From contig NZ_BSTD01000001.1 of NCBI RefSeq assembly GCF_030269325.1, positions 760,681 through 824,680 on the forward strand: 64,000 nucleotides of DNA. Direction: 5' to 3'. The position numbers were made by a program, and so were the translations under genes. Source of the stretch: Amycolatopsis sp. NBRC 101858. Its GTDB lineage: Bacteria > Actinomycetota > Actinomycetes > Mycobacteriales > Pseudonocardiaceae. Under the pieces are notes generated by a model, which saw only the letters and a program-made list of their open reading frames with translations, had not been told where the DNA came from and did no database searches. How positions within the stretch are numbered: position 1 is the first letter of the stretch; each line of letters begins with the position of its first letter. Shown here piece after piece: positions 1 to 64,000 of this stretch.

Positions 1-343
1 CGTCGCCGTAGCCGGGCTCGTCGAGGCACTCGCCGAGGGCGTTGTAGACGTGGCCCTTGACCTTGTCGCCCACCGGCACGGTGATCGGCTTGCCGGTGTC
101 GGTGACCTCGGCGCCCCGGACCAGGCCGTCCTGCGGCTGGAGCGAAATGGTGCGGACGAGGTTGTCACCCAGGTGGGAGGCGACCTCGAGGGTCACCGTC
201 TTGCGGAGCTGCTCGAACTCGATCTCGACCTTGAGGGCGTTGAACTGGTCGGGCACGGAACCGCGCGGGAACTCGACGTCGACGACCGGACCGGTCACCG
301 ACACGATGCGCCCCTTGGCGCGCGGGGCTTCAGTACTGGTCAT
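1..343 (-). CDS. atpD: ATP synthase F1 beta subunit, N-terminal part (truncated by window edge)
   Basis: This is the amino-terminal 114 or so residues of the catalytic beta subunit of F1Fo ATP synthase; the nucleotide-binding domain lies beyond the window edge. The visible part reads [21 protein letters not shown] and continues through the usual beta-barrel domain, with [16 protein letters not shown] and [14 protein letters not shown]. The ATG shares one base with the atpG stop (TGATG), so translation is probably coupled. It is the last visible gene of a leftward atpIBEFHAGD operon. Identity is secure from the sequence and its position after atpG. Confidence 0.97.
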
Positions 344-1281
344 CAATCATCACTTCCTGCTGCGGTGAGCGCGTTCGCGCCACCGACGATTTCGGAGATC
401 TCCTGGGTGATCTGCGCCTGGCGGGCCTGGTTCATCTCCCGCGTCAGGTTGCCGACCAGGTCGTTCGCGTTGTCCGACGCGGCCTTCATCGCGGTGCGAC
501 GGGCAGCCAGCTCGGACGCGGCGGACTCGAGCAGGGCCGCGTAGAGCCGCGTGTTGATGTACTTCGGCAGGAGCGCGTCCAGCAGCTTGTCGGCACTCGG
601 CTCGAACTCGTAGCTGGGGAGCAGCCCGGCGGGCTTCTCCTCTTCCCCTTCGGAGTACTCGACCTCGAGCGGCGCGACGCGCTTGGCGATCGGGCGCTGG
701 GTCAGCATCGACACGAACTCGGTGTAGACGATGTGGATCTCGTCGACACCCTCGACACCGTCGGCGTTGCCGTGCTGGTCGTCCACGCCGCGCATGAACG
801 ACTCGACCAGGGCGTCGCCGGCCGCGACCGCGTTGGCGTAGCCCGGCTGGTCGGAGAAGCCCGTCCAGCCGTCGACGACGTCGCGGTTGCGGAACCGGTA
901 GTAGTTCAGCCCCTTGTTGCCGGTGACGTAGACCTGCGGCTCCTTGCCCTCCGAACGCAGGAGGGCGAGGAGTTCCTCGGTCGCGCGCAGGACGTTGGAG
1001 TTGTAGCCACCGCACTGCCCCTTGTCACTGGTCACGACCAGGACGGCGGCCCGCTTCGGGTTCGGGCGCTCGACCAGCATGGGGTGGTCGAGGTTGGCGG
1101 CCGCGCCGGCCAGCGCCGAGAGCACCTTGGTGATCTCGTCCGCGTACGGCCGGGAGGCGGCGACCTTCGCCCGCGCCTTGGTGATGCGCGCGGTGGCGAT
1201 GAGCTCCATCGCCTTGGTGATCTTGCCGATCGACTTGGTCGCCTTGATGCGCGACCGGAGTTCCCGGAGTTGTGCGGCCAT
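343..1281 (-). CDS. atpG: ATP synthase F1 gamma subunit
   Basis: This is the gamma subunit, the rotating central shaft of F1 that couples proton flow through the c-ring to ATP synthesis in the beta subunits. The 312-residue product starts [20 protein letters not shown], the diagnostic N-terminal helix (I-K-S/T-T-x-x-I-x-K). The C-terminal helix of the coiled-coil shaft ([20 protein letters not shown]) sits around residues 266-285. It is slightly longer than the E. coli protein (about 287 residues), with acidic insertions near residues 165-225 (such as [12 protein letters not shown]), as is common in actinobacteria. It follows atpA by a short gap and overlaps atpD by one base. Confidence 0.97.
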
Positions 1282-1292
1282 GAGCTACCAGC

Positions 1293-2930
1293 TCACTTCT
1301 TCGGGGCGGGCTTGTTGACCTTGACGGTCTCCTGCCCGACCTTGTCGGCTTCCATGGCGTCCGCGTTCTCCTCGAGCGGCTTGCCCTCGGAGGTCGTGAA
1401 CTCCTTCTTGAACTCGTTGACCGCGTTGACCAGCTTGTCGGCGGTCTCGTCCTCGAACTTCCCGGAGTCGCGGATCGCGCCCAGGACGTCGTCGTGCTTG
1501 CGGCGGGCCGACTCGAGGAACTCGTGGTTGAAGCGGCGCACGTCCTCGGTCGGGACCGAGTCGTAGTGGCCGTTCGTGCCCAGCCACACCGTGCAGACCT
1601 GCTCCTCGACCGGGATCGGCGAGTACTGCGGCTGCTTGAGCACCTCGTACAGGCGGGCACCGCGCTCGAGCTGCGCCTTCGACGCGTCGTCGAGGTCCGA
1701 AGCGAAGGCCGCGAAGGCCTCCAGCTCGCGGTACTGCGACAGGTCGATCCGGAGCGAACCGGAAACCGACTTCATCGCCTTGACCTGCGCGGCACCACCC
1801 ACGCGGGACACCGAGATGCCCACGTCGATGGCCGGGCGCTGGCCGGCGTTGAAGAGGTCCGACTGGAAGAAGCACTGGCCGTCGGTGATCGAGATGACGT
1901 TCGTCGGGATGTAGGCCGACACGTCGTTGGCCTTCGTCTCGATGATCGGCAGCCCGGTCAGCGAGCCGGCACCCAGCTCGTCCGACAGCTTCGCGCACCG
2001 CTCCAGCAGGCGGGAGTGCAAGTAGAAGACGTCGCCGGGGAACGCCTCGCGGCCCGGCGGGCGGCGCAGCAGCAGCGAGATCGCGCGGTACGCGTCGGCC
2101 TGCTTGGTCAGGTCGTCGAACACGATGAGGACGTGCTTGCCCTCGTACATCCAGTGCTGGCCGATGGCCGAGCCGGTGTACGGCGCGATCCACTTGAAGC
2201 CGGCGGAGTCCGAAGCCGGCGCGGCGACGATGGTGGTGTACTCCATCGCGCCCGCATCCTCGAGGGACTTCTTGACCGCGGCGATCGTGGAGCCCTTCTG
2301 GCCGATCGCGACGTAGATGCAGCGGACCTGCTTCTTCTCGTCGCCGGAATCCCAGTTGGACTTCTGGTTGATGATCGTGTCCACCGCGACGGCCGTCTTG
2401 CCCGTCTTGCGGTCGCCGATGATCAGCTGGCGCTGGCCGCGGCCGATCGGGGTCATCGCGTCGATGGCGGTGATGCCGGTCTGCAGCGGCTCCGACACCG
2501 GCTGGCGCTCGACCACCGAAGCGGCCTTGACCTCCAGCGGGCGGCGGTCGGTGGTCTCGATCTCGCCGAGGCCGTCGATGGGGGCACCCAGCGGGTTGAC
2601 GACGCGGCCGAGGTAGCCGTCGCCGACCGGCACCGACAGGACCTGGCCGGTGCGCTTGACCTGCTGGCCCTCTTCGATGCTTTCGAAGTCACCGAGGATC
2701 GCGGCACCGATGGAGCGCGCGTCCAGGTTCAGTGCGACGCCCAGGACGCCGCCGGGGAACTCGAGCAGCTCGTTGGCCATGGCCGAGGGCAGGCCCTCGA
2801 TGTGGGCGATGCCGTCGCCGGCGTCCACCACGGTGCCAACTTCTTCCCGGCTCACGTCCGGGGCGTAACTCGAGACGTAGTTCTCGATCGCGCTACGGAT
2901 CTCATCCGAGGAGATCGTCAGCTCGGCCAT
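1293..2930 (-). CDS. atpA: ATP synthase F1 alpha subunit
   Basis: This is the regulatory nucleotide-binding subunit of the F1 alpha3beta3 hexamer. The 545-residue product has the N-terminal barrel (residues about 25-95), a Walker A motif GDRKTGKT at about residues 172-179, and the alpha signature [17 protein letters not shown] further on. The charged C-terminal tail ends in KVNKPAPKK, a Lys- and Ala-rich extension found in many actinobacterial alpha subunits and thought to restrain ATP hydrolysis in mycobacteria; that role is not tested here. It lies in the middle of the atp operon between atpH and atpG. Length and motifs leave no serious alternative. Confidence 0.98.
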
Positions 2931-2987
2931 GTCTTTCCCGCTCTCGCTTCGTTCTTGCCAGTATGCAAAGTCTTGTGTGACCTGGGG

Positions 2988-3812
2988 CTATGCCCTGGCC
3001 AGCCGCCTGCGCAGCGCCGCCAGCTGGCCCGCCGCGCTCCCGTCGATGACCTCGTCGCCGACGCGGACGACGAGCCCGCCGCCGAGCCGCGGGTCGACCT
3101 CGACGTGCAGCGCGATCGGCCGCCCGTAGATGTCGTCGAGCTTCGCGCCCAGCTGGGCGGTCTGCTCGTCGGTCAGGGCGTTCGCGCTGGTCACGTAGGC
3201 GACCGAGCGCTGACGGCGTTCCGCGGCCAGCTTGACCAGCTTGTCGAGCCCGACGCCGACGCCGCGGCCCTTGGCCCGGCGCACGACCTGCTCGACGAGG
3301 GTCTCGGTGACCACGTCCACCTTGTCGGCGAACAGCCCGCGCACCAGGGTGCGCTTGGCGTCGGCGGGACCGGCCAGGTCGGAGAGCGCGGCCTCCAGTT
3401 CCGGGGCGCCGGCCACGATCCGCGCGACCTGGAACAGCTGGGACTCGACGGTGTCGACGTTCCCGGTCTTCTCGGCCGCGGTCAGCAGCGCCGAGCGGCC
3501 GAGCTCCTCGAGCCCGTCGGTCAGCTGACGGGGGCTGGACCAGCGGCTGCCCGCCACGGCGTCGAGCACCTTCAGGGCCGGTTCGGACAGCTTGCCGTCG
3601 AACAGCCGGCGCACCAGCGCGGTGCGCGCCTCCGGCGTCGCCGAAGCGTCGCTCACCGCCCGGCGCAGGCCGATTTCCCGGTCCAGCAGGTCGACGACCG
3701 AGAGCAGCTCGTCGCCGACCGTGGCCGCGTCGGCGCCCGCGTCGGCCAGAACCTCGCCGAGGCGTTCCTCGGCGAGGCCGAGCGCTTCACGGCTCGCAGC
3801 ATGCAGCGTCAT
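2988..3812 (-). CDS. atpH: ATP synthase delta subunit
   Basis: Delta (OSCP-like) joins the peripheral stalk to the top of F1. At 274 residues it is about 100 longer than E. coli delta, which is typical of actinobacteria, but it is not fused to a b subunit as in mycobacteria: a separate atpF lies just upstream, six bases away. The C-terminal signature (PIALHVEVDPRLGGGLVVRVGD followed by VIDGSAAGQLAALRRRL) matches the delta-family pattern. The N-terminal half is helical and Leu/Ala-rich, as expected for the F1-binding domain. Confidence rests on this signature and on operon position. Confidence 0.95.
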   Translation of the reverse strand: MTLHAASREALGLAEERLGEVLADAGADAATVGDELLSVVDLLDREIGLRRAVSDASATPEARTALVRRLFDGKLSEPALKVLDAVAGSRWSSPRQLTDGLEELGRSALLTAAEKTGNVDTVESQLFQVARIVAGAPELEAALSDLAGPADAKRTLVRGLFADKVDVVTETLVEQVVRRAKGRGVGVGLDKLVKLAAERRQRSVAYVTSANALTDEQTAQLGAKLDDIYGRPIALHVEVDPRLGGGLVVRVGDEVIDGSAAGQLAALRRRLARA

Positions 3813-3818
3813 CCTGGT

Positions 3819-4376
3819 CTACTTCCCCGCTCCACCAGCGGCACCGGCGGTCTCCAGCTCCGCGAGGAACCGGTCGACGGTGCCACGACGGCGCGCCTCG
3901 TCTTCGAGCGACTCGCCGACGATCCGGCTGGCCAGCTCCACGGCGTTGCGGCCCATGTCGGCCCGCAGTTCGGCGATGATCTGCGCCTTCTGGGCCTGCA
4001 GCTGGGCGTGCCCCTGGGCGACGATGCGCTGGGACTCGGCCTCCGCCTCGGCCCGCAGCTCCGCCTTGATCTGCTCGGCTTCGAGCCGGGCGTCGTCGCG
4101 GATCTTCGCGGCCTCGCTGCGGGCTTCCTGCAGCTGCGCCTTGTACTTGGCCAGCGCGTCTTCGGCTTCGGCCTGGGCCCGCTCGGCCTTCTCGATACCG
4201 CCCTCGATCATCTGGGCGCGCTCTTCGTACGCGGCCTCGAAACGAGGAACGACGTACTTCTTCAGAACGAGCAGCAGGATCACGAAGGCGACGATCCCGA
4301 GAATGACCTCGGGAATGTGCGGGATGATCGGGTTGGGCGCCTCTTCGGCGGCCAACACCAATTCAGTCTTCAGCAC
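3819..4376 (-). CDS. atpF: ATP synthase Fo b subunit
   Basis: This is the membrane anchor and peripheral stalk of the ATP synthase. The 185-residue protein has one hydrophobic segment near residues 20-40 (IPEVILGIVAFVILLLVLKK). A long charged, Ala/Glu-rich coiled coil fills most of the remainder, including the typical EERAQMIEGGIEKAERAQAE start of the dimerisation region. It is followed closely by atpH and preceded by atpE, the standard Fo order. Only one b gene is visible, so a homodimeric stalk is expected. Confidence 0.95.
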   Translation of the reverse strand: MLKTELVLAAEEAPNPIIPHIPEVILGIVAFVILLLVLKKYVVPRFEAAYEERAQMIEGGIEKAERAQAEAEDALAKYKAQLQEARSEAAKIRDDARLEAEQIKAELRAEAEAESQRIVAQGHAQLQAQKAQIIAELRADMGRNAVELASRIVGESLEDEARRRGTVDRFLAELETAGAAGGAGK

Positions 4377-4406
4377 GTCGTCTCCTTAAGCGATGAGCTG
4401 GCGAAC

Positions 4407-4664
4407 TCAGGCAGCGGAGGCGATGAAGTAGATGACGATACCGATCAGGGCCAGCACCTCGGTCAGAACGAAGGTCGAGAAGCCGATGCCCTGCAGCTTG
4501 CCCTGCGCCTCCGGCTGACGGGCGGTGCCGTTGATGACGGCGGCGAAGATCAGACCCACACCGATGCCCGGGCCGATCGCGCCCAGGCCGTAACCGATGG
4601 CGGCGAGACCGGGGTTGATGCTGGCGGCCTCGGCGGCCTGCTGGGCCAGAACGATGTTGCTCAC
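4407..4664 (-). CDS. atpE: ATP synthase Fo c subunit
   Basis: This is the ring-forming proteolipid that carries protons through Fo. The 85-residue hairpin has two membrane helices joined by the polar loop ARQPEAQG (the conserved R-Q-P). The proton-carrying carboxylate is Glu69 in [11 protein letters not shown]. The N-terminal extension [19 protein letters not shown] is short and typical of actinobacteria. Glu69 and its neighbouring helix also form the site targeted by diarylquinolines in mycobacteria; no sensitivity is claimed here. The gene lies between atpB and atpF. Confidence 0.97.
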
Positions 4665-4719
4665 GTGCGTTTCCCTTCACTTCGGTCCACGCGCTCGCGT
4701 GGATCGGGGGCTTGTGTTC

Positions 4720-5520
4720 TCAGTGCTCCGACGCCAGCGCGGCGCCGATGTACCCGGCCGACAGCAGGGCGAAGATGTAGGCCTGCAGCACCTGGATGAA
4801 GGCCTCGAGGAAAGTCATCAGGATCGCGAAGATGAACGCCACCGGCGAAACGAGCTTCAGCCCGAATCCGTCGGTCTCGGTCAGCAGGAAGCTGCCGCCG
4901 AGGGTGAACACCATGATGATGAGGTGACCGGCGAACATCGCGGCGAACACTCGGATGGCGAGCGTGGCCGGCGCGATGAAGAACTTCTGCGCGAACTCGA
5001 TCGTCGAGAACAGCGGCATCACGAAGCCCGGGACTCCGGCCGGCGCGAGCTCCTTCTTCAAGTAACCCTTGAAGCCGAAGCGCTTGAAGCCGACGTAGTG
5101 GTAGACCGGGTAGACGACCAGCACCGAAAGCGCGAGCGGGAATCCGATCCGCGCCATGGTCGGGAACTGGAAGAACGGGATGATCCCGAACAGGTTGTTC
5201 ACCAGTACGAAGGTGAACAGGCCGAGGACCAGCGGGATGAACGGCTTGAAGTCCTTCGAGCCGATCTGTTCCCGCGCGATGTTGTTGCGGCCGAAGTTGT
5301 AGACCGACTCGGCGATGAACTGCGACTTGCCGGGGACGACCTTCAGCTTCCGGGACGCCAGCACGAAGTAGGCGATGATGATGATCAGCGAGATCACCAC
5401 GAGCAGCATCGGCTTGGTGAAGCTGCCCCAGTACCCGGAGCCGAAAAGAGGCGGCAGGTTGAAGTCCGCCACACCGGGGGGCTTGAACGTCTCACCCTCG
5501 GTCAGTACCAGCGCGCCCAC
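4720..5520 (-). CDS. atpB: ATP synthase Fo a subunit
   Basis: This is the stator channel subunit that passes protons to and from the c-ring. The 266-residue product has five or six hydrophobic segments. The essential arginine lies in the fourth helix (LAIRVFAAMFAGHLI). The more usual family context around this residue is R-L/V-F-G/A-N-M, so an Ala replaces the commonly seen Asn two positions before Met. The C-terminal helix (LEAFIQVLQAYIFALLSAGYIG) is canonical. It is the first structural gene after a 530-base gap downstream of atpI, so it may have its own promoter as well as read-through from atpI. Confidence 0.96.
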   Translation of the reverse strand: MGALVLTEGETFKPPGVADFNLPPLFGSGYWGSFTKPMLLVVISLIIIIAYFVLASRKLKVVPGKSQFIAESVYNFGRNNIAREQIGSKDFKPFIPLVLGLFTFVLVNNLFGIIPFFQFPTMARIGFPLALSVLVVYPVYHYVGFKRFGFKGYLKKELAPAGVPGFVMPLFSTIEFAQKFFIAPATLAIRVFAAMFAGHLIIMVFTLGGSFLLTETDGFGLKLVSPVAFIFAILMTFLEAFIQVLQAYIFALLSAGYIGAALASEH

Positions 5521-6052
5521 TGGGCTCCTTCCGGTTCTCCCGGCCGGCGTTCACTCCGCCGGGGGAATCGTCACGATCTGGACTTAACGTACCCGATACG
5601 CATCGGGACGCCGGAGGCGGCTGCCCCACTGTGCGATGAACACGGCTTCACGTTCTGCACACGGGGTTGTCTCGCGTGAACACTGCCCTGCGGTCTACTT
5701 CGGACCAGCGGCGAAGAGGCGGAACTACACGGTCGCCACACTGCTGATCGCGGTTCGTCTTAGGGAGCGTGCGGCCGAGGCCGCCACCCTTGACGCGGAC
5801 CATACCAGCAGGTCAATCAGTGCCGTACACGCGTACTCCATACCCACCGATCAGCCCAGGACCTAAGTCCCGGGTCGACCCGGGACCCTGGTCCGGGACC
5901 GGACGGGACCGGCTCCGGAACGCCGCAGGCGACGGGTCCCGGCGGCTTTTCCCGGGGCGCACGAAGGCGCACTTTTGTGGTCCCGGTCACACTCGGGCGG
6001 CCGCAGGCCGAGTCACCGTGAGTAATGGACGTCCGCGGCAAACCGGACGGCG
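5521..6052. other. Long atpI-atpB intergenic region
   Basis: This 530-base gap has no convincing gene; the short frames across it lack recognisable protein features. It contains a perfect 20-bp palindrome (listed separately) followed by GGTCC/GGACC mini-repeats near 5890-5910. An inverted TTGAC...GTCAA pair spans about 5788-5815 around a CATACC core. Both flanking genes are transcribed leftwards, so this segment is either a leader for atpB with its own promoter or an attenuator between the small atpI gene and the structural genes. No TSS can be assigned from sequence alone. Confidence 0.5.
5867..5886. repeat. Perfect 20-bp palindrome upstream of atpB
   Basis: The sequence is its own reverse complement over 20 bases: the left arm is GTCCCGGGTC and the right arm GACCCGGGAC, with no loop. 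It lies about 350 bases upstream of the atpB start inside a region rich in GGGACC/GGTCCC words. No U-tract follows, so it is not a standard intrinsic terminator. It could be an operator for a dimeric regulator or an RNA hairpin. The function is unknown. Confidence 0.6.
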
Positions 6053-6496
6053 TCAGGAGGGGATGATCGTCGGGATCTTGGTCTTGCGGAAGGCGGCGAA
6101 CTCGGCCGCGGCAGCCAGCAGGATGGCGACGATCATCGTGATGCCCAAGGACATCGGGTGCAGCGCGGTGACACCCTTGAGCAGGGTGAGCGCGCCGAAC
6201 AGCAGCACGACCTTCACGACGTACCCACCGAGCGCGATGACCATGACGAACATCGGGTCCTGGCCGGCGCTGAACCGCATCAGGCCGAGCGTGGACAGCG
6301 ACGCGATCATGGCGAGCGCACCCCCGACGAGCGAGCCCAGGAACCCGGGCATGCCGTTGAGGATGCTGAAGAGCGCGATGCAGACGATCACCGCGGGCGG
6401 GGTGATGAGCAGCGAAGCCTTCGTCATGGCACGGGCGGCCTGCAGCACCACCTTGGCGTGCGGGTTCTCCTGCTCGGGCGTTTCGGTCTCGCTCAC
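6053..6496 (-). CDS. atpI: ATP synthase-associated membrane protein I (AtpI-like)
   Basis: This small membrane protein is encoded at the head of atp operons; in other bacteria AtpI helps c-ring assembly or Mg2+ supply. The 147-residue product has a charged N-terminus (MSETETPEQENPHAK, GTG start with GGGAG upstream) and four hydrophobic segments at about residues 30-50, 52-75, 82-102 and 112-132. The tail is basic (FRKTKIPTIIPS). Sequence conservation in this family is low, so the call relies mainly on topology and on its position between wecA and atpB. Confidence 0.8.
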   Translation of the reverse strand: MSETETPEQENPHAKVVLQAARAMTKASLLITPPAVIVCIALFSILNGMPGFLGSLVGGALAMIASLSTLGLMRFSAGQDPMFVMVIALGGYVVKVVLLFGALTLLKGVTALHPMSLGITMIVAILLAAAAEFAAFRKTKIPTIIPS

Positions 6497-6544
6497 AGCT
6501 GCTCCCTGCTCGGTTCGGCTTCCGAGTGTAGAGAACGCGCCTGG

Positions 6545-7702
6545 TCAGGTTCCGGGCTGGTTGCGCGAACGCAGCCGCGGGACGATCGAGACGACCACCG
6601 CGAACACCAGCCCGACCCCGATGATCCACAGCGCCGCCGCGTCGTCGAACAGGGTCACCGACACCGCGCCGAACGCCAGGATCCCGGCCCACAAGTAGAT
6701 CAGCAGCACCGCGCGGCGCTGGGAGTGCCCGATCTCCAGCAGCCGGTGGTGCAGGTGCATCTTGTCCGCCGCGAACGGGCTCTCGCCGCGGCGCGTGCGC
6801 CGGACGACCGCCATGATCAGGTCCAGCAGCGGCACGAACAGCACCGCCGCCACGACCACCAGCGGTGACAGCAGCGCGATCGCGTCCTTGCCGCTGAACT
6901 GCGGGTACGGCACGCGCCCGGACGCCGACGTCGTCGCGCCCGCGAGCATCAGGCCGATCATCATCGACCCGGAGTCGCCCATGAAGATCTTCGCGGGCTG
7001 GAAGTTGTACGGCAGGAAGCCCAGACACGCGCCGGCGAGCGTCGCCGCGATCAGCGCGGGCGGGTACGTGCCGACGTCGCCGCCGGAGCTGTCGAGCAGG
7101 CCCAGCGAGAACGCGCACGTCGCCGCCGCCGCGATGAACCCGAGGCCGCCCGCCAGCCCGTCGAGGCCGTCGACGAAGTTCATCGCGTTGACCATCACCA
7201 CGACCATCACGACGGTGAGCAGCGCGCCCTGGTTCTTGTCGAGCACCAGCACCGACCCGAACGAGTCGCCCTGCCCGCCCCACGGCACCCAGAACGACAC
7301 CCACTGCACGCCGAAGATGACCAGGATCCCGGCGCACATGACCTGGCCGGCCAGCTTCGTCCAGGCGTCCAGCTCGAACCGGTCGTCGAGCGCGCCGATC
7401 AGCGAGATGACCCCCGCCGCGAGCAGCACCCCGACCGAGTCGAACGACGCGTCGAAGCCGTGCGACAACGCGGGCAGCTGGTGGGCCAGGCCCATCGCGC
7501 CCGCGACGCCGAGGAAGATGCCGATCCCGCCCATCCGCGGGATCGGGGCGACGTGGACGTCGCGCGCCCGCGGGTTGGCGATCGCGCCGACGCGGATCGC
7601 GAGCCGGCGCACGAGGCCGGTGAGCAGGTAGGTCACGGCCGTCGCGGTCAGCGCGACGAGGATGTATTCCCGGATGGGGAGAAGACCGGATGTGGGCGGC
7701 AC
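6545..7702 (-). CDS. wecA: Polyprenyl-phosphate N-acetylglucosaminyl-1-phosphate transferase (WecA/MraY family)
   Basis: This integral membrane enzyme moves GlcNAc-1-phosphate from UDP-GlcNAc to decaprenyl phosphate; in mycobacteria it starts the arabinogalactan linker. The 385-residue protein has about eleven hydrophobic segments. The hallmark motifs are an aspartate pair D106-D107 (LIGALDDRFE), N172-A-M-N-F-V-D178-G (the Mg2+/catalytic motif), an MGDSGS motif and a C-terminal HLHH loop. These separate the GlcNAc-P transferases from MraY, which has MurNAc-pentapeptide features. The start is GTG at 7702. It lies between sua5 and atpI, the usual actinobacterial arrangement. Confidence 0.93.
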   Translation of the reverse strand: MPPTSGLLPIREYILVALTATAVTYLLTGLVRRLAIRVGAIANPRARDVHVAPIPRMGGIGIFLGVAGAMGLAHQLPALSHGFDASFDSVGVLLAAGVISLIGALDDRFELDAWTKLAGQVMCAGILVIFGVQWVSFWVPWGGQGDSFGSVLVLDKNQGALLTVVMVVVMVNAMNFVDGLDGLAGGLGFIAAAATCAFSLGLLDSSGGDVGTYPPALIAATLAGACLGFLPYNFQPAKIFMGDSGSMMIGLMLAGATTSASGRVPYPQFSGKDAIALLSPLVVVAAVLFVPLLDLIMAVVRRTRRGESPFAADKMHLHHRLLEIGHSQRRAVLLIYLWAGILAFGAVSVTLFDDAAALWIIGVGLVFAVVVSIVPRLRSRNQPGT

Positions 7703-7776
7703 GGGTGCGTCACGCTCGCGGGGTCGGGGTCACCCGCGACACGCTATCGTGCCGCGGAAAACGCCTTGATCCGGCT

Positions 7777-8427
7777 TCACGCCAACGATTCCGCGGGGAC
7801 ACCGAGCACCTCCGCGATGGCGTCCTTGGTCACCGCACCCTCGCGCAGCACCACCGGTTCGGTACCGGTGAGGTCCACGATGCTCGACGCGACGGGCGCG
7901 CCGCTCGACCCGCCGTCGAGGTACACCGCGACCGAGTCGCCGAGCTGTTCCTGCGCTTCCTGCGCGGTGCTGGCCGGCGGCCGGCCCGAGACGTTCGCGC
8001 TCGACACGGCCATCGGGCCGACGTCGCGCAGCAGTTCCAGGGCCACCGGGTGCAGCGGCATCCGGAGCATCACGGTGCCGCGGGCGTCGCCGAGGTTCCA
8101 CTGCAGACTCGGCGCGTGCGGGAGCACGATGGACAGATCGCCCGGCCAGAACGCTTCGATGAGCGCGCGCGCCTGCGGGGGCACGCCGAGCACCAGGCCG
8201 TCCACAGTGGACCAGGAGCCGACGAGCACGCCGACCGGCATGTCCGGGCCGCGGTTCTTCGCGCGCAGCAGCGCCTGGACCGCGCCCGCGTCGAACGCGT
8301 CGGCGCCGATGCCGTAGACCGTGTCGGTCGGCAGGACGACCAGCCTGCTCGACCGCACCGCGCCCGCGGCCGCCGCCAGTCCGTCGGCCCGGGACTCCCG
8401 CTTGCTGCAGTCGTAGACCACGCTCAT
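7777..8427 (-). CDS. L-threonylcarbamoyladenylate synthase (Sua5/YrdC/TsaC family)
   Basis: This enzyme makes threonylcarbamoyl-AMP from threonine, bicarbonate and ATP, the first step of t6A modification at position 37 of ANN-decoding tRNAs. The 216-residue product is a single YrdC domain without the C-terminal Sua5 domain. It has the nucleotide-pocket signatures VVLPTDTVYGIG, KNRGPDMPV and SSANVSG. The start chosen at 8427 (MSVVYDCSK) omits a 35-residue upstream extension that looks non-coding. It lies directly upstream of wecA, but a protease gene now separates it from prmC. Confidence 0.93.
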   Translation of the reverse strand: MSVVYDCSKRESRADGLAAAAGAVRSSRLVVLPTDTVYGIGADAFDAGAVQALLRAKNRGPDMPVGVLVGSWSTVDGLVLGVPPQARALIEAFWPGDLSIVLPHAPSLQWNLGDARGTVMLRMPLHPVALELLRDVGPMAVSSANVSGRPPASTAQEAQEQLGDSVAVYLDGGSSGAPVASSIVDLTGTEPVVLREGAVTKDAIAEVLGVPAESLA

Positions 8428-8573
8428 GAGCGCCAAGAGTAGTCCCGCCGCCGGAGCGGGCGTCCGCCGCGTCACACCGGCGCGCTGACAACCGGCCAGA
8501 CTTTCGTCGTGGGGCAAGCGGGTAAACCTCACCGCGAGGCAGAACCGGGACAGCGGGGCTCAATACGGTCGAT

Positions 8574-8607
8574 CACTGGGAACCACCACCCCCGTGGGTT
8601 CCCAGTG
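8574..8607 (+). promoter_or_regulatory. Hairpin abutting the ribosome-binding site of the M6 protease gene
   Basis: Two 11-base arms (CACTGGGAACC and GGTTCCCAGTG) flank a 12-base loop. The right arm ends at the first base before the AAGGAG ribosome-binding site at 8608-8613; the ATG is at 8620. It could be an operator overlapping the transcription start or a 5' UTR stem that limits ribosome access. There is no T-tract, so termination is unlikely. Only the structure is certain. Confidence 0.6.
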
Positions 8608-8619
8608 AAGGAGCCGCAG

Positions 8620-10593
8620 ATGCGTTCCAGAACCCCGAAGGCGCTCGCCCTGCTCGCCGCGGTCACCGTCCTCACCGGGCTCGGCGCGGGCACCGCCGCC
8701 GCCGAGCCGCTGACCCGCGGCTGGCCGGCGCCGATCGACGCCGCGCACTGGGAGAACCAGGACCACATGACCTGGTCGGACTACAAGAAGGTGCCCGGCA
8801 CGAACTGGGCCGACCCCTCCCTCAAGCCCACGCAGCGCACCTTCAAGGGCGCGGTGGTCCTCGCCGACTACCCCGACCAGGACTTCGTCGTCACGAAGCC
8901 GGCGAACTCGACGATCTTCGGCAACCCCGGCCCCGCCGCCGCGAACATCCCGCGGGCCGGCGTCGCGCAGTACTACCAGGACTTCCTCAACAAACCCGAA
9001 GCGCTCAACAACGGGCACACGATCAACGAGTACTGGATGGAGGACTCCGGCGGCCGCTTCGGCGTGCAGCTGACCGCGTTCGGGCCGTACCGGATGCCCG
9101 GGCAGTCCTACGAGTACGGCATGGAGTTCCAGCCGAACGCGTGCCCGCCGTCCGCGAACTGCAACCGGGACATCCGCACCGACGCCGGCAACGCCTGGCG
9201 CGCCGACGTCGGCGACACGGCGAACCAGTTCGACTTCGTCTTCTACCTGTCGGCGGGCCAGGACGAGAGCTCGACCTGGCAGGAGTTCGGCGAGATGAAG
9301 TTCGGGACCAAGGAGAACGTGCCCGACGCGTTCGGCCCGCCGAACCACGACCTGCCCAACTACGCGGCGACGCGGTACGTGCCCTGGACGTCGTGGGCCT
9401 CGGCGGCCAGCATCTGGCCGAACGCCGGGAACGGCAGCTCGGTGCAGGCCGAAAGCTCCGGCCAGTCGACCTACGCCCACGAGTTCAGCCACATCCTGGG
9501 CATCGGCGACAACTACAACAACCCGTTCGGGATCCCGCCGTGGCGCGACTACTCCGGGGCCTGGGAGATGCTGTCGCGCGGCACGTTCAACGGTCCGGGC
9601 GGCCCGCACACCCGCTGGCAGATCCCGGCGACGCAGGGCAGCTCGATGGGTGCCCAGCACATGCTGCGCAACAAGATGAAGCTCGGCATCGTCGACCCGG
9701 CCGACGTCCTGCAACTGGACCGCACCGCACTGGCGTCCTCCGGCCCGGTGTCGGCCCGCATCACCGCGCGCGAGGCGGAGGCGCAGCCGGGGGCGTTCAC
9801 CGGCCTGAACATCAAGCTGACCGGCGGCGACAAGAGCCCGAAGTGCGACAAGGCGACGGACCCGTTCTGCGACGGCGGCGGGTACGACAACTACACGGTC
9901 GAGGTCGTCGACCGGATGGGCGCGGACTCGTTCTCGCCGGATTCGGGCGTGCTGATCGCGAAGACGAAGGACAAGGACAACGCGCCGTTCGAGTGGGTGA
10001 TCGACGCGAACCCGCAGGACATCGGCATCACCGACTACACGAAGGCGGACGGCACGCCGGTGAAGATCACCATCGGCGACTACCGCCAGCTCAACGACGC
10101 GCTGTTCAAGGCGGGGACGGAGGCGGCGAGCCCGTACGAGTACACCGACCAGGCGAACCGGCTGAAGTTCCTGATCACCGACCTGACCCGGGACCGCCGC
10201 GGCGTGCTGTCGTACACGGTGACGGTGGCCTCGCTGGACGGCGCGGGCAGCCAGGCACGCGGCGCGGCGGTGACCCCGGCACTGCCGGCATTCGCCCGCG
10301 GCGGCCTCGCGACCTGCGACTTCGGGGTGCTGAACACGGGGTCGGCCCGCGGGGCGAAGGCACCGTACGACACGGACACGTACCGGTTGAGCGTGTCGAC
10401 GGACGCGCGAGGCTGGGAGGTCCGGCTCCCGAACGAGCTGGCAACGGCGAAGTTCGGCGGGCACGTGAAGGTGCCGGCGTACGCGAAGCGCGGGGCGGGC
10501 GGTGATTTGGCGGCCCGGGTGAAGCTGACGGCGACGTCGGTGAGCGACCCGTCGAAGACGGCGTCGGCGAGCTGCACGGCGTTCGGCTTCTAG
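8620..10593 (+). CDS. Secreted M6-family (immune inhibitor A-like) metalloprotease
   Basis: This is a predicted extracellular zinc protease. The 657-residue product starts MRSRTPKALALLAAVTVLTG, a Sec signal peptide with cleavage likely after TAAAE near residue 28. AAGGAG lies 6 bases before the ATG. The zinc-binding HExxH is H287-E-F-S-H291 in YAHEFSHILGIGDNYNNPF, the pattern of M6 peptidase-domain proteins. The C-terminal 250 residues contain beta-rich modules (GGYDNYTVEVVDRMGADSF) likely to bind substrate or the cell surface. The gene is divergent from sua5 and convergent with prmC. It sits alone inside an otherwise conserved housekeeping block, which suggests insertion. The substrate is unknown. 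Confidence 0.85.
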   Translation: MRSRTPKALALLAAVTVLTGLGAGTAAAEPLTRGWPAPIDAAHWENQDHMTWSDYKKVPGTNWADPSLKPTQRTFKGAVVLADYPDQDFVVTKPANSTIFGNPGPAAANIPRAGVAQYYQDFLNKPEALNNGHTINEYWMEDSGGRFGVQLTAFGPYRMPGQSYEYGMEFQPNACPPSANCNRDIRTDAGNAWRADVGDTANQFDFVFYLSAGQDESSTWQEFGEMKFGTKENVPDAFGPPNHDLPNYAATRYVPWTSWASAASIWPNAGNGSSVQAESSGQSTYAHEFSHILGIGDNYNNPFGIPPWRDYSGAWEMLSRGTFNGPGGPHTRWQIPATQGSSMGAQHMLRNKMKLGIVDPADVLQLDRTALASSGPVSARITAREAEAQPGAFTGLNIKLTGGDKSPKCDKATDPFCDGGGYDNYTVEVVDRMGADSFSPDSGVLIAKTKDKDNAPFEWVIDANPQDIGITDYTKADGTPVKITIGDYRQLNDALFKAGTEAASPYEYTDQANRLKFLITDLTRDRRGVLSYTVTVASLDGAGSQARGAAVTPALPAFARGGLATCDFGVLNTGSARGAKAPYDTDTYRLSVSTDARGWEVRLPNELATAKFGGHVKVPAYAKRGAGGDLAARVKLTATSVSDPSKTASASCTAFGF

Positions 10594-10599
10594 CGCCTG

Positions 10600-10634
10600 G
10601 TCCGGAGGGGGCTCGCGATGAGTCCCCTCCGGAC
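10600..10634. terminator. Bidirectional hairpin between the M6 protease gene and prmC
   Basis: GTCCGGAGGGG (10600-10610) pairs with CCCCTCCGGAC (10624-10634), giving an 11-bp GC-rich stem with a 13-base loop in the 46 bases between two convergent stop codons. There is no clear T-run on either strand, which is common for actinobacterial hairpin terminators. The role is inferred from position. Confidence 0.65.
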
Positions 10635-10639
10635 ACGGC

Positions 10640-11506
10640 TCAGCCCAGCCGGCGAGCGGTGACGAACCGCGCCCGCCCCGTCAAATCCGCGTGGTCCTCG
10701 ACCCCCGTCAGCACCCGCCGGGCCCGCACCAGCGCCGGCACCGCCGATCCGTGCGTGTCGTCGTGTTCGATCGCCAGCCCACCCCCGGGGCGCAGCAACC
10801 GGGCTCCCGCCGCGATCGCGTGGCGGATCACCGCCAGCCCGCTCTCCTCCGCGAACACCGCGCGCGGTGGGTCGTGCTCCGCGACCTCCGGGGGCACCGG
10901 TGTGCCCTCCGGGACGTACGGCGGGTTGCACAGCACCAGGTCGACCAGGCCGTCGAGCTCGGCGAACATCGTCGGGTCGCCGATGTCACCGGAATACAGG
11001 CGGATCGGGGTGTTGCCCGCGTCCGCGTGGACGTCCGCGTTGTGGCGGGCCCACGCCAGCGCCTGCGGGTCGACGTCGACCGCGTACACGACCGCGTCCG
11101 GCCGGGCGTGCGCCACCGCCAGCGCCAGCGCCCCCGAGCCGGTGCACAGGTCCACCACCACCGGGAACTCGCGCCCCTGCAGGAACTTGACGCACCACTC
11201 GAGCAGCAGCTCCGTCTCCGGCCGCGGCACGAACACCCCCGCGCCGACCGCGACCGTGATCTCCCCGAGCGCGGCCCAGCCGGTCAGGTACTGCAGCGGG
11301 ATCCGCTTCGCGCGCTGCTGGACGAGCTGGCCGATGGCCTCGATGACCGGCGGGTCGACCAGCGGCACCATCGGCAGCCGGCCGCGCTCGACCCCGAGCA
11401 CGTGCGCCGCGATCACCTCGGCGTCGAACCGCGGCGAGGCGACGCCGGCGCGTTCGAGAATCCGGGTGGCCTCGATGATGGCCAGGCGCAGCGGCTGCCG
11501 ATTCAC
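10640..11506 (-). CDS. prmC: Peptide chain release factor N5-glutamine methyltransferase
   Basis: PrmC methylates the glutamine of the GGQ motif in RF1 and RF2, raising termination efficiency. The 288-residue protein has the N-terminal helical RF-binding domain (about residues 1-85). Its SAM-binding core has DLCTGSGALALAVA and VDVDPQAL, and the catalytic NPPY motif appears in LVLCNPPYVPEGTPVPPEV. Its target prfA lies about 7.3 kb upstream; in most actinobacteria the two are adjacent, so the intervening genes appear inserted. The start is MNRQPLRLAI. Confidence 0.95.
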   Translation of the reverse strand: MNRQPLRLAIIEATRILERAGVASPRFDAEVIAAHVLGVERGRLPMVPLVDPPVIEAIGQLVQQRAKRIPLQYLTGWAALGEITVAVGAGVFVPRPETELLLEWCVKFLQGREFPVVVDLCTGSGALALAVAHARPDAVVYAVDVDPQALAWARHNADVHADAGNTPIRLYSGDIGDPTMFAELDGLVDLVLCNPPYVPEGTPVPPEVAEHDPPRAVFAEESGLAVIRHAIAAGARLLRPGGGLAIEHDDTHGSAVPALVRARRVLTGVEDHADLTGRARFVTARRLG

Positions 11507-11602
11507 TCGTCGTCCTTCACCTCGTCAAGCCTGGCACACCAGGCGGAACTCCCCCGTGAGGACACGCGCCGGTCCTACGCCGTCCAGCGTATCGAGGCGC
11601 CC

Positions 11603-11950
11603 TCACCCCTCGGCGGACAAGTACCCGGCCAGCGCGCTCCGGCGCCGCTGCAGCGCCCCGATCCGGTCGTCCATCGCGGTCAGCTCGCGGTGCAGCAGCC
11701 CGGCCAGCTCCGGGCACAGGTCCAGGTGGGCCTCCTCCCCGCGGGCGCACTGCAGCGCGGACGCGATGACCTCCGTGGTCAGCCCGGCCCCGAGCAGCCG
11801 CCGGATCTGCCGCACGCGCACGACGGCGTCCTCGTCGTAGGCCCGGTAGCCGTTGCCGTCGCGCGCCGCGGCCAGCAGGCCCTGTTCCTCGTAGTAGCGC
11901 AGCAGCCGCGTGCTGACGCCCGTGCGTCCCGCGAGCTCGCCGATCCGCAT
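11603..11950 (-). CDS. MerR-family transcriptional regulator
   Basis: This 115-residue regulator starts MRIGELAGRTGVSTRLLRYYEEQGLLAAAR, the classic MerR winged helix (residues 2-70), followed by a dimerisation helix rich in Ala/Leu. The C-terminus lacks a metal-binding cysteine pair (only isolated Cys residues in LQCARGEEAHLDLCPE), so an organic effector is more likely than a metal. It is divergent from the damaged alpha/beta hydrolase at 12006. The 55 bases between them contain CTTCACACCGATGTGAAG (11971-11988), an inverted repeat with TTCACA/TGTGAA arms of the spaced palindrome type MerR proteins use. Autoregulation is inferred. Confidence 0.88.
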   Translation of the reverse strand: MRIGELAGRTGVSTRLLRYYEEQGLLAAARDGNGYRAYDEDAVVRVRQIRRLLGAGLTTEVIASALQCARGEEAHLDLCPELAGLLHRELTAMDDRIGALQRRRSALAGYLSAEG

Positions 11951-11970
11951 CCGACCCCCTGGCGACTTGA

Positions 11971-11988
11971 CCTTCACACCGATGTGAA
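11971..11988. promoter_or_regulatory. Candidate MerR operator
   Basis: CTTCACAC and its near-complement ATGTGAAG form an 18-bp inverted repeat (CTTCACA-N4-TGTGAAG) between the divergent MerR gene and the damaged hydrolase gene. Spacing and position suit a MerR dimer bound across the promoter spacer. No binding data are available; the assignment is by position and symmetry. Confidence 0.55.
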
Positions 11989-12005
11989 GACCTAACGTCG
12001 CCGGC

Positions 12006-12673
12006 ATGACCGAACATTTCCGCCACGTCGTCCGGGGCACCGGGCCCGGCCCGGCTCCGGCGCGACGCCGCGCAGCGAAACCCCGCTCGACCTGGACGAG
12101 GTCGCCGATGAACTGGTCTCGATCGCCGTCGGTGCCGGGCTGGAGCGGTTCGCGATCCTCGGGTACTCGCTCGGGACGGCGGCCGCGGTCCGCGCCACCA
12201 CCCGGCACCCGGAGCGCGTCACCGACCTGGTCCTGACCAGCGGGTTCGCCCGCCTCGACAACCGGATCCGGCTCGCGGCCGACGTCTGGGCCGCGCTCCT
12301 GCACGACGACCCGCGGCTGCTCGCGAAGTTCCTCACGCTCGTCGCGACCGGCGGCCCGCACCTGGAGTCCTGGACGCCGGAGCAGCTGGAACGGGCCGTC
12401 GACGGGCTCGCCGCGTTCATCCCGGAAGGCAGCCCCGAGCAGGTCGGCCTGGTCGCGCAGGTCGACACCCGCGCCGAGCTGGCCGCGATCGCCGTGCCCG
12501 CGCTCGTCGTCGCGACCACGCTCGACGGGCTCGCCTCCCCCGCGTTGTCGCGCGAGCTGGCCGACGGCATTCCCGGCGCCGGGCTCGTCGAAATCGAAGC
12601 CGGCCACAACATCGGCGCCGAAGCCCCTGACGAATGGCTCGCCGCCATCGAAAAGTTCCTCGGAGGTCTCTGA
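12006..12673 (+). pseudogene. Alpha/beta hydrolase with internal deletion and frameshift
   Basis: The ATG at 12006 starts MTEHFRHVVRGTGPG, then the frame fails. From 12053 a different frame reads GSGATPRSETPLDLDEVADE, then GYSLGTAAAVR (nucleophile elbow G-x-S-x-G) and a full hydrolase C-terminus with EIEAGHNIGAEAPDEW (the catalytic His region), stopping at TGA 12671-12673. The two pieces are the start and the last three quarters of one alpha/beta hydrolase. About 30-40 codons carrying the oxyanion-hole HG loop are missing at the junction, around 12045-12055. The stop still overlaps the next gene's ATG (TGATG). The expressed product would be non-functional unless the 3' part is translated separately. 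Confidence 0.75.
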
Positions 12674-13461
12674 TGGACCTGGAAGTCGTGCTCCCGAACG
12701 AGCACCCGGACCTGGACCCCGCGCGTCCCGCCGAGCTCGCGCGCCGAGCCGAGGACCTCGGCTACCGCGCCGCCTGGCTGCCCGACCACCTCATCCCGCC
12801 CGGTGCATTCGGCGACGTCTTCGGCGGGGTCTACGAGCCCCTGGTCACCCTCGCCCACGTCGCCGCCCGCACGGACCGGATCCGGCTCGGGACGTCGGTG
12901 CTGATCGTGCCGCTGCGGGAGCCGTTCGCGCTGGCCAAGCAGGTCGCGACGCTCGACGCGCTTTCCGGGCACCGGTTCGACCTCGGTGTCGGCACCGGCT
13001 GGAACGAGCCCGAGTTCGCCGAGGTCGGCGCGGACTTCGGGAGCCGCGGCAAGCGGACCGACGCCACCCTCGACCTGCTCGCCGAGCTCTTTCGCACCGG
13101 CCGCGGCCCCGGCGGCGGGTACTTCGAGCCGCGCCCGGCCGGGCCGGTGCCGATCACCGTCGGCGGCAACTCGGACGTCGCGCTGCGCCGGGCCGCGCGG
13201 ATCGGCTCGGGCTGGATGAGCGCCGGCCTCTCCCCCGAAGAAGTCGGCGAGCGCGCCGGAAAACTCACCGGCATGACAAACGGCCGCGAAACACGGGTCA
13301 CCGCCAGAATGGAATGGCACGGCGGCGATCTCGGGGCGGCGAAAGCGCGATTCGAGGCGTATATCCTGGCCGGGGCGGACGCGGTGGCCGTCCACTTCGG
13401 CCCGGCCGAAGGCTGCGAACAGCGGATGACCACGTTCGCCGAGGCCGTCGCCGGACCCTAG
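12673..13461 (+). CDS. LLM-class F420-dependent oxidoreductase
   Basis: This is a predicted luciferase-like monooxygenase-fold enzyme using cofactor F420. The 262-residue protein has the (beta/alpha)8 signatures WLPDHLI, TDRIRLGTSVLIVPLREPF, LDALSGHRFDLGVGTGWNEPEF and VPITVGGNSDVALRRAA. The substrate cannot be told from sequence. The start at 12673 (MDLEVVLPNEHPD) shares its ATG with the preceding TGA. It therefore forms a translationally coupled pair with the broken hydrolase, downstream of the MerR-controlled promoter. The length is slightly short for the family (usually 270-340) but no core strand is missing. Confidence 0.85.
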   Translation: MDLEVVLPNEHPDLDPARPAELARRAEDLGYRAAWLPDHLIPPGAFGDVFGGVYEPLVTLAHVAARTDRIRLGTSVLIVPLREPFALAKQVATLDALSGHRFDLGVGTGWNEPEFAEVGADFGSRGKRTDATLDLLAELFRTGRGPGGGYFEPRPAGPVPITVGGNSDVALRRAARIGSGWMSAGLSPEEVGERAGKLTGMTNGRETRVTARMEWHGGDLGAAKARFEAYILAGADAVAVHFGPAEGCEQRMTTFAEAVAGP

Positions 13462-13493
13462 GATGCCCGAGACGCCGACCCCCGGGAGCGCCA

Positions 13494-14486
13494 GTGCCGA
13501 CCGAGCCGACCACGCGCCACCGGGTCGCGTTCATCTTCCCCATCTACAACGAGGAAGCGAACATCGACCTGCTGCACCGCACGGTCGACGAGGTCACCGC
13601 GCCGCTGGCCGGGCGGTACGACTTCAGCTTCATCTACGTCGACGACGGCAGCCGCGACGCGTCCCTGGAGCGGCTCACCGAGCTGGGGGCGCGCGACGCC
13701 CGGGTCACGGTCGTCGAGCTGTCCCGCAACTTCGGGCACCAGATGGCCGTCACCGCCGGGCTCGACCTGGTGGACGCCGACGCCACGATCATCATGGACA
13801 GCGACCTGCAGGACCCGCCGCGGGTCGCGCTCGAGCTGCTCGAGAAGTGGGAAGAGGGCTACGAGGTCGTCTACGCGCAGCGCCGGTCGCGCCGGGATTC
13901 GCCGTTCAAGCGGTTCACCGCGAGCGCGTTCTACTGGTTCCTGCAGAAGATGGCCGCGGTCGAGATCCCGAAGAACACCGGCGACTTCCGGCTGGTCGAC
14001 CGCAAGGTCGTCGACGAGCTGCGCAAGTACCGCGAGCGCGACCGGTTCCTGCGCGGCCTCGTCAGCTACGTCGGGTTCAAGCAGACGGCGGTGCTGTTCG
14101 ACCGCGACCAGCGCCACGCCGGCGTCACCGGCTACCCGCTGACGAAGATGCTGCGCTTCGCCGCCGACGGCATCCTCGGGTTCTCGACCACGCCGCTGCG
14201 GATGATCACGCGGATGGGGTACCTGATCTCGCTGCTGAGCTTCCTCGGCGTGCTCTACGTCGTCGGCGTGAAGCTGTTCGCGCCGGAGACGGCGGTGCCC
14301 GGCTGGGCGTTCATCACCATCGCGATGTTCTTCCTCGGCGGCATCCAGATCATCATGCTGGGCGTGCTGGGCAGCTACATCGGCCGCACGTACTCGCAGG
14401 TCCAGAACCGGCCGCTGTACACGGTGGCCTCGGTGCGCACCGGCGTCCCCGAGACCGCCCAGGACAACCGGAGCGCCGCCCGATGA
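13494..14486 (+). CDS. GtrB-like polyprenyl-phosphate glycosyltransferase (GT2)
   Basis: This family 2 glycosyltransferase probably loads a sugar onto a polyprenyl phosphate carrier at the inner face of the membrane. The 330-residue protein (GTG start, GGGAG five bases upstream) has a GT-A domain with FIYVDDGSRDASLERL and the DSDLQDPP motif. Two C-terminal membrane helices follow at about residues 235-258 and 267-295 (MITRMGYLISLLSFLGVLY and ITIAMFFLGGIQIIMLGVLG). This is the GtrB/DPM1-like bactoprenol glucosyltransferase layout. Its stop overlaps the gtrA-like gene (ATGA), which supports a flippase partnership. The sugar donor is unknown. Confidence 0.87.
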   Translation: MPTEPTTRHRVAFIFPIYNEEANIDLLHRTVDEVTAPLAGRYDFSFIYVDDGSRDASLERLTELGARDARVTVVELSRNFGHQMAVTAGLDLVDADATIIMDSDLQDPPRVALELLEKWEEGYEVVYAQRRSRRDSPFKRFTASAFYWFLQKMAAVEIPKNTGDFRLVDRKVVDELRKYRERDRFLRGLVSYVGFKQTAVLFDRDQRHAGVTGYPLTKMLRFAADGILGFSTTPLRMITRMGYLISLLSFLGVLYVVGVKLFAPETAVPGWAFITIAMFFLGGIQIIMLGVLGSYIGRTYSQVQNRPLYTVASVRTGVPETAQDNRSAAR

Positions 14487-14914
14487 GGTTCGTCACGGCC
14501 ACGCAGGTGCGCTTCGGGATCGTCGGGATCGGCAACACGCTCGTCGACGCGCTGGGCTACGCGCTGCTCGCGACGCTGGGCGTGCCGACGTTCGTCGCCA
14601 ACTTCCTCTCCACGACGGCGGGCATGCTGCTGTCGTTCACGCTGAACCGGAACTTCACGTTCCGGGCGAAGGACGGCGACATCCGGAAGCAGGCGCTGCT
14701 GTTCTTCGGGGTGACGGCGTTCGGGCTCTGGGTGGTCCAGTTCGGCGTCATCACGCTGGTGAGCCGCCTGTTCCCGGGCATCAACCTGCTGGTGCCGAAG
14801 GGTGCGGCGATCGTCGTCGGACTGTTCTGGAACTACCTGCTCTACCACTACGTGGTCTTCCGGCACCGGCCCGTTTCGCCCGTTCCCGGTGCAGCGCCCG
14901 CCGACTCTGCGTGA
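14483..14914 (+). CDS. GtrA-family membrane flippase
   Basis: This 143-residue protein has four membrane segments: around residues 8-28 (VRFGIVGIGNTLVDALGYALL), 35-55, 72-95 and 103-125. It has the GtrA landmarks FLSTTAGMLLSFTLNRNFTF and KGAAIVVGLFWNYLLYHYVVFR. GtrA proteins are thought to flip polyprenyl-phosphate-linked sugars across the membrane. The gene overlaps the GT2 gene by four bases and is 18 bases from the next membrane-protein gene. That makes the middle member of a three-gene cassette. Confidence 0.9.
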   Translation: MRFVTATQVRFGIVGIGNTLVDALGYALLATLGVPTFVANFLSTTAGMLLSFTLNRNFTFRAKDGDIRKQALLFFGVTAFGLWVVQFGVITLVSRLFPGINLLVPKGAAIVVGLFWNYLLYHYVVFRHRPVSPVPGAAPADSA

Positions 14915-14932
14915 TCTCGTACGCTGTTCCGA

Positions 14933-16396
14933 GTGCGATTCCGTGAACTCCGCTTCGGCTTGGGCGTCTTCGTCCTTTCCCTGGGCGTCCTGCTGGTCCG
15001 GTTCCTCGTGCCGAGGCCGGTCGGGATGGCGGACAACGGCGACGGCTGGCGCCTGCTGTGCGACCTCGGCGGCCGGCACCCGGAGCTCAGCTCCGAGTTC
15101 TACGTGCACTTCAGCTACGGGCCGGGGTCGGCCTGCAAGAGCGACTACATCTCGAGCCAGGCGTGGCTCGACTGGTTCGCGAGCAAGCTGGGCAAGGTGC
15201 TCGGCTCGTCGGCGGAGCTCAACCTGCTGGTGCTCGGCGCGATCACGTGCGTGCTGGTCGCGGCCGGCATCGCGGCGACGGTCCTCGGCCTGGAGCTGAG
15301 TCGCCGCAACCAGGTCGTCGCGGCCGTGTTGCTGCTGCTCGTGATGGCCGATTCGGCGTTCTTCGGCTACTTCGCCTCGGTGCTCAGCGAGGGTGCCGGG
15401 TTCGTCGGGATGCTGCTGATGGCGGGCGGCCTGCTGCTGATGAACCGCACGGGCGCGGCGCGGTACTGGGGTGCCGCGCTGACCGTGGTGGGCGCGCTGA
15501 TCGGCATCAACGCGAAGTCGCAGACGCTGCTGCTGATCCCGCTGTTCGTGGTGGCGCTGGCGCTGCTCCGGCCGCTGGGCAAGCGCGGCTGGGGCCGGTG
15601 GCTGCTGCCGCTGGGCGTGCTGGTGGTCGTGGGCGCGGGGACGGCGGCGGTGCAGTCCCACGGCGACCCGGCCAACGCCGAGTACCGCGAAGCGAACATG
15701 TACCACGTGGTGTTCGACAGCATCGTGGACGGCAAGCACGACACGGACGCCGACCTCGCGGCGCTGGGCCTGCCCCAGAGCGCGAAGAAGTTCATCGGTA
15801 CGGGCTGGTGGGCGGCGCACCCGTGGACGGACGCGGACTACAACGGCTTCCGCGACAAGATCAGCCGCCGCAACGTCGTGCAGTACTACGCGTCCCACCC
15901 GGCGCGCACGGTCCAGATCCTCCAGCAGGGCGCGGTCGACACCCTGACGGCGCGCCCGTCCCGGCTGGGCAGCTTCGCCGAGTCGGCCGGGTTCCCGAAG
16001 ATGGCCCAGGAGTACCGCGTGCCGGTGTTCTCCGGACTGTCCGCGCTGGCCGCATCGCTGGGGCTGTTCGTGCTGGTGCCGTTCTGGCTGCTGATCGGCT
16101 GGGCGGGGGTCCGCGCGTTCCGGCGCCGCGCGCGCGAGTACGGCGTCGTAGTGTTCTTCCTGCTGTTGTTCGCGGTGGGCCAGTTCGGGCTGTCCGCGCT
16201 GGGCGAGGGCGTCGAGGGCGTGAAGCACCAGCTGCTGACGCTGTTCCCGACGTTCCTGGCGTTCGCGTTCGCGGTGCTGAGCTTCTTCCCGCGCCCGCCC
16301 CGGCCGGTGGCGGAGGAAGCCGCCGCTTCCGACGAGGAGCCGGTGACCGAGGTCTTCGACGCCTTCAAGGAACCGGAGCAGCCCGCCGTCCGCTGA
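14933..16396 (+). CDS. Polytopic membrane protein, candidate terminal glycosyltransferase of the Gtr cassette
   Basis: I do not recognise a named family. The 487-residue product (GTG start) has about ten to eleven hydrophobic segments. After the first helix comes an extracytoplasmic loop containing PVGMADNGDGWRLLCDLG and two cysteines (residues about 43 and 65). A second large loop (about residues 240-345) contains ARTVQILQQGAVDTLTARPS. An acidic C-terminal tail ends the protein. An early extracytoplasmic acidic motif (D-N-G-D) followed by many helices resembles GT-C glycosyltransferases. By analogy with GtrC partners of GtrA/GtrB systems it may transfer the flipped sugar to a surface acceptor. 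This is inference; a transporter remains possible. Confidence 0.6.
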   Translation: MRFRELRFGLGVFVLSLGVLLVRFLVPRPVGMADNGDGWRLLCDLGGRHPELSSEFYVHFSYGPGSACKSDYISSQAWLDWFASKLGKVLGSSAELNLLVLGAITCVLVAAGIAATVLGLELSRRNQVVAAVLLLLVMADSAFFGYFASVLSEGAGFVGMLLMAGGLLLMNRTGAARYWGAALTVVGALIGINAKSQTLLLIPLFVVALALLRPLGKRGWGRWLLPLGVLVVVGAGTAAVQSHGDPANAEYREANMYHVVFDSIVDGKHDTDADLAALGLPQSAKKFIGTGWWAAHPWTDADYNGFRDKISRRNVVQYYASHPARTVQILQQGAVDTLTARPSRLGSFAESAGFPKMAQEYRVPVFSGLSALAASLGLFVLVPFWLLIGWAGVRAFRRRAREYGVVVFFLLLFAVGQFGLSALGEGVEGVKHQLLTLFPTFLAFAFAVLSFFPRPPRPVAEEAAASDEEPVTEVFDAFKEPEQPAVR

Positions 16397-16400
16397 CGAC

Positions 16401-16548
16401 GCCGTGTCGACCCTCAGATCACGCGTGTCGACCCCGCAATCACGCGTGTCGGCGCCCGGATCACGGCGCGGCCCCGCCGGTGGTGTGCGGGAAGGGTCGA
16501 CACGCGTGATCAGGAAGCCGACACGCGTGATTGGGGAGTCGACACGGC
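16401..16548. repeat. Symmetric array of 21-bp repeats (3 direct plus 2.5 inverted copies)
   Basis: Left half: three consecutive 21-bp units at 16404-16424, 16425-16445 and 16446-16466, each beginning GTGTCG and ending ATCACG(C/G) around a variable middle. Right half: the same unit in reverse orientation at 16525-16545 and 16504-16524, plus a partial copy at 16494-16503. The outer bases GCC (16401-16403) and GGC (16546-16548) also pair. Each left unit can pair with a right unit, giving a roughly 60-bp imperfect stem with a 27-base loop. It lies between convergent genes, so termination is possible, but the modular unit structure is unusual for a terminator. Confidence 0.8.
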
Positions 16549-16554
16549 GTGCTG

Positions 16555-16977
16555 TCACGCCGGGCGGGGCCTCGTCCACAGCCAGGCGACCGCCAGGACT
16601 CCGGCCAGGCAGGGCACCAGCCCGGCCCAGCCCAGTGCCGGTGGCAGGCCGGTGTCGCCGGACGTGTCCCGGATGAGCAGCCCGGTCAGGGCCACGCTCA
16701 CGCCGAGCACGAGCCCCACCGTCGCGGTCGCGCGGGCCCACCGCCTGCCTGCCCTCACCGCCAGGATCGTCGCGAGCCACAACAGCGCGCCCAGACCGCC
16801 CACGACCGACAGCACGACCTGGTAGGTGGCGACGGCCGAGCCGATCTGCGCCGGCGTGTAGCCGGGATAACCGGCGCGCAGGTGGTCGGCCAGCAAGCCG
16901 GCGGCCGCGAACGGGACCACCGCCGCCAAGACCGTCAGGACGAGCCCGGCCCGCAGCGCCCGGAGTGTCGCGGTCAT
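16555..16977 (-). CDS. Four-helix hypothetical membrane protein
   Basis: This 140-residue protein has four hydrophobic segments (about residues 10-30, 45-70, 80-100 and 112-133). No motif I recognise is present; the loop GYPGYTPAQIGSAVATYQVV is the only distinctive part. The start at 16977 (MTATLRALRAG) overlaps the serine hydrolase stop by four bases. It is therefore translated from the same TetR-controlled transcript and may be an accessory membrane protein for that hydrolase. Function unknown. Confidence 0.7.
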   Translation of the reverse strand: MTATLRALRAGLVLTVLAAVVPFAAAGLLADHLRAGYPGYTPAQIGSAVATYQVVLSVVGGLGALLWLATILAVRAGRRWARATATVGLVLGVSVALTGLLIRDTSGDTGLPPALGWAGLVPCLAGVLAVAWLWTRPRPA

Positions 16978-18092
16978 CCGTACATCGCCACCTGCTGGAA
17001 CGCCGCGAGCGCCCGGTCGATCGGGTGCGGCTGCGGCGCACCCGCGGGGTCGAGCCGGTTCCACCGCTGCAAGTTCATCGCGACCGCCAGCTGCCGCTCG
17101 CCGTCGGCGCGGATCGCGGCGAGCGCGCCACCACCCCAGACCGTGCCGCCGTGGCCCCAGAACCTCGCCTGGCCCGGCGCCTCCACCGGGTGCAGGCCGA
17201 GGCCGTAGTCGATCAGCTTGCCCTCCTGAGAGATCACCCGGACCGTGCGCCGCATCTGCTCGAGTGACGTCCGGCTGACGACCTCGCCCGCGTGCAGCAG
17301 GCGGTAGAACCGGTTGAGGTCCGCGACCGTCGAGACCAGCGAAGCCGACGGCCCCACCCACGACATGTCGAAGACGCTGTAGTCGCGCGGCGGGTCGATC
17401 ATGCCGAACCACGACTCGTACAGCCGCGAGTGCGGCCCGTCGACGTGCGTCCCCTCCGGGAATCCGGTGTGCCGGAGGCCGGCGCGCTCGATGACGTCCT
17501 GGGTGATGTGCTTCTCGGCCGCCGTGCCGGTGACGTGCTCCAGGAGCTGGCCCAGGAGCAGGTAGCCGGTGTTCGAGTACAGCCCCGGCGCGCCACCCGG
17601 GGTGCCGACGGCCGGCGCGGCGACCCCCATCCCGATCAGGTCGACGGGGTCGAAGTGCGTGAACCGGTGGTCGTCGAAGCTCTCGGGTCCGGTCTTCGCC
17701 AGGTCGGGGAACGCTCTGAGCGAGGGATAGGCGTACGGCAGGTATTCGGCGAGCCCGCTGGTGTGGTCGAGCAGCATCCGGACGGTGATCGCGTCCCCGC
17801 GTTCGCCGGGGACCAGCCGCGGCAGGTAGTGGCCGATCGGAGTGTCGAGCCCGATCTCGCCGTTCTCGACCTGCCGCAGCACCGCGGCGGCGGTGAAGGT
17901 CTTCGTGATGCTGCCGACGCGGTGCCGCAGGTCCGCGGTGACCGGACGGCCGGTCTCGACGTCGGCGACCCCGGCGGCACCGCGCCAGACGTCGTCACCC
18001 GCCCTGACCTCGGCGAACAGGCCCGGCATCCCGGCTCGGCAGACGTTCTCGAGGGCGGCGTCCAGTTCGGTGTGGTCCAGTGATTTCGGCAC
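16974..18092 (-). CDS. Serine hydrolase, beta-lactamase class C / D-alanyl-D-alanine carboxypeptidase-like
   Basis: This enzyme belongs to the penicillin-binding-protein-like fold group (esterases, carboxypeptidases, class C beta-lactamases). The 372-residue product has S-x-x-K in VGSITKTFTAAA, a Y-x-N equivalent in LYSNTGYLLLGQLLEHVTG and an HGG motif in WGHGGTVWGGGA replacing K-T-G. The GTG at 18092 is preferred because GGAGGAAGGA precedes it by about seven bases; an upstream ATG would only add a low-complexity stretch. No clear signal peptide is present, so it may be cytoplasmic. It is divergent from a TetR gene with a perfect palindrome between them. Substrate unknown. Confidence 0.85.
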   Translation of the reverse strand: MPKSLDHTELDAALENVCRAGMPGLFAEVRAGDDVWRGAAGVADVETGRPVTADLRHRVGSITKTFTAAAVLRQVENGEIGLDTPIGHYLPRLVPGERGDAITVRMLLDHTSGLAEYLPYAYPSLRAFPDLAKTGPESFDDHRFTHFDPVDLIGMGVAAPAVGTPGGAPGLYSNTGYLLLGQLLEHVTGTAAEKHITQDVIERAGLRHTGFPEGTHVDGPHSRLYESWFGMIDPPRDYSVFDMSWVGPSASLVSTVADLNRFYRLLHAGEVVSRTSLEQMRRTVRVISQEGKLIDYGLGLHPVEAPGQARFWGHGGTVWGGGALAAIRADGERQLAVAMNLQRWNRLDPAGAPQPHPIDRALAAFQQVAMYG

Positions 18093-18143
18093 AACGGTGT
18101 CCTTCCTCCATGGGAGCGAGCTCCCCCCAGTCATGTGTCCTCA

Positions 18144-18178
18144 TTATGCACGCACCGCGTGCAACAGCAAGTGCATAA
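18144..18178. promoter_or_regulatory. TetR operator and divergent promoter region
   Basis: Perfect 8-bp arms TTATGCAC (18144-18151) and GTGCATAA (18171-18178) flank 19 bases. A nested GCACGC/GCGTGC pair (18148-18153 and 18157-18162) forms a second palindrome. On the minus strand TTGCTG and CATAAT, 16 bases apart, make a plausible promoter for the hydrolase operon that is fully covered by the repeats. Binding by the adjacent TetR protein is the obvious inference. Confidence 0.65.
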
Positions 18179-18208
18179 GCTAGACTGACGTCGGACGAGA
18201 GGGGCACG

Positions 18209-18865
18209 ATGACAGGCCGAAGGCGCTGGTCGACCGAAGAAATCCTGGACACGGCAGCGGAGCTCCTGCGCACCGGCGACGCGGAGTCGTTCAGCGTGCG
18301 CAAGCTCGCCGCGGCGCTCGGGACCGACTCGTCGAGCCTGTACCGGCACTTCCGCAACAAGACCGAGCTGCTGCGCGCGGTCGCCGACCGGATCCTGGTG
18401 TCCGCGATGGACGGCTACCGTCCCGAGGGCGACTGGAAGCAGCGCCTCACCGCCACGGCGTTGCGCTTGCGGGAGGCCTTCGGCCAACATCCGCAGATCG
18501 CCGCGATCTGGGGCCGCTACGCGTCAGGCGGCGCCGGGTCTCGGCTCGTCATGGAAGAGGTGCTGCAGGCCCTGCGCACGTCCGGGCTGCCCGACGAAGA
18601 AATCCCGGCGCGCTACCACCGGCTCGCGATCCTCATCGCCGCGTTGATCGCCTCCGAGGCCGGGGTCAGCACCGTCACCCCCACCGAGCACGAGCAGGGC
18701 ATGGAACAGTTCCGCGTCGCGGTGCTGGGCGCCGACCCCGAGCGCTTCCCGGTCTTGTCCCACTTCGCGCGCGAAGTGCGCCCGCTCGGGGCGGACCGCC
18801 GCGCCGCGTTCGAAGAGCTGCTCGCCGCCCAGCTCGCTCAAATCGAGGCCGGGATCCCGCGCTAG
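18209..18865 (+). CDS. TetR/AcrR-family regulator
   Basis: This 218-residue protein has an N-terminal helix-turn-helix (STEEILDTAAELL...SFSVRKLAAALGTDSSSLYRHFRNKTELL, residues about 7-52). The C-terminal ligand domain is of the TetR_C type and unlike its neighbours. It is divergent from the serine hydrolase/membrane protein pair and the likely repressor of that operon. Its stop codon (18863-18865) directly touches the prfA stop on the other strand, leaving no room for a terminator between the convergent genes. The ligand is unknown. Confidence 0.9.
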   Translation: MTGRRRWSTEEILDTAAELLRTGDAESFSVRKLAAALGTDSSSLYRHFRNKTELLRAVADRILVSAMDGYRPEGDWKQRLTATALRLREAFGQHPQIAAIWGRYASGGAGSRLVMEEVLQALRTSGLPDEEIPARYHRLAILIAALIASEAGVSTVTPTEHEQGMEQFRVAVLGADPERFPVLSHFAREVRPLGADRRAAFEELLAAQLAQIEAGIPR

Positions 18866-19945
18866 TCAGCCGGCGGAAAGGGCCAGGCGCTCTTCACGGT
18901 CGGCCGTCGCCAGCGCGTCCAGGACGCCGTCCAGGTCCCCGTCGAGGACCTGGTCCAGGTTGTACGCCTTGTAGTTCACCCGGTGGTCCGAGATGCGGTT
19001 CTCCGGGAAGTTGTACGTCCGGATCCGCTCCGACCGGTCGACCGTGCGGACCTGCGACTTGCGGGCGTCGGACGCCTTCGCCGCCGCCTCCTCCTCCGCG
19101 ATCGCCTGGAGCCGGGCCTGCAGCACCTGCAGCGCCCGCGCGCGGTTCTGGATCTGGGACTTCTCGTTCTGGCACGACACCACGATGCCCGTCGGCAGGT
19201 GGGTGATCCGGACCGCCGAGTCGGTCGTGTTGACGCTCTGGCCACCCGGGCCAGACGACCGGAACACGTCGATGCGCAGGTCGTTCGGGTCGATCTCGAC
19301 CTCGACCTCCTCCGGCTCCGGGTAGATCAGCACCCCGGACGCCGACGTGTGGATCCGGCCCTGCGACTCGGTCGCCGGCACGCGCTGCACGCGGTGCACG
19401 CCGCCCTCGAACTTCAGGCGGGACCAGACGCCGTCGACGACCGCCGACTTCGTCTTGATCGAGAGCGTGACGTCCTTGAAGCCGCCCAGGTCGGAGTCCA
19501 CCGAGTCGAGGACCTCGGCCTTCCAGCCGTGCCGCTCGGCGTAGCGCAGGTACATCCGCAGCAGGTCGCCGGCGAACAGGGCCGACTCCTCGCCGCCCTC
19601 ACCGGACTTGATCTCCATCACGACGTCGGAGCCGTCGTACGGGTCGCGCGGCAGCAGCAGCTCGGTGAGCTTCGACTCGAGGTCGGGGATCCGCGCGCTC
19701 AGCTCCTCGGCTTCCGCGGCGAACTCCGCGTCCTCCGAGGCCATCTCCTTCGCGGCCGCGAGGTCGTCGCGGACGGTGTCGAGCTCGTGGACGGCACGCA
19801 CCACCGGCGTCAGCTCCGCGTAGCGGCGGCCGAGCTTGCGGGCGCGCGCCTGGTCGGCGTGCACCGCCGGGTCCGCGAGCTGGGACTCCAGCTCCGCGTG
19901 TTCGGCGAGCAACCCCTTGAGCGAGCTCGAGTCCACCTGTGCCAC
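18866..19945 (-). CDS. prfA: Peptide chain release factor 1
   Basis: RF1 recognises UAA and UAG stop codons and triggers peptide release. The 359-residue protein has the GGQ loop [18 protein letters not shown] at about residue 230, the target of PrmC methylation. The codon-recognition region in domain 2 follows the P-A-T/V-type signature ([14 protein letters not shown]). The start [11 protein letters not shown] is consistent with family length. It follows rpmE, from which it is separated by a strong intrinsic terminator. RF1 may therefore be made from read-through or from its own short promoter region. Confidence 0.97.
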
Positions 19946-19966
19946 CTCTCCGGTTCAAGACAAACA

Positions 19967-20000
19967 ACGGCGCCCACCCGCGCGTGCGGGTGGGCGCCGT
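19967..20000 (-). terminator. Intrinsic terminator/attenuator between rpmE and prfA
   Basis: A perfect 15-bp stem (19967-19981 with 19986-20000) closes a four-base loop. On the minus strand it is followed by the T-rich tail TGTTTGTCTT. It lies right after rpmE, in front of prfA. This is the best-formed intrinsic terminator in the window and implies that ribosomal protein L31 is made in excess over RF1. Confidence 0.88.
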
Positions 20001-20008
20001 GGAAAAAG

Positions 20009-20239
20009 CTACTTGGCGTCGGCGTCCTTCTTCTGACGCTTGCCGTAGCGAGCCTCGAAGCGCGCGACCCGGCCACCGGTGTCCATGATCTTCTGCTTGC
20101 CCGTGTAGAACGGGTGGCAGTTCGAGCAGATCTCGACGTGGATGTCGCCGCTGGTCTTGGTGCTGCGCGTGGTGAAGCTGTTGCCGCAGTCGCAGTTCAC
20201 GTTCGTGACCACGTACTCGGGGTGAATACCGCTCTTCAT
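20009..20239 (-). CDS. rpmE: 50S ribosomal protein L31, zinc-binding type
   Basis: This large-subunit protein is at the inter-subunit bridge. The 76-residue sequence [20 protein letters not shown] carries the zinc ligands C16, C18, C38 and C41 (CDC and CSNC). It is thus the zinc-containing paralogue rather than the Zn-free form induced on zinc starvation. The tail [13 protein letters not shown] is basic then acidic. It lies between rho and prfA as in most actinobacteria, and a strong terminator follows. Confidence 0.97.
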
Positions 20240-20376
20240 GGTGTCCTCTCTCGTTGGCTCCGGGTCCCCAGTCGTTCTCGCGGGGTGAACCGGCGCCGGA
20301 CTTCAGCGGGTAATTCTGCCAGACAGGCTGACGGTGACTGGAACGCACCCCGCTGACCTGGTATTCCGAACGTGCC

Positions 20377-20410
20377 GGAGGCCTCCCCGCGGCGAAGCGG
20401 GGAGGCCTCC
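20377..20410 (-). terminator. Hairpin terminator after rho
   Basis: GGAGGCCTCCCCGC (20377-20390) and its exact complement (20397-20410) form a 14-bp stem with loop GGCGAA, just downstream of the rho stop. Flanking GAACGTGC/GCACGTTC words can extend the pairing with a bulge. There is no T-tract on the minus strand. It separates rho from rpmE. Confidence 0.8.
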
Positions 20411-20421
20411 GATGAGCACGT

Positions 20422-22374
<1,953 letters not shown>

Positions 22375-22724
22375 ACATGTCCTTCCTGACCGATCCACGC
22401 CTCCAGGCGGATCAGCGGACTGCCGCTCGCTTCTGATCGCGAACCGGCGTATCTGCCCCCCGATACGGGAGATGAGCTCTTCGGCCGTGCGAAACACAGC
22501 TGGAGCGCCTCCACCACAGGGGTTTGCGTCCTCCATTCGGAGGACACGGAATTCGGCACCGCCGAAACCGGAAACCCGCCTACGTTCCTCCGCGTTACCC
22601 CGCTTGCCAGGCGGTGCGGATTCGGCGGATCAACGAAGGATGCGATCCGGGGACCGGCATCGGGTGCGGAAACGCACGGTGATCGAACGCCCCCGAGGGT
22701 AGACCGCGGCGGTGCCGGGTGCAA
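22375..22724 (-). promoter_or_regulatory. rho promoter and long structured leader
   Basis: On the minus strand TTGCAC (22719-22724) and TACCCT (22696-22701) are separated by 17 bases, a good vegetative promoter. Transcription would start near 22689, leaving about 310 nt of leader before the rho GTG. The leader contains a compact hairpin with 7-bp arms GTCCTCC/GGAGGAC around a four-base loop (22528-22545). Rho is autoregulated through its leader in several bacteria, so attenuation here is plausible. The region also holds the 3' flank of thrB; no other gene is seen. Confidence 0.6.
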
Positions 22725-22773
22725 CAACCACCCCCCGCGTGGCGGGCAGGGCTGCGGCCACGTGACCCAGCCT

Positions 22774-23661
22774 TTACTGAGCCGCAACCTGCACACCCGT
22801 GAGATCAACGGGCAGCTCGAAGACGTCGAAACCTGCAACGTCGATCCCCGGCGGCAGTATTCCCGTCGTGGTCAGCGCGAGCACCGTGGGACCCGCGCCG
22901 GAGACGGCGGCCGCGACTCCGCGTGCACGCAGCGTCGCCACCAGCTCGCCGCTCGCCGGGTACGCGGGGGCCCGGTAGTGCTGGTGCAGGCGGTCTTCGG
23001 TGGCCGCGAGCAGCAGCTCCGGCTTCGCCGTCAGTGCGTGCACGGCGAGCGCGGCGCGGCCGGCGCTGTGCGCGGCGTCGGCGTGCGGCACGGTCGCCGG
23101 CAGCAGGCCGCGCGTGGTCGCGGTGGCCGAGCGCACCGACGGCACCGCCACGACCGGCCGGATCGACGCGTGCGGCGGCAGCCGCTCGGCGCGGAACTCC
23201 GCCCCTTCGCACCAGGCCAGGACGAGCCCGCCGAACAGGCTCGCCGCGGCGTTGTCGGCGTGGCCTTCGAAGCCGGCGGCCAGCTGCAGCGCGGCGAAGT
23301 CGTCGAGCTCCCGGCCCGCCAGCGCGTACCCGGCGGCGACCCCGGACACCACCGCGGCCGCCGACGAGCCGAGCCCGCGCGCGTGCGGGATCGCGTTGTA
23401 GCAGCGCAGGTGCAGGCCCGGCGGCTCGATGCCGAGGTGCGCGCAGGTCCGCCGGATGGCCCGCACGACGAGGTGAGTCTCGTCGGTGGGGACGTCCTCG
23501 ACCCCGCCCGCACCGGCGTCGATGACCTCGACCTTGAGCCCGGTGTCGAGCACCCGCACCTCGACGACGTCGTACAGGCCCAGTGCCATGCCGAAGGCGT
23601 CGAAGCCGGGCCCGAGGTTCGCCGTCGACGCCGGGACGGTGACCTTGAACGCGCTGGTCAT
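22774..23661 (-). CDS. thrB: Homoserine kinase
   Basis: This GHMP kinase phosphorylates homoserine to O-phosphohomoserine, the substrate of ThrC. The 295-residue protein starts [21 protein letters not shown]. The GHMP ATP-binding motif is [19 protein letters not shown], and [16 protein letters not shown] is the C-terminal glycine-rich motif. The ATG overlaps the thrC stop by four bases, completing a tightly coupled hom-thrC-thrB operon. The following 400 bases belong to the rho leader and promoter. Confidence 0.96.
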
Positions 23662-24719
23662 CGCAGGTCCAGTGCCGCCGCGACCGCCGTGGGGTCCACC
23701 GCGAGGGGTTCGACCTCGACGTTGCCCGCCAGGGCCGTCTGCGGGTCCTTCAGGCCGTGGCCCGTGACGGTGCAGACGACGCGCGACCCGCGGGGCAGCC
23801 GTCCGTCCGCGGCCGTGGCCAGCAGGCCGGCCACGCTGGTGGCCGACGCCGGCTCGACGAACACGCCCTCGCGCCCGGCCAGCAGCCGGTACGCCTCGAG
23901 GATCTTCTCGTCGGTGACGGCTTCGAAGAGCCCGTCGGAGGCGTCCTTCGCCTTCACCGCGGCGGTCCACGACGCGGGGCTGCCGATCCGGATCGCGGTC
24001 GCGACCGTTTCCGGGTCCGCCACCGGCTCGCCGTGCACCAGCGGCGCCGCGCCGGCCGCCTGGAAGCCGAACATCCGCGGCGTGTTCTTCACCACATCGT
24101 CGGCCGCGTACTCCGAATACCCCGCCCAGTAGGCGGTGATGTTGCCCGCGTTGCCGACCGGCAGGCAGTGGATGTCCGGCGCCGCGCCGAGCGCGTCGCA
24201 GATTTCGAAGGCCGCGGTCTTCTGCCCGGCGATGCGCACCGGGTTGACCGAGTTGACCAGGGTGACCGGGTAGTCGGCCGCGGTCTTGCGGGCCAGTTCG
24301 AGGCAGTCGTCGAAGTTGCCGTCGACCTGCAGGATCCGCGCGCCGTGCAGCACGGCCTGGGCGAGCTTGCCCAGTGCGATCTTGCCCTGGGGCACCAGCA
24401 CGGCGCAGGTGAGGCCGGCGCGGGCGGCGTAGGCCGCGGCCGAGGCGGACGTGTTGCCGGTCGACGCGCAGATCACCGCTTTGAGCCCGCTCGCGAGCGC
24501 GTGCGTGATGGCCACGGTCATCCCGCGGTCCTTGAACGAGCCCGTCGGGTTGGCGCCTTCGACCTTGAGGTGGACCTCGCAGCCGGTCAGCTCGGACAGG
24601 TGCCGCGCGGGCAGCAGCGGCGTGTTGCCTTCCCCGAGCGTGACGACCTGCGCCCCGTCCGGGACCGGGACGCGATCCCGGTACGCCTCGATGATTCCCG
24701 GCCAGGGCTGGCTGATCAC
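23658..24719 (-). CDS. thrC: Threonine synthase
   Basis: This PLP enzyme converts O-phosphohomoserine to threonine. The 353-residue sequence has K63 in [11 protein letters not shown] as the PLP-binding lysine and [19 protein letters not shown] for the phosphate. [19 protein letters not shown] is a further family hallmark. The length is that of the compact bacterial class. Both ends overlap neighbours by four bases (hom upstream, thrB downstream), so the three enzymes are translated in a fixed ratio. Confidence 0.96.
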
Positions 24720-26029
24720 TGGTCTTCGCCTTCCACCCGCATGACACTGACGACCTCGTGGACGACGTCGAGCTTCGCGATCTCGTCCACAGTGGACTGC
24801 AGGGCCGCGTCCGGGGCCTGGTGGGTCACCACGACCAGGCTCGCGCGGTCGCCGACGTCGCTCTGCCGCACGGCCGCGATGCTCACGCCGTGCCCGGCGA
24901 ACGCCTGCGCCACCTGGGCGAGCACGCCGGCGCGGTCGGCCACGGAAAGGCTTACGTGGTACCGGGTCGGCGTCTGGCCCATCGGCCGCACCGGCAGCGC
25001 CGCGTGCGCGGACTCGCGCGGGCCGCGGCCGCCGGCCACCAGGTTGCGGGCCACCGCGACGAGGTCGCCGAGCACCGCGCTCGCGGTCGGCGCGCCACCC
25101 GCGCCCTGGCCGTAGAACATCAGCTCGCCGGCGGCGTCGGCCTCGACGTAGACGGCGTTGAACGCACCGCCCACCCCGGCCAGCTGGTGGCTGCGCGGGA
25201 TCATCACCGGGTGCACGCGGGCGGACACCGACTCGACGCCGTCGTCGTCGGTCACGCGCTCGCAGATCGCCAGGAGCTTGACCGTGCGGCCGAGCATCCG
25301 GGCCGCGCCGAGGTCGGCGGCGGTGACGTCGGCGATGCCCTCGCGGTGCACGTCCGAAGCCGTCACGCGGGTGTGGAAGGCCAGCGACGCGAGGATCGCG
25401 GCCTTCGACGCGGCGTCGTAGCCGTCGACGTCGGCGGTCGGGTCGGCCTCGGCGTACCCGAGGCGGCTGGCCTCGTCGAGCGTCTCCGCGTAGCCGGCGC
25501 CGGTGGAGTCCATCGCGGACAGGATGTAGTTCGTGGTGCCGTTGACGATGCCCATCACGCGCGTGATCCGGTCGCCCGCGAGGGATTCGCGCAGCGGGCG
25601 CAGCAGCGGGATGGCGCCGGCGACCGCGGCCTCGAAGTAGAGGTCGGCGCCCGCGGCGTCGGCCGCCTCGAACAGGTCGGCGGAGTGCTCGGCGAGCAGG
25701 GCCTTGTTCGCCGTGACGACGGACTTCCCGGCCTTCAGCGCGGCGAGCAGCCAGCCGCGCACCGGCTCGATGCCGCCGACCAGCTCGACCACGACGTCGA
25801 CGTCGTCGCTCGTCACTAGCGTCTCCGCATCGGCGGTCAGCAGCTCCGGCGGCAGCTCGGGGTGCTTGTCCGGGCGGCGGACGGCGATGCCGGCCAGCTC
25901 GACCGGCACGCCGGCCCGCGCGGCCAGCTCACCGGCCTGCTCGGTGAGCAGCCGGGCGACCTCGCCGCCGACGGTCCCGCAGCCGAGCAGGGCGACCTTG
26001 ACGGCTCGCCTTTCCTCTGGGGCAGCCAC
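24716..26029 (-). CDS. hom: Homoserine dehydrogenase with C-terminal ACT domain
   Basis: This enzyme reduces aspartate semialdehyde to homoserine, the branch point from lysine to threonine and methionine. The 437-residue protein has the Rossmann motif [17 protein letters not shown], the catalytic domain with [14 protein letters not shown] and [16 protein letters not shown], and an ACT domain at about residues 355-430 ([21 protein letters not shown]). The ACT domain commonly gives threonine feedback inhibition in actinobacteria. It is five bases from lysA and overlaps thrC. Confidence 0.96.
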
Positions 26030-26034
26030 AGTGT

Positions 26035-27465
26035 TCAGACCTCCAGGCGCAGCATGTCGTCGGTCGTCTCGCGCCGCAGCAGCAGCCGGGAGCCGCCGTT
26101 GCGCACGGCGACCACGGCCGGGCGCGGCTGCCGGTTGTACGTGCTCGCCATCGAGTAGCAGTAGGCACCGGTCGCCGCGACCGCCAGCAGGTCGCCGGGA
26201 GCCAGCGTGTCGGGCAACCAGCAGTCTCGTACGACGATGTCGCCGGACTCACAGTGTTTTCCCACGACCCGGGACAGCACGGCCTGCACCGGCTGCTCGT
26301 TGTCGCCCGCGGACCGGGAAACCACCCGGACGTCGTACACCGCGTCGTAGAGCGCGGTCCGGATGTTGTCGCTCATCCCGCCGTCGACGCTGACGTACCG
26401 GCGCGACAGGTCGTCACCGAGCGAGACGTCCTTGATGGTGCCGACCTCGTAGAGCGTGACCGTGCCGGGACCGGCGATGGCGCGGCCGGGCTCGCCGGCG
26501 ATGCGCGGCACCGGCAGGCCCGCGTACGCGCACTCCTTGCGGACGATCTCGCGGATCTGCGTGATCATCTGCGCCGGCGGCGGCGGGTTGTCCTTTTCGG
26601 TGTAGGCGATGCCGAAGCCGCCGCCGAGGTCGACCAGGCTCAGCTGGTCGAGCAGCTCGGGGCCGTGCTCCTTGGCGAGGTCGGCGAGCAGCCCGACGAC
26701 GCGGCGGGCCGCGACCTCGAAGCCGTCGGCGTCGAAGATCTGCGAGCCGATGTGGCTGTGCAGGCCGACGAGCTTGAGCGAACGCGCGTTGAGCACCCGG
26801 CGCACCGCCTCGGCCGCGTCGCCGGAAGCCAGCGAGAACCCGAACTTCTGGTCCTCGTGGGCGGTCGCGATGAACTCGTGGGTGTGCGCCTCGACGCCGA
26901 CGGTGACCCGGATGAGCACCGCCTGCACGACGTCGTGGCGCGCGGCGAGGTCGGCCAGCCGGGCGATCTCGAAGTACGAGTCGAGCACGATCGTGCCGAC
27001 GCCGGCGACGACCGCGGCTTCGAGCTCCGCGGGCGACTTGTTGTTGCCGTGGAAGGTGATCCGCTCGGCCGGGAAGTTCGCGCGCTGCGCCACGGCGAGC
27101 TCGCCGCCGCTGCAGACGTCGAGGCTCAGCCCCTGCTCGGCCACCCAGCGGGCGATCTCGATGGACAGGAACGCCTTCGACGCGTAGTGCACCAGCGACG
27201 GGTCGTCGAACGCCTCGGCGTAGTCCGCGCAGCGGGACTTGAAGTCGGCCTCGTCGACCACGAACAGGGGCGTGCCGTGCTTCTCGGCGAGCTCGCGGAC
27301 GTCGACCCCGGCGATCCGCACGACGCCGTCGGCGGCGCGGAAGGTGTTGCGGGGCCACACCTTCGCCGGCAGCTTGTCGAGCTCCTCGACCCCCGACGGC
27401 TGGAGCCCGGAGGTGTCGGCGTGGGGGTAGACGTCGGCGTGCCTGGGGCCCGCGGGGTGAGCCAT
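26035..27465 (-). CDS. lysA: Diaminopimelate decarboxylase
   Basis: LysA makes lysine from meso-diaminopimelate, which is also the peptidoglycan cross-linking residue. The 476-residue PLP enzyme of the alanine-racemase fold has K97 in [16 protein letters not shown] and the decarboxylase motifs [26 protein letters not shown] and GGGFGIAY. The C-terminal [17 protein letters not shown] and CESGDIV region supplies the Cys that acts across the dimer. It lies directly between argS and hom, so aspartate-family genes and arginyl-tRNA synthetase share a transcript, as in other actinobacteria. Confidence 0.96.
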
Positions 27466-27468
27466 GGG

Positions 27469-29130
27469 TTACATCCGTTCCGGAGCAGAAACACCGACCA
27501 GCGCGAGGCCGTTGGCGAGCACCACGCGCGCCGCCTCGCAAAGCGCCACCCGGGCGTGGTTGGCCGGCGTGGCCTCCTCGTCGCCCTTGGGCAGCACGCG
27601 GGCCTCGCGGACCGCGTAGAACTTGTGGAGCGCGCCCGCCAGCTCCTCCAGGTAGCGCGCGACCCGGTGCGGTTCCCGCATTTCGGCGGCGCGGCGCACC
27701 GTTTCGGGGAACTCGCCGATCGTGCGGATCAGGTCGCCCTCGACCGGCAGCGTCAGCAGGCCCAGGTCGACGTCCCCAGTGGACTTGAGGCCGAGGTCGC
27801 TCGCGCCGCGCAGCATCGTGCACAGGCGCGCGTGGGCGTACTGGACGTAGTAGACGGGGTTGTCGTTGGAGTGCTTGCGCAGCAGGTCCAGGTCGACGTC
27901 CAAAGTGGAGTCGACGGAGTACCGGATCAGCTCGTAGCGGGCCGGGTCGACGCCGACGGCCTCGACGAGGTCCTCCATGGTGATCACGGTGCCCGCGCGC
28001 TTGGACATCCGCACCGGCTTGCCGTCGCTGACCAGGTTGACCATCTGGCCGATCAGGACCTCGACCGTCGCGGGGTCGTCACCGAACGCGGCGGCCGCGG
28101 CCTTGAGGCGGGCGGTGTAGCCGTGGTGGTCCGCGCCGAGCATGTAGATGCAGAGGTCGAAGCCGCGGTTGCGCTTGTCCTTGAAGTAGGCCAGGTCGCC
28201 GGCGATGTAGGCCGGGTTGCCGTCCTGCTTGATGACGACGCGGTCCTTGTCGTCGCCGTACTCCGACGACTTCAGCCACCAGGCGCCGTCGGCGAAGTAG
28301 AGGTTCCCGGAGTCCTTCAGCTGCTGGACGGCGGCGTCGACCGCGCCCGACTCGTGCAGCGAGTTCTCGTGGAAGAAGACGTCGAAGTCGGTGCCGAACT
28401 CGTGCAGGCTGTCCTTGATCTCGGTGAACATCAGCTCGATGCCGATCCGGCGGAACGTCTCGTGCCGCTGCTCCTCCGGCAGCGACAGCGCGCTCGGCTC
28501 GGCCTTGATGACCTCGGCGGCGATGTCGTTGATGTAGCCGCCCGCGTAGCCGTCCTCCGGCGCGGGCTCGCCCTTCGCGGCGGCGATCAGGGACCGGACG
28601 AACCGGTCGATCTGGGCACCGGCGTCGTTGAAGTAGTACTCGCGGGTGACTTCGCCGCCCTGCGCGCCCAGCACGCGGCCCAGCGCGTCGCCGACCGCGG
28701 CCCAGCGGGTGCCGCCCAGGTGGATCGGGCCGGTCGGGTTCGCCGAGACGAACTCGAGGTTGATCTTCGTGCCGGCCAGCGCGTCCCCGCGGCCGAACGC
28801 GGCGCCGGCCTCGAGCACCTGGCGCACGATGTCGCCCTGCGCGGCCGCGGCGAGCCGGAAGTTGAGGAAGCCGGGGCCGGCCACCTCGGCGGAGTCGACG
28901 CCGTCGTCCGCCGAGACCGCTTCGGCGAGCGCCTCGGCGAAGTCGCGCGGCTTCAGCCCGGCCTTCTTGGCGACCTGGAGGGCGAGGTTCGTCGCGTAGT
29001 CGCCGTGGTCGGGGTTGCGCGGGCGTTCGATGGTCACCTGCTCCGGCAGCACGGCGTCGTCGATGCCGCGTGCGGCGAGCACCTGCACGGCGGAGCTGCG
29101 GACCAGGTCGGCGAGAGCGGCGGGAGTCAC
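27469..29130 (-). CDS. argS: Arginyl-tRNA synthetase
   Basis: This class I synthetase charges tRNA-Arg. The 553-residue protein contains the HIGH-type motif in [14 protein letters not shown] and the KMSKS-type motif [13 protein letters not shown]. The C-terminal DALR anticodon domain includes [14 protein letters not shown]. The GTG at 29130 ([13 protein letters not shown]) is preferred to an upstream in-frame ATG because a TAGAAT -10 element ends just seven bases before it, implying a leaderless message. It heads the argS-lysA-hom-thrC-thrB group. Confidence 0.95.
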
Positions 29131-29137
29131 TCCGCGA

Positions 29138-29143
29138 ATTCTA
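29138..29143 (-). promoter_or_regulatory. -10 element of argS (probable leaderless transcript)
   Basis: TAGAAT on the minus strand lies seven bases before the argS GTG, so transcription should start at or next to the start codon. There is no matching -35 hexamer and no Shine-Dalgarno. Leaderless mRNAs are common in actinobacteria, which supports the choice of start. Confidence 0.55.
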
Positions 29144-29290
29144 GGTGTGCCCAGGTCGGGCGCTCGCATCGGTCTCGGCCACGTCACGGCGGGCATCCCC
29201 GTGAGGCGTTAACGGTGATCAGACGGCCGGTCTCTACACTGGCCCGGGCGGGAATCCGTCCGCAGCCACCAGAGGGAGAACGCGGGAGCC

Positions 29291-30151
29291 ATGGCGAACG
29301 GGACAACTCGGAAAAAGGGGTCTGCGGTGAAGGCCGCCCGCGGTTCCGTGGTGAGCAAGAAGGGCACGCCGTGGGGCACGATCATCGCCGTCGTGGCCAT
29401 CGTGGCCCTGCTCGCCGCCGTGATCACCTACTACATGGTGAAGTCGGCGCCGAAGCGCGACCAGGCCGACCGTGAGGCGGCCGCCGCCTCGTTCGCGCCG
29501 ACCGCGCAGGACCCGGACCCCTCGAAGCGCATCCCCGGTGTGGTGACCGCGACCTACACCGGCAGCGTGCACGTGCTCCCGACCGAGCGCGTCGCCTACG
29601 ACCACTCGCCGCCGTTCGGCGGCCCGCACGACCAGACGTGGGCCACCTGCACCGGCATCGTGTACCCGACCGCCGTCCGCACCGAGAACATGGTGCACGC
29701 GCTCGAGCACGGCTCGGTCTGGATCGCCTACAACCCGCAGCAGATCTCCGGTGACGCGCTGAACCTGCTGAGCGTCCGCGCCAAGGACAAGCCGTTCACG
29801 ATGCTGTCGCCGTACCCCGGCCTCGACAAGCCGATCTCGCTGCAGTCCTGGGGCCACCAGCTGAAGCTGGACAGCGCCGACGACCCCCGCATCGACGAGT
29901 TCATCGCGGCGCTGCGGAGCAACCCGAACGGCGTCTACCCCGAGGTCGGCGCGTCCTGCGACGCCGTCCCGGGCCAGTTCGACCCGGACAACCCGCCGCC
30001 GTTCGACCCGTCCAAGCCGGGTCCCGACGCGAAGCCGATGGACTACAAGGGCAGCACGGCCGCGCAGGGTGAGCAGGGCATGCCGGCTTCGTCGGCGCCG
30101 GCCTCCTCCGCTCCGGCCTCGGCCCCCGCTTCGGCGACGCCGACCAAGTGA
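29291..30151 (+). CDS. DUF3105 membrane-anchored protein
   Basis: This 286-residue protein has a basic N-terminus, a single membrane anchor at about residues 27-48 (GTIIAVVAIVALLAAVITYYM) and an extracytoplasmic DUF3105 domain. Signatures are VAYDHSPPFGGPHDQTWATCTGIVY and NMVHALEHGSVWIAYNP, rich in His and Cys, which suggests metal binding. The C-terminal tail is a Pro/Ala/Ser linker. A TACACT -10 lies at 29235-29240. The stop overlaps the GTG of the DUF305 gene (GTGA), so the two are co-translated. Copper handling is plausible but unproven. Confidence 0.85.
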   Translation: MANGTTRKKGSAVKAARGSVVSKKGTPWGTIIAVVAIVALLAAVITYYMVKSAPKRDQADREAAAASFAPTAQDPDPSKRIPGVVTATYTGSVHVLPTERVAYDHSPPFGGPHDQTWATCTGIVYPTAVRTENMVHALEHGSVWIAYNPQQISGDALNLLSVRAKDKPFTMLSPYPGLDKPISLQSWGHQLKLDSADDPRIDEFIAALRSNPNGVYPEVGASCDAVPGQFDPDNPPPFDPSKPGPDAKPMDYKGSTAAQGEQGMPASSAPASSAPASAPASATPTK

Positions 30152-30870
30152 GCACGGAAGCCGACCTCGACACCGAAGAGGTCACCGAGCAGCCGACCTG
30201 GTCGCGCTGGGTGATCATCGGCGGGACGCTCCTCGCGGTCCTGCTGATCGGCGCGACGGCGGGGATGTTCCTCACCCGCGCCGCCGACGAGCCGGCGGCG
30301 GCCACCCCCGCCGCCGGGTCGGTCGAGGTCGGCTTCGCCCAGGACATGTCGACGCACCACCTCCAGGCGGTGACGATGGCGGGCATCGCCCGCGACCGCA
30401 CCACCGACCCGGAGATCAAGCAGCTTTCGTTCGACATCGAGCGCACGCAGCTCGAGCAGGTCGGCCGCATGAAGGGCTGGCTCATGCTGTGGGACCAGCC
30501 CGAGCAGGCGATCGGCGCGCCGATGAAGTGGATGACGGAGCCGATGGCGGGCCACGGCGACATGCCGGGGATGTCGATGGCGCCGTCGTCGGTCAACCCG
30601 GCGGGCGGCGCGCTGATGCCGGGCATGGCTTCCGACACCGAGCTGAAGAAGCTGCGCTCGCTGTCGGGCCGCGAGTTCGACGTCTACTTCCTGCAGCTGA
30701 TGCTCCGCCACCACCAGGGCGGCACGTCGATGGCCCAGTACGCGGCGGCGCATTCGTCCTTGCCCGCGCTGAAGGCGCTGGTCAACAGCATCCTGGCGTC
30801 GCAGGGCGCGGAGATGGACCAGATCAAGCTGATGCTTTCGGGCCGGGGCGCCCAGCCGCTGCCGGCCTGA
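30148..30870 (+). CDS. DUF305 (ferritin-like, copper-associated) membrane protein
   Basis: The 240-residue protein has one N-terminal membrane anchor (residues about 21-43) and an extracytoplasmic DUF305 domain. The paired motifs FAQDMSTHHLQAVTMA and LQLMLRHHQGGTSMAQ are typical. The Met- and His-rich middle (MAGHGDMPGMSMAPS) looks like a Cu(I)-binding segment. DUF305 proteins are often co-encoded with copper resistance genes. Here the gene is coupled to DUF3105 and ends one base from a convergent CDF metal exporter, giving a small metal-handling locus. Confidence 0.87.
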   Translation: MSTEADLDTEEVTEQPTWSRWVIIGGTLLAVLLIGATAGMFLTRAADEPAAATPAAGSVEVGFAQDMSTHHLQAVTMAGIARDRTTDPEIKQLSFDIERTQLEQVGRMKGWLMLWDQPEQAIGAPMKWMTEPMAGHGDMPGMSMAPSSVNPAGGALMPGMASDTELKKLRSLSGREFDVYFLQLMLRHHQGGTSMAQYAAAHSSLPALKALVNSILASQGAEMDQIKLMLSGRGAQPLPA

Positions 30871-30871
30871 G

Positions 30872-31792
30872 CTACCAGCTGAGTTCCTGGCACCGCCGCG
30901 CGCAGTGCGGCGCTTCCACCTGCAGCGTCGCGTGCTCGATCGCGTACCGCGAAGCCAGCAGGTTCTGAGCCTCCGTCAAAACGTCCGATTGCTGCGCCGG
31001 CGGCGCCAGCGTCAAGTGCGCCGAGGCCACCTCCATCCCCGACGTCAGCGTCCAGACGTGCAGGTCGTGCACGTCCGCGACCCCCGGCAGCGCGGCCAGC
31101 TCGGCGTTGATCGCGCCGACGTCGACGCCGTGGGGCGCGTGCTGGAACAGGATGCGCAGCGCGCGCCGGGCCAGTGTCCACGTGCGGGGCAGCACGAACA
31201 GCCCGATCGCGACACCGATGATCGGGTCGGCGTAGCGCCAGCCCGTCAGCAGCGTGAGCGCGCCGCTGAGCAGCACGCCGACCGAGCCGATCAGGTCGGC
31301 CAGCACCTCGAGGTAGGCACCCCGGACGTTGAGGCTCTCCTTCGCCCCCGACCGCAGCACGGCGAACGACACGATGTTGGCGGCGAGGCCGGCCGTGGCG
31401 GCCAGCAGCACCGGCAGGCCGGGCACCGCGGGCGGGTCGCTGATCCGGCCGACGGCCTCGACGAGGACGTACCCCGCGACACCGAACAGCAGGACCGCGT
31501 TGGCCAGCGCGGCCAGCACTTCCGCGCGGTAGAGGCCGAAAGTGCGGCTGACCGTGGGGCCCGTGCGCCGCGCCAGGATGATCGCGGCGAGCGCCATGCC
31601 GACCCCGAGGACATCGGTGAACATGTGCGCCGCGTCGGAGATCAGGGCCAGCGAGCCGGTCGTGAAGCCGACGATGAACTCGAGCACCATGAAGCCCGCG
31701 CCGATGCCCAGGGCGATGGTCAGGCTCCGCACGTACCGGCCCGACGCGCTCGCCGGCGCGACCGCCTGCCCGTGTCCGTGGCCGTGTCCCAT
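30872..31792 (-). CDS. Cation diffusion facilitator (CDF) metal exporter
   Basis: This is a proton/metal antiporter, likely exporting Zn2+, Co2+ or related ions. The 306-residue protein has a His-rich start (MGHGHGHG) and six membrane segments. The transport-site residues appear in TM2 as SDAAHMFTDVLG and in TM5 as LEVLADLIGSVGVL (the HxxxD / DxxxD-type sites). A C-terminal cytoplasmic domain follows (HDLHVWTLTSGMEVASAHL). An ArsR-like operator overlaps its promoter. The specific metal cannot be fixed from sequence. Confidence 0.92.
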   Translation of the reverse strand: MGHGHGHGQAVAPASASGRYVRSLTIALGIGAGFMVLEFIVGFTTGSLALISDAAHMFTDVLGVGMALAAIILARRTGPTVSRTFGLYRAEVLAALANAVLLFGVAGYVLVEAVGRISDPPAVPGLPVLLAATAGLAANIVSFAVLRSGAKESLNVRGAYLEVLADLIGSVGVLLSGALTLLTGWRYADPIIGVAIGLFVLPRTWTLARRALRILFQHAPHGVDVGAINAELAALPGVADVHDLHVWTLTSGMEVASAHLTLAPPAQQSDVLTEAQNLLASRYAIEHATLQVEAPHCARRCQELSW

Positions 31793-31825
31793 TCCGCCTC
31801 CGTTCGCGGTTCACCGTCGAGGCCA

Positions 31826-31854
31826 AACATATAGTCGGATGCGCATATGTGCAA
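31826..31854 (-). promoter_or_regulatory. CDF promoter with ArsR/SmtB-like operator
   Basis: On the minus strand TTGCAC (31849-31854) and TATGTT (31826-31831) are spaced by 17 bases. Inverted arms ACATAT (31827-31832) and ATATGT (31845-31850), 12 bases apart, cover the same spacer. AT-rich interrupted palindromes of this kind are typical ArsR/SmtB metal-sensor sites. No ArsR gene is in the window, so the sensor would be encoded elsewhere, or the nearby MarR could act. Confidence 0.55.
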
Positions 31855-31946
31855 CAGAGGGCAGCCTAAGTTCACCCACCCGAAAGCTACTCCGCGCCTC
31901 GATCGCGACCAATCCACCAGGAGGGGTTTCCCGCCAGGCGGACTCG

Positions 31947-32366
31947 TCACGCTTCGGCGTCGACCATCCGCTTCAGCAGGTCGCGCAGCTGCACGCGGTC
32001 GTCCGGCCCGAGCGCCGCGAGCGGTTCGGCCGCGAAACCCAGTGCCCGCTGGAAGTTCCGCGCCAGCACGGCACCCGCAGGCGTGGCCACGATGTTCTTG
32101 ATCCGCCGGTCGCGGCCGTCCGGCCGGCGCTCCACCAGGCCGCGGGCCTCGAGCCGGTCGATGATCCCCGTCACGTTCGAGCGCTCCGAGTTCAGCTTCT
32201 CGGCGATCCGGTGCATCGGCAGCGGCTCCCGGAGCGCGCCGAGCACCTTGGCCTGCACCGTCGTCAGCCCCTGGGCGGCCGCCGCGGACTCGTAGGAGTC
32301 GACGAACCGGTCGACGATCCGCGCGAGCAGGGCGACGACGTCGTCGGTGATCGGGTCAGCGCTCAT
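31947..32366 (-). CDS. MarR-family regulator
   Basis: This 139-residue winged-helix protein has TTVQAKVLGALREPLPMHRIAEKLNSERSNVTGIIDRLEARGLVERRPDGRDRRIKNI, the full MarR DNA-binding core with the D-x-R-D/R wing. The start at 32366 (MSADPITDD) is favoured over an upstream ATG because the extra 18 codons overlap the operator region. It is divergent from an SDR gene; the 105 bases between carry two 21-bp repeats that are likely its operators, so it probably represses that oxidoreductase and itself. Confidence 0.9.
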   Translation of the reverse strand: MSADPITDDVVALLARIVDRFVDSYESAAAAQGLTTVQAKVLGALREPLPMHRIAEKLNSERSNVTGIIDRLEARGLVERRPDGRDRRIKNIVATPAGAVLARNFQRALGFAAEPLAALGPDDRVQLRDLLKRMVDAEA

Positions 32367-32384
32367 CCGGTGAGTGTAAGCCGA

Positions 32385-32443
32385 TAGTTGACTGCATGAA
32401 CCATCCATGCCTATAGTCATTTTAGTTCACTGCATTAACCATC
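32385..32443. promoter_or_regulatory. Paired MarR operator repeats and SDR promoter
   Basis: Two 21-bp direct repeats (32385-32405 and 32423-32443) begin TAGTT and end AACCATC, differing at two positions, with 38-bp centre spacing. Each has internal dyad symmetry (GTT...AAC). A promoter for the SDR gene, TTGACT (32388-32393) and TATAGT (32412-32417) with an 18-base spacer, overlaps the first repeat, so binding would block it. Assignment to the adjacent MarR is by position. Confidence 0.65.
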
Positions 32444-32471
32444 ATCTCTCTGAATCACATCGAGGTCCGAA

Positions 32472-33296
32472 ATGAGCAACGAGCGCGTCGCCCTGATCAC
32501 CGGCACGTCCACCGGGATCGGCCTCGCCACCGCGGTCCGCGCGGCTCGCGCGGGCTTCCGGACGGTCGCCACGCTGCGCGATCCCGCCCGCGCCGACGGC
32601 CTGCGCGAAGCCGGCGTGGACCTGGACATCCGCCCGCTGGACGTCACCGATCCCGCGTCCGTGCGCGCGGCGGTCGAGGGTGTCCTCGCCGACTACGGCC
32701 GGCTCGACGTGCTGGTCAACAACGCCGGCGCGGGGCACGTCGGCACGCTGGAGCAGGAGCCGGTCTCGGCGGTGCGCGAGACCATGGAGGTCAACTTCTT
32801 CGGCGTCGCCGAGACGACGAAGGCCGCGCTGCCGGCGTTGCGCGCGAGCGGCGGCCGCGTGATCACGGTGACCAGCATCGGCGGCGCCGTCGGCCAGCCC
32901 TTCAACGAGGCCTACTGCGCGGCGAAGTTCGCCGTCGAAGGGCTGATGGAGTCCCTCGCGCCGGTCGCCGCGGCCCAGGGCGTCACGGTGTGCGTCGTCG
33001 AGCCGGGCGCGGTCGCGACGGAGTTCGTGAACAACATCGGCGTCGGCGAGCAGCTCTTCGCCGAAGCCGGCCCCTACGCGGAGTCCCTGCAGAAGTACAT
33101 CGCGAACGTCACGAAGTCGTTCGAGGGCGCCCAGACGTCCGACGAGGTCGCCGAAGTGATCCTGGACGCGATGACGGCCGACGCGCCGGCGTTCCGCATC
33201 CAGACGTCGAAGCAGGCCGAGGAGTTCGTCGGGCTCAAGTTCGCCGACCGCGACGGTTCGGCCGTGCAGCGGCTGACGACCGGCTGGCTCGCCTAG
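32472..33296 (+). CDS. SDR-family NAD(P)-dependent oxidoreductase
   Basis: This classical short-chain dehydrogenase (274 residues) has cofactor motif TGTSTGIGLAT, the structural NNAGAGH motif and the catalytic tetrad N/S/Y/K (S in TVTSIGG, Y-C-A-A-K in EAYCAAKFAVEG). The phosphate-binding loop has an Arg after the second strand (ATLRDPAR), which hints at NADP(H). The substrate is unknown. It is controlled by the divergent MarR. Its stop TAG shares three bases with the epoxide hydrolase stop on the other strand (CTAG), so the genes converge with no spacer. Confidence 0.9.
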   Translation: MSNERVALITGTSTGIGLATAVRAARAGFRTVATLRDPARADGLREAGVDLDIRPLDVTDPASVRAAVEGVLADYGRLDVLVNNAGAGHVGTLEQEPVSAVRETMEVNFFGVAETTKAALPALRASGGRVITVTSIGGAVGQPFNEAYCAAKFAVEGLMESLAPVAAAQGVTVCVVEPGAVATEFVNNIGVGEQLFAEAGPYAESLQKYIANVTKSFEGAQTSDEVAEVILDAMTADAPAFRIQTSKQAEEFVGLKFADRDGSAVQRLTTGWLA

Positions 33297-34393
33297 CGCA
33301 CCAGCCGGAAGAAGCCGCGGACCTGCTCGACGAACAGTTCCGGCTGTTCGAGTGCGGCGAAGTGCCCGCCGACGGGCAGCTCCTCGAACCACCGCAGGTC
33401 GGTGTAGCGCTGCTCGGCCTGCCGCCGTGACGGCCGCACGATCTCCTTGGGGAACACCGAAACCCCGGCTGGAACGTCCACTGTGGACAGGTCGCGGTCG
33501 TTGTTCTCCCAGTACATCCGAGCCGACGACGCCGCCGTCGCGGTGAACCAGTAGGCGGAGATGTCGTCGAGGATCTTCTGCCGGTCGACGGCGTCCTCCG
33601 GGTGGCCCTTGTTGTCGGTCCAGGCCCAGAACTTCTCGACGATCCAGGCGGCCTGGCCGGCGGGCGAGTCGGTGAGGCCGTAGCCGAGCGTCTGCGGCCG
33701 GGTGCCCTGCTGCGCGGAGTAGCCGGCCCCGGAGCGCCGGAACTCTTCGAGGTCGGCGCGGGCCCGCCGCTCCGCGGGCGTCGGATCGTCCAGGTCCAGC
33801 CGCACGGGCGCGAAGTTGACGTGCACCCCGGCGACCCGCCCGGACCGCGCGAGGGCGTTCGTGACGGCGGCACCCCAGTCACCGCCCTGAGCGCCGTAGC
33901 GGTCGTAGCCGAGCTGCTGCATGAGCAGGTCGAAGAGCTCGGCGACCCGCGCGATCTTCAGCGCGGGTTTGTCGCTCCACCCGTACCCGGGCAGCGACGG
34001 AGCGACGACGTGGAAGGCATCGGCGGGATCGCCGCCGTACTTCGCGGGATCGGCGAGCGGCCCGAAGACGTCGAGGAATTCGAGAACGGACCCGGGCCAC
34101 CCATGGGTGAGCACGAGCGGCAGCGCATCGGCCTCGGGCGACCGCAGGTGCACGAAGTGCAGCCCGACCCCGTCGACCTCGGCCCGGAACTGCGGGAAGG
34201 CGTTGAGCCGCGCGGCGAACCCGAAGTCGTACTCCTCACCCCAGTCCCGGCAGAGTTCCCGCACGTAGGAGAGCGGAACACCCTGCGACCAGTCCCCGAC
34301 GGTCTCGGCCTCGGGCCACCGAGTCCGCCGAAGCCGCTCCCGCAGGTCCGCAACATCGGCCTCATCGAGAGACACCTGGAACGGCTTGACCAT
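33293..34393 (-). CDS. Epoxide hydrolase (alpha/beta hydrolase fold)
   Basis: The 366-residue protein starts MVKPFQVSLDEADVADLRERLRRTRWP, the N-terminal EHN domain of microsomal-type epoxide hydrolases. The core has HGWPGSVLEFLDV (oxyanion loop) and the nucleophile Asp in GAQGGDWGAAVTNALA. A catalytic tyrosine pair is expected in the lid, and GGHFAALEQPELFVEQVRGFF contains the catalytic His. GAAGGAG precedes the chosen ATG at 34393. It detoxifies or catabolises epoxides; the physiological substrate is unknown. It is convergent with the SDR gene, with overlapping stops. Confidence 0.93.
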   Translation of the reverse strand: MVKPFQVSLDEADVADLRERLRRTRWPEAETVGDWSQGVPLSYVRELCRDWGEEYDFGFAARLNAFPQFRAEVDGVGLHFVHLRSPEADALPLVLTHGWPGSVLEFLDVFGPLADPAKYGGDPADAFHVVAPSLPGYGWSDKPALKIARVAELFDLLMQQLGYDRYGAQGGDWGAAVTNALARSGRVAGVHVNFAPVRLDLDDPTPAERRARADLEEFRRSGAGYSAQQGTRPQTLGYGLTDSPAGQAAWIVEKFWAWTDNKGHPEDAVDRQKILDDISAYWFTATAASSARMYWENNDRDLSTVDVPAGVSVFPKEIVRPSRRQAEQRYTDLRWFEELPVGGHFAALEQPELFVEQVRGFFRLVR

Positions 34394-34544
34394 TTCGGGC
34401 TCCTTCAGGTGGGCCTCCCACGCTAGCGACGTCCCGGTGAAAGGATCAACTTTTATAGCGCTGACCAGCGGATCCGTTACTGGGGCCACCTGCCCGCGAG
34501 GGGGCCGCGGGATGCGCTAAGCTTTCGGAGTCGCCCAGCGATGG

Positions 34545-34617
34545 GCCCTCGTAGCTCAGGGGATAGAGCACTGCCCTCCGGAGGCAGGTGTCGCAGGTTC
34601 GAATCCTGCCGAGGGCA
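34545..34617 (+). tRNA. tRNA-Arg (anticodon CCG)
   Basis: This 73-nt cloverleaf has acceptor arms GCCCTCG/CGAGGGC, D-stem GCTC/GAGC, anticodon stem CTGCC/GGCAG with loop CTCCGGA (anticodon CCG), T-stem GCAGG/CCTGC and loop TTCGAAT. CCA is not encoded. The last 44 bases plus one downstream base recur exactly 2.9 kb away, so its 3' half was restored by an integrating element. The tRNA itself is intact. Confidence 0.97.
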
Positions 34618-34618
34618 C
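34574..34618 (+). repeat. Left attachment-site core in the tRNA-Arg gene
   Basis: A 45-bp sequence from the anticodon loop to one base past the tRNA 3' end is repeated exactly at 37473-37517. This is the usual crossover segment for tyrosine integrases that target tRNA genes. The copy here forms the functional tRNA. Confidence 0.9.
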
Positions 34619-34625
34619 TCCCACG

Positions 34626-34644
34626 GGAGCGGGAAAACCGCTCC
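34626..34644 (+). terminator. Hairpin after the tRNA-Arg gene
   Basis: GGAGCGG and CCGCTCC form a 7-bp stem with loop GAAAA nine bases after the tRNA. It lies inside the island, so it was brought in with the element and now ends the tRNA transcript. The original terminator hairpin was left at 37540-37570. Confidence 0.6.
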
Positions 34645-35050
34645 TCACCAGCGCTTTCACGCTTGAAGCGGTTCTTCCCGTCCTCCGGCTGGCTACGGCC
34701 ATTCACGGCCAAACACGGGTGTCTCTTCCCAATGCGTTCCCACGGGAACGGGCCGTGCGCCGTCGATCAGCCCTCCGAGCCGCCCTGCGGCCTGTGGCTA
34801 AGGACCTTCTCGATCCGGGCTCGGTTGCCCTCCTCCCCCCTCAAGGAACGCGGCATACACCTCGAACAGCAGGCCAACCGAGCTGAACAGCGTGGGCAGA
34901 CTTGGAAAGCGTGCTGGGTTCACGCCCTCGCAGGTTTGCGTGCTCACCGTGTTGAGCATGGATCTGACCGTAACGCCACGTCTGTGGTGTTCGACCTTGG
35001 TCACGGACCCGCAGTGAAGGGGTTATGTCTCGGCTGTCCGGAGGCTGGTT

Positions 35051-37276
35051 ATGGGTAATGGGCGACGGTGGGTGCCGTCACCGGTGACACTGGCGCTGTT
35101 GGGTCTGGTTCTTGCGCTGGTGGGCAACCTGGCCACGAACCTGATTGAGGTGGAGCAGTGGTGGTGGCGTCCGAGCGTGTTCGCCGCGCTGGGGGTACTA
35201 GCAGTCGGGGCGCTGGCACTGGAGGCGGTGCGGCACCGGGCTGAACGGGTCCGGGCGCAGTTGGGTTCAGTCGGGGTGCAGTCACAGGTGTTCGGGGCGC
35301 TCCCGCGCCAGGCGTGGCAGTGGCAGCCACGGCTGCAGGAGGAAAAGGCAGTGCGGGAGGCGCTGGGTCGGAGGGGCCGGGCCGCGCTGGTCGCGTTGCC
35401 GGGGGCACGGGGTGCAGGTAAGTCTCAGCTGGCTGCAGCGTACGCCCGCTGGTGCCTCAATCAGGGCTACGACCTGGTCGCCTGGATCAACACCGAATCC
35501 GGACCGGTCCCCGAACTAGCGGCGCTAGCGGCCTATCTCGACCTGCAGGGAGTGACGGAGACAGCGCCGGAACAGGCCGCGACGGCGGTATGCCGATGGC
35601 TGGAGCGGGACGGCCAGGCCCGGCGACTGCTGGTCTTCGACAACGTCGACGATCCGGACGCACTGCGCAAGTACCTCCCGACGACCGGGTCGACGAAGGT
35701 GCTGATCACCACCAACAGGCGAGAGTTCACCACAATGGGCGGGATCGCCGTGGTCGAGGTCAGCATGTTCACCCCCACCGAGGGAGCGGCATTCCTGGCC
35801 CGCGCAACCGGACTGGACCCCGTCGGCGATGGGGCGCGGTTAGGTGAGCAGTTGGGCTGGCTACCGCTGGGGCTGGCTCAGGCGGCAGCGTTCATCGCAC
35901 GGACCGAGATGTCCTACACCGAGTACGCGGAACTCTTGCGGCGTCAAGACCTGGATGAGACATTGCGTCAACAGGCCGGGGCCGATCACCCTGGGGTGTT
36001 GAAGGCAACCCAGCTCAGCCTGGCCGGGCTCGCCAGGGCCGACCCCAGCGGGGACACCGCCCGGCTGCTGCGCGTGCTGTCGCTGCTATCGCCCGACGGA
36101 GTCAGCCGGGACCAGCTGGTGCAGGCTGAGCAGCACCTTGGCTTGCACGGTGGCGTGTGGCCGACCATCAATGCCCTGCTCGAGGCTTCGCTGGTCACTC
36201 TCGGCGGTGATGCCCAAGCGGGCTCCTACGGCGAAGACCGCCGAGTCGTCGCGGTACACCGGCTCACTGCGTTAGTGGTCCGGTACGAGGCCAGCAGAGC
36301 TCCTGGTGATGACCAGGCGGCCGCGCTGGAGACGGCGACTCAGCTGTTGGACGCACTCACCAGCCGTTTCCCCCGTCACCAGGTCGCGCTGCGCCGCGGT
36401 GAGCTGGACGAACTCACCGCCCACCTCGACGCTGTACGCGGCCACACCGACGATCCGTCGCCGCTCCTGCTCACTCAGGCCAAGTGGATCGCCGGGCTGC
36501 TGGAGCACGCCGGTGACCTGACCCGCGCCATACCCTTGTTCGAGCAGACACTCGCCGATTGGGAGCGGATGCTGGGAGCCGAGCACCCGCACACCCTGAC
36601 CTCGCAGAGCGATCTCGCCTACGCCTATCGGTCGGTGAGACGGCTAGAAGAGGCGATCACCCTGCTCGAACAGAACGTCGCCGTAAGCGAACGGGTGCGG
36701 GGAGCCGAGCACCCGCACACGCTGATCTCACGGAACAACCTCGCCAGCACCTATGAGACCGCGGGACGGCTGGACGAAGCGATCACCCTGCACGAACAGA
36801 ACCTCGCCGATCGAGAACGAGTGCTTGGAGCCGAGCACCCGGACACCCTTATCTCACGGAACAACCTCGCCGGCGTCTATGACACCGCGGGACGGCTGGA
36901 CGAAGCGATCACCCTGCACGAACAGAACCTCGCCGATCGAGAACGAGTGCTTGGAGCCGAGCACCCGGACACCCTTATCTCACGGAACAACCTCGCCAGC
37001 GCCTACGACTCCGCGGGACGGCTGGACGAAGCGATCACCCTGAACAAACAGAACCTCGCCGATCGAGAACGAGTACTCGGAGCCGAGCACCCGGACACCC
37101 TTACCTCACGGAACAACCTCGCCAGCGCCTACCGGTCGGCGGGACGGCTGGATGAGGCAATCACCCTCCACGAACAGAACCTCGCCGCATGCGAGCGAGT
37201 GCTGGGGCCTGCTCACCCTATAACGGACACGGTCCGCGGCAATCTCACCGAAGCTCGTCGCGGCAACGGCGTCTAG
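35051..37276 (+). CDS. Membrane-anchored NB-ARC (STAND) ATPase with C-terminal TPR array
   Basis: The 741-residue protein has two N-terminal hydrophobic helices (about residues 12-32 and 40-60). An NB-ARC domain follows with Walker A GARGAGKS (118-125, K124), Walker B LLVFDNVDD (193-201), a sensor-like TKVLITTNRR and LGWLPLGLAQAA. Five full and one partial 42-residue kinesin-light-chain-type TPR repeats occupy about residues 493-741. This architecture is that of signal-transducing STAND/NLR-like proteins, several of which act in phage defence: TPRs sense, the NTPase oligomerises, and the N-terminus acts, here probably on the membrane. It is the only gene in the island. TTA codons occur at codons 264 and 408. 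Defence is inferred; a regulatory role is possible. Confidence 0.85.
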   Translation: MGNGRRWVPSPVTLALLGLVLALVGNLATNLIEVEQWWWRPSVFAALGVLAVGALALEAVRHRAERVRAQLGSVGVQSQVFGALPRQAWQWQPRLQEEKAVREALGRRGRAALVALPGARGAGKSQLAAAYARWCLNQGYDLVAWINTESGPVPELAALAAYLDLQGVTETAPEQAATAVCRWLERDGQARRLLVFDNVDDPDALRKYLPTTGSTKVLITTNRREFTTMGGIAVVEVSMFTPTEGAAFLARATGLDPVGDGARLGEQLGWLPLGLAQAAAFIARTEMSYTEYAELLRRQDLDETLRQQAGADHPGVLKATQLSLAGLARADPSGDTARLLRVLSLLSPDGVSRDQLVQAEQHLGLHGGVWPTINALLEASLVTLGGDAQAGSYGEDRRVVAVHRLTALVVRYEASRAPGDDQAAALETATQLLDALTSRFPRHQVALRRGELDELTAHLDAVRGHTDDPSPLLLTQAKWIAGLLEHAGDLTRAIPLFEQTLADWERMLGAEHPHTLTSQSDLAYAYRSVRRLEEAITLLEQNVAVSERVRGAEHPHTLISRNNLASTYETAGRLDEAITLHEQNLADRERVLGAEHPDTLISRNNLAGVYDTAGRLDEAITLHEQNLADRERVLGAEHPDTLISRNNLASAYDSAGRLDEAITLNKQNLADRERVLGAEHPDTLTSRNNLASAYRSAGRLDEAITLHEQNLAACERVLGPAHPITDTVRGNLTEARRGNGV
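36527..37273 (+). repeat. 126-bp tandem repeats encoding TPR units
   Basis: Units start at 36527, 36653, 36779, 36905, 37031 and 37157 (last partial), all exactly 126 bp. The units at 36779 and 36905 are almost identical at DNA level over more than 100 bases, while the outer ones have drifted. Such identity means recent duplication or gene conversion. Unit number may vary between strains. Not a CRISPR: there are no spacers and the frame is open throughout. Confidence 0.93.
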
Positions 37277-37472
37277 AGCGGCCGCCTGAAGCTCACCCAG
37301 CAGCACGGCGAAGGTCGAGCTCATCACGGCCTACTTCGCCTGCCAAACAGCAGCCGATGGCACGACGGAGCAGCAGCGACTTCCCAATGCGTTCTCAACC
37401 GCAGCGCCGCTTGCGACCGAGAGGCCATGTTTTGGCAGGTCAGACCTCAGGACTGGGTCACTCGGCCTGCAA

Positions 37473-37517
37473 CCCTCCGGAGGCAGGTGTCGCAGGTTCG
37501 AATCCTGCCGAGGGCAC
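37473..37517 (+). repeat. Right attachment-site core (displaced tRNA-Arg 3' half)
   Basis: This is an exact 45-bp copy of 34574-34618. It lacks the 5' half of a tRNA, so it is not a gene. It marks the original chromosomal position of the tRNA 3' end before insertion. Automatic annotators may miscall a protein here because the T-arm translates as SQVRILPRA. Confidence 0.9.
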
Positions 37518-37539
37518 CCTCTTCAGAAAACGCAAAACC

Positions 37540-37570
37540 GGCCCCTACCAACGAGAACGCGGTAGGGGCC
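37540..37570 (+). terminator. Original tRNA-Arg terminator, now downstream of the island
   Basis: GGCCCCTACC (37540-37549) pairs with GGTAGGGGCC (37561-37570), a 10-bp stem with an 11-base loop, 22 bases after the displaced tRNA end. It fits as the pre-insertion terminator of tRNA-Arg and also lies at the 3' end of the convergent MarR gene. Confidence 0.65.
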
Positions 37571-37611
37571 GAATGCGTTGCGGGCAGTCATGAACCCGTC
37601 ACGTCGGTCTC

Positions 37612-38034
37612 TCAAACAGTCGGGTCGGGGCCGAGCGCCCGGTCGAGCAGCTCGCCCAGCTGGTCGACCTCCGCCGCCGACAGATCGCTGAACGAAGACT
37701 CGGCCACGGCGTCCACCAAGCCCTGCCCCTCGGCGCGCAAGCGCGCCCCCTCTTCGGTGAGCCGGTGCCGTACCGCGCGGCCCGGTCCCGGCACCCGTTC
37801 GATCAGACCCCGCTCGGCCATTCGCGTGGCCAGCGAACCGAAGGACTGGTCGGTCTGGAACGTCAGCACCGCCAAGTCATGCAGCGACGCTTCCGGCTCG
37901 CGGTGCAGGTGCCGCAGCGTGTCCCACTGCACCAGTGACAGCCCCAGCGGCGCCAAGGCACGGCTCAGCGCGCGGTGGTGGCGGTACTGCAGGCGCTTCA
38001 CGGCCAACGAGACATCACCGGGGCGGTACTTCAT
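37612..38034 (-). CDS. MarR-family regulator
   Basis: This 140-residue winged-helix regulator (MKYRPGDVSLAVKRLQYRHH) has the core LSLVQWDTLRHLHREPEASLHDLAVLTFQTDQSFGSLATRMAERGLIERV and a short wing (GPGRAVRHRLTEEG). ATG at 38034 is preferred to a GTG two codons upstream. It is divergent from a three-gene operon (hydrolase, lactonase-like, monooxygenase) across a long palindrome, so it likely represses that operon and itself. The ligand is unknown. It lies next to the tRNA island but outside its repeats. Confidence 0.88.
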   Translation of the reverse strand: MKYRPGDVSLAVKRLQYRHHRALSRALAPLGLSLVQWDTLRHLHREPEASLHDLAVLTFQTDQSFGSLATRMAERGLIERVPGPGRAVRHRLTEEGARLRAEGQGLVDAVAESSFSDLSAAEVDQLGELLDRALGPDPTV

Positions 38035-38070
38035 GCGCACACCCTAACCGACCGGAGACAGCTTGCTTAT

Positions 38071-38098
38071 CTAAGTAACCTTATATAAGGTTCCTTAG
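38071..38098. promoter_or_regulatory. 28-bp palindromic MarR operator
   Basis: The central 16 bases AACCTTATATAAGGTT (38077-38092) are a perfect palindrome. CTAAG and CTTAG flank it symmetrically with one mismatched pair. This AT-rich island in a GC-rich genome overlaps a likely promoter for the rightward operon (TTGCTT at 38063-38068 and TAAGGT at 38086-38091, spacing 17). The divergent MarR is the obvious ligand. Confidence 0.75.
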
Positions 38099-38126
38099 GT
38101 ACCGAGTTCACGACCGAGAAGGACCC

Positions 38127-38912
38127 ATGACGACTCTCCCCGCGGCCGGCTCCCTCCGGCCCACCCGCACTGAAACCCGCACCCTCGGCCCGGTCGAGGT
38201 GACCCTCCAGGACCGCGACCGCACCCGCCCGTTCCTGCTCCTGCACGGCGGTGGCGGCGTCGCCACCATGGCCGGCTTCGCCGATCTGCTCGCCGAGCGC
38301 ACGCACTCCCGGGTGCTGCTGCCCACCCACCCCGGGTTCGGCGGCACGCCGAAGGACGACAGCCTGACCGGCGTCACCGAACTGGCGCAGGCGTACGTCG
38401 CGCTGCTGGACGAGCTCGACCTCACCGACGTCACCGTGATCGGCAACTCCTTCGGCGGCTGGCTGGCCGCCGAAATCGCCCTGCGGAAGAGCCCGCGGGT
38501 CAGCGGCGCGGTGATCATCGACGGGGTCGGCATCGAGGTCGACGGCCACCCGCTGACCGACGTCAGCGGCCTCTCTCCCGCCGAGCTCCGCGCGCACTCC
38601 TACCACGACCCGAGCAAGGCGCCCGTCCCGCCGGGCGGCGGCACCGGGCCCAGCCCGGACGTCCAGGCCCTGATCGGCTACACCGGCCCGGCCATGGCCG
38701 ACCCGACGCTCGCCGGCCGGCTCGGCGCCATCGACATCCCGGTCCACGTGCTCTGGGGCGAAAGCGACGGCATCGTCGACCCCGGCTACGGGAAGGCCTA
38801 CGCCGCCGCGATCCCGCTCGCGACGTTCACCCTGCTCCCCCGCACCGGCCACCTGCCGCAGGTCGAGACGCCCGAAGAGCTGCTGGGCGCACTGCTCGAC
38901 CTCGGCAACTGA
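38127..38912 (+). CDS. Alpha/beta hydrolase
   Basis: The 261-residue product has the oxyanion loop FLLLHGGGGVATMAGFADLL and the nucleophile elbow VIGNSFGGWLAAEIA (Ser). The acid appears in VLWGESDGIVDPGYG and the catalytic His in LPRTGHLPQVETPEEL, so all three catalytic residues are present. No lid motif identifies the substrate. GAGAAGGA precedes the ATG. It is the first gene of a MarR-controlled operon, 16 bases before the lactonase-like gene. Confidence 0.9.
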   Translation: MTTLPAAGSLRPTRTETRTLGPVEVTLQDRDRTRPFLLLHGGGGVATMAGFADLLAERTHSRVLLPTHPGFGGTPKDDSLTGVTELAQAYVALLDELDLTDVTVIGNSFGGWLAAEIALRKSPRVSGAVIIDGVGIEVDGHPLTDVSGLSPAELRAHSYHDPSKAPVPPGGGTGPSPDVQALIGYTGPAMADPTLAGRLGAIDIPVHVLWGESDGIVDPGYGKAYAAAIPLATFTLLPRTGHLPQVETPEELLGALLDLGN

Positions 38913-38928
38913 CCCCCAGGAGACCGGC

Positions 38929-39684
38929 ATGAGCACCTCGTTGACCGTGACCCGGATCGGGCACGCCTGCCAGCTGATCGAGATCGGCGGGATCCGCGTC
39001 CTGACCGACCCGTGGTTCACCCAGGCCGCGACCTACTACCAGGGCGAACCGGTCACCACGACCGTCGAAGCCCTCGGCCGCCTCGACGCGGTCGTCATCA
39101 GCCACGAGCACTACGACCACTGCGACCTCGACGCCCTCGTCACCGGCGGCTTCGACCTCACCACCCCGCTGATCGGCCCCGGCACGGTCGCGACCCTCGC
39201 GCGGGACAAGGGTTTCCGCGACATCCGCGTCGTCGAAGCCTGGGAAGCCGCCGAGGTCGGCGACCTCACCGTGACCGCCACCCCGGGCAAGCACGGCGTC
39301 CACGAAGTCACCTTCGTCCTCCAGTCCGGGGGCCGCACGGTCTTCTTCGGCGGCGACTCGCTGCGCGTCCCGGAGCTCGACACCATCCCGGACCGGTTCG
39401 GCCCGGTCGACCTGGCCATCCTGCCGACGAACGGCCTGTGCATCCGGCCGATGAACCTCGCGCAGGTGGTCATGGACGCCGAGGAAGCAGCCGGGCTGAC
39501 GGCCGCACTGAAGCCGGCGATGGCCGTGCCGCACCACTACGCCTTCCACAGCGGCCGCCTGGGCGACCGGATGATCACCAAGGGCGACCGGGACCCCCGG
39601 CACTACGCCGACGCGGTCGCGCGGCTCGCCCCGGAGGTCGACGTCCGCCTGGTCCTGCCCGGGACCACGGTCGTGGTCCCGTGA
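38929..39684 (+). CDS. MBL-fold metal-dependent hydrolase (UlaG-like)
   Basis: This 251-residue protein of the beta-lactamase-fold family starts with TVTRIGHACQLIEIGGIRVLTDPWF. It has the metal motif SHEHYDHCD (HxHxDH) and later VFFGGDSLRVPEL. The histidines in AVPHHYAFH resemble UlaG/YtnP-type hydrolases. The N-terminal GHAC- and DPW-type signature is common to proteins acting on lactones or cyclic phosphates. Its GTGA overlap with the monooxygenase gene shows co-translation. The substrate may be a product of the upstream hydrolase, but this is inference. Confidence 0.88.
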   Translation: MSTSLTVTRIGHACQLIEIGGIRVLTDPWFTQAATYYQGEPVTTTVEALGRLDAVVISHEHYDHCDLDALVTGGFDLTTPLIGPGTVATLARDKGFRDIRVVEAWEAAEVGDLTVTATPGKHGVHEVTFVLQSGGRTVFFGGDSLRVPELDTIPDRFGPVDLAILPTNGLCIRPMNLAQVVMDAEEAAGLTAALKPAMAVPHHYAFHSGRLGDRMITKGDRDPRHYADAVARLAPEVDVRLVLPGTTVVVP

Positions 39685-40043
39685 CCGACCGGCGGTTCGT
39701 GCCCGAGGTCGGCGACGACCTCCCGCCCGGCGAGCGGCCGATGATCGCCGTCGTCCGGGCGATCCCCGGGCACGAAGACCGGCTCGCCGCCGCCATCGCG
39801 GTGCTCACCACCGCGGTGCGGCGCGAGCCCGGCTGCGTGGAGTTCCGGTCGTTCCGGGACATCGGCGACCCGGGAACCTTTCGCCTCTACGAGATCTACG
39901 CCGACACCGACGCGTTCCGGGCCCACCTCGAGACCACGCACGTGGCGCACTTCTTCACCGAACTGGCCCGGCACAGCACCGCCGACGCCGGCGCACTGAC
40001 CCAGCTCGCCGAGTTGCCCGGATCCGAAGACGACGAGCGGTAG
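39681..40043 (+). CDS. Antibiotic biosynthesis monooxygenase (ABM) domain protein
   Basis: This 120-residue dimeric alpha/beta-barrel protein has IAVVRAIPGHEDRLAAAIAVLTTAVRREPGCVEFRSF and YEIYADTDAFRAHLETTHVAHF, the conserved ABM/quinol monooxygenase pattern. The GTG overlaps the UlaG-like stop (GTGA). Members oxidise small aromatics without a cofactor or bind haem. Together with the two preceding genes it forms a MarR-regulated operon that may detoxify a quinone- or lactone-type compound. Confidence 0.85.
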   Translation: MTDRRFVPEVGDDLPPGERPMIAVVRAIPGHEDRLAAAIAVLTTAVRREPGCVEFRSFRDIGDPGTFRLYEIYADTDAFRAHLETTHVAHFFTELARHSTADAGALTQLAELPGSEDDER

Positions 40044-40058
40044 CAGCCCAGGTGCGAC

Positions 40059-40652
40059 TCATTCCTCCGGCGGGGCCCCGCGCCAGCGCCACCCGGTCTG
40101 CTTCGCACGGCCCGGAACCTCGACGCGGTCCATAGCCCACAGCAACGCCGTCCACGGATCCAACTCCGAGACGTCGCCCAGGTGCGGGAACAGCCGCGAC
40201 ACCGTCCGCGCGCAGACCTCGCGGGGCGGGTCCAGTGCCAGGCCGAGGCCGCGGGCCACGTCTTCCCCGTGGACCAGCACCTCCGCGCAGCCCATTGCCG
40301 CGAAGCCGCCCGGGTCCGCGGTGCCCGTCGGGTGGTACGCGCGGGCCTCCGGCGGGGACGTTCGGACCACCGCGGAGAGAATTGTGCTGCCCGCCAACGC
40401 GAACTCCAGCGCGTCGGCCGAGGACGCGTCCTTCGCCAACGACGCCAGGAAAGGCACGTAACCACTGGGACGACGCGAGACGAGCTGAGCCGCGTACGAC
40501 AGCAAACAGTCGCCGACGTGCTCCGCCGTGTGCCAAGCGTCCAGGTCGCCCGTGCCCGTCGCGGTCGCCCAATCCTCGGACGCCGCCGGGCGCACAGCGT
40601 CGGCCAGGCAGGCGATGGCCGCGTCGAGGTCAGCGGCGGTAACCGGATTCAT
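40059..40652 (-). CDS. DinB-superfamily protein, mycothiol-dependent maleylpyruvate isomerase-like
   Basis: The 197-residue protein has the metal-binding pattern of the DinB/MDMPI N-terminal domain: His in DLDAWHTAEHVGDCLLSYA and a later CAEVLVHGEDVARGLGL. These actinobacterial proteins often use mycothiol as thiol cofactor. The ATG overlaps the AraC gene's stop (ATGA), so it is co-translated with that regulator. The substrate is unknown; isomerase activity should not be assumed from the family name. Confidence 0.8.
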   Translation of the reverse strand: MNPVTAADLDAAIACLADAVRPAASEDWATATGTGDLDAWHTAEHVGDCLLSYAAQLVSRRPSGYVPFLASLAKDASSADALEFALAGSTILSAVVRTSPPEARAYHPTGTADPGGFAAMGCAEVLVHGEDVARGLGLALDPPREVCARTVSRLFPHLGDVSELDPWTALLWAMDRVEVPGRAKQTGWRWRGAPPEE

Positions 40653-41527
40653 GATCGGGACCCTAGCCGGTAGTTTCCCGGCGCGGCACCGAACTCGCGC
40701 TTGAACGCGTGCGAGAACGCGAAAGGCGAGCCGTAGCCGACCCTCGAAGCGATCGACGGCAGGGGAAGGTCGGTGTCCTGCAACAAGCGCGCTGCCGTCG
40801 TCAAGCGCCACCACGTCAGGTACGCCATCGGCGAGTGGCCGGTCAACGCCGTGAACCGGCGGGCGAGCGTCGCGCGGGACAGGCCTGCCCTGGACGCCAG
40901 ATCCTCGATGCGCCACGGTGCCCCGGGATTTTCGTGCAGGGCCTCCAGCGCCGACGCGATCGCCGGATCGCGCAACGCCTGGGGCCAGCCCGCGCCCGGG
41001 TTTCCCGCCAGCCACGCGCGGATCAAGTACACCAGCAGCAAGTCCAGCAGACCGGCGAGGACGGTGGCCGAACCCGGGCGCGACGACGTCACCTCCGCGC
41101 CGAGCAGCTCGATCGCCGCCCGGAGTTCCGGAGCGCCGCCGACCTGAGCCGGGATGTGCACCACCTCCGGCAGGCTCGCCAGCACCGGGTGACGGCGCGC
41201 CTGGGACAGGCGGTACTTGCCGCACAGGAACTCCGTCCGGCCGTCCGGCTCGGGCACCGCCGTCTCGAACGGCACCGCACCCGACGCGTCCGGCCGCGAC
41301 GACAGCGTGTGCTCGCTGCCGTGCGGGACCAGGACCACGTCGCCCGCGCCCAGGGGTACCGGGTCGCCGTCGGGCGGGATCAGCCAGCCGTTGCCGCGCA
41401 GGAGCACGTGAAAGCCCGCGCCCTCGTACGGCGCGAAGCGGTAACACCACTCGGCGCCGGCCCGCAGCCGGTTCGAGGTCGGCTGCCCGATCCGCACCGC
41501 CGCGATTGCGTCGCTCAAGAGGTCCAC
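40649..41527 (-). CDS. AraC-family regulator with N-terminal cupin
   Basis: The 292-residue protein has a cupin sensor domain (GAGFHVLLRGNGWLIPPDGDPVPLGAGDVVLVPHGSEHTLSS, about residues 35-80) and a C-terminal double helix-turn-helix (WRIEDLASRAGLSRATLARRFTALTGHSPMAYLTWWRL and IASRVGYGSPFAFSHAFKREFGAAPG). GTG at 41527 is supported by a TATAGT -10 only six bases upstream, implying a leaderless message. It is followed by the DinB gene and is divergent from an MBL hydrolase, which it may control. Confidence 0.92.
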   Translation of the reverse strand: MDLLSDAIAAVRIGQPTSNRLRAGAEWCYRFAPYEGAGFHVLLRGNGWLIPPDGDPVPLGAGDVVLVPHGSEHTLSSRPDASGAVPFETAVPEPDGRTEFLCGKYRLSQARRHPVLASLPEVVHIPAQVGGAPELRAAIELLGAEVTSSRPGSATVLAGLLDLLLVYLIRAWLAGNPGAGWPQALRDPAIASALEALHENPGAPWRIEDLASRAGLSRATLARRFTALTGHSPMAYLTWWRLTTAARLLQDTDLPLPSIASRVGYGSPFAFSHAFKREFGAAPGNYRLGSRS

Positions 41528-41533
41528 ACGACA

Positions 41534-41539
41534 ACTATA
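41534..41539 (-). promoter_or_regulatory. -10 element of the AraC gene (probable leaderless transcript)
   Basis: TATAGT on the minus strand ends six bases before the GTG start, so the transcript should begin at the start codon. There is no Shine-Dalgarno. The 81-base divergent region also contains the start of the MBL gene's leader. Confidence 0.55.
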
Positions 41540-41608
41540 AGACGTTCGCGCATCAATGTGAGCCGAGAGAGCATTGGAAAGCTCAAATGAGAGCGTCAGA
41601 GTGGAGTC

Positions 41609-42523
41609 ATGTACATCGGTGACGTCGAAGTCGTGAAGGTCCTCGAGTGGCAAGGCGAGATCGCCCCCGCGCGGACCATCGTCCCCAGCCCGCCAGAGCT
41701 CTGGCAGGACAACGCCCACTGGCTCGCGCCCGACCACTGGAACCCCGAGACCGGCGGCTACCGCGGCACGGTCCAGACCTGGGTGCTGCGCAGCGAAGGC
41801 CGGGTCATCCTCGTCGACACCGGCGTCGGCAACGACCGAGACCGCCCGCAGATCCCGCTCTTCGACCACCTGACGACGAACTTCCTCGACCGCCTGGCCG
41901 ATGCCGGCGTCCGGCCCGAAGACGTCGACGTCGTCGTCAACACCCACATCCACTACGACCACGTCGGCTGGAACACCTTGCGGCGCAACGGCGAATGGGT
42001 TCCCGCCTTCCCCAACGCCACCTACCTGATCCCCCGCGCCGACCAGACGTACTTCGACCCGCGCAACGCCCACCGGCGGCCCGCCCCGCGCACCGAGCAC
42101 GACCAGCTGCGCCGCGAAGGCAGCCTGCTCGTCTACGCCGACAGCATCGCGCCCGTACTCGGCAAAGCCGTGCTGTGGGAGGGAAAGCACCGCATCGACC
42201 GCAACCTGACCCTCGAACCCGCGCCCGGCCACACGCCCGGTTCGTCCGTCGTCCGCCTGGCCTCCGGCGGCGAGCGCGCCGTGTTCGTCGGCGACCTGCT
42301 GCACAGCCCTGTCCAGGTTCTCGCACCCCAGCACAGCAGCTGCTTCTGCGAAGACGACCAGCAAGCCGCCGTCACCCGGCGCCGCGTCCTCGAACGCGCC
42401 GCCGACGAGCGCGAGCTCGTCGTCCCGGCGCACTTCGCCGGCCCCGGCGCGGCCGAAGTGCGGCGTGACGGCAGCCGGTTCGCCATCAGCCGCTGGGCGG
42501 GTGATCCTGTCGAAAACCTGTGA
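41609..42523 (+). CDS. MBL-fold hydrolase (lactonase/glyoxalase II-like)
   Basis: The 304-residue protein has the zinc motif VNTHIHYDHVGWN (HxHxDH), LEPAPGHTPGSSVVRLA (third His) and FVGDLLHSPVQVL (bridging Asp). A final His is in VVPAHFAGPG, so the dinuclear site is complete. The N-terminus YIGDVEVVKVLEWQGEIAPA resembles quorum-quenching lactonases and related enzymes. It is divergent from the AraC/DinB operon. The substrate is unresolved; an N-acyl homoserine or gamma-butyrolactone ester is possible but unproven. Confidence 0.88.
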   Translation: MYIGDVEVVKVLEWQGEIAPARTIVPSPPELWQDNAHWLAPDHWNPETGGYRGTVQTWVLRSEGRVILVDTGVGNDRDRPQIPLFDHLTTNFLDRLADAGVRPEDVDVVVNTHIHYDHVGWNTLRRNGEWVPAFPNATYLIPRADQTYFDPRNAHRRPAPRTEHDQLRREGSLLVYADSIAPVLGKAVLWEGKHRIDRNLTLEPAPGHTPGSSVVRLASGGERAVFVGDLLHSPVQVLAPQHSSCFCEDDQQAAVTRRRVLERAADERELVVPAHFAGPGAAEVRRDGSRFAISRWAGDPVENL

Positions 42524-42584
42524 ATCGGACAGAACTGGCACTCCCCGCGGCGCCTCCGCGTTGTCAGGGTGACAAGGAGGAACC

Positions 42585-42860
42585 ATGGGTGCACTTGGGA
42601 CGCTGCTCGGCTTCTTGCTGAGCCTGTACCTGCTCGTGCTGATCGCGCGGATGGTGCTGGACTGGGTGGGAATGCTGGCCGACAGCCCGCCGTGGGCGCG
42701 GCGGGCGCGCAGCCTCGCCTACTCGGCCACCGAGCCGGTCATCGGGCCGGTGCGGCGGGTCGTGCGGCCGGTGCGGATCGGCGGGATCTCGCTCGACCTC
42801 GCCTTCACGCTGGTCTTCATCGGCGTGATCGTGCTGCGGGGGATCGTCTTCGCGCTCTAA
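42585..42860 (+). CDS. YggT-family membrane protein
   Basis: This 91-residue protein has two membrane segments (residues about 4-28 and 70-90). The central RARSLAYSATEPVIGPVRRVVRPVRIGGISLDLAF is the YggT signature (P-x-x-R-x-x-P). AAGGAGGAACC precedes the ATG. YggT genes usually lie near divIVA/sepF in actinobacteria; here it is alone, so this is a second or relocated copy. Roles in osmotic stress or division are suggested for the family. The stop overlaps the convergent TetR stop. Confidence 0.88.
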   Translation: MGALGTLLGFLLSLYLLVLIARMVLDWVGMLADSPPWARRARSLAYSATEPVIGPVRRVVRPVRIGGISLDLAFTLVFIGVIVLRGIVFAL

Positions 42861-43519
42861 AGACTGCCGCGGAAGCCCGCCGAGAGCCGGTCGATGCCGC
42901 GTTCCAGCTCGGCGCGGACGCCGCGCAGGTCGACGCCGTCCGGGTCGATCAGCGCCTGCATCGAGATCCCGCGCAGCTGCGCCAGCAGCGCCCCCGCGTA
43001 CGCGTCGGCGTCGCGGACCCCGGTGATGGACCCGTCCGCGACGCCGCTGGCCAGGGTCTGGGCGATGGCGAACCGGAACCGGCGGTCGGCCTCGGTCAGC
43101 GCGCCGCGCAGGGCCGAGTACTCCGCCGCCGCGTCGCCCCAGCACGCCAGGAAGGCCTGGTTGAGCGTCGGCATCGTGCGGATGAGCTCGAAGATGATGT
43201 CGAGCAGCGCGCGCAGCATGTCCATCGGCGTCGCGGTGGCCGAGCCGGTCCGGGCCGCGACGGCCTCGCTGTAGGCGGTGGTGAACTCTTCAACGGCGTA
43301 CTCGACCAGCCGCTGACCGAGCCCGTCCTTGTCGCCGAAGTGCTGGAAGATGACGGACCGCGCGTAGCCGGACCGCGCGCAGACGGCCCCGATCTTCAGC
43401 CGGCCGAAGCCCTCGTCGGCGATCAGGTGCGCGGCGGCGTTGAGGATGCGCGCCTCGACGGCGGCGTCTTCGCCGTCCTGCGGGATCCGGTCTGCGGCGG
43501 AGCGGTCCACGGGCGTCAT
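42857..43519 (-). CDS. TetR/AcrR-family regulator
   Basis: The 220-residue regulator has the helix-turn-helix VEARILNAAAHLIADEGFGRLKIGAVCARSGYARSVIFQHFGDKDGLGQRLVEY (about residues 20-74) and a helical ligand domain. The ATG at 43519 is preferred to a GTG three codons upstream. It is divergent from an FAD monooxygenase, a common pairing in which the TetR protein represses the monooxygenase and responds to its substrate. Its stop overlaps the convergent yggT-type gene. Confidence 0.9.
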   Translation of the reverse strand: MTPVDRSAADRIPQDGEDAAVEARILNAAAHLIADEGFGRLKIGAVCARSGYARSVIFQHFGDKDGLGQRLVEYAVEEFTTAYSEAVAARTGSATATPMDMLRALLDIIFELIRTMPTLNQAFLACWGDAAAEYSALRGALTEADRRFRFAIAQTLASGVADGSITGVRDADAYAGALLAQLRGISMQALIDPDGVDLRGVRAELERGIDRLSAGFRGSL

Positions 43520-43551
43520 GCTAGCCACTCGAACCGGACACCACCGGCCGA

Positions 43552-43578
43552 ACGGTCAGCGAATCGTGCGCGGACCGT
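43552..43578. promoter_or_regulatory. Possible TetR operator
   Basis: ACGGTC (43552-43557) and GACCGT (43573-43578) are inverted around 15 bases, and the word GTCAGCG occurs twice in the same orientation. It lies between the divergent TetR and monooxygenase genes. The symmetry is short, so the assignment is tentative. Confidence 0.35.
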
Positions 43579-43631
43579 CAGCGCGAGGGAGCAGCTTGGG
43601 GTCATCACCACCGACCCGAGAGGACCCTCCG

Positions 43632-44822
43632 ATGACTGCCAAGACCGTGCTCGTGTCCGGGGCCAGCATCGCCGGCCCGGCCGCGGCCTACTGGCTGCGC
43701 CGCCACGGCTACCGCGTGACCGTCGTCGAGACCGCGCCCGCGCTGCGGCCCGGCGGGCAGGCCGTCGACTTCCGGGGTGAGCAGGTGAAGCTCCTGAAGG
43801 CCATGGGCATCCTCGACGACGTCCGCCGCTTCGAGACCGCCATGGGCGACCAGACCGTGCTCGGCCTCGACGCGCGGCCGCAGCTGACCGTGCCCGGCGC
43901 CGCCTGGAGCGGGGAGGTCGAGATCCTGCGCGGCGACCTCGCGCGGATCCTCTACGAGCACACCGAGGACTACACCGAATACGTCTTCGGCGACCGTGTC
44001 ACGAGCCTCACCGAGACCGCGGACGGCGTCGACGTCACCTTCCGGCACGGCGCGCCGCGGCGGTTCGACCTCGTCGTCGGGGCCGACGGCGTGCACTCCG
44101 GGGTGCGGGCCGCCGCCTTCGGGCCCGAGACGGAGTTCCGCCGCGACCTCGGGTTCGGGATCGCCGGGTTCACCGCGCCCAACCACCTCGGCCTCGACCA
44201 CACCAGCGTCATGTACAACGAGCCCGGCCGCGGCCTGACCGTGGGCAGCCACCGCCTCCCGGACCGGCTGCACGTCGGCCTGGTCTTCGCCGCCGACGGC
44301 GTCGAGTTCCGCCGCCGCACCGCGGACGAGCAGCGCACCCTGGTCGCGCGGCTCTTCGCGGACACCGGCTGGGAGACGCCGCGGCTGCTCGAGGCGCTGC
44401 CGGAGGCGGACGACCTGTACGTCGATTCGATCAGCCAGATCCACCTCGACCGCTGGTCGAAGGGCCGGGTCGTGCTGCTCGGCGACGCCGCCTGGTGCGC
44501 CGGGCCCGGCGGGTCCGGCACCGGGCTCGCCATGATGGGCGCCCAGGTGCTGGCCGGTGAGCTCGCGGCGGCCGGCGGCGACCACGTGACGGCGTTCGCG
44601 AAGTACGAAGAGCGCCTGCGCAAGCCGGCCACGGTCGGGCAGAAGAACGGCAAGGGCTCGGGCAACTTCCTCGCCCCGCGCACCGCCGCGAAGATCCGCA
44701 GCCGCAACCGCGCCTACCGGATGCTGAGCACGCGGCTGTTCGGCAAGGTGTTCACCTGGATGACCGACCGCGCGGCCAACGCGCTGGAATATCGTGAGTA
44801 CCCCGCGCTCACGTCCGCGTGA
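43632..44822 (+). CDS. FAD-dependent monooxygenase
   Basis: The 396-residue flavoprotein of the PHBH/TetX group has the N-terminal dinucleotide motif VLVSGASIAGPAAAYWLRRHGYRVTVVE, the DG motif DLVVGADGVHSGVR and the FAD/ribityl-binding GD motif GRVVLLGDAAWCAGPGGSGTGLAMMGA. The motif SGASIAG replaces the more usual GxGxxG with a Ser/Ala variant seen in many actinobacterial members. Its gene is divergent from a TetR regulator. The substrate may be an aromatic or antibiotic-like molecule; resistance cannot be claimed. Confidence 0.92.
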   Translation: MTAKTVLVSGASIAGPAAAYWLRRHGYRVTVVETAPALRPGGQAVDFRGEQVKLLKAMGILDDVRRFETAMGDQTVLGLDARPQLTVPGAAWSGEVEILRGDLARILYEHTEDYTEYVFGDRVTSLTETADGVDVTFRHGAPRRFDLVVGADGVHSGVRAAAFGPETEFRRDLGFGIAGFTAPNHLGLDHTSVMYNEPGRGLTVGSHRLPDRLHVGLVFAADGVEFRRRTADEQRTLVARLFADTGWETPRLLEALPEADDLYVDSISQIHLDRWSKGRVVLLGDAAWCAGPGGSGTGLAMMGAQVLAGELAAAGGDHVTAFAKYEERLRKPATVGQKNGKGSGNFLAPRTAAKIRSRNRAYRMLSTRLFGKVFTWMTDRAANALEYREYPALTSA

Positions 44823-44891
44823 GGCGCCGATCTTCGTCTCATCGGGGGACTCGGCTGGCGACCCGGCGTGGCGTACGTCACTCTTGACGCC

Positions 44892-45878
44892 ATGTCAATA
44901 CGCCGGGCCGCCGAGGTCCCGGTCAGGACGGCGCTCGCCGGCCTGACCGTGCTGGCCCTGGGCGTGCTCACGGCGCTCAACGCGCGTTCCCTGCCCGTGA
45001 TCGGCGACGGCACGACCTACTCCGCCGAGTTCACCGAAGCGGCCGGCGTGTTCGCGGGCAACGACGTCCGCATCGCCGGGGTCGAGGTCGGCCGCGTCTC
45101 GGACGTGAAGCTGCGCGGCGACCGCGTGCTGATTTCCTTCCGGGTCAAAGGCGCGTGGCTGGGCGACACGACGGGCGCGGCGATCCGGCTGAAGACCGTG
45201 CTGGGCCAGAAGTACCTCGCGCTCGACCCGCAGGGCGACGGAACGCTCGACCCCGGCAAGCCGATTCCGCGGTCCCGCACCAGCGTTCCCTACGACATCC
45301 TCGCGGCGTTCGGGGAGCTTTCGTCCACTGTGGACAATATCGACACGGCGCGGCTGGCGAAGAGCTTCGACACGCTGTCGGCGACGCTCGCGAACACCCC
45401 GCAGAGCGTCCGCGCCGCGCTGAGCGGGCTGTCGCGGCTGTCGGACACCCTTGCCACGCGCGACCAGCAGCTCGCTTCCCTGCTGGGCAACACGCGGGTC
45501 GTCTCGCAGACGCTCGTCGACCGCGACGCCGCCGTGCGGCAGCTGCTAGACGACGGGAACCAGCTGCTCGCCGAGGTGAGCGACCGCGAACAGGCGATCA
45601 GCTCCCTGCTCGACGGCTCGCGGCGGCTCGCCACCGAGCTGTCCGGGCTGATCAGCGACAACGACACGCAGCTCGGCCCGCTGCTCACCCAGCTCGACCA
45701 GCTGACGTCGATGCTGCAGCGCAACCAGGACGCGCTCGCCGCGGGCATCCGGGGGTTCGCGCCGCTGGTCCGGCTCGGCACCAACCTCTCCGGGAACGGC
45801 CGGTGGATCGACGGCTACCTGTGCGGGCTGATCCTGCCGTCGTTCGGCCCGCTGAACGAAGGCGGCTGCCACGGCTGA
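44892..45878 (+). CDS. Orphan MCE (MlaD-like) family protein
   Basis: The 328-residue protein has an N-terminal membrane helix (about residues 13-31). The MCE/MlaD domain follows (TYSAEFTEAAGVFAGNDVRIAGVEVGRVSDVKLRGDRVLISF, about residues 38-115), and then a long helical coiled-coil region (about residues 140-280) ending in a Cys-containing C-terminus. MCE proteins form tunnels for lipid import and usually occur in operons of six with yrbE permeases. Here no yrbE or sibling is present; neighbours are a monooxygenase and a YCII protein. It may pair with a permease elsewhere. Start chosen at MSIRRAAEV. Confidence 0.85.
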   Translation: MSIRRAAEVPVRTALAGLTVLALGVLTALNARSLPVIGDGTTYSAEFTEAAGVFAGNDVRIAGVEVGRVSDVKLRGDRVLISFRVKGAWLGDTTGAAIRLKTVLGQKYLALDPQGDGTLDPGKPIPRSRTSVPYDILAAFGELSSTVDNIDTARLAKSFDTLSATLANTPQSVRAALSGLSRLSDTLATRDQQLASLLGNTRVVSQTLVDRDAAVRQLLDDGNQLLAEVSDREQAISSLLDGSRRLATELSGLISDNDTQLGPLLTQLDQLTSMLQRNQDALAAGIRGFAPLVRLGTNLSGNGRWIDGYLCGLILPSFGPLNEGGCHG

Positions 45879-45900
45879 GCCCGCGTGGCATGCTGGCGCC

Positions 45901-46251
45901 GTGCGATACCTGCTCCTGCTGTGCGGTGACGAAAGCGCCGCGGCGGCGGCCGGCCCGGAGATGGCGCGGCGCTGCCACGAATGGGCCGCCGAGGCCGAAC
46001 GGCGCGGCGTCCGGCAAGGCGGTGTGGGCCTGCACCCGCCCGCCGAGGCGAAGACGATCCGGGGGCGCGACGGCTCGGTCCTGCTGACCGACGGCCCGTT
46101 CGCCGAGACCAAGGAGCAGGTCGGCGGCTACAACATCCTCGAATGCGCGGACCGTTCGACGGCCATCGAGGTCGCGTCGCGGCACCCGTGGGCCGAGGTC
46201 GGCACGCTGGAGCTGCGCGAAATCCCCGATGGGCCGCCTACGGCTTCGTGA
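45901..46251 (+). CDS. YCII-related domain protein
   Basis: This 116-residue protein (GTG start) of the ferredoxin-like YCII/DGPF group reads MRYLLLLCGDESAAAAA and LLTDGPFAETKEQVGGYNILEC. That is the DGPF-type signature common in actinobacteria, often near sigma factors of the ECF41 group. Here none is adjacent. The function is unknown. Its 3' end overlaps the convergent methyltransferase gene by 14 bases. Confidence 0.85.
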   Translation: MRYLLLLCGDESAAAAAGPEMARRCHEWAAEAERRGVRQGGVGLHPPAEAKTIRGRDGSVLLTDGPFAETKEQVGGYNILECADRSTAIEVASRHPWAEVGTLELREIPDGPPTAS

Positions 46252-47059
46252 TCTTCACCGTCACCTGGTTGTCGCTGTAGGTGTAGGCGACGTACTCGAA
46301 CTCGACGCCGGTGCGCTCGACGTACTCCGTCCACGCGCGGTACTCGTGCCGCTTCCAGCCGGGGAAGTTGAAGAACTCGTCGAAGTGCACGATGCTGCCC
46401 GCGCGCAGCCGCGGCCCGCACAGGTCGAGGACGGTCTTCGCGGAGCTGTAGAGATCGCCGTCGACGTGCAGGAAGTCGACGTGCTTCGGGTGCGTCCCGA
46501 GGAAGCCCGGGAGGCTGTCGGCGAAGAGGCCGACGACCAGTTCGGCACCCGGGACGTCCGGCAGGTCGTCGCGGGCGAAGGCGCCGGCGGGCATGCCGTT
46601 GAGCCACGCTTCGGGCAGCCCGTCGAAGGAGTCGAAGCCGTAGACCTCCCGGCCGCCCCGGGCGCGGGCGATCGTCCGCAGCGTGTTGCCGGACGCGACG
46701 CCGAACTCCAGCGCCATCCCGCCTTGCGGCGCCAGGGAAAGCGCGTACTCGAGAGTCTCTTTCGGACGGCCGAAGTGCTGGGCGCCGACCAGGTTCTCGC
46801 GGGCGAAGACGTTGCTCTCCAGCGCGGCGTCCTGGTCGCCGGCGTAGACGATGTCGCGCCGGCTGCGGATCTCGAACTCCACCACCCGATCGAGGACCCG
46901 GTCACCCTGCCGGATGATCTCTTCGCGGAGCTCGGCCGCCATCCGGTTCAGCTGATCGGTGTACGGGTCGTGCACTTTCGCGGCGGCCTGGTGAAGCAGC
47001 TTACCCAGGGTGCGCCGCAGGGTTTTTGTTACCGGGGAACGGTTCTTCGTGTCGTTCAT
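46238..47059 (-). CDS. TylF/MycF-type O-methyltransferase family protein
   Basis: The 273-residue SAM-dependent enzyme has an N-terminal helical region, ALEFGVASGNTLRTIA (SAM loop) and EVYGFDSFDGLPEAW. HVDGDLYSSAKTVLD supplies the metal/base aspartates, with HFDEFFNFPGWKRHE. This matches the macrocin O-methyltransferase family, which methylates sugar hydroxyls. No glycosyltransferase or polyketide genes adjoin, so a role in surface glycan modification is as likely as in antibiotic tailoring. It is 14 bases from the next methyltransferase gene on the same strand. Confidence 0.82.
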   Translation of the reverse strand: MNDTKNRSPVTKTLRRTLGKLLHQAAAKVHDPYTDQLNRMAAELREEIIRQGDRVLDRVVEFEIRSRRDIVYAGDQDAALESNVFARENLVGAQHFGRPKETLEYALSLAPQGGMALEFGVASGNTLRTIARARGGREVYGFDSFDGLPEAWLNGMPAGAFARDDLPDVPGAELVVGLFADSLPGFLGTHPKHVDFLHVDGDLYSSAKTVLDLCGPRLRAGSIVHFDEFFNFPGWKRHEYRAWTEYVERTGVEFEYVAYTYSDNQVTVKITKP

Positions 47060-47073
47060 CGCGGGACGGTAGC

Positions 47074-47805
47074 TCACGACACGATGAGCCGGAACCCCGC
47101 GTCCCACTCCGTCCGGCCGAGCAGCTCCGCGTGCTCCTCGTGCCACCGCCCGGACTCCAGGTCTGCCCGCAATCGGGCAATTCCCCGGCGCACCGCGTCG
47201 GGCGGCGTCTGCGCGAGTGCCGAGCACGACCGCCGCACCGCCGGATCGAGGTACGCCTCCGGACGGCGCCAGTGAGCCGGGAACACGCCGTCCGTGAAGT
47301 CCCACGGCACCGGCAGCTCGACGACCGAAGCCGCGCCCAGGAAAGCCGCGATCTCCGGCGCCGACGGGCGGGACGACTCCAGCGAAGCGACCTCCGGCAC
47401 GTACTCCCGCACGAGCCAGAAGTCGTTGTGCAGCGCGGTGTCGTAAGCCAGGACGACCTGACGGCGCGCGACCCGGCGCAGCTCGTCGAGACCGCGGCGC
47501 CAGTCGGCCCAGTGGTGCACGGTGAGCACCGCCAGCGCGGCGTCGAAGGAACCCTCGGCGAACGGCAGCGCCTCGGCGACCGCCCGCACCACCGGTGCCG
47601 CGCCGGGCCGCCGTTGCCGGATCATCTCCGCCGACGGCTCGACCGCGACGACCCGCCGCGCGGGCGGCTCGTACGACCCCGTCCCGGAACCCACATCGAG
47701 CACCGAAGCGGCCGGGCCCAGCGCGTCGAGCACCGGCGTCAGCCAGCGGGGGTCGGTGCGCCTCCCCCGTGCGTAGCCGACGCCGATCTCGTCGTAGCGG
47801 GTCAT
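47074..47805 (-). CDS. Class I SAM-dependent methyltransferase
   Basis: The 243-residue enzyme reads MTRYDEIGVGYARGRRTDPRW with SAM motifs VLDVGSGTGSYEP and VVAVEPSAEMIRQRRP, the latter with the acidic residue that binds the ribose. Motif III-like LAVLTVHHWADWRRGLDELRRV completes the UbiE/Methyltransf_11 fold. The substrate is unknown. It is translationally coupled to the PAC2 gene (ATG inside the previous TGA) and upstream of the TylF-like gene, so all three may be co-expressed. Confidence 0.87.
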   Translation of the reverse strand: MTRYDEIGVGYARGRRTDPRWLTPVLDALGPAASVLDVGSGTGSYEPPARRVVAVEPSAEMIRQRRPGAAPVVRAVAEALPFAEGSFDAALAVLTVHHWADWRRGLDELRRVARRQVVLAYDTALHNDFWLVREYVPEVASLESSRPSAPEIAAFLGAASVVELPVPWDFTDGVFPAHWRRPEAYLDPAVRRSCSALAQTPPDAVRRGIARLRADLESGRWHEEHAELLGRTEWDAGFRLIVS

Positions 47806-48845
47806 CAGCGCTCCGAGGCGTCGCCGCCGTTCTGCTCGGCCAGGAACCGCTCGAACTGGGACCCGAGCTCCTCCGCGGTCGGCATGTGCTCGACCGATTC
47901 CGCGAGCAGCGATCCCCGCTCGGAAGCCTCGATGAACGTGTCGTACTGCCGCTCGAGCGCGCGGACGACGTCGGCGATCTCGTCGGACTCCGCGATCTGG
48001 CGGTTGATCTCGGCGTCGGCGAGGTCCGCCGCGGTGCGCAGCTCGCCTTCGGCCAGGCTCAGCCCGGTCGAGCGGCCCAGCGCGTCGAGGACGACCAGCG
48101 ACGAGGCCGGGTATGTCGACTGCGCGAGGTAGTGGGGCACGTGCGCGGCGAACCCGACGGCGTCGTGCCCCCACTCGCCGAGCCGGTACTCCAGCAGCGC
48201 GGCCAGGCTGCCCGGCACCTGCAGCCGGTTCGGCAGCGGCTGGTGCTCGCCGACCAGGTCCTTGCGGGTCGCGTGCGCGGTGACGCCGAGCGGGCGGGTG
48301 TGCGGCGCGCCCATCGGGATGCCGTGGAAGCCGGCGGTGAGCCGGACGCCCCAGCGCTCGATCAGGTTCTTGACCGCGCGGCAGAACCGCTCCCAGTCGT
48401 GGTCGGGCTCCGGGCCGGACAGCAGCAGGAACGGCGTCCCGTCACCGTCGTGCAGCAGGTGGACGACCAGTTCCGGGGCGTCGTAGTCCTCCCAGTGGTC
48501 CACGGCGTAGGTCATCGTCGGCCGGCGCGAGCGGTAGTCGATGAGCCGGTCGACGTCGAAGCGCGCGACCACCCGGTGCTCGCCGCCGAGCAGGTGCTCG
48601 GCCAGCAGACGGCCCGCCGAACCGGCGTCCATGAACCCTTCGAAGTGGTGCATGAGCACCGCTCCGGTCAGGTCGGGGACGTCCGAGTCCACCTCGTACA
48701 GGTCGTCGGGATCGAGTCCCACCGGGTCCTCCAGCTCGCTGATGCGGCAATCCACCAAGCACAACACACCCCGACGGCGAATCCATTCCTCCGACGGTGT
48801 GGCCGATCGTAACGGCAAGCGATCGAGGACGGACCGAATCGCCAT
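47805..48845 (-). CDS. PAC2-family protein (proteasome assembly chaperone-like)
   Basis: The 346-residue protein carries the PAC2 signature TGAVLMHHFEGFMDAGSAGRLLAEHLL and GVRLTAGFHGIPMGAPHTRPLGVTAHATRKDLVG. The C-terminal helical part has conserved acidic patches (LAEGELRTAADLADAEINRQI). The N-terminus is uncertain: the family usually begins near DPDDLYEVDSDVPDLTG, so an internal GTG start (about residue 24) is possible. Such proteins accompany actinobacterial proteasome genes, but here it stands beside two methyltransferases. The role is unproven. Confidence 0.85.
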   Translation of the reverse strand: MAIRSVLDRLPLRSATPSEEWIRRRGVLCLVDCRISELEDPVGLDPDDLYEVDSDVPDLTGAVLMHHFEGFMDAGSAGRLLAEHLLGGEHRVVARFDVDRLIDYRSRRPTMTYAVDHWEDYDAPELVVHLLHDGDGTPFLLLSGPEPDHDWERFCRAVKNLIERWGVRLTAGFHGIPMGAPHTRPLGVTAHATRKDLVGEHQPLPNRLQVPGSLAALLEYRLGEWGHDAVGFAAHVPHYLAQSTYPASSLVVLDALGRSTGLSLAEGELRTAADLADAEINRQIAESDEIADVVRALERQYDTFIEASERGSLLAESVEHMPTAEELGSQFERFLAEQNGGDASER

Positions 48846-48896
48846 CGTGACACTTGTCGTGGGCACGCAAGGCGCCGATCGGGCACGCTTGACGGT

Positions 48897-49409
48897 GTGA
48901 GCGAACACAGCACGAACACAGCGGCGCTGCGGCTCCGGCCGCCCGCGCACCGGGTCAGCCGCCGGGCCATCGGCTACTGGACGGCGACCGCCGCCATCCT
49001 CTGGATCGTGCTGATCGGGGTGCAGACCGTCATCGTCGTGACCAGCGACGATCCGCCCGCGTTCCTCGACGTCACGCTGATCATCTCGTGCGTGCTCGCT
49101 CCGCTGCACCTGATCGTGATGCCGCAGTGGCGCTACCGAGTGCACCGGTGGGAGGTCACCGACGAAGCCGTCTACACGCAGGCGGGCTGGCTGAAGCAGG
49201 AGTGGCGGATCGCCCCGGTGTCGAGGATCCAGACCGTCGACATCGAGCGCGACCCCTTCGAGCAGCTGTTCGGGCTGGCGAAGATCACCGTGACGACGGC
49301 GTCCGCGGCCGGTCCGCTGCGCATCGCGGGCCTGCGGCACGACCGCGCGCTGGAACTGGCCGACGAGCTCACGAAGACGACGCAGGCGATCCGGGGCGAC
49401 GCGACATGA
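48897..49409 (+). CDS. bPH2-domain membrane protein
   Basis: The 170-residue protein (GTG start) has two membrane helices (about residues 27-47 and 58-75) and a C-terminal bacterial PH (bPH2/YdbS-like) domain with WRYRVHRWEVTDEAVYTQAGWLKQEWRIAPVSRIQTVDIERDP. The stop overlaps the next gene's ATG (ATGA), which encodes a longer relative. The pair is often fused or adjacent in actinobacteria. It is divergent from the PAC2/methyltransferase group. Function unknown; an envelope role is likely. Confidence 0.87.
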   Translation: MSEHSTNTAALRLRPPAHRVSRRAIGYWTATAAILWIVLIGVQTVIVVTSDDPPAFLDVTLIISCVLAPLHLIVMPQWRYRVHRWEVTDEAVYTQAGWLKQEWRIAPVSRIQTVDIERDPFEQLFGLAKITVTTASAAGPLRIAGLRHDRALELADELTKTTQAIRGDAT

Positions 49410-50956
49410 GCAGCCCCGAAGCCGTCGTGACGCTGCCCGCCGAGGGCACGCGCGAAGCGCCGTGGCACCGCCTCGACCGGCGCATGCTGCTCATCCGGCC
49501 GGTGCTGGACCTGGTGCGGTCGCTGCCGGTGCTGCTGGGCGCGCTGCTCGTCGGGCACGGCGAGCCGTGGCAGTGGATCGGTCTCGTCTTCACCGCGATC
49601 GCCGTGTGCACCGGCGTCTCGCACGTGCTGACCTCGCGCTACCGGATCACCGAAACCCAGGTCGAGTGGCACACCGGGCTGCTGCTGCGCAAGCAGCGGG
49701 CCATCCCCCGCGACCGGATCCGCACGGTCGACGTCACCTCCGAGCCGAAGCACCGGCTGTTCAAGCTGGCGGCCGCGCGGATCGGCACCGGACGGCACTC
49801 GCACGGCAAGGGGCCGGGCAAGGACGAGCTCGTCCTCGACGCCGTCACGGTCGCGGAAGCCCAGCGGCTGCGCACGCTCCTGCTGCACCGCAAGGCCGTG
49901 GAGACGGCGACCGAAGACACCGCCGCGGCACCCGCGCCGCCCGAGCAGGTCGTCGCCGTGGTCGACAAGAAGTGGCTGCGGTACGCGCCGTTCACGCTGT
50001 CCGGGCTGGCGGTGGTCGGTGCCGCGGTCGGCACCGTCTACCACTTCGCGCACGAACTGCACTTCGACCCGATCCAGTTCTCGCTGGTCCAGACGGTCGT
50101 CGGGCACTTCGCCGACACGCCGACGTGGGTGAGCCTGGTGCTGGCCGCCGCCGGGCTGCTGGTGCTCGTCTCGCTGCTGTCGATCGGCGGGTACGTGCTG
50201 TCGTTCTGGAACTTCCGGCTCACCCGCGAACCCGCCGGCACGCTGCACATCCGGCGCGGCCTGATCACGACGCGCTCGGTGTCGATCGAGGAGGACCGCC
50301 TGCGGGGCGTGGAAATCCGTGAGCCGCTGCCGCTGCGGCTGGCCGGCGGCGCCCGCTGCGTCGCCATCGCCGGCGGCCTGCGCGAGGGCAAGGGCGCGGA
50401 CAAGAGCGGCGGGCTGCTGCTCCCGCCCGCGCCGCTGGCGAAGGCCCACGAGGTCGTCGCGGAGGTGCTCGGTGAGGACCCGGCCGCGACGCCGCTGGTG
50501 CGCCACCCGCGACGGGCGCTGTACCGGCGGCTCTCGCGGGCCATCGTCGGGGTGCTGCTGCTCGCCGCGGCGCTGTACGGCCTGGCGTGGCTCGGTGCGC
50601 TGCCGGACTGGCCGTGGCAGGCCGCGCTCGTGCTGCTGCCGTTCGCCGCGCTGGTCGGCTGGGACCGCTACCGCGGCCTCGGGCACGCCCTCACCGGCCG
50701 CTACCTCGTGACGCGCTCGGGTTCGCTCGACCGCGGCACCGCGGCGGTCCGCTGCGACGGCATGACCGGCGTCGTCGTCGAACGCTCGTACTTCCAGCGC
50801 CGGGCCGGGCTGGTCACGATCATCGCGCCGGTCGCCGCGGGCAAGGGGCACTACCGCGTGCTCGACGTCGGCGAGTCCGCCGGGCTCGCGCTGGCCGACC
50901 GGGCCGTGCCGGGCCTGCTGACACCGTTCCTGACCGATGAGCGGGACCGCGGTTGA
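49406..50956 (+). CDS. Large bPH2-domain membrane protein with duplicated PH units
   Basis: The 516-residue protein has three groups of paired membrane helices: residues about 35-55, 170-250 and 365-405. Each is followed by a PH-like unit: YRITETQVEWHTGLLLRKQRAIPRDRIRTVDV; FRLTREPAGTLHIRRGLITTRSVSIEEDRLRGVEI; and GRYLVTRSGSLDRGTAAVRCDGMTGVVVE. The triplicate architecture suits YdbT-like proteins that accompany YdbS-like proteins. It shares a promoter with the previous gene. The likely partner is the 170-residue protein; function unknown. Confidence 0.87.
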   Translation: MSSPEAVVTLPAEGTREAPWHRLDRRMLLIRPVLDLVRSLPVLLGALLVGHGEPWQWIGLVFTAIAVCTGVSHVLTSRYRITETQVEWHTGLLLRKQRAIPRDRIRTVDVTSEPKHRLFKLAAARIGTGRHSHGKGPGKDELVLDAVTVAEAQRLRTLLLHRKAVETATEDTAAAPAPPEQVVAVVDKKWLRYAPFTLSGLAVVGAAVGTVYHFAHELHFDPIQFSLVQTVVGHFADTPTWVSLVLAAAGLLVLVSLLSIGGYVLSFWNFRLTREPAGTLHIRRGLITTRSVSIEEDRLRGVEIREPLPLRLAGGARCVAIAGGLREGKGADKSGGLLLPPAPLAKAHEVVAEVLGEDPAATPLVRHPRRALYRRLSRAIVGVLLLAAALYGLAWLGALPDWPWQAALVLLPFAALVGWDRYRGLGHALTGRYLVTRSGSLDRGTAAVRCDGMTGVVVERSYFQRRAGLVTIIAPVAAGKGHYRVLDVGESAGLALADRAVPGLLTPFLTDERDRG

Positions 50957-51035
50957 CGCTCCACCCGCGCGGCTCGTAGCGTGAAATCCGCCGTCCGAAC
51001 GTAATGCCCATCGCGTTCGTCGAGAGGACGGCAGG

Positions 51036-51731
51036 ATGTTCCGGAAGCTCCTTGGCGTGCTGGCCGCGGGAATCGTCGCGGGCTCGGTACTCGCCCCGGC
51101 CGCGCAGGCGGCGGACAACCCTTACGGTGACCCGAATCTGGTCTCGATGTTCGACGGCTCCGATTTGAGCCCTTGGACATCGTCCAAGACCGGGCTGTGG
51201 TCGGCGAAGAACGGCGTCATCCACGGGAATGGCACCGCACGCGGCTGGTTGTACTACAACAAAACGCAGGTCGGCACGTTTCGGTGGATATTCAATGTCC
51301 GGCAGGTCAAGGGCAACCACAAACCGACCGTGCTGATCTGGGGCACCACCGATCCGATCCGCGACGCGCTGAGCGCCATCCAGTTCCAGCCGCCGAACGG
51401 CGGCCACTGGGACTACCGGCCCGGCCACAACGACGGCGGCGGCAAACTGTTCACCCAGCTGCCGCACACCACGATCGACATCAAGAAGTGGGCCCAGTGC
51501 GAGCTGATCGGCGACGCGGCCACCGGCGTGGCCCGGATGGCCTGCTGCCCGCTCACCGGAACGGCCGTGACCTGCAAGGGCGTCGAAGTGCTGCGGTTCA
51601 CGGACAAGACCGCCGGGCGCGTCGGACCACTCGCGCTGCAGGTCCACAACTCCGGGATCCAGGACGAGTACCGCGGTCTCTACGTCGAGTCACCGGTGGT
51701 GACGAAACCGGGCGAGTTCCTCACGCTCTGA
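51036..51731 (+). CDS. Secreted DUF1080 (3-keto-disaccharide hydrolase-like) protein
   Basis: The 231-residue product has a Sec signal peptide (MFRKLLGVLAAGIVAGSVLAP, cleavage near AAQAADN). A concanavalin-like DUF1080 domain follows: SMFDGSDLSPWTSSKTGLWSAKNGVIHGNGTARGWLYY and LQVHNSGIQDEYRGLYVES. Four cysteines are clustered in QCELIGDAATGVARMACCPLTGTAVTCKG. Members act on 3-keto-glycosides or bind sugars, but no residue here proves catalysis. It precedes an IclR gene and is transcribed in the same direction. Confidence 0.8.
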   Translation: MFRKLLGVLAAGIVAGSVLAPAAQAADNPYGDPNLVSMFDGSDLSPWTSSKTGLWSAKNGVIHGNGTARGWLYYNKTQVGTFRWIFNVRQVKGNHKPTVLIWGTTDPIRDALSAIQFQPPNGGHWDYRPGHNDGGGKLFTQLPHTTIDIKKWAQCELIGDAATGVARMACCPLTGTAVTCKGVEVLRFTDKTAGRVGPLALQVHNSGIQDEYRGLYVESPVVTKPGEFLTL

Positions 51732-51852
51732 CCCGCGGTTTTCCCAAAAGGCGGGGTGGTCGGCGGATTGCTGGCCTTCGTTTAACACAACGTGCTAATT
51801 TATTCACCCCGTGTGATAGCGAAGGTCGTTTTTGTCTCACCGAGAGGTCATG

Positions 51853-52638
51853 ATGACGCCTGCCGTCAGTGCCGTCGACGGTTCCGCCACCACCGCACCG
51901 CGCCGCACCCCCGGTGCCAGCAGTTCCCGGAAGGTCCTCCAGCTGCTCCTCGCCTTTTCCGAACGTCGCTGGGAGGCCAGCGTCGCCGAGCTCGCCGCGA
52001 CGATCGGCACCCCGGTCGCGACGACCTACCGCTACGTCGCACTGCTCAAGGAGCTGCAGCTGCTCGAAGAGGGCCGGGCCGGGCACTACCACCTCACCAG
52101 CCAGGTGATGCCGCTCGCGCGCGCCGCGCAGCTGGCGAACGACCTCGTGCGGCTGGCCAAGCCGTCCATGGAAGAAGCGGCCCGCGAGCTCGGCGAGACG
52201 GTGATGCTCTTCCAGCAGTTCGGCGACGCCGCCGTGTGCGCGGACCGCGTCGAGTGCGACCGCGCCATGCGGTTCACGTTCGAGCCGGGGCATTCCGTGC
52301 CGCTCGGCGTCGGCGCGTCGGGGAAGATGCTGCTCGCGCTGCTGCCGGAGATCGAGCGCGACCGGCGGCTGGCACCGATCGTCGAGCAGCGCGGCACGAT
52401 CGTGCGCGACGAGCTGAAGCACGCGCTGGAGAACCGGTTTTCGGTCAGTTCCGGGGAAATCGACGAAGGCGTCTGGGCGTGTTCGGTGCCGGTGCCCACC
52501 TACGGGCGGCGGCCGACCGTGCTGAGCCTGGCCGGCCCGGCCGCGCGGATCACCGACGAGGCCCGGCACACCGCGATCACGGCCTTGCAGGGGTACGCGA
52601 ACCGCATCCAGCGCACGATTTCGTCTTATTCGCTGTGA
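51853..52638 (+). CDS. IclR-family regulator
   Basis: The 261-residue protein has an N-terminal winged helix (SSSRKVLQLLLAFSERRWEASVAELAATIGTPVATTYRYVALLKELQLLEEG, about residues 20-72) and a C-terminal effector domain with VPLGVGASGKMLLALLPEI. GAGAGG lies five bases before the ATG at 51853; another ATG three bases earlier is less well placed. AT-rich DNA upstream (51782-51825) contains TAACACA and TGTGATA in opposite orientation, a possible autoregulatory site. The target is unknown; it may control the aminotransferase or GH27 genes to the right. Confidence 0.88.
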   Translation: MTPAVSAVDGSATTAPRRTPGASSSRKVLQLLLAFSERRWEASVAELAATIGTPVATTYRYVALLKELQLLEEGRAGHYHLTSQVMPLARAAQLANDLVRLAKPSMEEAARELGETVMLFQQFGDAAVCADRVECDRAMRFTFEPGHSVPLGVGASGKMLLALLPEIERDRRLAPIVEQRGTIVRDELKHALENRFSVSSGEIDEGVWACSVPVPTYGRRPTVLSLAGPAARITDEARHTAITALQGYANRIQRTISSYSL

Positions 52639-52669
52639 AAATCCCGGCCGGACGCGTACGAATGCGTTC

Positions 52670-53173
52670 GTGATCCGGCTCGCGCGCCCCGACGACCTGC
52701 CCGCCCTCATCGGCATCGAACGCGAGGCGGGCAGCCTCTTCCGCGCCGTCGACATGGCCGCGATCGCCGACGACGACCCGGGCTCGGTGGCGGAACTGGC
52801 GGTCTACCAGTCCGCCGGCCGGGCCTGGGTGAGCGTGGACGACGCCGACCAGCCGGTGGCCTACCTCGTCGCCGAGGTCGTCGACGGGCACGCGCACGTC
52901 GAGCAGGTCTCGGTGCGGCCCTCGCACGCGCGGCGCGGGCTCGGCAGCGCGTTGATCGAGACCCTCGCCGAATGGGCGGCCGCGCGCGGGTTGCCGGCAC
53001 TGACGCTCACGACGTTCGCGGCCGTGCCGTGGAACGCGCCGTACTACGAGCGGCTGCGGTTCCGGGTGCTGGCGGACTGGGAGATCGGCGACGGGCTGCG
53101 GGCGATCCGCCACGCGGAGGCGGCCCGCGGCCTCGACGCCTGGCCGCGCGTGGCGATGATCCGACCGCTCTGA
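52670..53173 (+). CDS. GNAT-family N-acetyltransferase
   Basis: The 167-residue protein (GTG start) has the GNAT core VEQVSVRPSHARRGLGSALIETLAEWAAARG (acetyl-CoA motif A, R-x-x-G-x-G/S) and LTTFAAVPWNAPYYERLRFRV, the C-terminal motif B. The substrate is unknown. It follows the IclR gene by 31 bases and could be co-transcribed. There is no membrane or signal segment. Confidence 0.9.
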   Translation: MIRLARPDDLPALIGIEREAGSLFRAVDMAAIADDDPGSVAELAVYQSAGRAWVSVDDADQPVAYLVAEVVDGHAHVEQVSVRPSHARRGLGSALIETLAEWAAARGLPALTLTTFAAVPWNAPYYERLRFRVLADWEIGDGLRAIRHAEAARGLDAWPRVAMIRPL

Positions 53174-53294
53174 CCTGGGGTTCTCACCTGCGTGGGGGAT
53201 CCACTGGCGTACCCGGTCGAACGTGTGTTCTACTGTGCTCGCCGGCCTCGGAGGGGGAAGCTCCTGGGCCGGCCCACAGACTTCGGAGGTTGTC

Positions 53295-53492
53295 ATGGCG
53301 GTCAAGATCACCCACCTGACGAACGGCCAGCAGGTGCGGTTCGCCAACGCCGACGGCGCCCGCCGCTACGCCGAGATCATGGGCGGCGGCGTCGACAAGT
53401 GGCGCTTCACGGTCGTCCCCGAGGACCCGATGCTCCGGAAAATGTCGGACTCGGTCGTTAACGTGCCCGTATGGCGCATGACTTCCAGGTAG
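53295..53492 (+). CDS. Small hypothetical protein
   Basis: The 65-residue product reads MAVKITHLTNGQQVRFANADG with a following GARRYAEIMGGGVDKWRFTVVPEDPMLRKM. I recognise no family. GGAGGTTGTC precedes the ATG, so translation is likely. Its last 22 bases overlap the VOC gene in a different frame, and that overlap suggests co-translation. It may be an accessory to the VOC enzyme or simply a short conserved actinobacterial protein. Function unknown. Confidence 0.6.
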   Translation: MAVKITHLTNGQQVRFANADGARRYAEIMGGGVDKWRFTVVPEDPMLRKMSDSVVNVPVWRMTSR

Positions 53493-53908
53493 TGGTGGAT
53501 ACGGCCGACCCGCACGTGCTCGCCGACTGGTGGGCGGAGACGCTCGGCTGGCCGGTGGAACCGACGGACGAGGACTTCATCCGCGAGATGATCGCGAAGG
53601 GGTACGCGAAGGAGGAGGAAACCCGGACGTACCACGGATCACTGGTGTGGCGGACCGGGGCGGCGATCCGCCACCCGGACTCCCCACCCGAGGGTCCACC
53701 CCGGCGGATCCTCTTCCAGGAGGTTCCGGAACCGAAGACGGTGAAGAACCGGCTCCACATCGACGTGTGGGTGGGCGCGGACAACGTCGAGGCAACGCTG
53801 GAGAAGCTGACGTCACGCGGGGCGAAGTTCCTGCACCGCGGACGGCAGGGGCCGCACAGCTGGGTGACGATGGCGGACCCGGAGGGCAACGAGTTCTGCA
53901 TTTCGTGA
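53471..53908 (+). CDS. VOC (glyoxalase/bleomycin-resistance fold) protein
   Basis: This 145-residue single-domain vicinal oxygen chelate protein starts FQVVVDTADPHVLADWWAETLGWPV. The fold-defining metal-binding region is LHIDVWVGADNVEATLEKL, and the C-terminal strand WVTMADPEGNEFCIS supplies the last ligand. The reaction is unknown (isomerase, dioxygenase or binding). It overlaps the upstream small gene and precedes a strong hairpin shared with a convergent aminotransferase. Confidence 0.88.
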   Translation: MAHDFQVVVDTADPHVLADWWAETLGWPVEPTDEDFIREMIAKGYAKEEETRTYHGSLVWRTGAAIRHPDSPPEGPPRRILFQEVPEPKTVKNRLHIDVWVGADNVEATLEKLTSRGAKFLHRGRQGPHSWVTMADPEGNEFCIS

Positions 53909-53924
53909 GCGGCGCCCGGACGTC

Positions 53925-53971
53925 GTGAACGACTCTTTCCTGCTGTCGGAGGACAGGAAAGAGTCGTTCAC
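53925..53971. terminator. Perfect 18-bp stem hairpin between convergent genes
   Basis: GTGAACGACTCTTTCCTG (53925-53942) and its exact reverse complement (53954-53971) flank an 11-base loop. The stem sits between the VOC and aminotransferase stops, and the right arm ends four bases from the latter. Its AT/GC balance and length differ from other terminators here, and lack of a T-tract suggests a bidirectional or mobile hairpin element. A genome-wide repeat family is possible. Confidence 0.8.
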
Positions 53972-53975
53972 CGCG

Positions 53976-55244
53976 TCAGCTCTGCGCCGCCAGGCGGTCC
54001 AGGGCCTTCGGGAGTGCCGAGGCCAGCAGGTCCAGCTCCGGCTCGCCCGCGATCAGCGGCGGCGACACCGCGACCCCGCGTCCGAGGTTCCGCACGATCA
54101 CGCCCTCGTCCCGGCACGCGCGCTGCAGCTTCACCGGCGCTCCCGGGTCGGCGTCCATGACCTCCGGTGTCAGCTCGACCGCCGCGAGGAAGCCCAGGAC
54201 TGCCCGGACCTCCGCGACCAGCGCGTGGTCGGCGACCCCGGACACCGCGTCGGCCAGGGGCTTCTCCAGCTCGCGACCGCGGGGGATCAGGCCGTCGCGC
54301 TCGTAGATGTCCAGCGTCGCCAGGCCCGCCGCGCACGCGACCGGGTGCCCCGCGTACGTCGCGCCGTGGCGGAAGATCGGGGCGCCCGGCGTGCCCGTGA
54401 AGAACGGCTCCGCCACCCGCGGGGCGACCACGAGCGCGCCCAGCGGGATCGTGCCGCCGGTGATGCCCTTCGCGGTCGTGATCATGTCCGGTTGCACCGC
54501 CCAGCGGTCGATGCCGAACCACGTGCCGAGCCGGCCCCACGCCGCGATCACGCAGTCCGCGACGAACAGCACGTCGTGACGTCGGCAGATCGCCGCCACC
54601 TCCTCGAGGTAGCCGTCCGGCGGGAGCAGCACACCGCCCGCGCCGATCACCGGCTCGCAGAAGAAGGCCGCGACGCGGGAAGCGCCCACCCGCTCGATCT
54701 CGGCTTCCAAGGCAGCAGCGCTGTCGAACGGCACGTGCGAGAACTCCGGCGGCTGCGGCCCGACGCCGGCCGCGTTGGCCGGGATGCCGCCGACGGCGGT
54801 GCCGAAGCCGTGCGTGCCGTGGTAGCCCTGCGCACGGCCGATGACGTGCACCTTCTCCGGACGTCCGGTGTGCGCGAAGTACGCTCGCGCGAGCTTCACG
54901 GCGGTGTCGATGACGTCCCCGCCACCGGAGCCGAAGAAGACCTTCGACCCGGGCGTCGGCGCCAGCGCGGCGACGCGGTCGGCCAGCTCGATCGCGGGCT
55001 CGTTCGCGTTGTAGCCGAACAGGTTGTACGAATCGAGCGTCCGAAGCTGCTTCGTGACGGCCTCGGTGATCTCGGGCCGCCCGTGCCCGAAGTTCGCGTA
55101 CCAGAGCGACGCGGTGGCATCGAAGTACCGGCGGCCGGCGTCGTCCCAGACGTAGGAGCCCTCACCCCGGGTGATGACCATCCGATCGCCGTCGACCGCG
55201 CCCATGTCGGCGAACGGGTGCCAAAGGGCGTGCTGTGCTGACAT
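53976..55244 (-). CDS. Class III PLP-dependent aminotransferase
   Basis: The 422-residue fold-type I aminotransferase has the PLP lysine K259 in DMITTAKGITGGTIPLGA and the substrate/PLP loop FFGSGGGDVIDTAVKLARAY. Asp230 in FVADCVIAAWGRLG contacts the PLP ring. In most relatives the next residue is Glu (DEV), here it is Cys231. The N-terminus MSAQHALWHPFADM resembles omega-amino acid or adenosylmethionine-type enzymes (HPFTxM). The amino donor is unknown. It ends at a strong hairpin and is followed, on the other side, by a gap with a possible gene remnant. Confidence 0.9.
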   Translation of the reverse strand: MSAQHALWHPFADMGAVDGDRMVITRGEGSYVWDDAGRRYFDATASLWYANFGHGRPEITEAVTKQLRTLDSYNLFGYNANEPAIELADRVAALAPTPGSKVFFGSGGGDVIDTAVKLARAYFAHTGRPEKVHVIGRAQGYHGTHGFGTAVGGIPANAAGVGPQPPEFSHVPFDSAAALEAEIERVGASRVAAFFCEPVIGAGGVLLPPDGYLEEVAAICRRHDVLFVADCVIAAWGRLGTWFGIDRWAVQPDMITTAKGITGGTIPLGALVVAPRVAEPFFTGTPGAPIFRHGATYAGHPVACAAGLATLDIYERDGLIPRGRELEKPLADAVSGVADHALVAEVRAVLGFLAAVELTPEVMDADPGAPVKLQRACRDEGVIVRNLGRGVAVSPPLIAGEPELDLLASALPKALDRLAAQS

Positions 55245-55381
55245 CGGTCCTCCTCAGTCCGTCCCCCATCCCTACCAGGGCGAAGCGACGAGCGCGAACA
55301 CTCCATCGTGCACACTTCACGGCGCGGGACTGGCCCGAACGGCACCGCAACCGGTAACGGCGACGCCGCCCCGCCGCTCTC

Positions 55382-55647
55382 GTGAGGGTGCGCATCCCAC
55401 GCCGGTGGCAAACCGACGACCACCACCTCGGCCCGCTCGCCCGGCGGAATCGGGAAGTGCTTCACAAGGCGACCACCGAGCCGCCGGGTCTTCACCGCGC
55501 GCTCCGGCAGGCGCAGACCGGCCCGACGGTCCTCGCCTTCCCCGCGCCGGCACCGTCGCGTGGTGGTTCCCGCTCTCCGGGCGCACCCGGTCCGATCCTG
55601 AGCTGGTGCCGGGCCTCGCCGCGTGGGCGATCGGCGTCCTGCGCCAT
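55382..55647 (+). pseudogene. Candidate frameshifted remnant of a small gene
   Basis: Two frames read smoothly into each other. From the GTG at 55382: MRVRIPRRWQTDDHHLGPLA through TGPTVLAFPAP. Then, after about 55550, another frame continues GTVAWWFPLSGRTRSDPELV and further. Both halves keep third-position G/C bias, so a single-base indel in a former gene is a reasonable reading. No stop ends the second half before it meets the CoA-transferase gene. I cannot name a family. The rest of the 55245-55647 gap shows no other feature. Low confidence. Confidence 0.3.
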
Positions 55648-56853
55648 TCAGTCCAAGAACTCCGCAATCTCCTCCGCCGAATACCCCAGCTCCGCCAGCA
55701 CCTCCGCGGTGTGCTGCCCCAAGGTCGGCGGCGCCGACGTCGGACGCGCCGGGGTGTCCGATGCCTTCACCGGGAACCCCGTCCCCACATACGTTCCCAC
55801 CGTCGGGTGCGGCAACCGGACCACCTGGTCACGGGCCTCGGTCCACGGGTCCGCGTACACGTCGTCGAGTTCGTTGATCGGGGCCGCCGGAATGCCCGCC
55901 GCGTCGAAGGACTTCAGCCAGTCCGCCGCCGTTCGCGTCCTCAGCACCGGCTCCAGCAGCGCGTTCAGCTCGTCCCGGTGGGCGGCCCGGAGAGCGTTCG
56001 ACGAGAACCGCGCGTCCGAAGCGATGCCCAGCTCGAGCACCCCGCAGAACGCGTGCCACAGCTTTTCGCTGCCCACCGCGATGATCAGCCAGCCGTCCGA
56101 CACGGGGTACGCCTGGTACGGGACGATGCTCGGGTGCGCCGAGCCCATCCGGCGCGGGCGCGGCGCGTCGTGGAACACCGCACCCGCGGCGTAGACGTGC
56201 CACGCCAGCTGACTGTCCAAAAGGGACACGTCGAGGTACTGGCCGCGGCCGGTCGTGTGCCGGGCCTGCAACGCCATCAGCACCGCGATGATCGCCCACG
56301 TCCCCGCGTTCAGGTCCGCCACCGGCAGCCCGACCTTCGCCGGCGCACCGCCGGGCTCGCCGGTCAGCGACATCACGCCGCCGAGCGCCTGGGCCACCAG
56401 GTCGTAGCCCGCGCGGTCGCGGTACGGGCCCGTCTGCCCGAACCCGGTGATCGACACGTGGATCAGCCGCGGGTTCAGATCCGACAAAGCCGCATACCCG
56501 AGCCCCCACTTCTCCAGCGTCCCCGGGCGGAAGTTCTCGACCAGCACGTCGGCGTCGGCCACCAGACGTCGGAGGGCTTCGCGGCCGCGGTCGCTCTTGA
56601 GGTCGAGCACGATCCCGCGCTTGTTCCGGTTCGCCGCGAGGTAGTACACGGCTTCGCCGCTCTCGCCGACGAACGGCGGCCCCCAGCCGCGGGTGTCGTC
56701 GCCGTGGCCGGGCGGCTCGACCTTCACCACGTCCGCCCCCATCTCGCCGAGATACTGCGTGCAGTACGGCCCGGCGAGGATGCGGGACAGGTCGACGACC
56801 TTGATCCCGTCCAGCGGGCGGAGACCGGCGTGGTCAGCAGGCATCGAAGTCAC
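55648..56853 (-). CDS. CaiB/BaiF family III CoA-transferase
   Basis: The 401-residue enzyme transfers CoA between carboxylic acids. Landmarks are KVVDLSRILAGPYCTQYLGEMGADVVKVEPP near the N-terminus, ADVLVENFRPGTLEKWGLGY and the catalytic Asp151 in AGYDLVAQALGGVMSLTGEP. The C-terminal ANRNKRG and PHPTVGTYV elements fit the family. The substrate acids are unknown. It is divergent from a GH27 gene with 126 bases between, where AGACATC and GATGGTG may form a regulatory site. No adjacent CoA ligase is present. Confidence 0.92.
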   Translation of the reverse strand: MTSMPADHAGLRPLDGIKVVDLSRILAGPYCTQYLGEMGADVVKVEPPGHGDDTRGWGPPFVGESGEAVYYLAANRNKRGIVLDLKSDRGREALRRLVADADVLVENFRPGTLEKWGLGYAALSDLNPRLIHVSITGFGQTGPYRDRAGYDLVAQALGGVMSLTGEPGGAPAKVGLPVADLNAGTWAIIAVLMALQARHTTGRGQYLDVSLLDSQLAWHVYAAGAVFHDAPRPRRMGSAHPSIVPYQAYPVSDGWLIIAVGSEKLWHAFCGVLELGIASDARFSSNALRAAHRDELNALLEPVLRTRTAADWLKSFDAAGIPAAPINELDDVYADPWTEARDQVVRLPHPTVGTYVGTGFPVKASDTPARPTSAPPTLGQHTAEVLAELGYSAEEIAEFLD

Positions 56854-56979
56854 GGCCCTTTCTCTCCCACGGCCCGGATTTCCGCAAGGTGTTCCTCCTA
56901 ACGGCCGTAGACATCCGACCTATCGATGGTGTTTGTTGTTGAGTGAGTTTGTGCAGAGTTGCGCACTCCTGGAGGGATC

Positions 56980-58938
56980 ATGCGTCTTCTTCTCGGGCTC
57001 GCGGCCGCCGTCGTGGCCGCCGCGATCGCGTCCCCCGCCCCGGCCCAAGCCGCCGAACCACCCCCGCCACCGCAGCTGGGCGCTCGCCCGCCGATGGGCT
57101 GGAACAGCTGGAACAAGTTCCACTGCGACATCAACGAAGAGCTCATCCGCGAGACGGCGGACGCGATGGTGAGCTCCGGCCTGAAGGCGGCCGGCTACCA
57201 GTACGTCAACATCGACGACTGCTGGGCCGAACAGAACCGCACCGCCGACGGCAAGCTCGAGGCCAACCACGCCCGCTTCCCCAGCGGCATCAAGGCACTC
57301 GCCGACTACGTCCACGACCGCGGGCTCAAGCTCGGCATCTACACCAGCGCCGGCACGCTGACCTGCCAGAAGACCATGCCCGGCGGTCTCGACCACGAGG
57401 ACGTCGACGCGCGGACGTTCGCCGACTGGGGCGTCGACTACCTCAAGTACGACAACTGCAACAACCAGAGCCGCCCGGCGATCGAGCGCTACACGAAGAT
57501 GGGCGAAGCGCTCAAGAAGACCGGCCGCCCGATCCTCTACGCGCTCTGCGAGTGGGGCGAGAACCAGCCGTGGCTGTGGGGTAAGGACGCCGGCGCGCAG
57601 GTGTGGCGCACGACCGGCGACATCAGCGACAGCTGGAGCAGCATGACCGGGATCCTCGACAAGCAGGTCCCGCTGGCCGGCTACTCCGGGCCGGGCGGCT
57701 GGAACGACCCGGACATGCTCGAAGTCGGCAACGGCAAGATGACGACCACCGAGTACCAGGCGCACTTCGCGTTGTGGGCCTTGATGAACGCGCCGCTGCT
57801 CGCCGGCAACGACCTGCGCTCGATGTCCGACACGACGAAGAAGATCCTGGAGAACAAGGACATCATCGCGCTCGACCAGGACTGGGCGGGCAAGCAGGGC
57901 TACCGCCTGCGCGACGACGGCGACACCGAGGTCTGGACCAAGCCGATGTCCGACGGCTCGGCCGCGGTCGTGCTCTTCAACCGCGGCTTGACCGCGGCGC
58001 CGATGTCCGCGATCACCGCCGAACTCGGCCTTGCGAAGGCCCGCGACTACCGCGTCCGCGACCTGTGGACCGGCGCCGAAACCGAGTCCACCGGCACGCT
58101 CCGGGCGTCGGTGCCGAGCCACGGCGCCGCCGTGTTCCGGGTCTGGCCCGCGAAGTTCCCCAACGCGGCCCCGCTGTCGACGCTCACCGTGCAGACGCCC
58201 GACTTCGCCGATGCCGCCAAGCCGTTCACCGCGACGCTCAAGCTCACCAACGACGGCAGCACCCCGCTCGTCGCCGCGCAGGTGAAGCTGACCGCCCCGG
58301 CCGGCTGGCAGCTCGACGGCCGCGCCGACGTGCTCGTCCCGGCGGTCGCGCCGGGCCGGTCGTGGCAACGGTCCTGGACCGTCAAGCCGATCACCCCGGG
58401 CGGCGACCGCGTGACCCTGACCGCGACAGCCGCATACTGGACGGCCTGGGGTAAACGCTCGTTAACCGCCGACGGCGGCGCACCGCTCGTGGTCCCACCG
58501 GCGAAGGGTGTGACACCCCTGTCGAAGGCGACGTGGCTTTCCGCGGAGAACGGCTACGGCCCGGTCGAACGCGGCACGAGCAACGGCGAGTCGAAAGCCG
58601 GTGACGGGCACAAGATCACCATCGGCGGCGTGACCTACGACGACGGCCTCGGCGTCCACGCGCCGTCGCGCGTCCGGTTCTACCTCGGCGGCGGCTGCAC
58701 GGCGTTCGGCGCGTCCGTCGGCCACGACGACGAGAAGGCCAAGGGCAGCGTCGCGTTCCGGGTCCTCGGCGACGGCAAGGAGCTCGCCGCGACCGACGTC
58801 ATGACGGCGGGCCTGCCCGCGCGGCAGCTCGCGGCGAACCTGGCCGGCGTTCAGGTGCTCGACCTCGTCGTCACCGATGGCGGCGACACCAACGACTCCG
58901 ACCACGCCGACTGGGCGGACGCCACGATCACCTGCTGA
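56980..58938 (+). CDS. Secreted GH27 alpha-galactosidase (canonical active site)
   Basis: The 652-residue secreted glycosidase has a signal peptide (MRLLLGLAAAVVAAAIASPA, cleavage near AQAAEP) and a GH27 barrel. Residues D79-D80 in NIDDCW bind galactose, D158 in LKYDNC is the nucleophile, and R210 and D217 in WRTTGDISDSW give the acid/base. A beta domain, NEW3-like domain (about 395-480) and NPCBM domain (about 515-652) follow. The enzyme should cleave terminal alpha-galactose from plant or cell-wall galactans. A TTA codon occurs at codon 495. GGAGGGATC precedes the ATG. A paralogue lies 111 bases downstream. Confidence 0.93.
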   Translation: MRLLLGLAAAVVAAAIASPAPAQAAEPPPPPQLGARPPMGWNSWNKFHCDINEELIRETADAMVSSGLKAAGYQYVNIDDCWAEQNRTADGKLEANHARFPSGIKALADYVHDRGLKLGIYTSAGTLTCQKTMPGGLDHEDVDARTFADWGVDYLKYDNCNNQSRPAIERYTKMGEALKKTGRPILYALCEWGENQPWLWGKDAGAQVWRTTGDISDSWSSMTGILDKQVPLAGYSGPGGWNDPDMLEVGNGKMTTTEYQAHFALWALMNAPLLAGNDLRSMSDTTKKILENKDIIALDQDWAGKQGYRLRDDGDTEVWTKPMSDGSAAVVLFNRGLTAAPMSAITAELGLAKARDYRVRDLWTGAETESTGTLRASVPSHGAAVFRVWPAKFPNAAPLSTLTVQTPDFADAAKPFTATLKLTNDGSTPLVAAQVKLTAPAGWQLDGRADVLVPAVAPGRSWQRSWTVKPITPGGDRVTLTATAAYWTAWGKRSLTADGGAPLVVPPAKGVTPLSKATWLSAENGYGPVERGTSNGESKAGDGHKITIGGVTYDDGLGVHAPSRVRFYLGGGCTAFGASVGHDDEKAKGSVAFRVLGDGKELAATDVMTAGLPARQLAANLAGVQVLDLVVTDGGDTNDSDHADWADATITC

Positions 58939-59049
58939 GCACGGGAATTCACGCACCACGCGCCGTCTCCGGCCACTCGTCCGGGGGCGGCGTTTTCTCC
59001 CTTCTGCCGGTTTACCCTGGGCGTCTTGTCCGCGGCCCCGGGAGGTCCC

Positions 59050-60969
59050 ATGCGCCGGTTCTGCGTCCTGCTGCTCACGTTGCTCGGTCTCGCGGGCGCG
59101 GTCATCGCCCCCGCGGCCGCCGACGAACCCGTCATCGCCGCGACCCCGCCGATGGGGATCTCGTGGTCGCGCGGCTGGAACCAGTGCCCGCGGATCGACG
59201 ACGCGAAGGTCCGCGCCGCCGTCGACATGCTGGTTAACAGCGGTTTACGGGACGCGGGCTACACCTACGTGAACATCAGCAGCTGCTGGGCGGCGAAGAC
59301 GCGCACCGCCGACGGGAAGCTGCAATCGGACATCGCGAAGTATCCGGACCTGCCCGGGCTCATCGCGTACGTGCACGCCAACGGGCTGAAGTTCGGGCTG
59401 CACAGCGGCACCGGCGCGCTGATCTGCGGCAGCTCGATGCCCGGCTCGCGCGACCGCGAAGACCTCGACGCGCAAACGTTTGCGAACTGGGGCGTCGACT
59501 ACCTGGAATACGACACGTGCGGTGGCGAGAACGACGCCGCCGCGCGCGTGAAGAAGATGAGTGACGCGCTCAAGCAGACCGGCCGGCCGATCACGCTCGC
59601 GACGCTCGACATGCTCCCGCCCGGCTACCGCCAGTGGGAGTGGGCGCCCGCCGCGGGCGCCCACACGTGGCAGCTCAACGCCGCCCTCACCGAGCCGCTC
59701 GCGGCCGTGATGAACGAGGTCGACAAGCAGCCCGCGCTCGCCGGCCGCACCGGTACGGGCGGCTGGAGCGACCCCGGCCAGCTCAACTTCAGCTTCCTCG
59801 ACCCGGCGCCCCGGCGCGCGCAGTTCTCGCTGTGGGCGCTGCTGAACGCGCCGCTCATGCCCAACGAGTCGTTCCCGCTCGACACCATCGGCAACCGGGA
59901 CGTCATCGCGGTCGACCAGGACTGGTCCGGGACGCCGGGGCGCAAGGTCCGCGACCTGAGCGAAGGCGAGATCTGGGCGAAGCCGATGACCGACGGCTCG
60001 GTCGCCGTGCTGCTGCTCAACCGCGGCGGGTACGCGCGCACGATCCCCTTCGCCCTCGCCGAGTCCGGCATCGCGGCGGCGTCCGCCTACCGCGTCCGGA
60101 ACCTCTGGACCGGCGCCGAGCTGACCAGCACCGGGACGCTGCGTGCGTCCGTGCCCGCGCTGTCCGGCGTCTTCCTGCGCGTGTGGCCCGGGCAGCCCGT
60201 CCCCGCGGAACCGCTGGTGACGCTGGGCGTGCAGCTGCCGGAGGGGTTCCTGGCCGGCCAGGCGGTCGACGGCACGGTGACGCTGACCAACGACGGCGAC
60301 ACCCCGATCACCGACGCGCAGTACACGATCACCGCGCCGGCCGGCTGGCAGCTGGACGGGTCCGCGCAGGTCACCGTCCCGCGCGTCTCGCCGGGCAGCA
60401 CGGTGACGCGGGACATCACACTCCGGCCGACCGGAACCCCGGCGGCGAAGGTGCTGGTCGCGGCGAACGGCACTTACACGACCGAGGTGGGTCCGCGCAC
60501 CGCCGCGGGTTCGGCCGAGGTACCGCTGGTGTCCGCGCCGGCGACCGGCACGACGTTCGTGTCGACGCGGCCGTGGCTGTACTCGGAGAACGGGCTCGGC
60601 GTGGTCGAACGCGGCAGCGTGAACAACGGGCGCGCGATGTCCGTCGGCGGCGTCGGGTACCAGCCGAACAGCGGCATCGGCGTGCACGCGCCGTCGGTGG
60701 TCCGGCTGTACCCCGGCGGGAAGTGCAAGACGTTCACCACGCAGTACGGCGTCGACGACGCGGCGAGCCCGCAGGCCACGGTGACCTTCCGGGTATTGGG
60801 CGACGGCCGGGAGCTGTTCGCGACGGGACTGTCCCGTCCCGGCGTCAAAGCGCAGAAGGTGACGGTCCCGGTCACCGGCGTCCAGCAGCTGGCGATCGCC
60901 GTGGACGACGGCGGGGACGGGGCGGCGGGCGAGTTCGCCGACTGGATCGCCCCGAACCTCACCTGCTGA
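59050..60969 (+). CDS. Secreted GH27-like protein with altered active site
   Basis: The 639-residue paralogue of the previous gene shares signal peptide, GH27 barrel, NEW3-like and NPCBM domains. Key residues differ: the galactose-binding pair is S77-S78 (NISSCW), the residue before the nucleophile motif is Glu (LEYDTC, D155 kept) and the acid/base position is E215 (LNAALTEPL). Further, WR is WQ and GGWNDPDM is GGWSDPGQ. It may therefore act on another sugar or be a non-catalytic binder. A TTA codon occurs at codon 66. GGAGGTCCC precedes the ATG. The stop overlaps the convergent GntR gene by 11 bases. Confidence 0.88.
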   Translation: MRRFCVLLLTLLGLAGAVIAPAAADEPVIAATPPMGISWSRGWNQCPRIDDAKVRAAVDMLVNSGLRDAGYTYVNISSCWAAKTRTADGKLQSDIAKYPDLPGLIAYVHANGLKFGLHSGTGALICGSSMPGSRDREDLDAQTFANWGVDYLEYDTCGGENDAAARVKKMSDALKQTGRPITLATLDMLPPGYRQWEWAPAAGAHTWQLNAALTEPLAAVMNEVDKQPALAGRTGTGGWSDPGQLNFSFLDPAPRRAQFSLWALLNAPLMPNESFPLDTIGNRDVIAVDQDWSGTPGRKVRDLSEGEIWAKPMTDGSVAVLLLNRGGYARTIPFALAESGIAAASAYRVRNLWTGAELTSTGTLRASVPALSGVFLRVWPGQPVPAEPLVTLGVQLPEGFLAGQAVDGTVTLTNDGDTPITDAQYTITAPAGWQLDGSAQVTVPRVSPGSTVTRDITLRPTGTPAAKVLVAANGTYTTEVGPRTAAGSAEVPLVSAPATGTTFVSTRPWLYSENGLGVVERGSVNNGRAMSVGGVGYQPNSGIGVHAPSVVRLYPGGKCKTFTTQYGVDDAASPQATVTFRVLGDGRELFATGLSRPGVKAQKVTVPVTGVQQLAIAVDDGGDGAAGEFADWIAPNLTC

Positions 60970-61636
60970 GCACCAGCAGCAGGGCTTCGGCGTCGCGGAG
61001 GTAACGGTCCAACGCGGCCTCGGCGACGCCGAACCGGCCCGACCGCAGGTCGCGCAGGATCCGCTCGTGGCACTCCAGGAACGGCTCGTAGAACTCGCGC
61101 GTGTTCTCGTTGAGGACGAAGAACAACCGCGTCTCGGCGAGCACCTGGCGCATCGTCGCGGAGATGCGCTCGCTGCCGGCCAGGTCGGCCAGCGCCTGGT
61201 GGAAGTGGATGCTGGCGGTGCCGACCGCCGGCCAGTCCTCGGCCGCGGCCGCCGCGCGGCCGTCCCGAAGTGCCTGTTCGACCGGCGTCAGGTCTACAGC
61301 GGACCGTTCGGCCGCCCGCCGCAGGGCACCGCATTCGGTGGCGCGGCGGACGACGTAGAGGTCCTCGATGTCCTCGACGGTCAGTTCGCGCACGAACACG
61401 CCGCGGTTGAGCTCGTGCACCGCCAGCCGCTCGTGGGCGAGCAGCTGGAACGACTCGCGCAGCGTGTTGCGCGAGACGCCGAGCGCCGAGCTGATCACCG
61501 GCTCGGACAGTCGTTCACCGGGGGCGAAGACGCCGTCGGTGATGTACTGCCGCAGGATCGCGGCGACCCGTTCGGCCGTGCCGCTGCGCTCGAGCAGGTG
61601 CCGCTCGCTCTCCAGCCCCGAGGGATCGACGGACAC
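60959..61636 (-). CDS. GntR-family regulator, FCD subfamily
   Basis: The 225-residue protein (GTG start) has an N-terminal winged helix (SERHLLERSGTAERVAAILRQYITDGVFAPGERLSEPVISSALGVSRNTLRESFQLLAHERL). A C-terminal helical FCD effector domain follows, with HFHQALADLAG and FYEPFLECHERILRDLRSG (His/Asp metal- or carboxylate-binding pattern). It follows the SDR gene by four bases and belongs to the SDR/hydantoinase operon, so it probably controls that operon in response to an organic acid. The GH27 genes could be additional targets. Confidence 0.9.
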   Translation of the reverse strand: MSVDPSGLESERHLLERSGTAERVAAILRQYITDGVFAPGERLSEPVISSALGVSRNTLRESFQLLAHERLAVHELNRGVFVRELTVEDIEDLYVVRRATECGALRRAAERSAVDLTPVEQALRDGRAAAAAEDWPAVGTASIHFHQALADLAGSERISATMRQVLAETRLFFVLNENTREFYEPFLECHERILRDLRSGRFGVAEAALDRYLRDAEALLLVLSR

Positions 61637-61640
61637 GGCG

Positions 61641-62426
61641 CTACCTGACGCCGAGTTCGAAGTCGAGGCTGTAGCGGTTGCCCGGCATGGCGCCCGCGGC
61701 CTTCGCGCCGTCGATCGGCAGCACGACGCCGTTGATGAACCGCGACTCATCGCTGGCCAGGAACACGACGGCCTTCGCGACTTCCCACGCCTCGCCGACG
61801 CGCGCCGCGGGCGTGCTCGCGACGAGCTGGTGCTGCTTGGTTTCGAACTCCTCAGGCGAGTTGAGCGTGCTGCGCAGCATGTCGGTGTCGATCGCGCCCG
61901 GGTTCACCGTGTTCGCGCGGATACCCTGGTGCGCGTGGGCGACGGCGATCGACTTCGTCAGCCCGACCAGCGCGTGCTTGGTGGCGTTGTAGACCGGGTC
62001 GCCGGGGCGGCCCATCACGCCGCCGTTCGACGACGTCGTGATGATGCTGCCGGCCTTCCGCTCGATCATGTGCGGCAGCACCGCGCGGGTGCCGAGGAAG
62101 GCGGCCCGCACGTTGAGCGCGAAGATGTTGTCGAACTCGGCGAGCGTCGTGTCCGCGAGGGGCTTGCCGAGGTGGATGCCGACGTTGTTGACCAGCACGT
62201 CGATGCGGCCGGCTTCGGCGAGCACGCCGTCGACGAACGCTCCGACGGCGTCCTCGTCGGTGGCGTCCACTATGGAGTGCCGGTAGCCGTCGACCTGTTC
62301 CGCGGGCTCACGGATGTCGGAGGCGAACACCGTCGCCCCCTCGGCGAGGAACTCCTTCACCGTGGCGAGGCCGATGCCCCGCGCGCCACCGAAGACGACC
62401 GCCACCTTGCCGGCCAACCGACTCAT
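61641..62426 (-). CDS. SDR-family oxidoreductase
   Basis: This 261-residue classical SDR has cofactor motif GGARGIGLATV, NNVGIHL and the catalytic S-Y-K in ITTSSNGGVM and VYNATKHALVG. The Asp in FASDIREP after the second strand favours NAD(H). The C-terminal VVLPIDGAKAAGAMPGNRYSLDF is typical of oxidative dehydrogenases. It lies one base downstream of the hydantoinase-B gene and four bases upstream of the GntR gene, so it is part of a catabolic operon. Substrate unknown. Confidence 0.92.
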   Translation of the reverse strand: MSRLAGKVAVVFGGARGIGLATVKEFLAEGATVFASDIREPAEQVDGYRHSIVDATDEDAVGAFVDGVLAEAGRIDVLVNNVGIHLGKPLADTTLAEFDNIFALNVRAAFLGTRAVLPHMIERKAGSIITTSSNGGVMGRPGDPVYNATKHALVGLTKSIAVAHAHQGIRANTVNPGAIDTDMLRSTLNSPEEFETKQHQLVASTPAARVGEAWEVAKAVVFLASDESRFINGVVLPIDGAKAAGAMPGNRYSLDFELGVR

Positions 62427-62427
62427 G

Positions 62428-64000
62428 TCACTCCCCTGCCCTCAACCGAGCTGTCTGCTCGTCGTCCACCTCGTAGTCCTCGGGCAGCCGGACGAGCGCG
62501 TCCGGTTCCCCGAGGTAGCGCACTTCGACGCCGTACACCGCACGCGCCGCCGCCACCGAGACGTACCCCTCGACGACGTCGTCGAGCACCGCCTCCACCG
62601 GCCTCGCGAACGGCGGCCCGTAGCCACCTCCGCCGGGCAGCGTGACGTCCACAACGGACTCGCGCGCCAACGTCACCCGGCTCTTCGCGGGCAGGTCTTC
62701 ACCTTCGTGGAGCCCGAACCGACCGGCCGCACCGGGCGTTCCGCCGTCCACACCGGACGCCGCGGCGCGCACGCGGTCGACGTTCCCGTTGACGCTCCAG
62801 GAATCCTGGTCGCGCGCGGTCATCGTCGTCACCTGGCCGAGGCCGCCGCGCCACCGCCCGGCACCGCCCGAGTCCACTCGCAACTCGCGTGAACGCTGGA
62901 CGAGCGGCGCCATCGTCTCGATGACCTCGGTCGGCGTCGAGCGCAGGCCGCTGGGGAATCCGGTGGTGTTCAGCCCGTCCTTGTCCACCCGGGCGCCCAT
63001 GCCCCCGGTCTGGAAGACGTTGAGCATGAACCCGGGACCACGCCAGATCGTCATCCACAGCGCGTCCGCGCTCGGCGCGATCGCGGCGCCGGGCAAGGCG
63101 CCGATCAGCAGCGACGGCAGGAAGTGCCCGATCAGGTGCCGGGACGCGACCGGCGCGGGCGGCAGGCAGTTCAGCACCGAGCCTTCCGGCGCGGTGACGT
63201 GCACCGGACGGAACGACCCGGCGTTGTGCGGGACCTCCGGCGAGATCGCCGCCTTGACCGCGAACGACGCGTACGCCCGCGTGTAGTTGAGCACGACGTT
63301 GATCCCGCGTCGGCTCTGCGGCGACGACCCCGCGAAGTCGAGGTGGATCTCGTCACCGTCCACAGTGGCCGTCACACGCAGGACGATCTCTTCGTCGTCG
63401 AAGCCGTCCGTGCCGATCTCGTTGGTGTAGATGCCATCCGGCAGCTCGCGAAGCGCGTCGCGCAGGGCCTTCTCGGAGCGGTTCATGATCTCGGCGGCGA
63501 CGTCGTCGAGGCTGTCGAGCCCGAACTCGTCCAGCAGCTTCAGCAGGCTCGCCGCGCCCACCTCGTTGCCGGTGACCTGCGCGTACAGGTCGCCGATGGT
63601 CTCCTCCGGCGTCCGGACGTTGGCCCGGATCAGCCGTTCCAGATCGGCGTTGACCTCGCCCGCGCGCAGGAACTTGAGGATCGGCAGCCGAAGGCCCTCC
63701 TCGAAGACCTCGTGGGCTTCGGCGGAGACGAGCCGGCCCCCGATGTCCGGCGCGTGACAACAGGACGCGAACCACGCGACGAGCCGGCCGCGCCGGAACA
63801 CCGGCGTCGCGACGGTGATGTCGTTGATCTGCCCGGCCGTCTGCCACGGGTCGTTGGTGAGCAGCACGTCGCCGGGTTCGAGCGTCTCCGGCGGGTAGGC
63901 GGCGACGAAGTGGTGCATGCCGGTGGCCATCGCGTTGATGTGCCCGGGCGTGCCGCCGACGGACTGGCCGAGCATCTCGCCGCGCGAGTCGAACACCGCG
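62428..64000 (-). CDS. Hydantoinase B/oxoprolinase family protein (truncated by window edge)
   Basis: This is most of a hydantoinase B / N-methylhydantoinase alpha-like subunit, whose partner HyuA (beta subunit) is expected just beyond the edge. The visible 522 or so residues include GQSVGGTPGHINAMATGMHHF, DVLLTNDPWQTAGQINDITV and the C-terminal region ending DPDALVRLPEDYEVDDEQ-like, with GGGGYGPPFARP. The reading frame continues upstream past the first visible methionine as AVFDSRG, so the gene starts outside. It leads an operon with SDR and GntR genes, suggesting degradation of a cyclic amide or related compound. Confidence 0.9.
   Translation of the reverse strand, partial: AVFDSRGEMLGQSVGGTPGHINAMATGMHHFVAAYPPETLEPGDVLLTNDPWQTAGQINDITVATPVFRRGRLVAWFASCCHAPDIGGRLVSAEAHEVFEEGLRLPILKFLRAGEVNADLERLIRANVRTPEETIGDLYAQVTGNEVGAASLLKLLDEFGLDSLDDVAAEIMNRSEKALRDALRELPDGIYTNEIGTDGFDDEEIVLRVTATVDGDEIHLDFAGSSPQSRRGINVVLNYTRAYASFAVKAAISPEVPHNAGSFRPVHVTAPEGSVLNCLPPAPVASRHLIGHFLPSLLIGALPGAAIAPSADALWMTIWRGPGFMLNVFQTGGMGARVDKDGLNTTGFPSGLRSTPTEVIETMAPLVQRSRELRVDSGGAGRWRGGLGQVTTMTARDQDSWSVNGNVDRVRAAASGVDGGTPGAAGRFGLHEGEDLPAKSRVTLARESVVDVTLPGGGGYGPPFARPVEAVLDDVVEGYVSVAAARAVYGVEVRYLGEPDALVRLPEDYEVDDEQTARLRAGE

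Follow-up and report, generated by a model that had tools for sequence, protein, structure and literature searches.

Amycolatopsis sp. NBRC 101858 carries, at the 3' end of a tRNA-Arg gene, a 2.9-kb segment that is most probably a CIME derived from an AICE by internal deletion; we put the probability of this reading at about 0.87. (The window, as used here, is the whole 64,000-nucleotide stretch of DNA that was analysed.) Both att cores, both 15-bp repeats, the broken 3' stub of an integrase gene and the right-end cargo gene, which encodes a STAND protein, are kept in the segment; missing are the remaining part of the integrase gene and the genes for replication, transfer and regulation that belong to the type of element found complete in genome G085. 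From such an element ~26.5 kb would have been lost, leaving left end, stub, STAND gene and right end. This is the state that marks a CIME: the flanking att sites remain and the recombination and conjugation genes are gone, the stub excepted. Its derivation by deletion from an ICE or AICE is judged from a relative at ~80-87% identity and not from a sister strain. The segment itself is not an AICE, there being no integrase, replication or FtsK/TraB-type transfer gene among its ORFs.

The decay of AICEs to att-flanked remnants has already been published, and the segment is a further case of a known type. The sections of PMC9513070 drawn on here describe AICE decay in Streptomyces, with relatives that have empty sites or a complete AICE; they also report that AICEs accrete at a tRNA-Arg gene and that AICE cargo often includes pseudogenes. 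Those decayed AICEs are from another genus, with the decay example at another insertion site; the window remnant, for its part, holds a single STAND gene that is also present in its complete relative. CIMEs are defined in PMC7563491, where the excerpted text deals with streptococcal examples of 1.2-13 kb in tandem arrays. They have in common with the window segment the retention of att sites and the loss of recombination and transfer genes, as far as that text goes, but the source in the window is an AICE that sits at tRNA-Arg and encodes an FtsK-type protein. AICE structure is set out in the excerpted part of PMC3218068, which includes one AICE with a truncated integrase for which excision was still detected. 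Among the matches listed from the open-licence literature, none is titled on the window STAND gene or on the tRNA-Arg(CCG) site. The 29.7-kb AICE of G085 and the 2.9-kb window remnant form a before/after pair for the shrinkage of an AICE to att-flanked cargo.

Boundaries and contents

The features of the segment and its immediate surroundings are:

34545-34618, plus strand: tRNA-Arg(CCG), whole, its 3' part being the attL core (ARAGORN)
34574-34618, plus strand: attL core, 45 bp (perfect repeat, shuffles)
34619-34882, plus strand: L-type AICE left end, with its own hairpin just 3' of the tRNA (BLAST to G085, folding)
34725-34739, plus strand: left 15-bp repeat CTTCCCAATGCGTTC, putative integrase arm site
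34785-34952, minus strand: integrase 3' stub, frameshifted, roughly the final 60 of 477 codons (upper limit approximate)
34891-34936, plus strand: 46-nt patch like a tRNA-Ser(GGA) attachment sequence, within the integrase stub
34952-34963, no strand: approximate position of the deletion junction, where the integrase stub meets DNA from upstream of the NB-ARC gene
35051-37276, plus strand: TM-NB-ARC-TPR (STAND) gene, 741 aa, open
35081-35269, plus strand: pair of N-terminal helices containing hydrophobic stretches (residues 11-28 and 39-73 of the model)
35345-35821, plus strand: NB-ARC domain match, residues 99-257, with P-loop GARGAGKS and Walker B LLVFDNVDD
36461-37264, plus strand: TPR array of 42-residue kinesin-light-chain-like units
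37380-37394, plus strand: right 15-bp repeat
37473-37517, plus strand: attR core, 45 bp (perfect repeat, shuffles)
37518-37572, plus strand: hairpin block like the left end of the R-type AICE subfamily, probable tandem-element scar

The only tRNA that ARAGORN finds in the window is the tRNA-Arg(CCG) gene, and the original prediction had the segment bounded by a direct repeat of its 3' half. That claim stands. The two copies of the 45-bp repeat are identical (start-to-start distance, 2,899); with up to 3 mismatches allowed the repeat occurs twice in the 64 kb, and two copies turn up in 0 of 100 shuffles. A BLAST search of the strain's own 11.16-Mb genome with 34500-37560 (40 of 247 candidates scored) lists seven matches, the segment itself and six partial ones. 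None of these six contains the whole 45 bp unchanged, so there is no sign of the dispersed repeat that was to have counted against the prediction. Integration at the tRNA 3' end is supported. The same core, with 0-2 mismatches, bounds elements in 8 other genomes of the genus. That the repeat arose by chance or is one of a dispersed family was rejected on the shuffle test and the own-genome search, and its likelihood is negligible.

Inside the repeats lies one convincing gene, at 35051-37276 (741 codons). Our gene lists come from a simple caller of our own that works on G+C by codon position and is not a standard program; it also picks this gene, preferring a start at 35120. Of the two copies of the 15-bp repeat CTTCCCAATGCGTTC, the left one is set 106 bp in from the left core and the right one starts 93 bp ahead of the right core. 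The 93-bp spacing to attR recurs in G008, G085, G090 and G101 (0-2 mismatches in the repeat, the window included), and we infer that these repeats are putative integrase arm sites.

The complete relative and the survey of the genus

The original prediction proposed that relatives be checked for a version with an integrase. G085 has one: a complete 29.7-kb AICE at the same tRNA-Arg gene, which shares its core and its cargo gene with the window segment and has a similar left end. (G085:C11 corresponds to a contig of Amycolatopsis rifamycinica DSM 46095 and G091:C1, referred to below, to one of Amycolatopsis sp. MtRt-6.) The element reads tRNA-Arg, attL, left repeat, integrase (477 aa), then, by way of its middle genes, the orthologue of the window gene, right repeat and attR; the orthologue is the last gene before attR, 378 bp away. 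The middle genes include those for Prim-Pol, an FtsK/SpoIIIE-type protein (748 aa), a cytosine methylase, an HTH protein and a NUDIX protein; the Pfam matches of the integrase and the HTH protein fall just below cut-offs. The left 264 bp of the segment align to one end of this element and the NB-ARC block of the segment to the other, and BLAST finds nothing from the middle of the element in the window. Identity to G085 is 86.8% over the block 34003-34882, which includes the upstream flank, and 79.9% at the DNA level over 2,167 bp between the window gene and its orthologue.

The 92 bp before attR speak against a G085-type origin, in that BLAST matches them to G023 (77%) but not to G085, which shares only the 15-bp repeat (1 mismatch) and the core there. 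In G023:C20 the right end (77%), the core and the left end (89%) are joined, an arrangement that matches what is expected of the circular form. Integrase, transfer and primase genes together with a second att copy are found at tRNA-Arg(CCG) in G008, G013, G034, G090, G091 and G101.

The tRNA-Arg(CCG) gene was located in all 80 genus genomes surveyed. With labels set by ourselves, and with between ~6.1 and 39 kb of DNA seen beyond the tRNA, so that far-off att copies may be missed, 9 of the 80 have a second att copy at the tRNA; in two more (G007 and G021) the second copy is on another contig and could not be judged. Only an integrase or integrase piece is present in 5, only a left end in 1 and only an R-type block in 9. 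The remaining 54 show no second att copy, adjoining integrase piece or AICE end. A gene carried at this place without the repeat in every relative, the other outcome that was to have spoken against integration, is thus not what the genus shows. (Included in the 54 are G003, where a DUF4062-STAND gene directly follows the tRNA, and G029, whose weak integrase-like pieces lie at a distance of 4.6 kb.) None of them could be shown to be an empty site that matches exactly, since no relative was found to share the right flank of the window beyond the hairpin block.

Traces of the probable deletion

The original prediction had the segment without an integrase, which is right as to a working copy. It had overlooked an end piece: the minus strand at ~34785-34952 encodes, in two frames, the C-terminus of the G085-type integrase family. 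When the strain's own genome is searched with the G085 integrase at E values up to 10, the two pieces of the stub are the sole matches, and the same search retrieves full-length matches in G085, G090 and G008. Within the stub lies the tRNA-Ser-like patch (34891-34936), of which 36 nt are 97% identical to the strain's own tRNA-Ser and all 46 nt are 96% identical to G017:C134.

The junction was placed by local alignment of 34936-35040 against shuffles. The score with the region upstream of the gene in G075 is reached by 0 of 500 shuffles; those with the G085 upstream region, the G091 upstream region and the G085 integrase are reached by 74, 35 and 58 of 500, and the junction is therefore only approximate. 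The last integrase bases of the stub are assigned on a 13-base identity and the reading frame.

With no full-length cognate integrase found in its own genome by that search, the segment is immobile unless rescued. It would now be fixed in place. An AICE of matching specificity could integrate alongside, and such a neighbour, on excising across the outer att sites, could move the segment again.

The same facts bear on a different account, in which the segment was purpose-built as a minimal defence island or satellite, has always lacked an integrase and borrows that of a helper. It is compact and has no working integrase, and since both 15-bp repeats and both att cores are kept, a helper integrase might still act on it. 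The integrase stub and the AICE ends within the segment argue the other way, as does the failure of the search to find a cognate integrase in the strain's genome. The searches beyond the genus give this account nothing either: in viral contigs 15 stretches fit the pattern of the STAND gene and none was confirmed by tblastn, phages gave no match, and the 66 plasmid records that match are each below 60% identity, with none covering 80% of the query. A single gene, with no integrase, hijacking or packaging genes, also falls short of a phage satellite, and a phage or satellite origin was rejected on the viral-contig and phage searches. We regard the purpose-built island as very improbable. Of the alternatives first offered for the segment (minimal defence or satellite island, or remnant), the remnant of a larger element fits best, with the G085 AICE to show for it, and the satellite is unsupported.

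The STAND protein

The original prediction of a membrane-anchored STAND ATPase agrees with the sequence, which has NB-ARC motifs, TPRs and two hydrophobic N-terminal stretches that would form the anchor. Pfam finds NB-ARC and TPR_10/TPR_12; with its P-loop, Walker B motif and C-terminal repeats the protein belongs with the STAND NTPases of the NB-ARC class (presumably the same as the class called AP-ATPase), and the P-loop and Walker B residues are invariant across seven aligned sequences, its own and those of six homologues. Hydropathy on a 19-residue scale exceeds 1.6 at residues 6-34 and 39-61, both within helices of the AlphaFold model. That model (mean pLDDT 70, pTM 0.47, residues 300-411 below 50) was used for the helices and the TPR fold only. 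The TPR part resembles kinesin light chain in sequence and in fold; its repeat units are up to 97% identical to one another within the window gene, and the length of the array varies among orthologues. Rank 8 in Foldseek is PDB 6mfv, according to its entry a solved STAND protein with a TPR sensor. STAND and TPR fold are common to the two, at 14% identity and with poor whole-chain superposition, the window side being a low-confidence model.

Close copies of the gene (75-100% identity) are confined to 4 of the 80 genomes, the strain's own included, the next best standing at 37%; at E 1e-20 the N-terminal 470 residues find matches in 50 of the 80 (20 candidates scored in each). All four close copies are the last gene before an att fragment, at tRNA-Arg, tRNA-Pro(GGG) or tRNA-Ile(GAT). 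In G091 the element has an integrase, and the gene stands before a tRNA-Ile(GAT) fragment. In G075 the gene stands before a tRNA-Pro(GGG) fragment, in an island whose integrase piece has 132 residues; ahead of the gene come a tRNA-Arg att copy and 13 bp of left end. We read the G075 arrangement as the outcome of a second deletion, different from that in the window, which left the gene in place. Homologues in other genera (46-58% identity) have no recognized tRNA fragment close by and one of them (L168), judged by eye, looks chromosomal. The family therefore extends beyond AICEs.

What the protein does can be read only from its parts. Binding of a trigger would be the task of the TPR array, switching and oligomerization that of the NB-ARC ATPase, and action at the membrane that of the pair of N-terminal helices, in a response most likely directed at phage or another invader. 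An immune role is our tentative preference, at somewhat less than even odds. PADLOC gives the protein one generic TPR model (E 4.9e-05). The strain's own genome has at least 39 NB-ARC matches, 38 of them above cut-off (150 of 254 candidates scored), so that one such gene is weak evidence by itself. The excerpted text of PMC7159879 describes actinobacterial AP-ATPase proteins with C-terminal TPRs as effectors tied to peptide systems in bacterial conflict. The window protein resembles these in its NTPase, its C-terminal TPRs and its actinobacterial host; it has two membrane helices where the proteins of that text have a TIR domain and, unlike those systems, no peptide-processing partner was found near its gene.

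Two other readings compete with an immune role. One is that the gene is a decaying passenger with no present function. Pseudogenes are frequent in AICE cargo according to the same sections of PMC9513070, and third-position G+C is 0.78 in the gene as against 0.91-0.96 in four neighbours, fitting either foreign origin or slow decay. Yet all 741 codons are open, the P-loop and Walker B residues are those of the six homologues, and G075, with its different deletion, also keeps the gene open. Nei-Gojobori dN/dS against G085, G075 and G091 is 0.15, 0.15 and 0.15 in the NB-ARC part, 0.32, 0.36 and 0.24 in the TPR part and 0.39, 0.35 and 0.31 at the N-terminus, pairwise values that mostly reflect time before the deletion and so are no proof of present use. 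The NB-ARC part, then, is conserved among orthologues and the gene is open, and we think decay unlikely. The other reading places the protein in an FxSxx-COOH peptide system instead of among immune sensors: it passes NCBIfam NF040586 (FxsT, FxSxx_TPR) with 353.8 bits against a cut-off of 300, and two orthologues pass as well (406 and 365 bits). Its match omits the last ~180 of the model's 830 positions, and no Fxs model is among the matches listed for eight scanned neighbour genes (for one of them, 25 of 209; very small peptide genes are not called). This second reading seems to us distinctly improbable, more so than decay.

The right flank and other remnants at the site

The hairpin at 37518-37572, which folds better than 200 of 200 shuffles, had been taken for the original tRNA terminator left outside the right repeat. 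That is probably wrong. The block is like the left end of R-type AICEs (G034, G091) and unlike the sequence that follows attR in G091 and G005. A block of this type stands behind the attR of the first element in G085, G090 and the window; it is probably a scar, left by the left end of a second AICE in tandem. When 90 junctions were scored, of which 80 are tRNA ends and 10 lie behind further att copies, 17 reached 45, one being the query block of the window. Directly behind 7 of the other 16 is an integrase of the family, or a piece of one; the 9 bare junctions could be read as a terminator common to chromosome and elements.

The integrase-truncated remnants with two att copies identified at tRNA-Arg(CCG) number three: that of the window, that of G005 with two DUF4062-NB-ARC-TPR genes, and a second one in G085 with a stub of the other subfamily and a 555-aa AriAB-like (PARIS-like) protein (PADLOC E 4.3e-58). 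In G092 there is a left end, and 39 kb of DNA show neither an integrase nor a second att copy; behind the left end come genes that match BrxHI, BrxD, PglZ, BrxC, PglX and PglW (BREX-type). PADLOC, which covered the window protein, four proteins of three loci and six G092 proteins, gave no match for either protein of G005. Its coverage did not take in the AICEs of G008, G013, G034, G090, G091 and G101, which are complete or nearly so. By eye, no defence-type gene was called beside the integrase pieces at the tRNA in G103, G063, G068 and G075. NB-ARC genes, with those 39 or more matches in the strain's own genome, are common, which, like the missing PADLOC match in G005 and the four genomes just named, weighs against a pattern in remnant cargo.

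At this site the surviving cargo is several times of an anti-phage kind. It is conceivable, and in our estimate rather doubtful, that the tRNA-Arg(CCG) gene of the genus serves as a depot of immune genes, in which defence-carrying AICEs decay, their cargo is selected and AICEs with the same ends pick it up again. The cargo so kept would be the STAND gene of the window, the two DUF4062-STAND genes of G005, the PARIS-like AriAB gene of G085 and the BREX-type set of G092. If later elements do re-mobilize such remnants, broken elements would amount to a reserve of immune genes and not to debris; the membrane NB-ARC/TPR protein, with its variable repeat array and conserved ATPase, is a concrete candidate for testing.

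G090 is a further case against a pattern of defence-type cargo: an integrase piece lies behind its attR, and the DNA seen there holds no additional att copy. An AICE-like element at tRNA-Arg(CCT) (L046), of which only the integrase was Pfam-scanned, has an integrase of another family, and its distal repeat has 33 of 35 bp in common with part of the 45-bp tRNA-Arg(CCG) core.

Repeat units and integrase stub of the window

Two adjacent 126-bp TPR units of the STAND gene (36779-37030) are 97% identical to each other, a degree of likeness that suggests a recent duplication or conversion. The integrase stub, a frameshifted 3' piece on the minus strand, contains a 46-nt patch of tRNA-Ser(GGA) attachment sequence (34891-34936) that is flanked at either side by integrase-like sequence.

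Related elements at tRNA genes

In other genomes of the genus, some remnants at tRNA-Arg(CCG) carry or precede defence-type genes (L numbers are locus stretches, each in its own numbering):

L098 13150-14817, AriAB-like (PARIS) gene; G085, in an integrase-truncated 4.7-kb remnant behind the AICE
L110 1061-18824, BREX-type set BrxHI, BrxD, PglZ, BrxC, PglX, PglW; G092
L032 5114-10589, two neighbouring DUF4062-NB-ARC-TPR genes; G005, inside an att-bounded 6.8-kb segment

The BREX-type set lies behind an AICE left end that lacks an integrase. In G023, the right end of the tRNA-Arg AICE is joined to the left one (L028 9736-11756), adjoining tRNA-Leu(CAA) and also an integrase carrying internal stops. 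The strain's own genome has an AICE-like element at tRNA-Arg(CCT) (L046 4164-16038, which is G000:C1:1326163-1338037) with a tyrosine integrase frame of 421 codons.
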